From: Dehalococcoidia bacterium
Lineage (GTDB): Bacteria; Chloroflexota; Dehalococcoidia; Lucifugimonadales; UBA3495
Assembly: GCA_022825745.1 (NCBI GenBank)
Contig: JAJDWF010000090.1
Span: 1 to 42,096, forward strand
Length of the DNA stretch: 42,096 nt
Reading direction: 5' to 3'
Under the pieces are notes generated by a model. The model had not been told where the DNA came from and did no database searches. It was given only the letters and a program-made list of their open reading frames with translations. Below are positions 1-42,096 of the stretch, in pieces (the first letter of the stretch is position 1; every line of letters begins with the position of its first letter). The position numbers and the translations under genes were made by a program.

Positions 1-759
1 CAGACTCGTCGAGTCCAGGGGAGTATCGCCGGGCCGGCTGAGCTGGTTGAACATGTAGAAGTGCTGGACCAGGTTTTCCGAAGCTTCCTGGATCGCGGAC
101 AACGGAGTGATGGCCCCGTCGGTCCATACCTGGAGGATCAGCCGTTCCCAGTCGGTCTGCTGGCCCACCATCATGCGCTCGACGGAGTATTCAACCTTTC
201 TCACCGGGTTGTAGATGGCGTCCACCGGCAGCACGCCCACGGGCAGTCCTGAGTTGTTGTCGCCCTGGGTCACCTGCTGGTAGCCCTTGCCGGTTTCAAT
301 GTTGAACTCGATGGAAAGGGTAACGTCGGGATTGTCCAGCGTCGCCAGGTGCAACTCCGGATTCACGATCTGGAAGTCGCTGGCGGTCGAAATGTCGCCG
401 GCGCAAACGCGGCCCTCTCCCGTAACGTCAAGGCGCATTTTGCCCGGGCGCTTGGCCAGGGCATGGATTCTGATGCGTTTGATGCTCAGCAGGAGGTCCA
501 TCACCTCCTCTTTTACGCCGGGAATCACCGTGTATTCGTGCGGCACGTCTTCGATTTTCACCCACGTGACCGCGGTGCCCTGGATGGAGCTGAGCAGCAG
601 CCTCCGCAGCGGGTTCCCCACGGTGGTAGCGAATCCGCGTTCCAGAGGCTCCAGCGCGACACACGCGTAGGTGTCGCCGCTCTCGATCACCCTGATGGAT
701 GGAGTGGGAACTTCGGGTTCTGGTTCCCGCATCGGCGGGAGAATTTGGGTATTCAGCAT
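1..759 (-). CDS. rpoA: DNA-directed RNA polymerase subunit alpha (3' end outside window)
   Basis: The frame is open from an ATG at 759 to the window edge (253 codons) and has no stop, so the C-terminal domain is missing from view. Residues about 18-250 match the alpha N-terminal domain that dimerises and nucleates assembly of RNA polymerase: the stretch with GNPLRRLLLSSIQG, the VPHEYTVIPGVKEEVMDLLL segment and the YNPVRKVEYSVE segment are diagnostic. The first ~17 residues are a Pro/Glu-rich extension before the usual start of the fold. It is the last gene visible in the spc/alpha operon, 7 bases after rpsD; rplQ would be expected next, beyond the window. Confidence 0.96.
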   Translation of the reverse strand, partial: MLNTQILPPMREPEPEVPTPSIRVIESGDTYACVALEPLERGFATTVGNPLRRLLLSSIQGTAVTWVKIEDVPHEYTVIPGVKEEVMDLLLSIKRIRIHALAKRPGKMRLDVTGEGRVCAGDISTASDFQIVNPELHLATLDNPDVTLSIEFNIETGKGYQQVTQGDNNSGLPVGVLPVDAIYNPVRKVEYSVERMMVGQQTDWERLILQVWTDGAITPLSAIQEASENLVQHFYMFNQLSRPGDTPLDSTSL

Positions 760-766
760 TCAGTTG

Positions 767-1393
767 CTACCTCGAGTAGTACTCGACAATGAGACGGGAG
801 TTGATCGTGTCCGGCAGCTCGTTGTCCGGTGGCAGCGATACCACCTGGCCTTCCATGTTGGCGAGGTCCAGCGTCAACCAGGTCGGCAGGGTTCGCCGCG
901 GCAGACCCTCGGTCCGTTCGGCAAAGAAATCGCGGCTCTTTGAACTTTCGGTCCAGGATATGGTCTGGCCAGGTTTGACGAGGAACGATGGTATGTCGGT
1001 TTTGCGTCCATTGACGGCAAAGTGGCCGTGCTGCACCATCTGGCGCGCCTGTTTGCGCGAGTCGGCGAACCCGAAGTGATAAATCACGTTGTCCAGCCGG
1101 CGTTCCAGGGTGCGCAGCAGGTTGTTGCCTGAGATCCCGGGCGCGTTGAAGGCGTCGTTCATGTACTTGCGGAACTGGCCTTCCATGATGCCGTACATCT
1201 GGCGGGCCTTCTGCTTTTCCCGCAGGTGAACCCCGTAGTCCGAGACGCGTCGGCGCCGGTTGCCGCCACCGCCCGGCGGCGTGTGCCGGCGTTCGATAGC
1301 GCAGCGCGGCGAGAAACAGCGGTCGCCTTTGAGGAATAGCTTTTCGCCGGCGCGGCGGCAAAGGCGGCAAGATGGTCCGGTATATCTGCCCAT
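767..1393 (-). CDS. rpsD: 30S ribosomal protein S4, zinc-binding form
   Basis: 208 residues, the normal length for S4, a primary 16S rRNA binder that nucleates 30S assembly. Cysteines at 9, 12, 26 and 31 form the C-x2-C...C-x4-C set of the zinc-containing S4 type. The S4 RNA-binding domain follows at about residues 97-160 (RRLDNVIYHFGFADSRKQAR, then HGHFAVNGRK). It ends with the usual IVEYYSR. It sits between rpsK and rpoA, the classic alpha operon order; in bacteria such as E. coli S4 represses this operon by binding its mRNA, but I see no specific leader here. Confidence 0.97.
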   Translation of the reverse strand: MGRYTGPSCRLCRRAGEKLFLKGDRCFSPRCAIERRHTPPGGGGNRRRRVSDYGVHLREKQKARQMYGIMEGQFRKYMNDAFNAPGISGNNLLRTLERRLDNVIYHFGFADSRKQARQMVQHGHFAVNGRKTDIPSFLVKPGQTISWTESSKSRDFFAERTEGLPRRTLPTWLTLDLANMEGQVVSLPPDNELPDTINSRLIVEYYSR

Positions 1394-1462
1394 TTCAGTC
1401 TTTCCGTTTTGGTGTCGGTTACGGCCCCGGCATCAGCCGGAGCCTGGTGGCGAGCCTGTCGA

Positions 1463-1846
1463 TCAGACCCTGCGGCGTTTCGGCGGGCGCACGCCGTTGT
1501 GCGGTATCGGTGTGACGTCTCGGATGCTGGTGACGTACAGTCCGGCAGCCTGGAGCGCGCGGATGGCCGGCTCTCGTCCGGAACCCGGCCCCTTGATGTA
1601 AACGTCGATGTTCCGCATGCCCATGTCCACGCCGCGGCGCGCGGCCTGCTCGGCGGCGCGTTGCGCCGCGAACGCCGTGCCCTTTCGGGAGCCGCGGAAT
1701 CCCACGGTGCCCGAACTGGTCGATGCGACGACGTTGCCGTCCGGGTCGGTCAGGCTCACCAGCGTATTGTTGAACGTCGAGTAGATGTACGCGCGTCCCT
1801 GTGGGATCGAACGGCGCTCTCGCCTGCGGGTACGTGGTCGGGGCAT
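1463..1846 (-). CDS. rpsK: 30S ribosomal protein S11
   Basis: 127 residues. S11 lies on the 30S platform next to the mRNA exit side. Diagnostic motifs are [16 protein letters not shown] near the N terminus, the central [14 protein letters not shown] segment, [15 protein letters not shown], and the C-terminal [18 protein letters not shown]. The first ~15 residues are Arg-rich. It lies between rpsM and rpsD; the 112-base gap to rpsM on its upstream side is unusually wide for this operon and contains a palindromic repeat. Confidence 0.97.
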
Positions 1847-1919
1847 CTGGCGTTACCTCTTCTTTATCCGTTAGTCCGTCATTCCTGCGCTGTTGTTCGT
1901 CAATCACGCGCTTTTCTTT

Positions 1920-1946
1920 GTCATTCCCGCGAAGGCGGGAATCCAG
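1920..1946. repeat. Dispersed palindromic repeat, copy 1
   Basis: Core ATTCCC-GCGAAGGC-GGGAAT, an 8-9 bp inverted repeat flanked by GTC and CCAG. It lies in the rpsM-rpsK gap. A partial copy (CGTCATTCCTGCG) lies about 45 bases to its left at 1877. The same unit recurs at 17952, 22386 and 38876. Its form ATTCCC-N8-GGGAAT equals the pattern of the neisserial dRS3 element, though common origin is not implied. Confidence 0.8.
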
Positions 1947-1958
1947 CGCATAATCCGA

Positions 1959-2351
1959 TTACTTCTTCCCGCCCGTGCGGCGACCGCGGCCGGCAACCGT
2001 GCGCCGCGCGCCCTTGCGCGAACGGGCGTTGGTGCGAGTCCGCTGGCCGTGCACCGGGAGATTCCTCCGGTGGCGCAAGCCGCGATAGCTGCCGATGTCG
2101 ATCAGGCGTCGGATGTTTTCGTTGTTCTCCCGGCGCAGGTCGCCCTCGGTGATGTAGTCCTGGTCCACGATCACCCGGATCCGGTCCAGCTGCTCCTCGG
2201 AGAGCTCGCTCATGCGGGGCGGCATGTCCATGTCTAGGTTGGCCTTGCCGACGATCTCAATCGCCTTGGTCGGCCCTATTCCGTAAATGCTGCGCAGCGC
2301 AATATGCGCGCGCTTTCGATCCGGTACGTCAACTCCGGCGATACGAACCAT
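1959..2351 (-). CDS. rpsM: 30S ribosomal protein S13
   Basis: 130 residues, slightly longer than usual. S13 sits in the head of the 30S subunit and contacts the P-site tRNA and L5. It starts MVRIAGVDVPDRKRAHIALR, then IYGIGPTKA (helix-hairpin-helix), and has the conserved YRGLRHRRNLPVHGQRTRTNARSRKG segment. The C-terminal tail is Arg/Gly/Lys-rich. It follows rpmJ by 22 bases, the normal start of the alpha operon. Confidence 0.97.
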   Translation of the reverse strand: MVRIAGVDVPDRKRAHIALRSIYGIGPTKAIEIVGKANLDMDMPPRMSELSEEQLDRIRVIVDQDYITEGDLRRENNENIRRLIDIGSYRGLRHRRNLPVHGQRTRTNARSRKGARRTVAGRGRRTGGKK

Positions 2352-2373
2352 GATTATTCTCCTGATTGGTGGC

Positions 2374-2487
2374 TTAACCCTGTCGCTGCGCGTGCTTGCT
2401 GTTGACGCAGATGATGCGCACTCTGCCCTTGCGCCGGATGATCCGGCAACGGTCGCAACGAGGCTTTACCGACGCGGACACTTTCAT
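2374..2487 (-). CDS. rpmJ: 50S ribosomal protein L36, zinc-binding form
   Basis: A 37-residue gene too short for most ORF lists. Reading the minus strand from the ATG at 2487 gives [14 protein letters not shown], then [22 protein letters not shown] and a TAA stop. Cys11, Cys14, Cys27 and His32 form the CCCH zinc site of the C+ type of L36. It lies between infA and rpsM exactly as in the usual spc operon. Start and stop are unambiguous. Confidence 0.95.
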
Positions 2488-2506
2488 AATTGGTCTCCCC
2501 TCACCC

Positions 2507-2725
2507 TTACTTGAAACGGTAGGTGATCCGGCCGCGAGTCAGGTCGTATGGCGAAAGTTCCACCAACACCCGGTCGCCGGGGAGCACGCGGATGAAGTGC
2601 ATCCGAATCTTCCCGGAAATGTGGGCCAGCACCTGGTGATCATTCGGCAACTCCACGCGGAACATGCCGTTGGGGAGCGCCTCCGTAACCTGGGCTTCAA
2701 CCTCTATTGCTTCTTTTTTAGCCAT
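2507..2725 (-). CDS. infA: Translation initiation factor IF-1
   Basis: 72 residues, the standard length. It is an OB-fold protein that occupies the A site of the 30S subunit during initiation. Motifs: [17 protein letters not shown], the [28 protein letters not shown] core and the RGRITYRFK ending. It lies between map and rpmJ, the usual order in Gram-positive-like spc operons. Confidence 0.97.
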
Positions 2726-2782
2726 AAATCATCCTTATTCGATTCGCCGCGCCATGGGCTGGCGCGGGAGACGGGTAGTAAA

Positions 2783-3592
2783 TTAGTCGTGAACGGTGAG
2801 AATTTTCGGGCCGTCTTTGGTAATGGCGAGGGTATGTTCAAAATGGGCCGACAAAGCGCCGTCAGCGGTTACCACGGTCCAGTCGTCGTCCAGCACCCTG
2901 GTCGCCTCGCCGCCCAAGTTCAGCATCGGCTCAATGCAGATGCACATGCCGACGCGCAGCAGGTGGCCCTTGCCCGGTTCGCCGAAGTTGGACACATGCG
3001 GGTCTTCGTGAAGGTACCGCCCGATGCCGTGGCCGCCGTACCCGCGGACGAGGCCGTAGCCTCGCTCCAGGGCGTAGCTCTCAACGGCCGCGCCGATGTC
3101 GCCGATGCGATTGCCGGGCTGGGCGGCGGCGATGCCGGCGTAAAGGCTGGCTTCGGTGTCGTCCATCAGGCGCTGAGCGGACGGGTCAACCTCGCCAACG
3201 GCTACGGAAATTGCAGCGTCGCCGATGAAGCCGTCAATGGTAGCGCCCACGTCCATTTTGATAATGTCGCCTTCTTTCAGGACCCGCTTGCCCGGAATGC
3301 CGTGTACGATTTCCTCGTTCACCGAGGCGCAGATGGTACCCGGAAAGCCCTGGTAACCCAGGAAGGCAGGCACTGCTCCCATGCTGCGGATGTTCTTCTC
3401 CGCGATGCGGTTCAACTCGCCGGTGGTGATTCCAGGCTCCACTGACCGCTTGAGCAGTGTTAAAGTGGCGCCGACAATAGCGCCCGCGCGCGCCATGGCT
3501 TCCAACTCCCGGCGGGACTTGATTGTGATTCCGCCAGTGTACGACGACGGGGAATTGGAGGCGGTTATCCGTTTAGGCTGGTCTTTCACCAT
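2783..3592 (-). CDS. map: Methionine aminopeptidase, type I
   Basis: 269 residues. It removes the initiator methionine from nascent proteins in the cytosol using two divalent metal ions. The metal ligands of the pita-bread fold are visible: Asp in IIKMDVGATIDGFIGDAAISV (two Asp), His in GGHGIGRYLHEDPHV, Glu in CICIEPMLNLGG, and a final Glu close to the C-terminal FEHTLAIT segment. The first ~20 residues (before IKSRRELEAMARAG) are longer than in most type I enzymes. It starts 5 bases after the adk stop, so the two are translated as neighbours in the spc operon. Confidence 0.96.
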   Translation of the reverse strand: MVKDQPKRITASNSPSSYTGGITIKSRRELEAMARAGAIVGATLTLLKRSVEPGITTGELNRIAEKNIRSMGAVPAFLGYQGFPGTICASVNEEIVHGIPGKRVLKEGDIIKMDVGATIDGFIGDAAISVAVGEVDPSAQRLMDDTEASLYAGIAAAQPGNRIGDIGAAVESYALERGYGLVRGYGGHGIGRYLHEDPHVSNFGEPGKGHLLRVGMCICIEPMLNLGGEATRVLDDDWTVVTADGALSAHFEHTLAITKDGPKILTVHD

Positions 3593-3597
3593 TATTA

Positions 3598-4287
3598 TTA
3601 TACCTCAGCCGTCAAGCCCAGGGCTTTCAGGACCAGACCGTTGACGGTTTCCACCGCGGCTTCCCCCGGTATGTCCGCCAATATCCCTCCCTCACGATAA
3701 AAATCCAACACCGGCGCGGTTTCCTCATGGTAAACGGCCAGCCGGTTGGCCACTGCGTCCGCCGTGTCGTCGTCCCGTTGGTAGATTTCGCCCCCGTCGG
3801 CGCAGTCGTCGCACCGTTTTGGAGCCTCGCCCGACCTGGGGTCCCGGGTAAACGGCTTTTGACACTTGCGGCAGATGTAGCGGTTGCTGAGCCGGCGAAT
3901 CAGCTCGTCGTCGTCCACCTTGATATGCAGCACCCGGTCGATGCGCTGGCCCCGTTGCGCCAAAGCCTCGTCCAACGCTGCCGCCTGGTTGGTGTTGCGC
4001 GGGAACCCGTCCAGCATGAAACCGCGCCCGTCCGGCATCGTCGCGACGCGGTCCAGCACCATCCCGATGGTCACCTCGTCGGGAACCAGCGCGCCCCGGT
4101 TCATGTACTCGCGCGCCAATTCGCCCAGTTCCGTGCCGTTGGAGAGGTGATGGCGAAACAGGTCTCCGGAGCTGATATGGTCGATGGGCAGCCTTTCCTT
4201 GAGCAACTGCGCCTGGGTGCCTTTGCCGGCGCCCGGCGGGCCGAAGAGGACCAGCCTGAGGGTTCCCGTCGCTACTGCGCCGGTCAT
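3598..4287 (-). CDS. adk: Adenylate kinase, zinc-LID type
   Basis: 229 residues. It catalyses ATP + AMP = 2 ADP. The P-loop is GPPGAGKGT at residues 16-24, the NMP-binding segment HISSGDLFR follows, and DGFPRN is at 93-98. The LID domain is the long form with Cys139, Cys142, Cys159 and Cys162 (C-x2-C-x16-C-x2-C), which bind structural zinc. The start codon overlaps the secY stop by four bases (ATGA), so translation is probably coupled. It lies between secY and map, as usual. Confidence 0.97.
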   Translation of the reverse strand: MTGAVATGTLRLVLFGPPGAGKGTQAQLLKERLPIDHISSGDLFRHHLSNGTELGELAREYMNRGALVPDEVTIGMVLDRVATMPDGRGFMLDGFPRNTNQAAALDEALAQRGQRIDRVLHIKVDDDELIRRLSNRYICRKCQKPFTRDPRSGEAPKRCDDCADGGEIYQRDDDTADAVANRLAVYHEETAPVLDFYREGGILADIPGEAAVETVNGLVLKALGLTAEV

Positions 4288-5615
4288 CTCAGGAATCCTT
4301 CGTAGTTCCGCATCATTAACTGCGCTTCCAACTGGCGCAGCGTGTCCAGCCCCACGCCAACCATGATGAGCAGGCTGGTGCTGCTCAGCGCGATCGCTTC
4401 AACGTTGGTAATGAGCGAGGCGATGTATGGAACGATGGCGATGAAGCCCAGGAACAGTGCGCCGCCCAGCGTCAGCCGTATGATGACCCGGTTCAGGTAG
4501 TCCTGCGTCGGCCGGCCCGGCCGGATGCCCAGCACGAAGCCCCCGTTGCGTTGCAGGTTCTCAGCGATGTTCTGCTGCTGGAAAACCACCAGCGTGTAGA
4601 AGAACGTGAACGCGACCACCAGGAAGAAGGCCAGAACCCAGTAGATGGGGCCGCTGGGGCTGAGCGCCGTCTGCAAGTTGCCGGCGGCATTCCCGACGAA
4701 CCCGCCGGCGGAGCTCAGGTACTGCGCCACCGTGCCGGGCAGAATCACGATTGAGAAGGCGAAAATCAGCGGGATCATGCCGGCGGAGTTGATCCGCAGC
4801 GGTATGTACGTGGAGCCGGACTGTCGATACATCTGCCCGCCCCGGAAGATGCTGCGCCCGTACTGCACCGGTATGCGCCGGTGGGCCTCGTTGAAAACCA
4901 CGATGAGGGCGATGATCAGCAGCCCGATGATGGCGAAGAAGAAAATCCCGATGATGTTGTCGCGGGCCAGGAAGCCGGTGGTCAACAGGCCGGGGAAGCC
5001 AACCACGATTCCGGCGAAGATGATCAGGGAGATACCGTTACCGATGCCCCGCTCGGTGATCTGCTCGCCCAGCCACACCAGGAACATGGTGCCGGCGGTC
5101 ATGGAGAACACGGCGGCAATCGTGGGCAGGAAAGCGTCGCCGGTGAACCCGACGTTGGTCAGCACGTTGGCCTGCTGCAGCAGGATCAGCTGGGCAAAGG
5201 CTTGCGCGATGGCGATGGGAACCGTACTCCAGTGGGTGATCCGGTTCATCTTGATGCGGCCGGCCTCGCCTTCCCGCGACATGTTTTGCAGCTGGGGGAT
5301 CACCGGCGTCAGCAACTGCATGATGATGGACGCGGTGATGTACGGAAACACGCCCAGCGCCACGATGCTCATGCGCGCCAGGGCGCCGCCCGAAAACAGG
5401 TCGAGGAACTGGAGCAACTGGTTGTTGTCGAACAGGTTGCTCAACGCCGCCGAGTCAAGCCCCGGAATCGGGATGTGCGCGACCAGGCGATACACGGCCA
5501 GCATCCCCAGCGTGAACAGGATCTTCGCCCGCAGGTCGGGCACGCTGAAAGCGTCAATCGCCGCTTGAACCAGTCGCGGCCACCTGCCGCCGCCCTGCAC
5601 CTCAGATTGGATCAT
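4284..5615 (-). CDS. secY: Protein translocase subunit SecY
   Basis: 443 residues with ten predicted membrane helices, the central channel of the Sec translocon. Diagnostic segments include HIPIPGLDSAALSNL after helix 1, GVFPYITASIIMQLL (helix 2b region), the GIGNGISLIIFAGIV stretch and the cytosolic loops ending QYGRSIFRGGQMYRQSGSTYIPLRIN and GIRPGRPTQDYLNRV. The C terminus RQLEAQLMMRNYEGFLR is typical. It follows rplO at a 43-base gap and overlaps adk by four bases. Confidence 0.97.
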   Translation of the reverse strand: MIQSEVQGGGRWPRLVQAAIDAFSVPDLRAKILFTLGMLAVYRLVAHIPIPGLDSAALSNLFDNNQLLQFLDLFSGGALARMSIVALGVFPYITASIIMQLLTPVIPQLQNMSREGEAGRIKMNRITHWSTVPIAIAQAFAQLILLQQANVLTNVGFTGDAFLPTIAAVFSMTAGTMFLVWLGEQITERGIGNGISLIIFAGIVVGFPGLLTTGFLARDNIIGIFFFAIIGLLIIALIVVFNEAHRRIPVQYGRSIFRGGQMYRQSGSTYIPLRINSAGMIPLIFAFSIVILPGTVAQYLSSAGGFVGNAAGNLQTALSPSGPIYWVLAFFLVVAFTFFYTLVVFQQQNIAENLQRNGGFVLGIRPGRPTQDYLNRVIIRLTLGGALFLGFIAIVPYIASLITNVEAIALSSTSLLIMVGVGLDTLRQLEAQLMMRNYEGFLR

Positions 5616-5658
5616 GCTGCCCTGACTCGTCCGTTGGTAAGGTCAAAGAAACCGGAGC

Positions 5659-6105
5659 TTAGATTTCTACGGCGGAGCCGCCGGCCGCTTCAATCTTGGC
5701 CCGGGCCGCCGCCGTGAACTTGTGCGCGTTGACGGTCAGCGCGTGGTCCAGCTCGCCGTCGCTCACAATTTTCACGGGCAAACTGGTGCGCCGCACGATG
5801 CCCAGGCCGTGCAGCAGTTCGGGAGTCACCGTGGTGCCGGCTTCAAACCGCTCTTGCAGGGTGTTCAAGTTCACCAGCGCGTAGTAGGTCTTGTAGCGGT
5901 TGTTGAATCCCCGCTTCATGGGCAGACCCTTGATCAAGGGCAGCTGACCGCCTTCAAAGCCGGGCCTTACGCTCTTGCCCGACCGGGACTTCTGACCCTT
6001 CATGCCGCGCCCGGCATAGCTGCCGCCGCCGGCCGCGTCGCCCCGGCCCACCCGTTTCCGGCTGCGTCGGGCGCCCTTGGGTGGGGATACTTCGTGCTCC
6101 ATCAT
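5659..6105 (-). CDS. rplO: 50S ribosomal protein L15
   Basis: 148 residues from the ATG at 6105 (the next codon, 6102, is also ATG). A longer reading from 6174 would overlap rpmD and adds residues not found in L15, so I reject it. The conserved N-terminal SRKRVGRGDAAGGGSYAGRGMKGQKSRSG segment, GFEGGQLPLIKGLPMKRGFNN and the C-terminal AARAKIEAAGGSAVEI are diagnostic. L15 is a 23S rRNA binder central to 50S assembly. A GGAG lies about 12 bases upstream of the start. Confidence 0.96.
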   Translation of the reverse strand: MMEHEVSPPKGARRSRKRVGRGDAAGGGSYAGRGMKGQKSRSGKSVRPGFEGGQLPLIKGLPMKRGFNNRYKTYYALVNLNTLQERFEAGTTVTPELLHGLGIVRRTSLPVKIVSDGELDHALTVNAHKFTAAARAKIEAAGGSAVEI

Positions 6106-6157
6106 GGTAACCGTATGCTCCAAACCTGCCCGGGCATCGGAATCGACCGGGCTCAAC

Positions 6158-6340
6158 TTACTCGACGGGCTCAACCACCACCAGGTGCTGGACCTTTTTC
6201 ACCATGCCCATGATGGTAGGGCTGTCCTGGTGAATAACCGAATGGTTCAGCCGCTTCAGGCCCAGGGATTCAACAATGCGGCGTTGGTAGGACGGCCTGC
6301 CGATGCAACTTTTCTTCCAAGTAATCTTGATCTGCGCCAT
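6158..6340 (-). CDS. rpmD: 50S ribosomal protein L30
   Basis: 60 residues from the ATG at 6340 (MAQIKITWKKSCIGRPSYQR), which matches the family's usual start. An in-frame ATG four codons upstream at 6352 overlaps the rpsE stop (ATGA) and could equally be used; the sequence does not settle it. The GLKRLNHSVIHQDSPTIMGM segment and the ending HLVVVEPVE are typical of L30. Position between rpsE and rplO is canonical. Confidence 0.94.
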   Translation of the reverse strand: MAQIKITWKKSCIGRPSYQRRIVESLGLKRLNHSVIHQDSPTIMGMVKKVQHLVVVEPVE

Positions 6341-6348
6341 TTCCGTTC

Positions 6349-7206
6349 TCATTCGCCGCTCTGGGCTGTTTCGTCGGCAGCGGCTTCCGCGGGCGGTTCC
6401 ACTGCCGGTGCATCTTGCTCGGAGGCTGGAGCCGCTTCGGAAGAGTCGGTTCCGGATGACTCGGTTGCGGGCGGCTCGGTTGCAGACGCTTCGGTCGTCG
6501 CCTCCGCAACCGCCGTGGTCTCCACCTCTGCGGCAGGGGCCGGCGCTTCCGCCGGCGCGGTTGCCGCCGCCGGCTGCGGAGCCTCTCCGCTGGCTTCGGT
6601 CGATTCAGCGGCGCCGTTGGTCGCCGGCTGGTTGAGTCCCAACCGGTTGGCGCGCTCCGTCTCCGGATCCCTCAGCAGGCTCAATGCTTCCATGGTGGCC
6701 TGCACAATGTTGATCGGGTTGCGCGAGCCCAGCGACTTGCCAACCACGTCCTGCACGCCGCCCAGTTCCAGCATGGCGCGCATCGCGCCCGCCGCGATGA
6801 TCCCGGTGCCCAGGGGCGCCGGCTTGATGATGACGATCGACGCGCCCTTGCGCACGGAAATCTCGTGGGGGATGGTGCTGCCCTTGATCGGGATAGTGAC
6901 GGTGCTTCGGCGGGCTACTGCGGTTCCCTTGCGTACGGCGTCCGGGATGGCCAGCGCCTTCCCCATGCCAACGCCCACCTGTCCCTGGCCGTTGCCAACC
7001 ACCACCAGCGCGTTGAAGCGGAGCCGGCGGCCGCCTTTCACGACCTTGGCGATCCGGCGGGTATGCACCACCCGCTCGTTGAATCCGCCGCTGTCGTCCT
7101 CGCGTTGTCGCTGTTCCCGGTCGCGGCCACGTCCGCCGCGTCCGCCGCGACGCTCGCCGCCGCCACGATCACTGCGCTCACCTCTGCGGGATGCTGGGGA
7201 TACCAT
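6349..7206 (-). CDS. rpsE: 30S ribosomal protein S5 with long N- and C-terminal extensions
   Basis: 285 residues against roughly 165-170 for most S5 proteins. Residues 1-40 are an RG-rich tail (RGGGERRGGRGGRGRDRE). The S5 core, about 42-200, has FNERVVHTRRIAKVVKGGRR, FNALVVVGNGQGQVGVGMGKA, and the SLGSRNPINIVQATMEAL segment. Residues ~200-285 are a low-complexity Ala/Glu/Pro/Ser/Thr tail rich in acid and with only rare basic residues. S5 contributes to the mRNA entry tunnel and decoding accuracy. The start overlaps the rplR stop by one base. Confidence 0.95.
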   Translation of the reverse strand: MVSPASRRGERSDRGGGERRGGRGGRGRDREQRQREDDSGGFNERVVHTRRIAKVVKGGRRLRFNALVVVGNGQGQVGVGMGKALAIPDAVRKGTAVARRSTVTIPIKGSTIPHEISVRKGASIVIIKPAPLGTGIIAAGAMRAMLELGGVQDVVGKSLGSRNPINIVQATMEALSLLRDPETERANRLGLNQPATNGAAESTEASGEAPQPAAATAPAEAPAPAAEVETTAVAEATTEASATEPPATESSGTDSSEAAPASEQDAPAVEPPAEAAADETAQSGE

Positions 7207-7565
7207 CAGAACTTAAGCCCTCCTTCCCGGGCCGCGTCGGCCAGTGCCTTCACCCGCCCGTGGAATTGGTAGCCGCCACGGTCGAATACGACGGACGTTA
7301 CTCCCGCTGCAATGGCCCGCTCCGCCACCAACTTGCCCACCGCCACGGACGCGGCGGTCTTGGGCGTGGCGTTATCGCCGGCCAGCTCCTGGCTGGACGC
7401 CTGGGCCAGCGTATGGCCGCGCGCGTCGTCGATCACCTGGGCGTAGATTCCCTTCAGGCTGCGAAAGACGCATAGCCTGGGCCGCTCGGGTGTCCCAATC
7501 ACTTTGTTCCTCACCCGGCGGTGCCGCACGACACGCAGTTTCCGGGCATCCTTGTCTTTAGGCAT
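7206..7565 (-). CDS. rplR: 50S ribosomal protein L18
   Basis: 119 residues, normal length. L18 carries 5S rRNA into the 50S subunit with L5 and L25. Motifs: [23 protein letters not shown] near the N terminus, [18 protein letters not shown], and the C-terminal [26 protein letters not shown]. It lies between rplF and rpsE with a one-base overlap to rpsE. Confidence 0.97.
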
Positions 7566-7605
7566 TTTTAGTTCGCTCTCAAATCCGTACTTCGACTGCG
7601 CGAGC

Positions 7606-8220
7606 TTAAACGGCGCGGCGGGCTGCGGCCTTGCCGGGCTTCAGGCGCAACACTTCACCCTGGTACCGGATTCCCTTTTCCTTGTAGGCATTAGGCGGGC
7701 GGACCCGGCGCACCTTGGCCGCCAGCTGGCCGACCTTCTGCTTGTCCACTCCGCTGATGTGCACCCGGTTGTTGCCCTCCACCTGCATGGTCAGGCCGGC
7801 TTCGGGAAACACGTCCACCGTGTGGCTGTACCCCACGCTGAGCGTGATGCCGTCCCCGTTCTGCTGGACGCGATAACCGACGCCCATCAACTCCAGGGTA
7901 CGGTTGTAACCTTCGGTGACGCCCACCACCGCGTTGGAGATGAGCGAACGAGTCAGGCCGTGCAGCGAGTGATGAAACTTGCGGTCGGTGAGGCGTTCAA
8001 CGATGATCTCGTCGTCTTCGACGGACACCTTCACTTCCGGGTGGTACTTCTGGGTGACGGTTCCCCGGGGCCCGGTGACCACCACGCCGCCGTAGATCAC
8101 CTCAACCGTGACGCCCGACGGAATCGGGATGGGCTGCCGCCCGACGCGAGACAGCGGACGCTCCGTGGGAGGGATCCGTTCCTCAACCCCGGAGCTAATC
8201 ATTGTTTGACTACCAGACAT
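7606..8220 (-). CDS. rplF: 50S ribosomal protein L6
   Basis: 204 residues; the L6 fold begins at [14 protein letters not shown] (about residue 24), so there is a ~23-residue N-terminal extension. The ATG at 8220 overlaps the end of rpsH by 11 bases and has GGAGGAG about 12 bases upstream inside rpsH, which supports this start over the ATG at 8202. Conserved segments include [42 protein letters not shown] and the C-terminal [20 protein letters not shown]6 lies near the factor-binding centre of the 50S subunit. Confidence 0.96.
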
Positions 8221-8608
8221 AGCAGACCAATTCTCCTCCGATACCCTTGCGCCAGGCTTCGTAGCCGGTCATCATGCCCTGCGAGGTCGAAACTATGGCA
8301 ATGCCCAGGCCGCCGTACACCCGCGGAATCTCGCCGCGCCCAACGTGTACCCGCAGGCCGGGTTTGCTCACTCGTTTCAGCCCTCGAATGGCATTTTGCT
8401 CGTCGTCTTTGTACAGGAGGTGAATCCGCATGGTCGGGAACTTCTGGTTCCGGGCCAGGTCCCAGTCGCGGATGTACCCCTGGGCTTTCAGGATATCGGC
8501 AATCGCCGTTTTGATTTTGGACTGAGGCACCAGCACCGTTTGGTGCCGGGAATGGATGGCGTTGCGGATGCGCGTCAGCATATCCGCAACCGGGTCGTTA
8601 ATCGGCAT
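8210..8608 (-). CDS. rpsH: 30S ribosomal protein S8
   Basis: 132 residues, normal length. Starts PINDPVADMLTRIRNA and ends with the universal GGLGIAIVSTSQGMMT segment and GGELVCYVW, which makes S8 certain. S8 is a primary 16S rRNA binder; in E. coli it represses the spc operon, but I see no matching site marked here. Its 3' end overlaps the start of rplF. Confidence 0.97.
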   Translation of the reverse strand: MPINDPVADMLTRIRNAIHSRHQTVLVPQSKIKTAIADILKAQGYIRDWDLARNQKFPTMRIHLLYKDDEQNAIRGLKRVSKPGLRVHVGRGEIPRVYGGLGIAIVSTSQGMMTGYEAWRKGIGGELVCYVW

Positions 8609-8693
8609 CGCGGTACCGCTCCATCAGTTTTGTTCTCTCTTTCCTGCCGCGATGCCCGAGCAGACGGACATCTGCGATTTCAATCCGTGTTTG

Positions 8694-8999
8694 TTACAGG
8701 CTGGCCTTGCGCACGCCGGGCAGCAACCCGTCCAGCGCCATTTCCCGGAACGAAATACGTGAAAGGCCAAAGTGCCGGATGTATCCCCGCGGCCTTCCCG
8801 TCGCCCCGTCCCGGTTTCGGATCCGGTTGGGGTTGGCGTCGGGGGGCAGCAGCGCCAGCTTCTGCCTGGCCTCGAACCGCTCCCGCATGGGCCGGGACAG
8901 GTCCCGGGCCTGCGCCAGCAACTCCGCCCGCTGCTCCGCGTACTTGGCGACCGTGCGCTTCCGTCGTTCGTTTTTCGCTATGGCTGATTTCTTGGCCAA
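8694..8999 (-). CDS. rpsN: 30S ribosomal protein S14, zinc-free long form
   Basis: 101 residues, the long class of S14. It begins MAKKSAIAKNERRKRTVAKY and ends with the conserved NRDGATGRPRGYIRHFGLSR and GLLPGVRKASL. No cysteine is present, so this is the zinc-independent (C-) form; this contrasts with S4 and L36 in the same operon, which keep zinc ligands. S14 sits in the 30S head. Neighbours rplE and rpsH are canonical. Confidence 0.96.
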   Translation of the reverse strand: MAKKSAIAKNERRKRTVAKYAEQRAELLAQARDLSRPMRERFEARQKLALLPPDANPNRIRNRDGATGRPRGYIRHFGLSRISFREMALDGLLPGVRKASL

Positions 9000-9038
9000 T
9001 TAGTTCACCTGCATACCTTGGGCTACTGTCTCCCGTGG

Positions 9039-9695
9039 CTATTGTCTAATGAACGGCATCCCGAAGTGCTCCAGCAAACGAGTCGCTTCGGCATCGTTGT
9101 CGGCGGTGGTGGTTATGGTGACCTGCAAACCGCGTAGCCGGTCAACGCTGTTGTAGTCAATCTCCGGGAATACGATCTGTTCCCGCAGCCCCAGGGAAAA
9201 GTTGCCTCTCCCGTCAAATCCGCGCCGGGAGATGCCGCGAAAGTCCCGAATGCGAGGCAGCGCCGTGATAATCAACCGCTCCAGGAAGTAATACATGCGG
9301 TCGCCGCGCAGCGTGACCGCGGTGCCGATGGGGTTTCCCTGCCGTACCTTGAAGCCGGCGATGGAACGGCGCGCCCGGGTGATGATCGGCTTCTGTCCTG
9401 ATATCGTGGTCAGGTCGCGAACGGCGCTTTCCATGGCGCGGCCATTGGTCAACGCCTCGCCCAAGCCTATGTTCAGGTTGATCTTTTGTATGCGCGGGAC
9501 CTGCATAGGGCTGGAGTATTCGAACTCCGACACCATGGCCGGGATGATTTCCTCCCGGAATCGGATCTTGAAGCTCGGGGGTGGCAGCTCGGACGCGCCG
9601 TTGCTGCCGCTCTCGGCCTCTTCCTGCCGCCGGCGCTGCCGTCGCCCTCGGCCTTCCTGTTCCTGTGCGGCTTCCGTTTGCTGTTCAGTCGTCAT
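9039..9695 (-). CDS. rplE: 50S ribosomal protein L5 with N-terminal extension
   Basis: 218 residues from the ATG at 9695; a GTG at 9704 that overlaps the rplX stop (GTGA) is an alternative start. The usual L5 fold (~180 residues) begins around [13 protein letters not shown], so the first ~40 residues are an added Gln/Glu/Arg-rich tail. Diagnostic segments: [59 protein letters not shown] and the C-terminal [10 protein letters not shown]5 binds 5S rRNA and contacts P-site tRNA. Confidence 0.95.
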
Positions 9696-9700
9696 GGCAA

Positions 9701-9973
9701 TCACTCGTCCCGGCTTCGGAATTGACTGCCGGGTTCGGTATAGTTGCTTTGGATCAGTTTGATGTTGGAAATGTGGATCGACGCTTCCTGCTGCACTCGC
9801 CCGCCCTGCCTGATGCCCGGGCGCGGCTTGTAATGCTTGGTGACGATGTTCACGCCTTCAACAATGACCCGGTCCTTCTCGGAGATCATTTGCAGCACGC
9901 GGCCGGTCTTTCCCTTGTCCTTGCCGGCGATCACCAGCACGTCGTCGCCCCGGCGAATCTTTGTCCGCGCCAT
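9701..9973 (-). CDS. rplX: 50S ribosomal protein L24
   Basis: 90 residues from the ATG at 9973, which overlaps the rplN stop by one base (TGATG); a GTG one codon earlier (9976) is possible. The KOW motif [20 protein letters not shown], then [16 protein letters not shown] and [12 protein letters not shown] are typical. L24 initiates 50S assembly near the exit of the peptide tunnel. Order rplN-rplX-rplE is canonical. Confidence 0.96.
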
Positions 9974-10341
9974 CACACCACCTCCGGCGCCAGGGATACG
10001 ATACGCATGAAGCCCTTGTCCCGCAGTTCTCGGGCCACCGGGCCAAAGATGCGCGTGCCCCTGGGCAGCTGGTTGTCGTTAATCAGGACGGCGGCGTTGT
10101 CGTCGAACTTGATGTAGGTCCCGTCCGGCCTGAGCAGCGGCGCCGCCTGGCGTACCACGACGGCCTTGACCACCGACCCTTTGCGGACCGGCGAGTTGGG
10201 CACTGCTTCCCGAACGGTGCATACGATGATGTCGCCCACCGACGCGTACTTCCGGCGGCTGGAACCCGGGATGTTGATCAGCCGGATGCGTCGCGCGCCG
10301 CTGTTGTCGGCCACGTGGAGCCTGGTGTAACTCTGGATCAT
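9973..10341 (-). CDS. rplN: 50S ribosomal protein L14
   Basis: 122 residues, exactly the family length. Begins [22 protein letters not shown] and contains [16 protein letters not shown] and the C-terminal [29 protein letters not shown]14 lies at the subunit interface and contacts 16S rRNA. It directly abuts rpsQ (stop at 10342) and overlaps rplX by one base. Confidence 0.98.
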
Positions 10342-10704
10342 TTATGCGTCCTCGTCGTCCGCGCTGATCTGATCGCTGACGTAGTCCGCGTCACCAGCAA
10401 CGGGTTCGATAACAATGTCGGTTTCCAGTTCAATGGGCCGCACGTCCGCCACTTCCCGGCGGGCGATTATTTCCAGCAGCCGCCAGTGCTTGGTGCGCGA
10501 AATCGGTCGGGTCTCCTGGATCCTCACGGTGTCGCCAATCTCGCACCGGCTATCCGGGTCGTGCACGTAGAAGCGGGTCACCCGGCGCATCTGCTTGCGA
10601 TAAATCCGGTGCCGCTGCTTCCACACCAGTTCCACCACCGCGGTCTTGTCCATCCGGGTGCTGACCACGGAACCCACCCGGATTTTTCGCATCGCTTTCG
10701 CCAT
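10342..10704 (-). CDS. rpsQ: 30S ribosomal protein S17 with acidic C-terminal tail
   Basis: 120 residues against about 85 for the usual S17. The OB-fold core covers residues 1-85: VGSVVSTRMDKTAVVELVWKQRH, FYVHDPDSRCEIGDTVRIQETRPISRTKHWRL. Residues ~86-120 are an acidic tail rich in Asp, Glu and Ile/Val (ends SADDEDA). S17 binds 16S rRNA early in assembly. Position between rpmC and rplN is canonical. Confidence 0.96.
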   Translation of the reverse strand: MAKAMRKIRVGSVVSTRMDKTAVVELVWKQRHRIYRKQMRRVTRFYVHDPDSRCEIGDTVRIQETRPISRTKHWRLLEIIARREVADVRPIELETDIVIEPVAGDADYVSDQISADDEDA

Positions 10705-10753
10705 TGTGAATTGTCCCTTCCCTATCGTTCAATCTGCGGAGACGGTCAGTCTG

Positions 10754-10942
10754 CTAGAGTTCCCGCTCGCGCAAGCAGGTCAACATGCGGGCGATGTCCT
10801 TGCGGGTCTTGCGCGGCTGGTTGGTGTCGGTGAGCTGGTTGGTGGCGTCGCGAAAGCGCAGGTTCATGAGTTCCTGGTAAGACTTGTCCAGTTCCTCGCG
10901 AATCTGATCGTCGGTCAGCGCCCGTATTTCGTACATCTGCAT
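10754..10942 (-). CDS. rpmC: 50S ribosomal protein L29
   Basis: 62 residues, standard for this two-helix protein at the peptide exit site. The core EIRALTDDQIREELDKSYQ, ELMNLRFRDATNQLTDTNQ and the KTRKDIARMLTCLRERE ending match L29. It follows rplP by six bases in the S10 operon. Confidence 0.95.
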   Translation of the reverse strand: MQMYEIRALTDDQIREELDKSYQELMNLRFRDATNQLTDTNQPRKTRKDIARMLTCLREREL

Positions 10943-10948
10943 GGTGGC

Positions 10949-11389
10949 TTAACCTCTGGAACCCGACAGCAGGGAATTCACCCGGTCCTTGTACACCACC
11001 TTGGTCGGAATCGGCAGCTTATGCGCCGCGCGCTGCAACGCCTCTTCCGCCTGCTGTATCGGCACGCCGCCCACCTCGAACATGATGCGGCCGGGCTTGA
11101 CGACCGCCACCCAGTGGTCGTTGGCGGCTTTCCCGCCGCCCATGCGTACCTCGGCCGGTTTCTTAGATACCGGCTTGTCGGGGAAGATGCGAATCCAGGT
11201 TTTCCCGCCGCGCTGCAAGTGCCGGGTGATGGCAACACGCGCGGACTCGATCTGCCGGGCGGTAATCCAGTCGGGACTCATGGCCTTCAGCCCAATCTGG
11301 CCGAATTCGACGGTGTTGCCGGTGGTGGCGGCTCCTCGCCGCTTGCCCCGGCCCATCTTCCGGTATTTGGTCCTCTTGGGTTGCAACAT
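10949..11389 (-). CDS. rplP: 50S ribosomal protein L16
   Basis: 146 residues from the ATG at 11389, four bases after the rpsC stop; the frame is open further upstream into rpsC but those residues are not L16. Diagnostic: [59 protein letters not shown] and [25 protein letters not shown]16 organises the A-site side of the 50S subunit. Confidence 0.97.
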
Positions 11390-11393
11390 GATC

Positions 11394-12134
11394 TCAGACT
11401 CCCAACTCCGCGTCGATCTCAGCATCGGCCTCGGCGTCCTGGCTGGAAACCCGGAACTCGATGCTGTCCAGTTCTGCGTCCTCTTCCGGCACCGCGGGCA
11501 TGATCTGGCCCTTGTAAATCCAAACCTTGATTCCGATCCGGCCCATGGCGGTGTGCGCCTCGGCCAGCGCGTAGTCAATGTCGGCGCGAAGCGTGTGCAG
11601 GGGCACCTGGCCCATCATCAATTTCTCGGTGCGGGCGATTTCCGCGCCGGAAATCCGTCCCTTGGTAATAATCTTGATCCCTTCCGCTCCGGCCTGCATG
11701 GTGCGCAGCGCGGCCTGGCGCATCGCCCGCCGGTAGGCGACCCGACGGCTCAACTGGTCGGCGATGTTCCTGCCCACCAGGAACGGGTCCATTTCCGGCT
11801 GCTCGATCTCAACGATGTTCAGGCGCAACTGCCCGCTGTTCATCGTTTCCAGCCGGGAGCGCAGGCCCTTGACCCGGTCGCCGTCCCGTCCAATCAGGAT
11901 TCCGGGGCGCGCCGAGTGGATGTTGATGATCGTTTCCTGCGCGGTGCGGTCAATCTCGATCCGCGCGATACCGGCGTCCGAGAAGGCCGCGTATTCATCG
12001 TGGATCGCCCGCCGCAGGCCCAGGTCCTGCTGCACGCCGTCCCGATACTGGGCGCCGTTGTTGGCGTACCAGTGGGTTTTCCAGTCCTTGATGATTCCCA
12101 GTCGGAACCCCAGGGGGTGCGTCTTATGGCCCAT
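11394..12134 (-). CDS. rpsC: 30S ribosomal protein S3 with acidic tail
   Basis: 246 residues. Begins [24 protein letters not shown]; the KH domain has [18 protein letters not shown], and the C-terminal domain has [25 protein letters not shown] and SGAEIARTE. The last ~30 residues form an acidic tail (many Asp/Glu, ending AEIDAELGV) beyond the normal end near [12 protein letters not shown]3 lines the mRNA entry channel. It follows rplV by three bases. Confidence 0.97.
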
Positions 12135-12137
12135 CGG

Positions 12138-12482
12138 CTAGCCCTCCTGTATCTCGTCAACTTCGATGATGATGTGACTGGAGCGCCGCGTCACACGACC
12201 TATCCTGCCCCTGGCCCGGGCGCGAAATCGCTTCAACGGTCGCGCCTGGTCCGCCGAAATGCGCGTGATGCGCAGTTCGTTGCGGTTCATGAACATGTTG
12301 TTCTCGGCGTTGGACGCCGCCGACTGCACCACCTTGGCCACCGAACGGGCCCACGGCGACGTCATCAGGCTGAGATGGTCCAGCGCGTCGTTGACGGTCA
12401 TGCCCCGAACCGCGTCCATGATCGGCTTGAGCCGCTTGGGGGAAGCCCCCACCTGTTTGGCCATTGCCCGTACCACTGGCAT
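12138..12482 (-). CDS. rplV: 50S ribosomal protein L22
   Basis: 114 residues, typical of L22, whose extended loop lines the peptide exit tunnel. Conserved parts: VGASPKRLKPIMDAVRGM, KVVQSAASNAENNMFMNRNEL and the loop with RFRARARGRIGRVTRRSSHIIIEV. It starts five bases after the rpsS stop and is followed at once by rpsC. Confidence 0.96.
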   Translation of the reverse strand: MPVVRAMAKQVGASPKRLKPIMDAVRGMTVNDALDHLSLMTSPWARSVAKVVQSAASNAENNMFMNRNELRITRISADQARPLKRFRARARGRIGRVTRRSSHIIIEVDEIQEG

Positions 12483-12486
12483 CGCG

Positions 12487-12771
12487 TCACCTCACCCTGC
12501 TGGATCGCTCGGACCGGGCGACGTGCCCCCGGTAGGTGCGCGTGGGCGCGAATTCGCCGAAGCGATGCCCGACCATATTCTCCGTCACAAAGACGGGAAC
12601 GTGCCGCCGGCCGTCGTGGACTCCAAAGTTCAGCCCGACCATTTCGGGCATGATCATCGAGTCCCGCGACCAGGTGCGGATTACGGTGGCCTCACCAGAT
12701 TCGCGTACCCGGTTGACCTTCTTCAACAATTTCGGATGGACGTAAGGTCCTTTTTTAACTGAACGTGACAT
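12487..12771 (-). CDS. rpsS: 30S ribosomal protein S19
   Basis: 94 residues from the ATG at 12771 ([19 protein letters not shown]). The frame extends ten codons further upstream to 12801 but those residues do not belong to S19. Core: [49 protein letters not shown], read here in parts. S19 forms a complex with S13 in the 30S head. The neighbours rplB and rplV are canonical. Confidence 0.96.
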
Positions 12772-12822
12772 AATGCAATGTTCGCTGGCAACCCCGCGCA
12801 ACGGCGCAGTGTGGTTTCATTC

Positions 12823-13659
12823 CTAGCGACGCCACCTTCGTCCGCGGACGATGAACCGGCTGGACGTCTTCTTCTTGTTTCGCGTCTTGTGGCCCAAGGT
12901 GGGCTTGCCCCAGGGGGACTTGGGCCCCGGCATCCCGATGGGAGACCGGCCTTCTCCGCCCCCGTGGGGGTGGTCCACCGGGTTCTTGGCGACTCCGCGC
13001 ACGTGGGGGCGACGCCCCAGGTGCCGCTTGGCGCCGGCCTTGCCCAGGCTTTCGTTCTTGTGGTCCGGGTTGGACAGTTGGCCAACGCTGGCCCGGCAGT
13101 TCAACAGAATCCGGCGCATCTCGCCCGAAGGCAGCCTGATCAGCACGTAGTCGCCCTCGCGAGAAAGCACCTGTGCGCCGGTTCCCGCGCCGCGCACCAG
13201 CTGTCCGCCGCGTCCCGGCGTAAGCTCCAGGTTGTGCACCACCGTGCCGGTGGGGATGTTGCGCAGGGGAAGGGTGTTCCCCGGGCTGATTTCGGCGCTG
13301 GGGCCGGACTCAACCTTGTCGCCCACTTTCAGGTTCACCGGCGCCAGAATGTAGGACTTCTCGCCGTCGGCGTAGTGCAGCAGCGCGATGCGCGTGGTCC
13401 GGTTCGGGTCGTATTCGATGGTCTTTACGGTGGCGGGAACGCCGTCCTTCCGCCGCTTGAAGTCGATCCGGCGGTACATTCGCTTCGATCCGCCGCCACG
13501 ATGGTACGCCGTGATGCGGCCCCGGTTGTTGCGTCCGCCACGCTTCTGCAGCGGTTCCAGCAGCGATTTTTCCGGCTTCTTGGTCGTGATCTCCTCAAAG
13601 GAAGGCCGCACCGCGTTTCGTGTGCCGGGGGTGATTGGTCGTAAGTTTTTCAGTGGCAT
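12823..13659 (-). CDS. rplB: 50S ribosomal protein L2
   Basis: 278 residues, standard. L2 is needed for subunit association and peptidyl transferase activity. Segments: [60 protein letters not shown], and the C-terminal [19 protein letters not shown] that contains the conserved His of the peptidyl transferase region. It follows rplW by 30 bases. Confidence 0.98.
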
Positions 13660-13689
13660 CTGTTGCTCCTGGCTTTTACGCCAATCCTC

Positions 13690-13974
13690 TTACAGGCCCT
13701 CGATCAGGTCGATGCGGTCGCCCGCTCGGAGCGTTACCACCGCCTTCTTCACGTCGGGCCGTTTCTTGAATCGTGGGCCGTATCGCTTGCGCTTTCCCCG
13801 GTTCACGGTGATGTTCACCGCAACCACCGTAACGCCGAAATGCCGTTCAATGGCCTGCTTCACCAGCGTCTTGTTGGCCTTGGGCGCAACCTCGAAGGTG
13901 TACTGACCCTCCTCTTGCAGGAGGGTGCTCTTTTCTGTAATGGTGGGCCTCAGCAGCACCTCGCTGATGTTCAT
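13690..13974 (-). CDS. rplW: 50S ribosomal protein L23
   Basis: 94 residues. L23 lies at the peptide exit site where trigger factor and SRP dock. Segments: VLLRPTITEKSTLLQEEGQYTF, KANKTLVKQAIERHFGV and VNITVNRGKRKRYGPRFKKRPDVKKA. The ATG overlaps the rplD stop by four bases (ATGA). Confidence 0.96.
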   Translation of the reverse strand: MNISEVLLRPTITEKSTLLQEEGQYTFEVAPKANKTLVKQAIERHFGVTVVAVNITVNRGKRKRYGPRFKKRPDVKKAVVTLRAGDRIDLIEGL

Positions 13975-14651
13975 GCCTGGGCCTCCTCACCGCTTGCGGC
14001 GCTGGCCGCCGCCCGGGCGCGGAACCTCGGCGCGGTGCAAAGCTCGGCTATGCGACGGATGCCGCCCACCTCGACCAGGACCGTTGCCCTTTTCAGCACG
14101 TCGTTGGCGTTCACCAGGTCCGACGGCAGCGTCCAGACCTGCTTTAAGTTGCTGCCGGCCCGGACCACGTCCTGGTCGGCGTCCTCAGTAATCACCAGTA
14201 CCGAGCCGCTGATGCCCAGGCTGGCCAATAGCTGTTTCATGGACTTGGTGCGGCCGTCCAGCTCGCCCAGCGAATCTATGCAGATCAGCCGGCCGTTGCG
14301 AATCTTTTCGGACAACACGCACTGAAGGGCTTTCCGGCGCATCGCCCGGGGCAGCGCCTTGCGGTAGTCTCGCGGCTTGGGCCCGAACACGATGCCGCCG
14401 TGCCGCCACTGGGGCGAGCGGATGCTGCCCTGGCGTGCCCGGCCGGTGTGCTTCTGAATCCAGGGTTTCCTTCCGCCGCCCGAAACCTCGGCCCGGGTCC
14501 GGGTTGAATGCGTGCCTTGCCGCTGGTTCAGCTGGTAGATCACCATGGCCTGGTGCACCAGGGTTTGATTCATCGGCACGTCGAACACGCCATCATTGAT
14601 GTTGATGGTATCGATGGCGTCGCCGTTGCCGTTTACTACGGGCAGTTCCAT
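13971..14651 (-). CDS. rplD: 50S ribosomal protein L4
   Basis: 226 residues. L4 reaches into the peptide tunnel; in E. coli it also represses the S10 operon. Motifs: NQTLVHQAMVIYQLNQRQGTH, the loop with GGGRKPWIQKHTGRARQGSIRSPQWRHGGIVFGPKPRDY, and a C-terminal alpha/beta domain ending with an Ala-rich tail. Start overlaps the rplC stop by one base; stop overlaps rplW. Confidence 0.96.
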   Translation of the reverse strand: MELPVVNGNGDAIDTININDGVFDVPMNQTLVHQAMVIYQLNQRQGTHSTRTRAEVSGGGRKPWIQKHTGRARQGSIRSPQWRHGGIVFGPKPRDYRKALPRAMRRKALQCVLSEKIRNGRLICIDSLGELDGRTKSMKQLLASLGISGSVLVITEDADQDVVRAGSNLKQVWTLPSDLVNANDVLKRATVLVEVGGIRRIAELCTAPRFRARAAASAASGEEAQA

Positions 14652-15283
14652 TATGCTTGCGCCTTGCTCTTGCCAGTCTTTCTGATTGTTACCGGGCTGT
14701 TGGGCCCGCCGGGTATGCCGCCTTTCACCATCAGCAGGTTTCGCTCAGCGTCCACTCGCACCACCTCCAGCCCTTTGCTGGTCACCCTGCGGTTCCCCAT
14801 GTGTCCGGCCATTTTCAGCCCTTTGAATACCTTGCCGGGTGTGGTGCCGCCGCCGATGGAGCCGGGCGCGCGCGCTCGGTCCGATTGTCCGTGCGTTCGC
14901 GGGCCGCCGCCGAAACCGTGCCTCTTCATCGTGCCCGCGAAGCCGCGGCCCTTGGACCTGCCGCTCACGTCCACGATCTCGCCGGGTTCGAAGATGTCCA
15001 CCGAAACCAGTTGGCCCACTTCGTATTCCGAAACGTCATCGGCGCCCACTTCCTGGAGCCGTCGCCCGATTTGGCTGCCCTGCAGATGGCCGGCCTCCGG
15101 TTTGTTCGGTCGTCGGACTCGTCCGAACCCCAGTTGGACCGACTCATAGCCGTCCGTTTCGTTGGTGCGAATCTGCGTCACCGCGCACGGGCCGGCTTCG
15201 ATTATCGTAACGGGCACGACCTGCCCGGCGTCGTTGAACACCTGGGTCATGCCGATCTTTTTACCGAGAAACGCCTTCAGCAT
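14651..15283 (-). CDS. rplC: 50S ribosomal protein L3
   Basis: 210 residues, standard length. Starts LGKKIGMTQVFNDAGQVVPVT and has GRSKGRGFAGTMKRHGFGGGPRTHG, DRAPGSIGG-like RAPGSIGGGTTPGKVFKGLKMAGHMG. L3 helps form the peptidyl transferase centre. It is separated from rpsJ by 186 bases containing hairpins, the widest internal gap of this superoperon. Confidence 0.97.
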   Translation of the reverse strand: MLKAFLGKKIGMTQVFNDAGQVVPVTIIEAGPCAVTQIRTNETDGYESVQLGFGRVRRPNKPEAGHLQGSQIGRRLQEVGADDVSEYEVGQLVSVDIFEPGEIVDVSGRSKGRGFAGTMKRHGFGGGPRTHGQSDRARAPGSIGGGTTPGKVFKGLKMAGHMGNRRVTSKGLEVVRVDAERNLLMVKGGIPGGPNSPVTIRKTGKSKAQA

Positions 15284-15351
15284 TTTCTTTGCCTGTAATT
15301 GGTTGCTTCTGCCCGCCGGTCACTGGCGCGGTTTCGGCCAGTAGATGAAAC

Positions 15352-15377
15352 GGCGGCAGAGGCAAGTGCCTGCCGCC
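15352..15377 (-). other. Hairpin in the rpsJ-rplC intergenic region
   Basis: GGCGGCAG at 15352-15359 pairs perfectly with CTGCCGCC at 15370-15377, loop of ten bases that itself can fold (GGCA/TGCC). A second small hairpin, CCCCG-GTGAA-CGGGG at 15446-15460, lies just after the rpsJ stop, and CTGG/CCAG arms at 15323-15341 form a third. No T-run follows in the minus direction, so these are not convincing terminators; an attenuator, RNA processing site or protein-binding leader inside the S10 operon is possible. Confidence 0.5.
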
Positions 15378-15469
15378 AACGGAACAATGATTTTACGACG
15401 GGTCTAGTATTTATTCAAGCCTGACGGGTTGCCGACTTGATCGATCCCCGGTGAACGGGGGCGACCATG

Positions 15470-15781
15470 CTAGAGCTTGATGGAGATGTCCACCCCCGCC
15501 GGCATGTTCAGCCTGGTCAGTGCGTCAATGGTCTTGCTGGTGGGCTCCATGATGTCCAGCAGGCGCTTGTGCGTGCGGATCTCAAAGTGCTCCCGGGAGT
15601 CCTTGTCAACGTGTGGCCCCCGTATCACGCAAAACCGCCGAATCTGGGTCGGCAGCGGGACCGGCCCGGCCACCCTCGCCCCGGTCAACTCGGCGGTGTC
15701 CACAATCTGCGCGCTGGAGCTGTCCAGCACCTTGTGGTCGAACGCCTTCAAAATTATCCGCATTTGCTGCCTGGCAACCAT
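15470..15781 (-). CDS. rpsJ: 30S ribosomal protein S10
   Basis: 103 residues, standard. S10 is in the 30S head and also acts with NusB in antitermination in other bacteria. Motifs: [55 protein letters not shown] and the [13 protein letters not shown] segment. It directly follows fusA (60-base gap); the tuf gene that usually lies here is absent. Confidence 0.97.
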
Positions 15782-15840
15782 AATTACCTTTCTTCACCAA
15801 TCCGTATTTCGCGCGCCGCCCGGAACGGGCAGCCCTCTGG

Positions 15841-17919
15841 TCAGATGTTTGCCACCGTGCGTAGCAGGTTCTCCGGCACCGGTTCGTAGTGCCGGAACTC
15901 CATTGTGTAGGACGCCCGGCCCCGGGTCAGCGACCGCAGCGCCGTGGTGTACGCGAACGTCTCCCCCAGGGGAATCATCGCGCTCACGGTTTGCAGGTCG
16001 TCCTGGCCTTCGATGCTGCGAATCTGCGCCCGGCGCCCGCCGAGGTCGCTGATCACTTCGCTGAGGAACTCGCCCGGCGTGACTATTTCGATCTCGAAAA
16101 TGGGTTCCTGCAACACCGGCGCCGCCCGGCGCGTGCCGTCCCTCAGGGCCATCATTGCCGCTGAGCGGAACGCTATATCGGACGAGTCCACGGTGTGATA
16201 ACTGCCGTCCACCAGCGTGACCTTCATGTCAACCAGCGGGAACCCGGCCAGCGGCCCGTTGTCCCAGCCCTGTTTGACTCCGTTTTCCACCGCCGGGATG
16301 AACTGGCGCGGGATCACGCCGCCCGTGATGCCATCCACAAAGATGTTGCCTTCGCCGCGCTCCTGCGGTTCGATTTCCAGCCACACGTGCCCGAATTGGC
16401 CGTGCCCGCCGGTCTGTCGCACGAATCGCCCCTCCACCCGGATCGGCTTGGTGATCGTTTCGCGGTAGGCCACCCGTGGCTGGCCAACCCGGGCCTCCAC
16501 GTCGAACTCCCGCCGCATCCGGTCAACCAGGACCTCAAGGTGCAGCTCGCCCATCCCGGAGATGATCGTCTGCCCCGTTTCGTCGTTGTAGCGCACTACG
16601 AAGGTGGGGTCTTCCTCCGATAGCTTTCGCATCGCCTCGCCCAGCTTGTCCTGGTCGGCGCGCGTCGCCGGCTCAATGGCCACCGACACCACCGGCTCCG
16701 GGAAGTGGGGAGGCTCCAGGATCAGGGGTTTGTGGTCGCTGCAAATCGTGTCGCCCGTGAAGGTGTCCTTCAAGCCCACGGCGGCGCAGATGTTGCCGGC
16801 CGTGATCTCCGGCAACTCTTCCCGGTGGTTGGCGTGCATCCGCAACAGCCGGCCCATCCGCTCTCGGTTGCCCCGGGTAACGTTGCGCACGGCAGCGCCG
16901 GCTTCCACCGAGCCGGAGTAAATTCGCAGGAACACCAGCCGGCCGACGTAAGGGTCCACCACCACCTTGAACGCCAGCGCCGACAGCGGTTCGCTGTCCA
17001 CGGGTTCCCGCAGCTCCACCTCGTCGGTTCCGGGTACGGTGCCTTCCACCGCCGGAACATCCAGCGGAGACGGCAGATAGTTGATGATGGCGTCCAGCAG
17101 CGGGTGAATCCCTTTGCCCCGCATCGCGCTGCCGCACAAAACCGGAACCAACTGCCGGTTGATGGTGGCGTTTCTCAGCGCGGAACGCAGGTCGTCGGCG
17201 CAGATGTCTTCGCCTTCCAGGTACTTGATCAACAGGGCTTCGTCCGTCTCGACGATCTTTTCGATCATTTCCTGGCGGTAGTCGTTGAAGTCTTTCTCGA
17301 TCTCGGCCGGCACCGGCATCAGTTCGGGCGGCTCCGCAACATCATCCCGGCCGTCCGAGTACATGATGGCCTGGCCTTCGATCAGGTCCACCACCCCACG
17401 GAATTCGTCCTCCGCTCCCAGCGGAATTTGCACCGCCACGGGGTTGCCCTTCAAACGCCGGCGCACCGACTCGATGGTGCGCTCGTAGGACGCGCCCACC
17501 CGGTCCATCTTGTTCACGAAGCAGATGCGGGGAACGTTATACGTGTCGGCCTGCCGCCACACCGTTTCCGACTGGGGCTGCACTCCGGCCACCGCGTCCA
17601 GCACCACGATGCCGCCGTCCAGAACCCGCAGGCTCCGTTCCACTTCGGCGGTAAAGTCAACGTGGCCCGGCGTGTCGATGATGTTGACCTGGTGGTCGTG
17701 CCAGTAAGCCGTGGTCGCGGCGGCCGTGATGGTGATCCCCCGTTCTTTCTCCTGGGGCATCCAGTCCATCGCCGTCGTGCCTTCATCAACGCCGCCAACC
17801 TTGCGGATACGGCCGGTCAGGTAAAGCACCCGCTCCGTCACGGTGGTCTTGCCGGCGTCAATGTGCGCTATGAACCCGATGTTGCGGATTTTGCGCGCGG
17901 ATGTTTGTTCAGCAATCAT
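15841..17919 (-). CDS. fusA: Elongation factor G
   Basis: 692 residues, normal for the GTPase that drives translocation. GTP-binding motifs: HIDAGKTT at 19-26, the switch I segment with [22 protein letters not shown] at 82-89 and NKMD at 136-139. Domain II, III ([16 protein letters not shown]), IV ([18 protein letters not shown]) and V ([28 protein letters not shown]) follow in order. The single copy seen here lies between rpsG and rpsJ as in the str operon. Confidence 0.98.
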
Positions 17920-17951
17920 TTGTTTGTTCAGCAGTCACTTCTGCCCTTACC

Positions 17952-17979
17952 CGTCATTCCCGCCTTTGCGGAAATCCGG
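17952..17979. repeat. Dispersed palindromic repeat, degenerate copy
   Basis: In the fusA-rpsG gap. CGTCATTCCCGC then CTTT then GCGGAAATCCGG: the inverted repeat ATTCCCGC/GCGGAAAT is imperfect by one position compared with the other copies. Flanking CGTC and ATCC are kept, so it appears to be the same family as 1920, 22386 and 38876. Confidence 0.6.
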
Positions 17980-17996
17980 TAGCGGACATCGTTATA

Positions 17997-18467
17997 TCAG
18001 CGCCGGTAGTGTACGAATGCGCGGTTCGCTTCCGCCATCCGGTGCAGTTCATCCTTCCGGCGTACGGCCGAACCCTCTCCTCGCGCCGCATCCATGAATT
18101 CGTTGGCCAGTCCCCGGGCCATGCGCATCCCGTTGCGCCCTCGTGCCCCGCGAATGATCCAGCGCATCGCCAACGCCTCGCTGCGGCTCGTGCGCAACTC
18201 CACCGGCACCTGGTAGGTCGCTCCGCCCACCCGCCGGGGTCGCACCTCCACCAACGGCGTGGCGTTTCGCATGGCGCTGGAGAAAACGACAATCGGGTCC
18301 TGGTTGGTGTCCTGTCGCACGAGTTCCAGGGCGTCGTACACCACCCGCTGGGCCGTGGACTTCTTGCCCTTGATCATCACCCGGTTGATGAACTTCGCCA
18401 ACTCCAGGTTGCTGTACCTCGGGTCCGGTTTGATTACGCGCGGTTCTGCGCGGCGTCTTCGCGACAT
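17997..18467 (-). CDS. rpsG: 30S ribosomal protein S7
   Basis: 156 residues, standard. S7 nucleates assembly of the 30S head and contacts the E site. Motifs: MSRRRRAEPRVIKPDPRYSN, KFINRVMIKGKKSTAQRVVYDAL, NATPLVEVRPRRVGGATYQVPVE, and the ending HRMAEANRAFVHYRR. It lies between rpsL and fusA. Confidence 0.97.
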   Translation of the reverse strand: MSRRRRAEPRVIKPDPRYSNLELAKFINRVMIKGKKSTAQRVVYDALELVRQDTNQDPIVVFSSAMRNATPLVEVRPRRVGGATYQVPVELRTSRSEALAMRWIIRGARGRNGMRMARGLANEFMDAARGEGSAVRRKDELHRMAEANRAFVHYRR

Positions 18468-18522
18468 GTCGATCTACCTTGAGTTTCGAGTTTCCGTTTC
18501 CGCGTTGGGTTTTAGATTAAGC

Positions 18523-18543
18523 CACCCCCCAACTCGGGGGGTG
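18523..18543 (-). terminator. Strong hairpin between rpsL and rpsG
   Basis: CACCCCCC at 18523-18530, five-base loop, GGGGGGTG at 18536-18543: a perfect 8 bp GC-rich stem in the 106-base gap downstream of rpsL. No clear U-run follows on the minus strand, so it may be a partial terminator, an mRNA stability element or a feedback-binding site rather than a full terminator. Confidence 0.45.
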
Positions 18544-18573
18544 ACGAATCGTGGTTTCTGCCGGGGCCTCGTT

Positions 18574-18984
18574 TTATCCCTTACGGGTTCCGTACTTGCT
18601 GCGGCCCTGTCGGCGTCCGCTGACGCCTTCGGTGTCCAGGTTGCTGCGTACTACGTGGTAGCGTACGCCCGGCAGGTCTTTCACCCGGCCGCCGCGTATC
18701 AGCACCACCGAGTGCTCTTGCAGGTTGTGGCCCTCACCGCCGATGTAGGCGGTCACTTCCACGCCGTTGGTCAGCCGCACGCGGCAGATCTTGCGCAGAG
18801 CCGAGTTCGGCTTCTTGGGCGTCATCGTCCTCACCTGGATGCACACCCCGCGTCGTTGCGGGCATCCGGGACCCCAGCGGGTCCGGTTGCGCAGCGAGTT
18901 CTGCACCCAGTGCAGCGCCGGCGCCTTGGTGCCCTTGCGCACCGGCTTGCGCCCTTTTCGTACCAGTTGATTCACAGTAGGCAT
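18574..18984 (-). CDS. rpsL: 30S ribosomal protein S12 with an inserted loop
   Basis: 136 residues from the ATG at 18984 ([18 protein letters not shown]), preceded by AGGGA. The frame is open to 19062 but those codons cover the promoter. Core motifs [52 protein letters not shown] are intact; the KK of TPKKP are the positions linked with streptomycin resistance elsewhere. Between KAPAL (20-24) and CPQRRGVC (41-48) there are 16 residues where E. coli S12 has two, an insertion of about 14. S12 monitors decoding. First gene of the superoperon. Confidence 0.97.
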
Positions 18985-19033
18985 AATGTTCCCTGCTTTG
19001 TGCGCGGTTAAAATCCCGACACAACACCGAAAG

Positions 19034-19062
19034 ATGTTATCCCTACTAAGCGTCCGTGTCAA
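19034..19062 (-). promoter_or_regulatory. Promoter of the str/S10/spc superoperon
   Basis: Read on the minus strand: TTGACA (19062-19057), 17-base spacer, TAACAT (19039-19034). This is a perfect -35 and a 4/6 -10 for a housekeeping sigma factor. Expected transcription start is about 19027, leaving a leader of about 40 bases before rpsL at 18984. Confidence 0.8.
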
Positions 19063-19124
19063 CCGCGCACGAATGCCGCCAGGCCCTTTTCAAACCCGAT
19101 CCGTCCAGCCCGGAGCCCGCCGCG

Positions 19125-19153
19125 TTGACCCGGCGTCCCCGCTATGGCATAAT
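19125..19153 (+). promoter_or_regulatory. Promoter of the trehalose genes
   Basis: TTGACC at 19125-19130, 17-base spacer, CATAAT at 19148-19153: five of six matches in each box to the sigma-70/SigA consensus. It faces away from the rpsL promoter; the two -35 boxes are about 60 bases apart. Predicted start near 19160, leader about 78 bases. Confidence 0.7.
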
Positions 19154-19179
19154 TCGCCTATCGCATAATTATTATGCCA
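19145..19179. promoter_or_regulatory. Inverted repeat overlapping the -10 box (possible operator)
   Basis: TGGCATAAT at 19145-19153 and its exact reverse complement ATTATGCCA at 19171-19179, with a second perfect palindrome GCATAAT-T-ATTATGC at 19163-19177 between them, so the heptamer GCATAAT occurs three times in 33 bases. It covers the -10 box and start region of the trehalose promoter, where a repressor would act. Confidence 0.5.
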
Positions 19180-19237
19180 ATACGACATAACCTTGCGGCA
19201 CCGTGCCCCGCCGCATGAAAAGGAAGGTTGCCTGAGC

Positions 19238-20755
19238 ATGTGGACCGGCGATGATTTACAACGGCTGGTCAGCAGAGAACTGAGCGATTACCGACTGCTG
19301 GTGGTGTCCAACCGTCAGCCCTACGTTTTCAATATCGATGACTCCGGAAACCTCCACGGCGAAATGCCCCCCGGAGGTCTCACGGCAGCCATCGACCCCT
19401 TGATGCGCGCCTGTGGCGGCACCTGGATCGCCCAGAGCAGCAGCGATGCCGACCGCGCCGCCATGGACCAGCAGGGCCGCATTCCGGTACCCCAGGATTC
19501 GCCGGCCTACCGTATGCGCCTCCTCACCCTTACCGAGGAGGAAAACAACGGTTACTACTACGGCTTCTCCAACGAGGGACTCTGGCCCCTTTGCCACATC
19601 GCCTACACCGAGCCCCTCTTCGACTCTGAACACTACGGCTTCTACCAGTCCGTCAACCGCCGCTTCGCCGACCTCGTCCTCGACGAAATCGACGACGACC
19701 CGGCCATCGTCCTCATCCAGGACTATCATCTGGCGCTCCTTCCCCGCTATATCCGCGAAGTCAATCAGGACGCCATCATCGGCCAGTTCTGGCACATCCC
19801 CTGGCCCAACCCCGATATCCTCCGCATCTGCCCCTGGCAGGAAGAAATCCTCGACGGGATGTTGGGCAACGACCTCCTGGGGTTCCACCTCTCCGGCGAT
19901 TGCCAGAACTTCATCAACTGCGTGGACGCGAATCTCGACGCCCAGGTTGACCCCGACTATGGCCTGGTGGACTATCGCAACGAGACTACCCTGATCCGTC
20001 CCTTCCCCATCAGCATCGACTTCGACGGCATCGACACCGAAGCCCGCACCCCGGAAGTCGAAGCCGAAATGTTCCGCCTGTCCCGGGAACTCGGCCTCAA
20101 CCGAGGGCGCATCCTGGGCCTGGGCATCGACCGCCAGGACTACACCAAGGGCATCCCCCATCGGCTCCGGGCCGTGGAACGCCTCCTGGAGAAATGGCCC
20201 CAGTACCGCGGCCGCCTGGTTTTCCTGCAGGCCGGAGCCACCAGCCGCACCAACATCGACTCCTACATGCAGCTGACTATCGACATCGAGTCCATCGTCA
20301 ACCGCATCAACGAACGGTTCGGATACGATGGCTGGCAGCCCATACTCTACTGGCCTACTTCATTGCCGTCGGCAACCTTCTCAGCCCTGCGTCGTCTCGC
20401 CAGTTTCTGCGCCGAAAGTAGCCTGCACGACGGCATGAACCTGGTCGCCAAGGAGTACGTCGCCTCCCGCGTCGATGAGGACGGCGTGCTCATCCTCAGC
20501 GCTTTCGCCGGCGCCGCCCAGGAGCTTACCGGCTCCCTCATCATCAACCCCTACGCCACCGAGCAGTTCGCCGACGCCATCCACCAGGCCCTCAATATGA
20601 GTGACCTGGAACGCCGTATGCGAATGCGCCAGATGCGCAACACCGTCCAGGAAAACAATATCTACAAATGGGCCGGCCGCATCATGATGCACCTCATGCA
20701 GGCCAGTACCCCGGATCATTCCCGTCTCACCGCCACCATCGCGTCCACCGCATAA
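19238..20755 (+). CDS. otsA: Trehalose-6-phosphate synthase (GT20 family)
   Basis: 505 residues from the ATG at 19238, chosen because AGGAAGG lies ten bases upstream; a TTG at 19193 has no such site. It joins a nucleotide-activated glucose to glucose-6-phosphate. GT20 active-site residues known from OtsA are present: Arg26 in SNRQPY, GGL at 46-48, Trp63, the YYYGFSNEGLWPL segment (106-118), Asp162 in QDYHL, His186 in WHIPWPNP, DYTKG and DGMNLVAKEY. The FWHIPWPNP and ICPWQEEIL wording differs from E. coli OtsA and is shared with other bacterial GT20 enzymes, including glucosylglycerol-phosphate synthases, so acceptor and NDP-sugar are not certain. The phosphatase gene 27 bases downstream favours trehalose. 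A six-codon reading frame (19215-19235) overlaps the ribosome binding site. Confidence 0.88.
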   Translation: MWTGDDLQRLVSRELSDYRLLVVSNRQPYVFNIDDSGNLHGEMPPGGLTAAIDPLMRACGGTWIAQSSSDADRAAMDQQGRIPVPQDSPAYRMRLLTLTEEENNGYYYGFSNEGLWPLCHIAYTEPLFDSEHYGFYQSVNRRFADLVLDEIDDDPAIVLIQDYHLALLPRYIREVNQDAIIGQFWHIPWPNPDILRICPWQEEILDGMLGNDLLGFHLSGDCQNFINCVDANLDAQVDPDYGLVDYRNETTLIRPFPISIDFDGIDTEARTPEVEAEMFRLSRELGLNRGRILGLGIDRQDYTKGIPHRLRAVERLLEKWPQYRGRLVFLQAGATSRTNIDSYMQLTIDIESIVNRINERFGYDGWQPILYWPTSLPSATFSALRRLASFCAESSLHDGMNLVAKEYVASRVDEDGVLILSAFAGAAQELTGSLIINPYATEQFADAIHQALNMSDLERRMRMRQMRNTVQENNIYKWAGRIMMHLMQASTPDHSRLTATIASTA

Positions 20756-20782
20756 ACGGCCTCGGAACCAACAGGCTGGGAC

Positions 20783-21559
20783 ATGCCGGACGCTTGCTCC
20801 ACCGATTTACCCGGACTGGTCGCCGGCCAATCGTCCGTCCTCCTCCTGCTCGATTTCGACGGCACCCTTTCGGAGATCGCTCCCCGCCCGGAAAACGCGG
20901 TATTGCGCCCCGGCAACGCCAAACTGCTGGCAGCCCTGAGCCGGAAACGCGGATCTACCGTCGGCATCCTCAGCGGCCGCTCCCTGGACGATGTGGCCCA
21001 CCGCGTCGGTGTGCCCGGCCTGGTGTACGCCGGCAACCACGGCCTGGAAATCTCCGGCCCCGACCTGCAATACCTGCACCCCGCCGCTGCCGCCTCGATT
21101 CCCGCCTTTTCCGAGATTGCCAGCCGCCTTGTGGCCGCTCTGGCCGACGTGCCGGGAGCACAGGTCGAGAACAAGACCCTGACGCTGACCGTGCACTACC
21201 GCCGGGTCGCGCCGGAGTACCACCCCCGAGTCGAGTCAATCGTCCAGGGCGTCGCCGGCCCCGCAGTCGCGGACGGCCAGTTACGGCTTTCCACCGCCAA
21301 GGCGGCCATCGAGTTGCGCCCAACCGTGGACTGGGACAAGGGCCGCGCGCTGGACCTGGTGCGTTCGCGGCTGGCTCCCGGCGCATTTCCCATCTACATC
21401 GGCGACGACGCCACGGATGAAGATGCTTTTGCGGCGGCGCAGAACGCCGGCGGTTTCGGCGTCTTCGTCGGCCCGGCCGGTTCGGCTACTCGCGCCAGGT
21501 ACCGGCTGGATTCGCCGGCAGCGGTGAGCGACGCCCTTGCGAAACTCGCCTCAGGGTAA
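20783..21559 (+). CDS. otsB: Trehalose-6-phosphate phosphatase
   Basis: 258 residues, HAD superfamily type IIB. It would remove the phosphate of trehalose-6-phosphate to give trehalose, a compatible solute. Catalytic Asp24 and Asp26 are in LDFDGTLSEIAPRP; LSGRSLDDV is motif II, YAGNHGLEI is typical of OtsB, and GDDATDEDAF is the C-terminal metal motif. Start at the ATG at 20783 after the otsA stop; the two form a two-gene operon for osmotic or desiccation stress. Confidence 0.9.
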   Translation: MPDACSTDLPGLVAGQSSVLLLLDFDGTLSEIAPRPENAVLRPGNAKLLAALSRKRGSTVGILSGRSLDDVAHRVGVPGLVYAGNHGLEISGPDLQYLHPAAAASIPAFSEIASRLVAALADVPGAQVENKTLTLTVHYRRVAPEYHPRVESIVQGVAGPAVADGQLRLSTAKAAIELRPTVDWDKGRALDLVRSRLAPGAFPIYIGDDATDEDAFAAAQNAGGFGVFVGPAGSATRARYRLDSPAAVSDALAKLASG

Positions 21560-21641
21560 GCGGTTCCGGTTGTGCTATTATTGGCGGCGTCCGACCGGGG
21601 CCATTGGCCACTCTCGCTAGTCGGGGCGATCCTCTAACCCA

Positions 21642-22352
21642 ATGATCAACGCGATATTCTTCGATTTCTACAACACCCTGGTGCGATTCTGGCCGCCTCT
21701 GCCCCAGATCCAACACGCCGCCTGCCAGAACCTCGGCATACGGGTCCCGCCGGAACGCCTGGCCCGGGGCTACGCCATCGCCGACCTCTATTTCAACGAG
21801 GAAAACCACCGGATGCCCCTGGGCGAACGCGACGCCGCCGACCGCGACGCTTTCTTCGCCCGCTACGAGCAGATCATACTGGAGGAGTCGGGAGTCGCCG
21901 TTTCCCTACGCATGGCCAAGCAGATCTGGGACATGGCCATTTCGGTTCCCAAGGAGTTGGTCGAGTTTGAAGAGACCCGGCCCGTGCTGGCCGAACTCAA
22001 AGCCCGCGGTTACCGCCTGGCAGTCCTCACCAACCTGCGCCGGGACATGGAAGAACTGACCCGCCAGATCGGCATCCACGAGTACCTGGAGTTCTGCATT
22101 ACCGGGCGCGAGGTGGGCGAAAAACCCGCCACCGCCATCTTTGAAGCCGGCCTGAAGCGTATGGCCGTGACGCCGCAGCAGGCCATGCACGTCGGCGACC
22201 AGCCCCGTTCCGACGTCCAGGGCGCCCGCGAGGCCGGCCTTTATCCCGTCCTGATCGATCGCGGTGGTTTCCACTCCGACGTGGCCGGCTGCGACCACAT
22301 CGACAGCCTGGAAGGCCTGTACCCGCTGCTGGACCGCCTCGCCATGTGTTGA
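21642..22352 (+). CDS. HAD superfamily hydrolase with DxY motif
   Basis: 236 residues. HAD subfamily I layout: motif I DFYNTL at residues 8-13, a helical cap at ~15-90, motif II VLTN, then GEKPATAIFE (Lys) and GDQPRSDVQGAREAG (acidic motif). The second Asp of the usual DxDxT, the general acid in phosphatases, is Tyr here, as in L-2-haloacid dehalogenases and some uncharacterised HADs (DxYGT). Substrate unknown. It follows otsB by 82 bases with no clear promoter or ribosome binding site. Confidence 0.8.
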   Translation: MINAIFFDFYNTLVRFWPPLPQIQHAACQNLGIRVPPERLARGYAIADLYFNEENHRMPLGERDAADRDAFFARYEQIILEESGVAVSLRMAKQIWDMAISVPKELVEFEETRPVLAELKARGYRLAVLTNLRRDMEELTRQIGIHEYLEFCITGREVGEKPATAIFEAGLKRMAVTPQQAMHVGDQPRSDVQGAREAGLYPVLIDRGGFHSDVAGCDHIDSLEGLYPLLDRLAMC

Positions 22353-22385
22353 TCAAACTGTCTCGCCATCATTCCCCCATCTGTC

Positions 22386-22413
22386 CGTCATTCCCGCGAA
22401 AGCGGGAATCCAG
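22386..22413. repeat. Dispersed palindromic repeat, copy 2
   Basis: CGTC then ATTCCC-GCGAAAGC-GGGAAT then CCAG: a perfect 9 bp inverted repeat (ATTCCCGCG.. / ..GCGGGAAT) in the gap before the selenoprotein candidate at 22432. A partial copy (CATCATTCCC) is at about 22367. The same unit occurs at 38876 with one mismatch and at 1920. Confidence 0.8.
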
Positions 22414-22431
22414 CCCCGCCGAGGTGCCGCC

Positions 22432-23094
22432 ATGACCACCGCCCACCAGCCGCCCGCCCACAGCCATCCTGACGACCCCAACCCGGTGCACGTCATCGTC
22501 TGGTATGACTATATTTGACCATGGTGCTACGTCGGCCTGGAACGCGTCGACAAACTTGCGGACGAGTACGACATCACCGTCGAGGGCCGGGCCTACCTCC
22601 TGCGCCCCGATACCCCCGTGGAGGGCCGCGTGCGGGAACCCCGTCCCGGCGAATCCGACGACGAGCTTTCCGACCCGCTGCGCACCCAGGCGCGGGAAGC
22701 CAACATCGTTATGCGCCCGCCCCGATACACCCCGAACAGCCTGAACTCCCTGCAGGCGACCGAGTACGCCCAGGAGCAGGGCAAGTTCCTCGAATACCAC
22801 CACGCCGCCTACGAAGCCTATTGGGACCGCCGGGAAAACCTGGGCGACCCCTCCGTGCTGGCCGACATCGGGAGCAACGTCGGGCTGGATGGTGCAGAGT
22901 TGAAGGAACGGGTCGAATCCGGCCATTACGCTCAGCGGGTGGTGGACCAGTACCACGAAGCTCTGGGCTACGGCATCCGTGGCATCCCCACGTTCGTGTT
23001 CGACAACCTTCTCTTCACGGGTGCCCAGCCCTACGAGGTTTTCCAGCGCGTGATGGACAAAGCCTTGGAGAACCGGGCCGCTGATCAGGGTTGA
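22432..23094 (+). CDS. Predicted selenoprotein: DsbA/FrnE-family oxidoreductase with UPWC active site (TGA at 22516)
   Basis: Reading from the ATG at 22432 (GAGGTG five bases upstream) the frame gives VHVIVWYDYI, then TGA at 22516-22518, then PWCYVGLERVD and stays open to a TGA stop at 23092: 220 residues if the TGA is read through. FrnE/DsbA-like proteins have DxxCPWCY at this place, so codon 29 is the nucleophilic Cys and would be selenocysteine (Sec29, resolving Cys32). The rest is intact: PxNxLxxLxAxxYA-like helix region, YHHAAYEAYW, and the cis-Pro loop GIRGIPTFVF (Pro186), ending FTGAQPYEVFQ. No signal peptide is seen, so it is probably cytosolic, a thiol-disulfide oxidoreductase or isomerase. 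A hairpin follows the TGA. Ordinary callers would start at a GTG at 22618. A Cys-to-stop nonsense mutation is the alternative, but the rest shows no decay. Confidence 0.85.
22516..22551 (+). promoter_or_regulatory. Candidate bacterial SECIS element, DsbA/FrnE-like gene
   Basis: After the TGA at 22516-22518, GUCGGC (22531-22536) pairs with GUCGAC (22546-22551), six pairs with one G-U. The loop CUGGAACGC can be closed further by C22537-G22544 with a bulged C, leaving UGGAAC, with G in its second position. The loop starts 18-19 bases after the TGA; in E. coli fdhF it starts about 17 bases after. This fits the bacterial SelB-binding hairpin by form; binding is inferred. Confidence 0.6.
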
Positions 23095-23139
23095 CCGGAT
23101 TATACCGGCTGCAACCCACTGGTCCGCCGCGGGCCGTCG

Positions 23140-23168
23140 TTGCCCGCCGGCATACCGTGTGCTAGACT
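23140..23168 (+). promoter_or_regulatory. Likely promoter of the NuoEF/FdhA-like cluster
   Basis: TTGCCC at 23140-23145, 17-base spacer, TAGACT at 23163-23168; four of six matches in each box. It lies in the 124-base gap between the DsbA-like gene and the NuoE-like gene and would give a leader of about 45 bases. Confidence 0.5.
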
Positions 23169-23218
23169 GGCGCCGACAAAATCCCTTGTACCGGATTTCA
23201 CAAAGTACCCGTTGCACC

Positions 23219-23698
23219 ATGGACGACGCTACCCAGTCCCTGATTGCCGACGCAGTCAACAATCAGCCGCAATCCACCGTAACCGTCCTCTCGTCGCTCC
23301 TGGCGGTCGAGGACGCCATCGGCTACATCCCCAAAGAGGCCGTTGAAGCCGTCGCGTCGCGCATGGACGCCACCGTCAACGACGTTTGGGCAGTCGCCAC
23401 CTTCTACCCCAACTTTCGGTTCGATCCGCCCATGGAGCACCGCGTTGAGGTCTGCTGGGGGCCGTCGTGCCACGTCATGGGCGCCGGCCGCATCATCGCC
23501 GCGGCCCAGGATGCCTTGGGTCTTTCCGATGAGGGCGATACCCCCGACGGCAAGGCTACACTCCGGTACAATACGTGCCTCGGCGCCTGCGCCCACGCCC
23601 CGGTCATGGCCATCGACCACCACCTGGCCGGACGCGTCACTCCCGAATCCGCTCGGGAGAGAATAGCGACCGCCCTGCAATCCGTTCCGTCCCACTGA
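23219..23698 (+). CDS. NuoE-like [2Fe-2S] subunit
   Basis: 159 residues from the ATG at 23219; the open frame starts earlier (23159) but overlaps the likely promoter. Thioredoxin-like [2Fe-2S] protein of the complex I 24 kDa family. Ligands Cys79, Cys84 (C-x4-C) and Cys120, Cys124 (C-x3-C) are all present. The N-terminal helical part has AIGYIPKEAVEAVA and the typical VWAVATFYPNFRF. Such subunits pass electrons between the flavin subunit and its partners in NADH dehydrogenases, NAD-linked hydrogenases and formate dehydrogenases. First of a four-gene set on this strand. Confidence 0.92.
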   Translation: MDDATQSLIADAVNNQPQSTVTVLSSLLAVEDAIGYIPKEAVEAVASRMDATVNDVWAVATFYPNFRFDPPMEHRVEVCWGPSCHVMGAGRIIAAAQDALGLSDEGDTPDGKATLRYNTCLGACAHAPVMAIDHHLAGRVTPESARERIATALQSVPSH

Positions 23699-23711
23699 GC
23701 TGACTTCCGTC

Positions 23712-25469
23712 GTGGCTACTCCCACTACCGCCGATTTCGATTCCATCCTCGCTGAGGCGCAGCGTCGGTGGCAGGCTCTGACCAACGGTGACCGCCCATG
23801 GGTTCGCGTTGGCACCGGCCTCGCCGGTGAGGCCGCCGGCGGCTTTGAAGTAGTCAGCGCCGTGAAGGCTGCCCTGGAAGAAAACGGCGTGGCGGCCAAC
23901 GTTTCCGAGGTAGGAACCCTGGGCCTGTGCTTCGCCGAGCCGTTGCTGGACGTGCAGATGCCGGGCGGCCCGCGCGTTTTCTACCGCAACGTAACGCCGG
24001 AAATCGCCCGCAGCATCGTCAACGAGCACGTTGCCGGCGGGAATCCAACGATGGAACACGCCATCGGCTACCTGGGCGAACCCGGCGCGGCCCCGGACGG
24101 CATCCCGGATCTCAACGACCATCCCATGCTGGGGCAGCAGCAGCGCATCGCCCTCCGCAACGCCGGACACATCGACCCGTCGGACCTCTACCAGTACATC
24201 GCCAACGGCGGATACGCTGCCTTGAACCAGGCCCTAACCGCCATGACCCCCGACGAAGCGCGCCAGGAAGTGCTCGCTTCCGGCCTCCGTGGACGCGGCG
24301 GCGCGGCGTTTCCCGCCGGCGTCAAGTGGGGATTCCTGGCCGGCAACCCCGACCCCAACAAGTACATCCTCTGCAACTGCGAAGAGGGCGATCCGGGGGC
24401 GTTCAACGACCGGGGCATCCTGGAAAGCGACCCCGCCACCGTGGTGGAGGGCATCACCATCGCCGGCTACGCCTGTAACGCCAACCGTGGCTACATCTTC
24501 ATCCGCCACGGCCACAACCAACCCATAGACCGCACCCGCGCCGTCATCGAGCAGGCTTATGAACTCGGGCTGCTGGGCCAGAACATCCTGGGCAGCGAAT
24601 TCTCCTTTGACGTTGAGGTGGCCCTCACCGGCGACTCCTACGTGTCCGGCGAGGAAACCGCTCTCATGGAGGCCATCGAGGGCAAGCGTTCCATGCCCCG
24701 CTACCGTCCGCCTTTCCCGGCCCAGGTGGGCGTTTTCGGCAAGCCGTCCAATATCAACAACGTCAAGACGCTGGCCTACGTCCCCGAGATTATCGCCAAG
24801 GGCGGCGAGTGGTTCGCCGGCATCGGAACGCCGGCCGATCCGGACAACAGGATCAACGGCAGCAGCGGCACCGCCATCCTCTGCCTGTCCGGCGATATTA
24901 CTTATGCCGGCCTGATCGAGGTTCCCTTGGGCATGACCCTGCGCCAGGTCCTGTTCGACATGGCCGGCGGAGTTCCCAACGGCAAGCGGATGAAGCTGCT
25001 CCAGACGGGCGGCCCCCTGGGCGGCGTCCTTTCCGCCAGCGACGCCAACCTGGACCTGGTGCTGGACTTCGACGTGTTCCGCGCGGCGGGGGCCATCCTC
25101 GGCTCCGGCGGCATCATCGTTTGCGACGAAGACACCTGCGCCGTTGACCTCACCCGCAACTTGATTGCCTTCTGCCAGTACGAGTCCTGCGGCAAGTGCT
25201 TCCCCTGCCGCATGGGTATGAGCCACCTGCTGGAAATCCTGGAGCGCATCAGCAACCTGGAGGGCACCGAGGAAGACCTGGCTCTGATGCGGAACATCGG
25301 CGAGAACATGCAGGCCGGCTCCCTGTGCGGCCACGGCCAACTGGGCTTCAACCCGGTGTCGTCCGCCCTGCGCTACTTCGGCGACGAGTTCGAAGCCCAC
25401 ATCCGGGAAAAGCGACACACCGGCGACTGTTCGGACCAGGTCTTCTCGCCCAAACTCACCCGTCGCTAG
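23712..25469 (+). CDS. NuoF-like NAD(H)- and FMN-binding flavoprotein subunit
   Basis: 585 residues from a GTG at 23712, 13 bases after the NuoE-like gene. Residues 1-110 form an N-terminal thioredoxin-like domain without the cysteine set, as in fused NuoF-type subunits of hydrogenases and formate dehydrogenases. GRGGAAFPAG (about 194-203) and CNCEEGDPGAFNDR are the NADH/FMN-binding loops; the 4Fe-4S site is Cys493, Cys496, Cys499 and Cys539 (SCGKCFPC ... SLCGHG). It would oxidise NADH or reduce NAD+ and exchange electrons with the NuoE-like and FdhA-like subunits. Confidence 0.92.
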   Translation: MATPTTADFDSILAEAQRRWQALTNGDRPWVRVGTGLAGEAAGGFEVVSAVKAALEENGVAANVSEVGTLGLCFAEPLLDVQMPGGPRVFYRNVTPEIARSIVNEHVAGGNPTMEHAIGYLGEPGAAPDGIPDLNDHPMLGQQQRIALRNAGHIDPSDLYQYIANGGYAALNQALTAMTPDEARQEVLASGLRGRGGAAFPAGVKWGFLAGNPDPNKYILCNCEEGDPGAFNDRGILESDPATVVEGITIAGYACNANRGYIFIRHGHNQPIDRTRAVIEQAYELGLLGQNILGSEFSFDVEVALTGDSYVSGEETALMEAIEGKRSMPRYRPPFPAQVGVFGKPSNINNVKTLAYVPEIIAKGGEWFAGIGTPADPDNRINGSSGTAILCLSGDITYAGLIEVPLGMTLRQVLFDMAGGVPNGKRMKLLQTGGPLGGVLSASDANLDLVLDFDVFRAAGAILGSGGIIVCDEDTCAVDLTRNLIAFCQYESCGKCFPCRMGMSHLLEILERISNLEGTEEDLALMRNIGENMQAGSLCGHGQLGFNPVSSALRYFGDEFEAHIREKRHTGDCSDQVFSPKLTRR

Positions 25470-25520
25470 CTTTACCTCGATTCTATTTTCCCTGCGCGTA
25501 ATCGCAGACCAGGAGCCGCC

Positions 25521-28364
25521 ATGCCCGACGACATCACCATCTCAATCGACGGGGTGGAAATCCGCACGCAGCCCGGCAAAATGGTGCTGGAAGCGGCCAT
25601 CGATGCCGGCGTGTACGTTCCCTATCTGTGCTATCACTCGGGTATGAAGCCCTACGCGGCCTGCCGCATGTGCGTGGTGGTCGCGGAAAATGAGCGAGGC
25701 CGGATACCGGGCTTCCCGGCCGCCTGTACCCTGGCCGCCACCGACGGCATGACCGTCTGGAGCGAAACTCCCGACGTGAACGAACTGCGCCGCTCCGTCA
25801 TGCAGATGCTCATTGCCGAGCATCCCAACGGCTGCCTCACCTGCCACCGCGTGGAAATCTGCGGCCCCTCCGACGTGTGCCTCCGCCACGTCTCCGTCAA
25901 TGACCGCTGCGTGACCTGCCCCAAGAACGAGCGCTGCGAATTCAAGGACACGGTCCGGTACCTGGGGATGGAACTGGAATCCCCGATGACCTACATGTAC
26001 CGCGACATCCCCCTGGAAGTCAGCGATCCGTTCTATGATCGCGACTACAACCTCTGCATCACCTGTGGCCGGTGCGTCCGGGTGTGCGAGGAGGTTCGCG
26101 GCGACAGCGCCATCTGCTTCACCGAACGCTCCGGCAATGCCCTGGTGGGCACCTCTTTCGGCACCTCACTCCTGGAATCCGGCTGTGAGTTCTGCGGAGC
26201 CTGCCTCGACGTTTGCCCGGTGGGCGCCCTCACGGAACGGGAGAACAAGTGGGAAAAGGCTGCCACCGTGCAGCGGACGATCTGCACCCACTGCCCGGTG
26301 GGCTGCCAGATGAACCTGGAAATCAACGAGCAGGGCCGCGTGATCCGCGCCATCCCTGAATACAACGCCCCCGCCAACCGTGGGCAGGCCTGCTACAAAG
26401 GCAAGTTCGGCCTGGGCCATCTCACCAACGGGCAACGATTGCGCCGCCCGCTGGTCCGGCGGAACGGGATCCTTGAATCGGCCACCTGGGACGAAGCCCT
26501 CGACCTGATCGCCGAACGCCTGCGGCCCCATCAGTCAGGCAACGGATTCGGCCTGGTGACCGCCGCCGACAGCACCAACGAAGAGTTCTACCTGGCCCAG
26601 AAGTTCGCCCACCTCGGGATGAACACCCACAACCTGGACCACTCCGGCAACGTCCAGCCCGACTTGACCAGAGGCTTGGAGGACGTGTTTGGCTATCCCG
26701 GAGCGACCAACTCCATCTGGGACCTCAAGAACTCGGACTGCATCCTGGTTTTCAACACAAATCTCACCGAGAGCCACAACGTCGTCGGGGTTCCCATCAA
26801 GCAGGCCGCGCGAGAGGGCGCTTCGCTCATCGTGATCGATACGCGGGAAGTGGAACTGACCCGGTATGCCAACCTTTGGCTCCGTCCCGTGCCCGGCGCG
26901 GAATTGCTCCTCATCGGCGCGATACTCAAGACCGTGCTGGATGAAGGCTTGATTGATGCCGAGTGGATGGCGGAAAACGTGGACGACCACGACACTCTGC
27001 TCTACGAACTGGAACGCATCGACGAGGTCGCCATCGCCTCCACCGGCGTCCCCTACGACGATATTGCCCAGGCTGCCCGGCTTTATGCCAACGCCGCCAA
27101 TTCGGGCATTGTGTACGGACTGGACAACGTGCCTTCGGCCATCACCCGCGACTGCGTCGTAGCCCTGTGCGATCTGGCCCTGCTCACCCACAACGTTGGC
27201 AAGCCGGCCGGCGGCCTCTTCCCGATGCGGCAGGGCGCGAACACGCAGGGCGCTACCGACATCGGCTGCATTCCCAATCGCCTGCCCGGTGGCGGCCCGC
27301 TGTTCGATGATGAAAACCGCGCCCGCGTGGAAGCGGTTTGGGAAGCTACCCTTCCGCCGCCGCAGCACAGCATGGGCGTCGCCGAAATGCTTGAAGCGGC
27401 CGCGTCGGGCGACATCCAGTCCATGATTGTCGTCGGCGACAGCCCGAATTTCACCAACGGCCTGCTCGGCGACGGACTGGCGGCGCTGGAAAAGCTGGAC
27501 TTTCTGGCGGTGATGGACACGTTCCTCACTCCGGCGGCCCAGATCGCGGACGTCGTGCTTCCCAGGGTAACCTTCGCCGAGAAAGACGGCACGTTCACCA
27601 ACCTGGAACGTCGCATCCAGCGCATCCGACCGGCCGTGTCCGTGAAGAACAACGATTCCAGGCCCGAAGGCTGGGTGTTTGAGCAACTGGCCGAGCGCCT
27701 GGGCATCACCGGTATCAGTTACGCCGACCCGTCGGCGCTGATGGACGAGATCGCTTCCGTAACCCGGAACTACGGCGGCGTCAGCTACGACCGACTGGCC
27801 CGGGAATCTGCCCTGGTGATGCAAACCGGCGTCGAATCGCCCCGTCCCACCCAGATTCTCTACACGTCCCGGGAAGAGCGTGGCATCCAGTGGCCGTGCC
27901 CGGATGCCGACCGCCCATCCTCGCCGGTGCTCTACGCCGATGGTTTCCCCAACGGCAAAGCGGAGCCGGGAGCGCCCCGCTTCCGGGCGGTGGACTGGCC
28001 GACCGACCCCGAATTTCCCGCGCTGCTGGCGCCGGGCCGGGTCCTGCTGCAACGCGAGCGAGATACCGTCATCGAACCCGGAGACCTCAACCGTATCGTG
28101 CGCGACGAAGAGGTGCGGCTCAATCCGGATGATGCCGCTGCATGGAACATCGCGGACGGAGCGCCGGTCAGCGTTGTAACCGCCGTCAGTCGGATTACCG
28201 GCGTCGCCGGAATCGACGCGCTGGTGCCGGCCAGCGTCGTCGCCATCACCACCCTGTTCGGGGAACTGGCCGTGGAGTTGCAGGTGTCCGAGGACGTCAA
28301 TCCCATGGCGCGCGTGCCGGGCTTGCTGGTCGAACCGTGCCGGGTGGAACCGCTGGATCGGTAA
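25521..28364 (+). CDS. FdhA/NuoG-like iron-sulfur molybdopterin-type subunit lacking the Sec/Cys ligand
   Basis: 947 residues, AGGAG five bases upstream of the ATG. Domains in order: [2Fe-2S] ferredoxin (Cys37, 48, 51, 69); His101-x3-Cys105-x2-Cys108-x5-Cys114 cluster site; a second C-x2-C-x5-C (130, 133, 139); two 4Fe-4S ferredoxin motifs (179-189 and 222-232); the 4Fe-4S motif with CTHCPVGC (255-262); molybdopterin oxidoreductase domain; C-terminal dinucleotide-binding domain (~835-947). It aligns along its length with NAD-linked formate dehydrogenase alpha subunits, but the active-site segment reads HNLDHSGNVQPD: Gln379 and Pro380 stand where formate dehydrogenases have Sec or Cys and His, and the preceding Arg is Asn. 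Automatic annotation as formate dehydrogenase is therefore doubtful; a role as electron-relay or with another substrate is more likely. Confidence 0.85.
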   Translation: MPDDITISIDGVEIRTQPGKMVLEAAIDAGVYVPYLCYHSGMKPYAACRMCVVVAENERGRIPGFPAACTLAATDGMTVWSETPDVNELRRSVMQMLIAEHPNGCLTCHRVEICGPSDVCLRHVSVNDRCVTCPKNERCEFKDTVRYLGMELESPMTYMYRDIPLEVSDPFYDRDYNLCITCGRCVRVCEEVRGDSAICFTERSGNALVGTSFGTSLLESGCEFCGACLDVCPVGALTERENKWEKAATVQRTICTHCPVGCQMNLEINEQGRVIRAIPEYNAPANRGQACYKGKFGLGHLTNGQRLRRPLVRRNGILESATWDEALDLIAERLRPHQSGNGFGLVTAADSTNEEFYLAQKFAHLGMNTHNLDHSGNVQPDLTRGLEDVFGYPGATNSIWDLKNSDCILVFNTNLTESHNVVGVPIKQAAREGASLIVIDTREVELTRYANLWLRPVPGAELLLIGAILKTVLDEGLIDAEWMAENVDDHDTLLYELERIDEVAIASTGVPYDDIAQAARLYANAANSGIVYGLDNVPSAITRDCVVALCDLALLTHNVGKPAGGLFPMRQGANTQGATDIGCIPNRLPGGGPLFDDENRARVEAVWEATLPPPQHSMGVAEMLEAAASGDIQSMIVVGDSPNFTNGLLGDGLAALEKLDFLAVMDTFLTPAAQIADVVLPRVTFAEKDGTFTNLERRIQRIRPAVSVKNNDSRPEGWVFEQLAERLGITGISYADPSALMDEIASVTRNYGGVSYDRLARESALVMQTGVESPRPTQILYTSREERGIQWPCPDADRPSSPVLYADGFPNGKAEPGAPRFRAVDWPTDPEFPALLAPGRVLLQRERDTVIEPGDLNRIVRDEEVRLNPDDAAAWNIADGAPVSVVTAVSRITGVAGIDALVPASVVAITTLFGELAVELQVSEDVNPMARVPGLLVEPCRVEPLDR

Positions 28365-28439
28365 CGAAATCGGCAACACCGGCGTAACATTTGCGGGGTA
28401 TGATGGCAAAGTTATAGCCCAACTGATTACGGAGCAATA

Positions 28440-29198
28440 ATGACGAGCGTCCAACCCGGAGCCACCGCCACCCGCGACCGTACCGTCAACCTTCCCCGGG
28501 CCCGCCTGGTCGACCGCATCGACTACACCGATGATCTCATGGTCATCAAGCTGGAACCCCAGGGCTTTGAGTTCAACTTCAAGCCGGGCCAATACTGCAC
28601 GCTGGGCCTGGATGGCATCGAGCGAGCGTATTCCATAGTTTCCGCACCCCACGAACCCCTGCTGGAGATTTTCGTTGAGTTGGTGCCGGATGGCGAGCTG
28701 ACGCCACGTATGTGGCGCATGGACATTGGCGACACCATGTCGATACGGCCCCGGCCCAAGGGTATATTCCTGATGGACCCGTCCGCTACTCGGCACCTGA
28801 TGCTGGGCACCGTGACCGGTGTGGCCCCGTTCGTCAGCATCGTGCGCGACCACCTCCACCACGGACGCTCCGGCCATCATTTCTACATCCTGGAAGGCGC
28901 TTCCTACCTGGACGAGTTCGTCTATGATGTCGAACTGTCCGGCCTGGCCGCAGAGCACCCGGAAATCGTGTCATTCGTCCCAGCGGTCAGTCGGCCCACG
29001 GAATCCCGCAACTCCGCGTGGGAGGGTGAAACCGGCCGCCTGAACAACATCGTCGCTGCGTACCTCGACAAGTTCGACCTCAACCGCGACGACACCCTGA
29101 TCTACGCCTGCGGCCATCCCGGAATGATCGAATCCAGCCGCGAAATCGTCACCGCAGCCGGCTGGCGTTGGACCGAAGAACGTTTCTGGAAAGAGTAA
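28440..29198 (+). CDS. FAD/NAD(P)-binding ferredoxin reductase-like protein
   Basis: 252 residues; GGAG six bases upstream of the ATG. Ferredoxin-NADP+ reductase fold: FAD-binding RAYSIVSAP at 62-70 (R-x-Y-S), the nucleotide-binding GTVTGVAPFVSIVRDHL at 123-139, and YACGHPGMIESSREI near the C terminus, which ends ERFWKE. It follows the FdhA-like gene by 75 bases; a weak promoter-like pair (TTTGCG/TATAGC, 17 apart) lies in that gap. With the NuoE/NuoF/FdhA-like proteins it suggests exchange of electrons between NAD(H), NADP(H) and ferredoxin or a small carrier. Confidence 0.88.
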   Translation: MTSVQPGATATRDRTVNLPRARLVDRIDYTDDLMVIKLEPQGFEFNFKPGQYCTLGLDGIERAYSIVSAPHEPLLEIFVELVPDGELTPRMWRMDIGDTMSIRPRPKGIFLMDPSATRHLMLGTVTGVAPFVSIVRDHLHHGRSGHHFYILEGASYLDEFVYDVELSGLAAEHPEIVSFVPAVSRPTESRNSAWEGETGRLNNIVAAYLDKFDLNRDDTLIYACGHPGMIESSREIVTAAGWRWTEERFWKE

Positions 29199-29203
29199 GC
29201 CTC

Positions 29204-29220
29204 GGGGGGTAAAATCCCCC
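29204..29220 (+). promoter_or_regulatory. Hairpin and -10-like TAAAAT immediately before mutS
   Basis: GGGGG (29205-29209), TAAAAT, CCCCC (29216-29220) form a 5 bp stem that ends one base before the mutS ATG at 29222. The loop TAAAAT resembles a -10 box whose start point would fall at the ATG, giving a leaderless mRNA. The G-run could also act as a poor ribosome binding site sequestered by the stem. Either reading is unproven. Confidence 0.35.
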
Positions 29221-29221
29221 T

Positions 29222-31870
29222 ATGACCACCGCCAACGCCCGCTTGACGCCAGTCCGGCGGCAGTACCTCACCATCAAGCACTCCTACCCGGACGCCATCC
29301 TGCTGTTCCGGATGGGCGATTTCTACGAGTGCTTTGACGACGACGCCAAGACGCTTTCCGACGCCCTGGAAATCGCGTTGACTTCCCGCTCCATGGGGAA
29401 GGACACCCGCATTCCCATGGCCGGCGTTCCGGCGGTTTCCCTGGAGTCCAACCTGGCCCGCCTGATTCGCCAGGGGCACAAGGTGGCGATTTGCGAGCAA
29501 CTCAGCGATCCGGCGCTGTCCCGGGGAATCGTTGAACGCGGGGTCGTTCGGGTGGTAACTCCGGGTACGATCCTGGAATCCGCGCTGCTTGATCAGGGAG
29601 TCAACAACTACCTCGCCGCCGTCTGCGCCGCGGACGACCGGGCTGGCCTGGCCTACGTTGACGTTACCACCGGCGAATTCGTAGTCGCGGAGATCCCGTC
29701 CGGGGAACTGCTCCTGGAACTGTCGCGACTGGAGGCATCCGAGATACTGGTTCCCCCCGGCTATGATCTGCCCGCGATTCCGCCCGGCAGCGGGGGAGCA
29801 GCGACCATCACCGCGCTGGACGCCTCCGCTTTCAACCCCGACGTTGCCCGGCGAACCCTGCTGGATTACTACGGCGTGCTTTCCCTGGAAGCCTATGGCC
29901 TGGAATCACATGGCGCGGCTTTGTCCGGTATGGCGTCCGGCTCGCTGGCGGTGCGCGCCGCCGGCGCCATCGTTGACTACCTGCGGTACACCTGGCAGGG
30001 CGAGCGGCCCCCGTTGGCCCCGCCAAGAGTGTGGGACAGCGACGCCTACATGACCCTCGACCCGCAGACCCGCCGGAACCTCGAGCTCTTTGAGGCCGGC
30101 CGGCAGGACTCGCAGGAATTCTCATTGCTGGCCGCCCTAGACAGCACCCGCACCGCAATGGGCGCCCGGCTGCTGAGGAGATGGTTGAGCCGGCCGCTGC
30201 TGGACCTGGAGCGGCTACAGCGCCGTTTGGACGCGGTGCAGTTTTTCTTCGACGATGCTTTCCGTCGCGACGACGCGGTGGCGGCCCTGTCTGACGTCGC
30301 CGATCTCGAACGCATCCTCACGCGCATCCGGACGCAGAACTCGCCGCCTCGGGACTTGCTGGCGTTGCGAAAAAGCTTGGCCGCCGCTGAACGGTTGGCC
30401 CCCGTCCTGTCCGGCGAGGCTGCCGCCGCCGTCGCCTGGCTGGCGGACGGCCTGCGTCCGTTGCCCGACGTGAGCAACCTTATTGACGCCGCCATTGCGG
30501 ACGAACCGTCGGCGCAGCCCGGCGACGGCGGCGTCATCAGGCAGGGTTTCTCCTCCGAACTGGACCGCATCCGCGCCATGGCCAGCGACGCCCGGGGCTT
30601 CATCGCCAACCTGGAGGCCAAAGAGCGCGAGCGCACCGGCATCCGCAGCCTCAAGGTCGGTTTCAACCAGGTATTCGGCTACTACATCGAGGTCAGCCGC
30701 GCCAATCTCGATTCCGTGCCGGACGATTACCAGCGTCGCCAAACCCTTACCGGCGGGGAACGCTACATCACCCCGGAACTGAAAGAATACGAGAGCCAGG
30801 CACTCGACGCCCGCGAAAGGCTGGAACAGCTGGAGCGCACTTTGTACCGGCAGGTTTGCCAGCAGATTGGCGACCATGCGGAAAGCATCTCCCGCCTGGC
30901 CTCGGCGATTGCGCGCATCGACGTGTTCGTCGGGCTGGCCAATGTTGCGGTGCGGCACGGTTACGTGCGTCCCGTCCTGGACGACGGCAACGCTATCGCC
31001 ATCGCCGCCGGCCGGCACCCGGTGGTGGAACGTGTCCTGGATCCCTCGACCAATCACGCCGGCGCGTTCGTTCCCAACGATGCGGCTCTGGACTCCGACG
31101 ACGCCCAGATCATGCTGATCACCGGCCCCAACATGGCGGGCAAGTCCACCTACATCCGCCAGGTTGCCATCATCGTGTTGATGGCCCAGATCGGCAGTTT
31201 CGTACCCGCTACGTCGGCCTCAATCGGTCTGGTGGACCGCATCTTCACCCGCGTCGGCCTGCAGGATGACCTGGCCACGGGGCAATCCACCTTCATGGTC
31301 GAGATGGTGGAAACCGCCGCCATACTCAACCAGGCTACCTGGCGCTCCCTGGTCGTCCTGGACGAGATCGGCCGGGGAACCAGCACCTACGACGGGTTGT
31401 CCATAGCCCGCGCCGTCGTCGAGCATCTGCACAACAACCCCCGGGTCAGCTGCAAGACCATGTTCGCCACGCACTACCATGAGCTGACCGAGCTGGCCGC
31501 CACGCTTCCGGGCGTGCGCAACTACCGGGTCGCCGTGTCCGAGGAGGACGGCAACATCGCTTTCCTGCATCGCATCGTCCCCGGCGGCGCGGACCGGTCA
31601 TACGGTGTGCACGTGGCGATGCTGGCCGGGATGCCGCCCTCCGTGGTGAACCGCGCCCAGGAACTCCTCACGGAGTTGGAACGCGACCGTCCGGCCGCCG
31701 GGTCAAAGCGCCGCAGCAAACCCCCTCCGCCCCAACTGGCGTTGCCCCTGTTCGCTGCGGAGGATGACAAACTCGCCGAGGCCATCCTTGACCTGGACAT
31801 CGGCAACCTCACCCCGCTGGAGGCCATCAACAAGCTCTACGAGTTGCAGGAACAGGCGCGGCAGGTCTGA
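29222..31870 (+). CDS. mutS: DNA mismatch repair protein MutS
   Basis: 882 residues, standard for MutS1. Recognises base mismatches and starts repair. Mismatch-reading Phe34-Tyr35-Glu36 are in RMGDFYECF; the connector, core and clamp domains follow, with GYYIEVSRANLDSVP; the ATPase has GPNMAGKSTYIRQ (about 635-647), DEIGRGTSTYDGLSIA and TMFATHYHELTELA. C-terminal helix-turn-helix part ends TPLEAINKLYELQEQA. mutL follows 950 bases downstream, after two small genes. Confidence 0.97.
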   Translation: MTTANARLTPVRRQYLTIKHSYPDAILLFRMGDFYECFDDDAKTLSDALEIALTSRSMGKDTRIPMAGVPAVSLESNLARLIRQGHKVAICEQLSDPALSRGIVERGVVRVVTPGTILESALLDQGVNNYLAAVCAADDRAGLAYVDVTTGEFVVAEIPSGELLLELSRLEASEILVPPGYDLPAIPPGSGGAATITALDASAFNPDVARRTLLDYYGVLSLEAYGLESHGAALSGMASGSLAVRAAGAIVDYLRYTWQGERPPLAPPRVWDSDAYMTLDPQTRRNLELFEAGRQDSQEFSLLAALDSTRTAMGARLLRRWLSRPLLDLERLQRRLDAVQFFFDDAFRRDDAVAALSDVADLERILTRIRTQNSPPRDLLALRKSLAAAERLAPVLSGEAAAAVAWLADGLRPLPDVSNLIDAAIADEPSAQPGDGGVIRQGFSSELDRIRAMASDARGFIANLEAKERERTGIRSLKVGFNQVFGYYIEVSRANLDSVPDDYQRRQTLTGGERYITPELKEYESQALDARERLEQLERTLYRQVCQQIGDHAESISRLASAIARIDVFVGLANVAVRHGYVRPVLDDGNAIAIAAGRHPVVERVLDPSTNHAGAFVPNDAALDSDDAQIMLITGPNMAGKSTYIRQVAIIVLMAQIGSFVPATSASIGLVDRIFTRVGLQDDLATGQSTFMVEMVETAAILNQATWRSLVVLDEIGRGTSTYDGLSIARAVVEHLHNNPRVSCKTMFATHYHELTELAATLPGVRNYRVAVSEEDGNIAFLHRIVPGGADRSYGVHVAMLAGMPPSVVNRAQELLTELERDRPAAGSKRRSKPPPPQLALPLFAAEDDKLAEAILDLDIGNLTPLEAINKLYELQEQARQV

Positions 31871-31909
31871 CCCGACTACCTGATGCCAACTCGTGCGCGA
31901 AATCCGTGG

Positions 31910-31951
31910 AATTTCCGTTTATACTGTCCTTCCGGGTAGAATACGGAAATT
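31910..31951. promoter_or_regulatory. Inverted repeat upstream of the ArsC/Spx-like selenoprotein gene
   Basis: AATTTCCGT (31910-31918) and ACGGAAATT (31943-31951) are exact reverse complements 24 bases apart, ending 23 bases before the ATG at 31975. TATACT (31920) and TAGAAT (31937) between the arms are -10-like, but no good -35 is visible. A regulator-binding site is possible. Confidence 0.4.
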
Positions 31952-31974
31952 TCTGATCGCGGGGAGACGATAAG

Positions 31975-32337
31975 ATGAGCGATACGGCAACAATGTATTG
32001 GTGGCCACGTTGAAGCAGCTGCCGCAAGGTGCGGGAGTTGCTCGTACAAAACGGTCTGACCGTAACCGAAAGAGACTATTTCAAAGAACCGTTCACGGAA
32101 CAGGAGCTCAATGACCTGGTTGCCGAGGTGGGGGAACCGGGCGTAAGCGCCATGTTCGCCAGCCGCAGCCCGTCGCTGAAGAAGATGGGCCTCAACGCGG
32201 CGGAACTCTCCGACGAGCGTAAGCTGGCGTTGATGCTCGAAGAACCCCGGCTGGTGCGCCGCCCCATCGTCCGGCTGGGAGACCGGCTCCTGATCGGGGC
32301 CAGCGTCAAGGTGATTACCGAAGCCCTCAGCGACTGA
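31975..32337 (+). CDS. Predicted selenoprotein: ArsC/Spx-family thioredoxin-fold protein with USSC motif (TGA at 32011)
   Basis: From the ATG at 31975, with GGGGAG eight to nine bases upstream, the frame reads MSDTATMYWWPR, TGA at 32011-32013, then SSCRKVRELLVQNGLTV and on to a TGA stop at 32335: 120 residues with the TGA read through. The ArsC/Spx/YffB family has its redox Cys exactly there (PxCSxCRK), so codon 13 is predicted to be selenocysteine with Cys16 as partner (UxxC). The family features follow: RDYFKEPFTEQEL, SPSLKKMGLNAAELSDE, and RRP at 95-97. The substrate is unknown; true arsenate reduction, Spx-like regulation or general thiol redox are possible. A long hairpin begins right after the TGA. 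Ordinary callers start at 32029 and lose the active site. Confidence 0.87.
32011..32042 (+). promoter_or_regulatory. Candidate bacterial SECIS element, ArsC/Spx-like gene
   Basis: Directly 3' of the TGA, AGCAGCU (32014-32020) pairs with AGUUGCU (32036-32042), then a G-G mismatch, then CCGC (32022-32025) pairs with GCGG (32031-32034), leaving the apical loop AAGGU. Eleven pairs, one of them G-U. The loop carries GGU, like the E. coli fdhF element, but starts 12 bases after the TGA, about five closer than in fdhF. Pairing is seen directly; SelB binding is inferred. Confidence 0.65.
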
Positions 32338-32380
32338 CCGACAGAACACCCGCCACGGACCGATAAAGCGACGACCTGCC

Positions 32381-32818
32381 ATGAAAATCTTTTTTGACGT
32401 TGACTACACCATACTGGGACTGGACGATACCCTCCGTCCTGGCACCACGGACACATTCCAGAAACTGCTGGACGACGGGCACGAAATCTACATCTGGTCC
32501 GGGATGGGTGAACGATGGGAAGTCATCGAAAAGCACGAGTTGCAGAGGTTCGTCAGCGGGGTGTACGAGAAGCCGACCCACCACTTCCATGAACGGCTTG
32601 AGGAACTGAAAATACCCTTCGAGCCGGAATTTGTCATCGACGACTATCCGGAGATTGTCGCCGCATTCGGAGGCGTCTGGGTGCCGCCCTATTTCTTTTC
32701 CCGCAGTGTTGACCACGAGATGGACCGGATTTATCGGATCATCTGCGACTTTGCGGAAACCGGGGATTCCGAGGACCGTCAATACCGGGCCAAAGGCACC
32801 AAAGTCCCCCTGTTCTAG
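32381..32818 (+). CDS. Small HAD-like protein of unknown function
   Basis: 145 residues. Motif I is FFDVDYTIL with Asp6, Asp8 and Thr10 (DxDxT); IYIWSGMGERWEV resembles motif II, and FVIDDYPEIVAAFGGVWVPPYF looks like the C-terminal acidic motif. There is no cap domain, so a HAD phosphatase-like fold acting on a protein or macromolecule is conceivable, but no specific function can be named. It lies between the ArsC/Spx-like gene and mutL, three bases before the mutL start, so it is probably cotranscribed. Confidence 0.75.
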   Translation: MKIFFDVDYTILGLDDTLRPGTTDTFQKLLDDGHEIYIWSGMGERWEVIEKHELQRFVSGVYEKPTHHFHERLEELKIPFEPEFVIDDYPEIVAAFGGVWVPPYFFSRSVDHEMDRIYRIICDFAETGDSEDRQYRAKGTKVPLF

Positions 32819-32821
32819 GCC

Positions 32822-34567
32822 ATGCCCATACGCCAACTGCCTCCCAACGTCGCGGCGCAGATTGCCGCCGGCGAGGTTGTGGAGCGTCCTGCCTCCGTGG
32901 TCAAGGAGTTGGTGGAAAACTCGCTGGACGCCGGAGCGACGCGCGTTGCGGTATCGGTCAGCGGAGGCGGCATCGCTGAAATCCGCGTCACGGACGATGG
33001 CTGTGGCATACCCGCCGATGAACTCGCCCTGGCATTTCGCCATCACGCCACCAGCAAACTTGCCACGGCCGGCGACCTGGAAACCGTGGCTACCCTGGGG
33101 TTTCGCGGCGAGGCGCTGCCCAGCATCGCGGCGGTGGCCAGGGTCACCTGCACCACCAGAGTAGCCGACGCGGAAGGCGGCTCGCGCATCGAATTTCGCT
33201 ACGGGGAACCGGTCGGTGAGGGCCCAATCGGGTGCCCGGTGGGAACCACCGTCCAGGTCGTCGAGCTTTTCGGCAACCTGCCCGCCCGCCGCAGGTTCCT
33301 GCGCTCCGACGCCGCCGAAACCGCCCGCATCCAGGAAGTGGTGACCCGCTACGCCCTGGCCCGTCCCGATGTGCGGTTCACGTTGACGGCGGACGGACGG
33401 GAGCAGGTCAACACGCCGGGCAGCGGCAACCTGCAGGACGCCATCCTGTCGCTGTACGGCGGCGACGTGGCGGCCAGGATGCTCCCGGTATCCGGCGCGG
33501 ACGCCCACGCTTCGGTGTCCGGGTACACCAGCGCGCCCGACCTCAGCCGGCATAACCGCTCCCACATGACATTGCTGGTTAACCGGCGCTGGGTCTATCA
33601 CCGCTCGATCATGTACGCCATCGAGCAGGCTTACCAGGGCACGCTGCCCGACCGGCGCTACCCGCTGGCGGTGATCAACGTTGACCTGCCGGCGGCAGAG
33701 GTTGACGTCAACTCCCATCCAACCAAGCGCGAGGTTCGGTTCCGCAACGAGAACCGGATCTTTTCGGCGGTGCGGCGCGCCGTCAGCGACGCGCTGGTGG
33801 CCCACGCTCCCGTGCGGCAGGCGAGCCGTTCGTTCAGCGTGCCCGGGGAAGCGCCGCCGAGCGCCGGCCTGCCGCTGAACTATCGCTCCGCGCCGGCCCC
33901 GGCAATCGGGCCGGGAAGTCCTTCTACGGACGGCCTGGCGCTGCCAACCACCGAACTCACGTCGTCCGGCGGTGTACTGCGGGACGTGCTGATTGGGCTG
34001 CGAGTGGTGGGCCAGATTCGCCAGACTTACATCGTGGCGGAGGGCTCCGAGGGCATGTACCTGGTTGACCAGCACGCCGCCCACGAGCGGGTGGTGTATG
34101 ACCGGATCAGGCATAGCGGCCAATCGCGGGATAACGGGTCGCAGCCGCTGCTGGCGCCGACGCCGGTGGACTTGAACCTGGCGCAAGTTGCTACCCTGCA
34201 GGAATACGCCGATATGCTCTCCGAGTACGGGTTCCTGCTGGAACCGTTCGGGGGCGAAGCGTGGCTGGTGCGGGCGGTTCCGGCGACGCTCACCGGCCGG
34301 AGCAATCCCGACCCGGCGCTGGCGCTGACCAACCTGCTGGACGCCGTGGCCGTGGAGCAGGTGGTGATGGAACGGGAGGACGCGCTGGTCGCCACCATCG
34401 CCTGCCACGGCGCGGTGCGGGCCGGCGATACCCTGACCACGGACGAGATGGATGCGTTGCTACGCCAACTGGAAACTACCGAGAACCCGCACCACTGCCC
34501 CCACGGCCGGCCCACGGTGATCCACTTCACGGAGTACCAACTGGAGCGGGAATTTGGCCGGCGTTAG
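32822..34567 (+). CDS. mutL: DNA mismatch repair protein MutL
   Basis: 581 residues. GHKL ATPase motifs: LVENSLDAGAT, DDGCGIP, GFRGEALPSIA and TTVQVVELFGNLPARRRFL. Linker at ~340-390 is Pro/Ala-rich. The C-terminal domain has VDQHAAHERVVYD (416-427) and CPHGRP near the end, the two motifs of endonuclease-type MutL; however the last Glu of DQHA-x2-E-x4-E is Asp427. The enzyme would link mismatch recognition by MutS to strand incision. Start ATG 32822 follows the previous stop by three bases. Confidence 0.95.
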   Translation: MPIRQLPPNVAAQIAAGEVVERPASVVKELVENSLDAGATRVAVSVSGGGIAEIRVTDDGCGIPADELALAFRHHATSKLATAGDLETVATLGFRGEALPSIAAVARVTCTTRVADAEGGSRIEFRYGEPVGEGPIGCPVGTTVQVVELFGNLPARRRFLRSDAAETARIQEVVTRYALARPDVRFTLTADGREQVNTPGSGNLQDAILSLYGGDVAARMLPVSGADAHASVSGYTSAPDLSRHNRSHMTLLVNRRWVYHRSIMYAIEQAYQGTLPDRRYPLAVINVDLPAAEVDVNSHPTKREVRFRNENRIFSAVRRAVSDALVAHAPVRQASRSFSVPGEAPPSAGLPLNYRSAPAPAIGPGSPSTDGLALPTTELTSSGGVLRDVLIGLRVVGQIRQTYIVAEGSEGMYLVDQHAAHERVVYDRIRHSGQSRDNGSQPLLAPTPVDLNLAQVATLQEYADMLSEYGFLLEPFGGEAWLVRAVPATLTGRSNPDPALALTNLLDAVAVEQVVMEREDALVATIACHGAVRAGDTLTTDEMDALLRQLETTENPHHCPHGRPTVIHFTEYQLEREFGRR

Positions 34568-34584
34568 GGGCGCTCCAACGAATA

Positions 34585-34605
34585 GGGCGGGTACCAGACC
34601 CGCCC
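34585..34605. terminator. Hairpin between convergent mutL and Tat-signal gene
   Basis: GGGCGGGT (34585-34592), loop ACCAG, ACCCGCCC (34598-34605): perfect 8 bp stem in the 61-base gap between two genes that converge. It would serve both strands. No clear T-run on either side, so efficiency is uncertain. Confidence 0.55.
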
Positions 34606-34628
34606 CGGCATACGGTATGTTGGCAGCC

Positions 34629-34838
34629 TCACCGCCGGGGGTCGGTGCGCGGGTCCTGCGCCGGGTGGAACATGGAGCCAGGGCCGGGGAACTCGCTGGC
34701 GGCCTCGGCGGGCTGGGTGCGCCGGCCGAAGGGCATCAATCCGGCCACCACTGCGGCACCGGCGATGCCTATGCCGAGCACGCCCAGAAAGCGGCGGCGG
34801 GAGGTTCCGTTGTGGGCGTTTTCGATCTGCTTGGGCAC
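34629..34838 (-). CDS. Small Tat-signal protein
   Basis: 69 residues from a GTG at 34838, with GGAG about 11 bases upstream; the frame is open to 34937 but the upstream part has no start signal. Twin-arginine signal: TSRRRFLGVLGIGIAGAAVVAGLMPFG, then a short exported part of ~30 residues rich in Pro, Gly and Arg with no cysteine (PGPGSMFHPAQDPR). Function unknown; the mature part is too short for most enzymes. It is divergent from the HAD gene at 34937. Confidence 0.6.
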   Translation of the reverse strand: MPKQIENAHNGTSRRRFLGVLGIGIAGAAVVAGLMPFGRRTQPAEAASEFPGPGSMFHPAQDPRTDPRR

Positions 34839-34936
34839 GTTGGTATATTCTCCAGTTGGGGCTAGCGGTACGGGAGAAAGCGTACCAACAGGCCCTTGCG
34901 ATGTCAATGAAACAATGCGGCCGGGGAACAGGGACA

Positions 34937-35659
34937 ATGACGACGTTGGAAATGCTGACGACTCAGCGGAATATCACAACAATCACCTTTGACATGGACG
35001 ACACCCTGTGGGACTTTCAGGCGGCCATGGAGCGGGCCCTGGAACTGACGCTGGAACGCCTGCGGGTCATGGCGCCGGGAGATGCCGCGCGGAAACTCAA
35101 CGTCCAGAAGATGATGGAAATTCGAGACGAGGTTGCGTCGGAGTTGGGAGAGGGCGCAACGACGCAGGAGGAAATCCGGTACACGGCTATGGTCAAGACC
35201 GTGGAACACGTCGAATTTAGCGCCCGCGGCGCGGCTGAGGAGTTGTACCGGCTCTACTGGGAGGCGCGAGTGGCCGGAGCGAGGCCCTACGATGACGTGG
35301 CCGGCGTCCTTGAGGCGCTCCAGGGCCGTTTCCGGCTGGGCATCATCTCGAACGGTAACAACACGCCGCAGATGGTTGGCCTGGATGACGTGTTCGATTT
35401 CACGGTGTTCGCGCACGAATGCGGATTTCCCAAACCGGACCCGCGCATTTTCGAGTTTGCCTTTGCCAGGTCTGGAGACAGACCGGACAGCGTGATGCAC
35501 GTGGGCGATTCGCTGCAAAGCGACGTGCTGGGCGCTAACAACTACGGGATGCTCAGCGTGTGGCTGAACCGCGACGGTATCGCCAACGAGACCGGGATAA
35601 TGCCGCACCGGGAGATCAAGAACCTCACCGAGTTACTGACCCTACTGCGTCTGCTATGA
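34937..35659 (+). CDS. HAD superfamily hydrolase
   Basis: 240 residues from the ATG at 34937, just after GGGGAACAGGGACA; a TTG at 34856 would add an unlikely N terminus. Full HAD motif set: FDMDDTLWDF (Asp19, Asp21), cap domain at ~30-115, ISNGNNTPQM (motif II), Lys in FPKPDPRIFEFA, and HVGDSLQSDVLGANNYGM (motif IV). Similar to the YjjG/REG-2-like group of phosphatases acting on small phosphorylated metabolites; the substrate cannot be told. First gene of a plus-strand run. Confidence 0.82.
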   Translation: MTTLEMLTTQRNITTITFDMDDTLWDFQAAMERALELTLERLRVMAPGDAARKLNVQKMMEIRDEVASELGEGATTQEEIRYTAMVKTVEHVEFSARGAAEELYRLYWEARVAGARPYDDVAGVLEALQGRFRLGIISNGNNTPQMVGLDDVFDFTVFAHECGFPKPDPRIFEFAFARSGDRPDSVMHVGDSLQSDVLGANNYGMLSVWLNRDGIANETGIMPHREIKNLTELLTLLRLL

Positions 35660-35692
35660 TGTTTGCCACCTCAGTCAAGGAGCCCGTTTCCC

Positions 35693-36478
35693 ATGCAGGA
35701 GAACAGAGTCAAACGCGCGCTGCGCGAAAATCGCCTGGCGCTGGGCACATACGTGACCTTCGCCGACCCGCAGGTGGTGGAGATCATCGGGTTGGCCGGT
35801 TTCGACGCCGCGTTTATCGACATGGAGCACACCACCTTTGACCTGGGCCTGATCACGCAGATGATCGTGGCCGCGGAACTGGTGGGCGTAACGTCCATGA
35901 TCCGCATACCGGGCAACGACGAAAACCTGATCCTGCGGCTGCTGGACGCCGGCGCGCAGGGCATCATCATCCCGCACATCGATGGCCTGGAAGGGGCTAA
36001 GCGCGCCGTGGACGCGGTGCGGTATGCGCCGCTGGGACACCGGGGCGGCGCCGGCGGCACCCGCGCGGCCCGGTTCGGCACCGTAAGCTGGGACGAGCAC
36101 ACGCGCACGTCCAACGAGAACATCGTGCTGTCGGTGATGACCGAGGACGAGAAAGGCATTGGCGAAATCGGGCAGATCGCGCAGTTGCCGGGCATCGACC
36201 TGGTGTCCATCGGCCCGACGGACTTCTCCGAGTACATGGGCATCCGGGATCCGCAGAGTCCGGTGATACGGGCGCGGCTGGAGGAACTGGCGGCCGAGGT
36301 CAAGACGGCCGGCGGCGCCAAGCTGTCCATGCCGATGAACCATCCGGCGTTTCCGCTGACGGCCAAAGAGTTGCAGGACATGGGCGTGGGCTACACCCAC
36401 GTCGCGCCGCCACCCACGGCGCTGCTGCTGCGGTCGCTGCAACAGCGCATCGGGGACATCAGGGGCGAGATCGGGTAA
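35693..36478 (+). CDS. HpcH/HpaI-family aldolase/lyase
   Basis: 261 residues from the ATG at 35693 with AAGGAG ten bases upstream; the frame opens at 35663 (TTG). TIM barrel of class II pyruvate aldolases such as HpaI: GTYVTFADPQVVEIIGLAGFDAAFIDMEHTTFD, IRIPGNDENLILRLLDAGAQGIIIPHI, SVMTEDEKGIGEIGQI and SIGPTDFSEYMG (metal-binding acid residues). The enzyme would cleave or join 4-hydroxy-2-oxo acids or similar; related proteins cleave citramalyl- or malyl-CoA. Substrate unknown. It starts 33 bases after the HAD gene. Confidence 0.85.
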   Translation: MQENRVKRALRENRLALGTYVTFADPQVVEIIGLAGFDAAFIDMEHTTFDLGLITQMIVAAELVGVTSMIRIPGNDENLILRLLDAGAQGIIIPHIDGLEGAKRAVDAVRYAPLGHRGGAGGTRAARFGTVSWDEHTRTSNENIVLSVMTEDEKGIGEIGQIAQLPGIDLVSIGPTDFSEYMGIRDPQSPVIRARLEELAAEVKTAGGAKLSMPMNHPAFPLTAKELQDMGVGYTHVAPPPTALLLRSLQQRIGDIRGEIG

Positions 36479-36508
36479 AGCAGGGCGTTGCCGGCCGAAT
36501 TGCGCAGG

Positions 36509-37207
36509 ATGTCCACGGACGTAAGGCTCCGGCGGTGGGTCGCCACGCTGGCCGTCGCGGCTCTGTTAACGGCGGCTTCGGTTTCAGTCGCCTGCACGAA
36601 AACCCCGGGAGGAGTCACTTTACCTCCGACCGAATCAACCGTCATGGCAACAGAAACGCAGTCCCCGCCAACCGCGACCGCGCGCCCCGCATCAACTTCG
36701 CCGCCGCCCAGGGAGGAGTCCACAGCCACCACCGTCCCAACTCCGACGCCGACGGCACCACCCACGGCAACCCCGGCTCCTGTGCCGACCGACACGCCGC
36801 TGCCGGATGCTCCGCTGCTGCACATTGGAGACACCGTCTATACGGTTGACCTGGCGGTTACGCCGACGGAACGAGAGCAGGGATTATCGGGCCGGCCGTC
36901 GATGGACGCGGATCGCGGGATGCTGTTCGTGTACGAGAAGGACGGCCCGCGGGCCTTCTGGATGCCGAACATGCACTTTCCGCTGGACATGGTGTGGATC
37001 CGGGCGGACTGTATAGTGGCCGGGGTAACGGCGGACGTGCCAAATCCGCCGCTGGACACGCCCCGGGACCAGTTGCAGTTGTATCCGTCGGCAGGCTTGG
37101 TGCGTTTTATCCTGGAACTGAACGCGGGGCAGGCCGCGATGCACGGGATTGAGGCCGGCGATAAAGTGGAGTTCGGCGGCGAAATCGTAGGTCAGTGGGG
37201 TTGCTGA
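36509..37207 (+). CDS. DUF192 protein, probably membrane-anchored lipoprotein
   Basis: 232 residues from the ATG at 36509 (a TTG at 36488 is possible). N terminus STDVRLRRWVATLAVAALLTAASVSVAC is a signal peptide ending in a Cys, perhaps a lipobox. Residues ~30-105 are a Thr/Pro/Ala-rich linker, likely a surface spacer. The DUF192 domain at ~110-232 has TPTEREQGLSGRPSMDADRGMLFVYEK, FWMPNMHFPLDMVWI and GIEAGDKVEF near the end. DUF192 has no settled function. The gene starts 30 bases after the aldolase. Confidence 0.85.
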   Translation: MSTDVRLRRWVATLAVAALLTAASVSVACTKTPGGVTLPPTESTVMATETQSPPTATARPASTSPPPREESTATTVPTPTPTAPPTATPAPVPTDTPLPDAPLLHIGDTVYTVDLAVTPTEREQGLSGRPSMDADRGMLFVYEKDGPRAFWMPNMHFPLDMVWIRADCIVAGVTADVPNPPLDTPRDQLQLYPSAGLVRFILELNAGQAAMHGIEAGDKVEFGGEIVGQWGC

Positions 37208-37243
37208 CAACCTATCAAGACGCAAAACAAGGATGAATCATCA

Positions 37244-38185
37244 ATGGAAATACTAGTATCCGGTTCCCTGGCCATCGACCGCATCATGACGTTCCCCGGG
37301 CGTTTCGGCGACCACATCGTGCCCGAACGGGTGCACCAGATCAACCTGAGCTTCACGGTGGACGGGTTCAACGCCTACTTCGGCGGTACGGCGGGCAACA
37401 TCGCGTACTCGCTGGCGATGCTGGGGCAGACCCCCCGGCTCATCGCGGCCATCGGCAACGATTACCGGGACTACTTCACCCGGCTGGACGCCAACGGCAT
37501 CCCTACGGGCGATATCAAGATCGTCGAGGAGGAGGCCACCGCGTCCGCGTTCATCGTGACCGACCTGGCGGACAACCAGATTACCGGATTCAACCCCGGA
37601 GCGATGAAGCAACCGGCGGGATTCGACTTCAGCCAACTTGACCCCGCGGACGCCATCAACATCGTGAGTCCCGGCAACCTGACCGATATGTCCAACTTCA
37701 CAGCCGATGGCAAGAAAGCCGGCGTGTACACCATTTTCGACCCCGGCCAGTCGCTGCCGGCGTGGGACGCCGAGGGCCTGACCGAGTGCATCCGCAACAG
37801 CGACCTCCTGGTGGCCAACGATTACGAAATGGCGCTGATCTCGGAGCGCACCGGCATAGACAAGGGCGGACTGATGCAGTTGACCGATGCCCTGGTCACC
37901 ACGCTGGGCGAGCAGGGGACGCGGATCACCACCGCAGAGGGCGAGGTCCTGGTGCCGTGCGTGCCCACCGAGAACGTGGTGGACCCCACGGGCGCCGGCG
38001 ACGCCTTTCGGGGTGGCCTGATCCTGGGGCTGATCCGCAAGGAGGGGCTGGAGCGCGCCGCGCAGATCGGCTCGGCGTGCGCCCATTTCGTCATCCAGCA
38101 GCGGGGAACCCAGGAGTACCGCTACACGATGGACGAACTGGAGGCTGTGGTGGAGCGGGCCTACGGCGGTCAGCCATCGCATTGA
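37244..38185 (+). CDS. PfkB-family carbohydrate/nucleoside kinase
   Basis: 313 residues, AAGGA ten bases upstream of the ATG. Ribokinase-like fold: GGTAGNIAYSLAMLG near residue 47, and the phosphate-binding DPTGAGDAFRGG with Asp247 and catalytic Asp253. SGSLAIDRIMTFPGRF at the N terminus resembles adenosine kinase-type members of PfkB (e.g. mycobacterial AdoK) as well as some sugar kinases. It would transfer the gamma-phosphate of ATP to a hydroxyl of a sugar or nucleoside. No sugar transporter is nearby, so the substrate is open. Confidence 0.87.
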   Translation: MEILVSGSLAIDRIMTFPGRFGDHIVPERVHQINLSFTVDGFNAYFGGTAGNIAYSLAMLGQTPRLIAAIGNDYRDYFTRLDANGIPTGDIKIVEEEATASAFIVTDLADNQITGFNPGAMKQPAGFDFSQLDPADAINIVSPGNLTDMSNFTADGKKAGVYTIFDPGQSLPAWDAEGLTECIRNSDLLVANDYEMALISERTGIDKGGLMQLTDALVTTLGEQGTRITTAEGEVLVPCVPTENVVDPTGAGDAFRGGLILGLIRKEGLERAAQIGSACAHFVIQQRGTQEYRYTMDELEAVVERAYGGQPSH

Positions 38186-38250
38186 CGAACCGGGCGGGCT
38201 GCGCTAGGCTTTTCCGCAGTCCAGCACCCGCAAATTTCGGAGCGTTTTGT

Positions 38251-38805
38251 ATGACTCAACAAGCCCCTCCCACCGCGCTGACGCCGGAAGTGCAGGCCAT
38301 GATCGGCGTCAGCGGGGATATCGTAGAATCCTGGGGTGTGGTGGACGGCGAGTACATGCGCCGGTTCACCCAGGCCCTGATGGACCCCGACCCGCGCTAC
38401 TGGGACGATGATTTCGCCAAGTCAACGCGCTACGGCGAGTTGATCGCGCCGCCGATTATGGTCAGCTACCTGGCCAGCCGGATCCGGCCGGACATGGACG
38501 ACCCCATCACGGCGGCGTTCGAGGAGAACCCGGAGTCCGACGGCATCGGTTCCGTGGCCCGCCCCGGCGAACTGCCGCCCGTGCCTACCAACCTGGTGCG
38601 GGTGCTCAACGCGGGCAACGAAATCGAGGTGTACGCCTACCCCAGCATCGGGGACACGATATTTTTCCAGAACAGCTATTCCGACATTCGGGAGCGGCTG
38701 GGCCGCGACGGCACGCCGTTCCTGATCATCACCCGGGAAACGCGCTACTGGAACCAGGACGACGTGACGCTGTGCATCACCCGTGCGTCCACCATCCGCC
38801 GCTGA
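38251..38805 (+). CDS. MaoC-like hot-dog protein, N-terminal-half type
   Basis: 184 residues from the ATG at 38251 with GGAG upstream; the frame is open through pfkB but that is overlap. Hot-dog fold resembling the FAS1/MaoC N-terminal dehydratase half: an N-terminal segment with YMRRFTQALMDPDPRYWDDDFAKSTRYGELIAPPIM, and VYAYPSIGDTIFFQNSYSDIRERLGRDGTPFLIITRETRYWNQDDVTLCI. The second hot-dog gene next door suggests a heterodimeric hydratase for an enoyl-CoA. Substrate unknown. Confidence 0.72.
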   Translation: MTQQAPPTALTPEVQAMIGVSGDIVESWGVVDGEYMRRFTQALMDPDPRYWDDDFAKSTRYGELIAPPIMVSYLASRIRPDMDDPITAAFEENPESDGIGSVARPGELPPVPTNLVRVLNAGNEIEVYAYPSIGDTIFFQNSYSDIRERLGRDGTPFLIITRETRYWNQDDVTLCITRASTIRR

Positions 38806-38875
38806 CACCCGCAACGTCATTCGCTGACCTTCAACCCTCAATCCCCGACCTTCAACCGTCATTCCAGCCCCTCAC

Positions 38876-38903
38876 CGTCATTCCCGCGAAAGCGGGAACC
38901 CAG
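38876..38903. repeat. Dispersed palindromic repeat, copy 3
   Basis: CGTC-ATTCCC-GCGAAAGC-GGGAAC-CCAG, one mismatch (T to C) from copy 2. It lies in the 109-base gap before the second hot-dog gene and runs into its ribosome binding site (CAGGAG). Two further CGTCATTC copies (about 38815 and 38857) lie just upstream, so the gap is repeat-rich. Confidence 0.75.
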
Positions 38904-38914
38904 GAGTCTTGACG

Positions 38915-39475
38915 ATGACCACAATGCTTGACGACCTCCTCAACATGGAACCGGAGGAGATCTGGCGGCGCAACGAGCGGCCCGACGCCGACGGGCTGCG
39001 CGACAAAGGCCAGATCTACTACGAGGACGTGAACGAGGGCGACGAACTGCCCAAGTACATCTACAAACCGACGCCCACGCACCTTTTCCGGTGGAGCGCG
39101 GCCATCGAGAACTTCCACCGGATCCATTACGATCTGGACTTCGGCCTGAACCACGACCGCAACCCCAGCATCCTGGTGCATGGTTCGTGGAAGCAGAGCG
39201 TGGTGCCCCAGTACCTGAAGGACTGGACGCTGCCCAACGGCTGGCCGTGGAAGGCGCGCTTTGAACACCGCGCCATGCTGGTTCCCGGAGACATCCTGAT
39301 CATGTGGGGCCGGGTGACCAGCAAGTACGAAAAGAGCCAAATGGGTTTCATCGAGCTGGAAATCGGCATGAAGACCCAGGACGGCATCGAGAGCATGCCC
39401 GGCACGGCGACGGTGGTGCTGCCGCTGAAAGACGGCCCGCCGATTCCATATCCCTTCGTACCGCCGGCCGACTAA
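38915..39475 (+). CDS. MaoC-like hot-dog protein
   Basis: 186 residues from the ATG at 38915; CAGGAG eight bases upstream. A hot-dog segment with YKPTPTHLFRWSAAIENFHRIHYDLDF (the Asp/His hydratase-like motif region), LVHGSWKQSVVPQYLKDWTLP and RFEHRAMLVPGDILIMWGRVTSKYEK matches MaoC-type hydratases. Likely paired with the preceding hot-dog gene as two halves of one enoyl-CoA hydratase. The substrate is not determinable. Confidence 0.75.
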   Translation: MTTMLDDLLNMEPEEIWRRNERPDADGLRDKGQIYYEDVNEGDELPKYIYKPTPTHLFRWSAAIENFHRIHYDLDFGLNHDRNPSILVHGSWKQSVVPQYLKDWTLPNGWPWKARFEHRAMLVPGDILIMWGRVTSKYEKSQMGFIELEIGMKTQDGIESMPGTATVVLPLKDGPPIPYPFVPPAD

Positions 39476-39490
39476 TGGGAGTTTGAAACA

Positions 39491-39760
39491 ATGGCACGAT
39501 TCATCGCCGTCCACAACATACCGGGCATCACGGAGGAGGACTTCCGCAGCAAGCTCGATGCCGTAAAAAAATGGCGTCCGGACCGGCGGACCACAATCCT
39601 CAAGGTGTACGGGGATCTGGAAAACGGCAAGCTGATCTCCGAATGCGAGGCCGTGGAACAGTCGCACTTTGAGGACTGGCTGAACATGGTGGGCTGGCCG
39701 GCGGAGTCAATCAACAAGGTGGACATAGTCTGCCAGGTGGGGAGTTTCTGGAAGCTGTAG
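39491..39760 (+). CDS. Small conserved-looking protein of unknown function
   Basis: 89 residues; GGGAG nine bases upstream of the ATG, so it is very probably real. It begins MARFIAVHNIPGITEEDFRSKL, a ferredoxin-like (DUF4242/DUF3303-style) beta-alpha-beta start, with two Cys and no clear catalytic motif. It starts 15 bases after the second hot-dog gene, so it is cotranscribed with it. I cannot assign a function. Confidence 0.6.
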   Translation: MARFIAVHNIPGITEEDFRSKLDAVKKWRPDRRTTILKVYGDLENGKLISECEAVEQSHFEDWLNMVGWPAESINKVDIVCQVGSFWKL

Positions 39761-39778
39761 CCGGCCCGCAACGGCAAT

Positions 39779-39821
39779 CGAACCGGGGCGATCCACCAGA
39801 AGTGGATGTCGCCCCGGTTCG
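39779..39821. terminator. Strong bidirectional hairpin terminator
   Basis: CGAACCGGGGCGA (39779-39791) is the exact reverse complement of TCGCCCCGGTTCG (39809-39821): a 13 bp perfect stem. Inside it TCCAC (39792-39796) pairs with GTGGA (39802-39806). It lies between the end of the plus-strand run (39760) and the end of the minus-strand run (39847), so it should stop both. No T-run is present. Confidence 0.7.
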
Positions 39822-39846
39822 CTGTGTGGACGGTTCGGTCGGGGAA

Positions 39847-40821
39847 TCAGCTGCCCAAAAACCAGCCGGGGCCGGGGGTTGGCCCGTCGCCGTCATACAC
39901 ACTCTGCCCATAGGCCGCCACCGCCGCGCCTGACGCCAGCGTCACCGATGACGCGAAAAGCCAGACCAGAACCAGCAGCACCGATGCCAGCGGGCCATAC
40001 ACCAGGTGGGACGGGGCGAGGTAGGTGATAAAGATCGCGACGCCAATGTTGACCATCTGCAAGGCGATGCCGGCCACGCCGGCTCCGATGGCAGCCCAAC
40101 GCCAGCGCACCGGGCGTTCCGGTACGTACCGGTAAACGATCAGGAAAGCCGTTCCGGCCAGTAGTCCGGCGATCAGGTTGGACCACCAGCCCCGAGCGGC
40201 GGATGATATCAGCGTGTCGCTCCAACCGGTCAGGTCCAGTTGCCGCAGCACCCAGGGAGCCACGTCCTGGGATATCAGGTAGGTGAAAACGCTGGACAGC
40301 AGCAACACGATAGCGGTGGCGCTCATCAACAGATACTGACGTGTCTTGCCGAAGATTCCCACCTGGGCCGGCGCAATGCCCCACATCCGGTTGACGACGA
40401 CGCCCACTGACCCGAACAGCTTGTACGATCCCCAGATCAAGCCCAGCAGCGCGAACAGGCCGGTGATGCCTACGATGGCGGAGTCCCCGGCGGCCAGCAG
40501 TCCGCCCAGGTCGATGCTGGACGGCAGCAGCCGGGATGACCATGACTCGAACCAGCCCAGCGACAACTCCGGCCCCAAGGCCAGCCCCAGGAATTGCAGG
40601 AGGGCGACGGAGACCGGGATCAACGCCACCATGCCGTAGTAGGCGACGCCGGCGATCAGCTGTTGCGCGTCGTTCCGGGTTACGGCGGCCAGGGTGGCCA
40701 GGATAACCCGCACCGGACGCCACCGGGCCGCCGCCGCTTCCAGTCGCCGGTTGAGCCGCAGCAGCCATGAAATGCCGCTGACCCAGTCGGAGACCTTCTC
40801 GGAAGCCCGGTCCAGGATCAT
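39847..40821 (-). CDS. YihY/UPF0761 family membrane protein
   Basis: 324 residues from the ATG at 40821, which overlaps the lepB stop by four bases (ATGA). About six membrane helices. Typical segments: AGVAYYGMVALIPVSVALLQFLG, GLIWGSYKLFGSVGVVVNRMWG, and FLIVYRYVPERPVRWRWAAIGAGVAG before the last helices with YLAPSHLVYGPLASVLLVLVWLFASS. The family (RBN/YihY) was once named ribonuclease BN but this is a membrane protein, and its role is unknown. Confidence 0.9.
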   Translation of the reverse strand: MILDRASEKVSDWVSGISWLLRLNRRLEAAAARWRPVRVILATLAAVTRNDAQQLIAGVAYYGMVALIPVSVALLQFLGLALGPELSLGWFESWSSRLLPSSIDLGGLLAAGDSAIVGITGLFALLGLIWGSYKLFGSVGVVVNRMWGIAPAQVGIFGKTRQYLLMSATAIVLLLSSVFTYLISQDVAPWVLRQLDLTGWSDTLISSAARGWWSNLIAGLLAGTAFLIVYRYVPERPVRWRWAAIGAGVAGIALQMVNIGVAIFITYLAPSHLVYGPLASVLLVLVWLFASSVTLASGAAVAAYGQSVYDGDGPTPGPGWFLGS

Positions 40822-41321
40822 TGTTTCCGCTCTCGGATCGATGGGACATGCCGGCGAGGCCAGCGAAACCACACCCGGCCGACGATCGCTTGCGACGACA
40901 CCGGCCCGTAGCGACGGCTATCGTTGCTGTCCGCCCGATTGTCGCCCAGCAGGAAATATTCGTCGTCGTCGCACAACCAGGGAGGCGAAGTTTGTCGCTC
41001 ACTAGGCGTTTCTGAGCGGTAGGGCTCCGGCAGGGGAGCGTCATCTATCAGGACGGCGCCGTAGTCATCAAAGGCCACAAACTCGCCCGGCAGTCCGACC
41101 ACTCGCTTTACCCAGAACGAACCGCCCGCAGCCGGGGACATCGCCACTACGACCGCGCCCCGTTCAAACCCGCCGGGCGTCCATGATCCGGGCAGTACGT
41201 GCAGCAGGTCGCCAGGCAGCAGACCCGGCCTCATGCTGTCGCCGTAAACGCGGAAGTGGGACCGGAAGAGGAAAGCAGGCGCGCTCACAACGAACCCGGC
41301 GGCAGACCGGAACAGACTCAT
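40818..41321 (-). CDS. lepB: Signal peptidase I
   Basis: 167 residues from the ATG at 41321; the frame is open to 41450 but that part overlaps pheA. Serine-lysine protease: nucleophile Ser29 in YGDSMRPGLLPGD, general base Lys72 in WVKRVVGLPGE, and the C-terminal GDNRADSNDSRRYGP box. Only one short hydrophobic segment (residues ~8-20) is before Ser29, so it is a compact S26 form of type I signal peptidase. It cleaves signal peptides on the outer membrane face of the cytoplasmic membrane. It follows pheA by 7 bases. Confidence 0.88.
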   Translation of the reverse strand: MSLFRSAAGFVVSAPAFLFRSHFRVYGDSMRPGLLPGDLLHVLPGSWTPGGFERGAVVVAMSPAAGGSFWVKRVVGLPGEFVAFDDYGAVLIDDAPLPEPYRSETPSERQTSPPWLCDDDEYFLLGDNRADSNDSRRYGPVSSQAIVGRVWFRWPRRHVPSIRERKQ

Positions 41322-41328
41322 ACGGTCG

Positions 41329-42096
41329 TCAGTGGCCGGGAGGTTCCCAGTGGGGATAGGAACCCAGGATTTTGAACACGTCGGCAAACTCGCGCAAGCC
41401 CTGTAGCGCAGCCTGAATTTCCGGCTCCTCGCGGTGGCCGTCGCAGTCAATCAGGAAGATATACCGGCCCAGTTCCTGCTTGGTGGGGCGGCTTTCGATC
41501 TTGACCAGGTTGATGTTGCGCTCGGCAAATTCTCCGATGGCGCGGTAGAGGCTGCCCGGACGGTCCACGGCAAAGGCGAAACAGATTGAAGTGCGGTCAT
41601 TGCCGGTGGGTGGATGGTCGTCGTGGGCCAGGGCAACAAAACGGGTCTGGTTGGCGGAGTTGTCCTGGATGCTTTGAGCGAGGATCTGCACGTCGTAGAT
41701 CTCGGTGGCGCGCTGAGGACAGATGGCTGCGGCCGGGGCCCGGCTGGCCTGCATGTCGATCACCGCGGCCACGGTGCTCAGCGACGCTTCCCGGGCGACG
41801 GTGGGAAAGTTTGCGCCCAGATAATCCCGGCACTGGGCGAGGGCCTGGGGATGAGAGTAGATTACCTCCACCGATTCCGCGGACACGCCGGGCGGAGCGA
41901 CCAGATAGTGGTCGATGGGGATCACTATTTCGTTTCTGATTGACAGGCCGGACTGAGCGATCAGGAGGTCGAGGGTAAAGGTGACCGAACCTTCCAGGCT
42001 GTTTTCTATGGGCACCACTCCCGAGTCCAGCTCGTCTTCGGCGACGGCGGAGCCCACCGCGCTGATGGTGGGGTAAGGCTCAAGTACGGCGTCCGG
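41329..42096 (-). CDS. pheA: Prephenate dehydratase (5' end outside window)
   Basis: The frame is open from the window edge (42096) to a stop at 41329 (255 codons seen), so the N terminus is missing. Catalytic part: VVPIENSLEGSVTFTLDLL contains the ENS-x2-G motif, the CRDYLGANFP segment and the NQTRFVALA segment of the prephenate dehydratase fold. The C-terminal ACT domain (GSLYRAIGEFAERNINLVKIESRP) carries the ESRP motif that mediates phenylalanine inhibition. It converts prephenate to phenylpyruvate for phenylalanine synthesis. First visible gene of a minus-strand set with lepB and yihY. Confidence 0.95.
   Translation of the reverse strand, partial: PDAVLEPYPTISAVGSAVAEDELDSGVVPIENSLEGSVTFTLDLLIAQSGLSIRNEIVIPIDHYLVAPPGVSAESVEVIYSHPQALAQCRDYLGANFPTVAREASLSTVAAVIDMQASRAPAAAICPQRATEIYDVQILAQSIQDNSANQTRFVALAHDDHPPTGNDRTSICFAFAVDRPGSLYRAIGEFAERNINLVKIESRPTKQELGRYIFLIDCDGHREEPEIQAALQGLREFADVFKILGSYPHWEPPGH

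Follow-up and report, generated by a model that had tools for sequence, protein, structure and literature searches.

The arsC-like gene at positions 31975–32337 of the forward strand of the window, the 42,096-nucleotide stretch of Dehalococcoidia DNA that we analysed, very probably encodes a selenoprotein that has selenocysteine (Sec) as residue 13 and acts, most likely, in selenol-disulfide exchange. Decoding of the in-frame TGA at 32011–32013 as Sec is strongly supported by comparison of sequences. The gene starts with an ATG at 31975, located 8 nt downstream of the ribosome-binding site GGGGAG (31961–31966, forward strand), and its terminal stop at 32335–32337 is TGA as well. The TGA at 32011 is the sole internal stop of the frame and coincides with the nucleophilic Cys that opens a CxxC motif. 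The read-through product of 120 residues begins with MSDTATMYWWPRUSSCRKVRELL, in which the codon of the resolving Cys16 of the UxxC motif occupies positions 32020–32022 (forward strand). The elements on which the original prediction was built, namely the GGGGAG, the ATG, the lone internal TGA, the Cys16 partner, and the downstream RDYFKEP and RRP stretches, are all in place.

The proposed ArsC/Spx-like character of the protein is borne out by both sequence and predicted structure. The read-through product matches the Pfam family ArsC (PF03960) with 63.3 bits (gathering score 24, E 2.7e-17). The AlphaFold2 model, with a mean pLDDT of 92, positions residue 13 just ahead of the first helix (residues 14–25). 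The best Foldseek match was Spx (3gfk, E 4.5e-10, TM about 0.8), followed by ArsC and YffB, and sequence searches resulted in the same ranking. The fold is thus predicted to be that of ArsC/Spx, closest to Spx. The positions invariant in an alignment of 37 members include residue 13 (U or C), C16, R33, P91, R96, and P97.

The genome from which the window originates (assembly of 2.99 Mb in 149 contigs, 92% complete) contains selA (553 bits, cut-off 268), selB (369.5 bits, cut-off 242), selD (378 bits), and a tRNA-Sec (66.4 bits), which ARAGORN identified as tRNA-SeC with the anticodon tca. The tRNA-Sec gene is located on another contig, and ARAGORN detected no tRNA in the window. The finding of these four genes agrees with the earlier claim that the host decodes UGA as Sec, against which a genome devoid of sel genes would have spoken. 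The selD gene (L102, G000:C57:11153-12076) itself contains one in-frame TGA, making it the third predicted selenoprotein gene of the genome.

The search for relatives covered 99 related genomes, including that of the window, 77 of which contain the arsC-like gene. Codon 13 is TGA in 74 of these 77 genomes and TGC in the remaining three (L050 in G080, L051 in G090, and L052 in G091). Near relatives thus carry TGA at the same codon, and not Cys throughout, as would be expected if the original prediction were wrong. In a wider sample of 400 genomes of the phylum, 53 had a match, and most of the better ones contained exactly one TGA. A scan of contigs with the single protein as the query identified only 11 loci, mostly from close relatives; the named ones belong to SAR202 and Dehalococcoidia metagenome-assembled genomes, including SAR202 bin87. 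Under the standard code, the TGA closes the frame and could be a nonsense mutation or an assembly error at 32011 in a decaying gene, but it recurs in independently assembled genomes and is conserved across genera and families. Furthermore, most differences between close relatives 3′ of the TGA are synonymous, and dN is well below dS; for example, the window gene and that of L022 differ by 29 synonymous and 7 nonsynonymous changes (dS 0.49, dN 0.03). The pattern of substitutions indicates that strong purifying selection acts downstream of the TGA, and decay or misassembly of the gene is extremely improbable. The original prediction held that two independent genes with a TGA at a catalytic Cys were very unlikely to occur by chance. 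The conservation of the codon in 74 of 77 genomes is indeed far beyond chance; the two genes cannot be counted as independent, because both belong to one Sec-decoding genome.

It may also be considered that translation starts downstream of the TGA, at GTG 32029, from which an open reading frame of 102 residues extends, and that the TGA is the true stop of an unrelated leader. The 36 nt upstream of the TGA are too short for firm substitution rates, but the codons preceding the TGA encode a Y-W-W-P-R stretch that is conserved among the relatives and without which the first strand of the ArsC fold would be incomplete. A product starting at GTG 32029 would be devoid of the entire redox motif. The GTG is replaced by GTA, GCG, or GCA in most relatives and is therefore not kept as a start, which leaves this reading with very little probability. 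A UGA in frame would likewise be expected if the organism read UGA generally as another amino acid, as in a Trp or Gly code. The sole tRNA with a UCA anticodon that was found has the architecture of tRNA-Sec, though, and position 13 is Cys wherever the codon is not TGA. The Sec genes of the order terminate with TAG in 29 cases, TGA in 26 (the window gene and those of 25 relatives), and TAA in 19; UGA thus functions as Sec codon and as stop. A general reassignment of UGA is accordingly about as implausible as a decaying gene. Error, a pseudogene, an internal start, and code reassignment are all effectively excluded.

Replacement of Sec by Cys is associated with the absence of Sec machinery. Among the genomes that are at least 90% complete and contain the gene, SelB scored above the cut-off in 45 of 45 TGA carriers and in neither of two Cys carriers (Fisher p 9e-4, a statistic that ignores the kinship of the genomes). 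The genomes G080 and G091 yielded no match within the range of true tRNA-Sec genes. The third Cys carrier, G090, keeps both SelB and tRNA-Sec, which implies that Sec is dispensable in the arsC-like gene. The G090 gene has lost the hairpin described below together with Sec, even though the gene of a congener (L062 in G050) retains Sec. Outside the order, TGY occupies the Sec column in L136, L141, and L146. In a protein tree calculated from 118 columns, in which many forks are weak, the six Cys forms are scattered and require five changes, at least four of which are forced by well-supported branches. The protein of G090 groups with a congeneric Sec form and that of G091 with the Sec form found in the same family. 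The natural reading of these sequence relationships is that the Cys forms arose by Sec-to-Cys replacement.

The TGA is followed by a conserved, covarying SECIS-like hairpin, GUGCGGG-AGUUG-CUCGUAC, at positions 32029–32047 of the forward strand (nt 16–34 after the TGA), which consists of a 7-bp stem and a 5-nt loop; an example from a relative is GUAAGAG-AGUUG-CUCUUAC. All seven pairs are formed in 64 of the 70 distinct Sec genes of the order and at least six in 68. When codons were redrawn synonymously from the remainder of the same genes in 1000 draws, seven pairs were formed in a mean of 0.5 genes (maximum 5) and at least six pairs in a mean of 5.6 (maximum 13). When codons were shuffled, column by column, between genes that share the amino acid at that position, 430 ± 4 pairs were expected, compared with 478 of 490 observed. 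Both null models ignore relatedness, and the margins are very wide. Two-sided changes occur at four of the seven pairs (U-A/C-G, A-U/G-C, A-U/C-G, and G-C/A-U). Reading of the sequences of the two worst genes, L054 and L057, indicates that the stem is possible with one bulged base. Glu at codon +8 is encoded by GAG in 56 of 56 cases, compared with 59% elsewhere, and Leu at codon +10 by CUC or CUU in 70 of 70, compared with 27% elsewhere; codon choice at these positions therefore follows the hairpin. The apical loop contains GU, with GT at loop positions 24–25 in most of the 70 genes. Judged from sequence, the element looks as expected for a bacterial SECIS: the hairpin follows the UGA closely, and its apical loop contains a conserved G.

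The Cys forms of the order lack the hairpin and form only two to three of the seven pairs; the Cys forms from outside the order form four to five. Among the Sec genes from outside the order, at least six pairs are formed in this register in 13 of 23, and the other 10 are without the exact register, so different hairpins may be used in those lineages. For the window sequence, the minimum-energy prediction is a longer alternative hairpin at positions 32014–32042 of the forward strand (nt 1–29 after the TGA), with −20 kcal/mol (z −3.6) versus −8.7 kcal/mol for the conserved one. The longer hairpin competes within the genus and is absent outside it. A scan of the window against Rfam at the gathering score detected no RNA family.

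Based on the conserved sequence features and the predicted fold, a mechanism can be proposed. The short hairpin about 15 nt downstream of the UGA at 32011, with GU in its apical loop, would recruit SelB loaded with Sec-tRNA(Sec), and the ribosome would read the UGA as selenocysteine. The same codon at 32335, presumably not followed by such a hairpin, would terminate translation and release a selenoprotein of 120 residues that has the ArsC/Spx/YffB fold and is probably located in the cytosol. Sec13, at the N-terminal end of the first helix, may provide the attacking selenolate, and Cys16 may resolve the resulting selenenylsulfide. This pairing of residues, together with the UxxC motif and the fold, makes a glutaredoxin- or YffB-like selenol-disulfide oxidoreductase the most likely function.

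Two other functions, both compatible with Sec decoding, have to be weighed against an oxidoreductase. The protein could be a true arsenate reductase with catalytic Sec, since it belongs to the ArsC family (PF03960), has Sec at the position of the catalytic Cys, and contains an RRP motif that is invariant or nearly so, with R96 invariant in the 37-member alignment. Nevertheless, its score against the arsenate reductase model TIGR00014 is 56.7 bits, below the cut-off of 106.05, and the Arg triad 60, 94, and 106/107 needed by E. coli ArsC (PMC3169414) is not clearly present in full. The conserved neighbours also argue against arsenate reduction, which we regard as unlikely: the succession mutS, arsC-like gene, small HAD-like gene, mutL is conserved across the family. 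Of the 35 loci examined in the family outside the genus, 33 include mutS, 34 the HAD-like gene, and 31 mutL, all in the same orientation. The alternative that the protein is not an enzyme but a Spx-type regulator, in which a Sec13–Cys16 redox switch controls the interaction with RNA polymerase alpha, is slightly less probable still. In both sequence and fold, Spx is the nearest family, and its CxxC is in the same position; yet the window protein scores below the cut-offs of the Spx models TIGR01617 (69.5 versus 75.05 bits) and NF002459 (61.1 versus 123 bits). The distant relatives L131, L142, and L127 exceed the TIGR01617 cut-off. Activation by Spx through alpha-CTD strictly depends on its residue G52 (PMC2801614), but the corresponding position, Gly56 in the window protein, is Gly within the genus and Ser, Pro, or another residue in many relatives. 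The position of Spx R60 is variable as well. We consider it improbable that SAR202-type Chloroflexota employ the protein as a Spx switch that binds RNA polymerase alpha and senses oxidants through a Sec–Cys selenenylsulfide. A selenol-disulfide oxidoreductase thus remains the preferred reading.

The small HAD-like protein encoded between the arsC-like gene and mutL (32381–32818, forward strand) contains an FDVDYT motif, recognised by eye, and was without a Pfam match. Its identity within the family is mostly 77–88%, considerably higher than that of the adjoining MutS and MutL.

The window contains another predicted selenoprotein gene, encoding a DsbA-like protein (22432–23094, forward strand), with an in-frame TGA at 22516–22518 in the motif UPWC (YDYIUPWC). 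The TGA is kept in most full-length matches of the relatives, which upholds the earlier prediction of a selenoprotein. No unusually stable fold follows the TGA of the window copy (z +0.64), and a hairpin is present after the TGA in some relatives. A NuoG/FdhA-like protein (25521–28364, forward strand) is encoded next to NuoE- and NuoF-like genes. Its HSGNVQP stretch, compared by eye with FdhF, presumably lies at the Sec/Cys site of formate dehydrogenases, and the protein may therefore be without the metal ligand.

The results indicate that Sec is decoded throughout much of an order of SAR202-type Chloroflexota, of which many live in association with sponges, and that one small redox selenoprotein is retained widely in the order; dozens of related bacteria from sponges and the ocean have this TGA and the hairpin that follows it. 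A gene caller that treats every TGA as a stop would cut the gene or begin it after the TGA. The strict constraint on codons delineates a well-resolved, lineage-specific SECIS that could be used for searching these genomes. At least four Sec/Cys exchanges, together with one Cys genome that keeps the machinery, constitute a compact natural experiment on the retention and loss of Sec.

ArsC-like and DsbA-like selenoproteins with UxxC motifs have been known since 2005–2008, and both UxxS and UxxC motifs of ArsC are included in reviews from 2022 and 2026 (PMC9312934, PMC13188914). The window gene adds to the known UxxC ArsC-like selenoproteins. In the literature that we searched, no paper dealt with selenoproteins of SAR202; a sponge metagenome study that lists SAR202 bin87 reported the co-occurrence of SelA and SelB in most symbiont bins (PMC5649159). 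As far as the searched literature shows, the host lineage, the order-wide retention, the codon-level evidence for the SECIS, and the repeated Sec/Cys switches are new, as is the observation that the NCBI model NF041106 misses this branch. The model, ArsC_rel_Se_1, describes an "ArsC family (seleno)protein" that is likewise ArsC-related with UxxC (PMC9312934, PMC13188914), but the window protein scores 31.7 bits, below its cut-off of 85. All 37 aligned relatives match the model (best E 3.2e-13), and the six scanned singly reached no more than 20–43 bits. Spx/MgsR (TIGR01617; PDB 3gfk and 1z3e) is the closest known system in sequence and fold and has its CxxC in the same place; it differs by Cys instead of Sec, a length of about 131 residues, and the alpha-CTD contact Gly, which is not kept throughout the family of the window protein. 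The ArsC-like selenoproteins reported in 2005 from the Sargasso Sea are also ArsC-family proteins with Sec in the redox motif, but their UxxS motif is without a resolving Cys (PMC1088965). The "Arsenate reductase 2" selenoproteins of the 2008 GOS study (cd03032, 42 Sec sequences), compared here by their description, share with the window protein the ArsC family, the UxxC motif, and an origin in marine bacteria, whereas they were derived from metagenome reads, in a text that names neither Chloroflexi nor SAR202 (PMC2398784).
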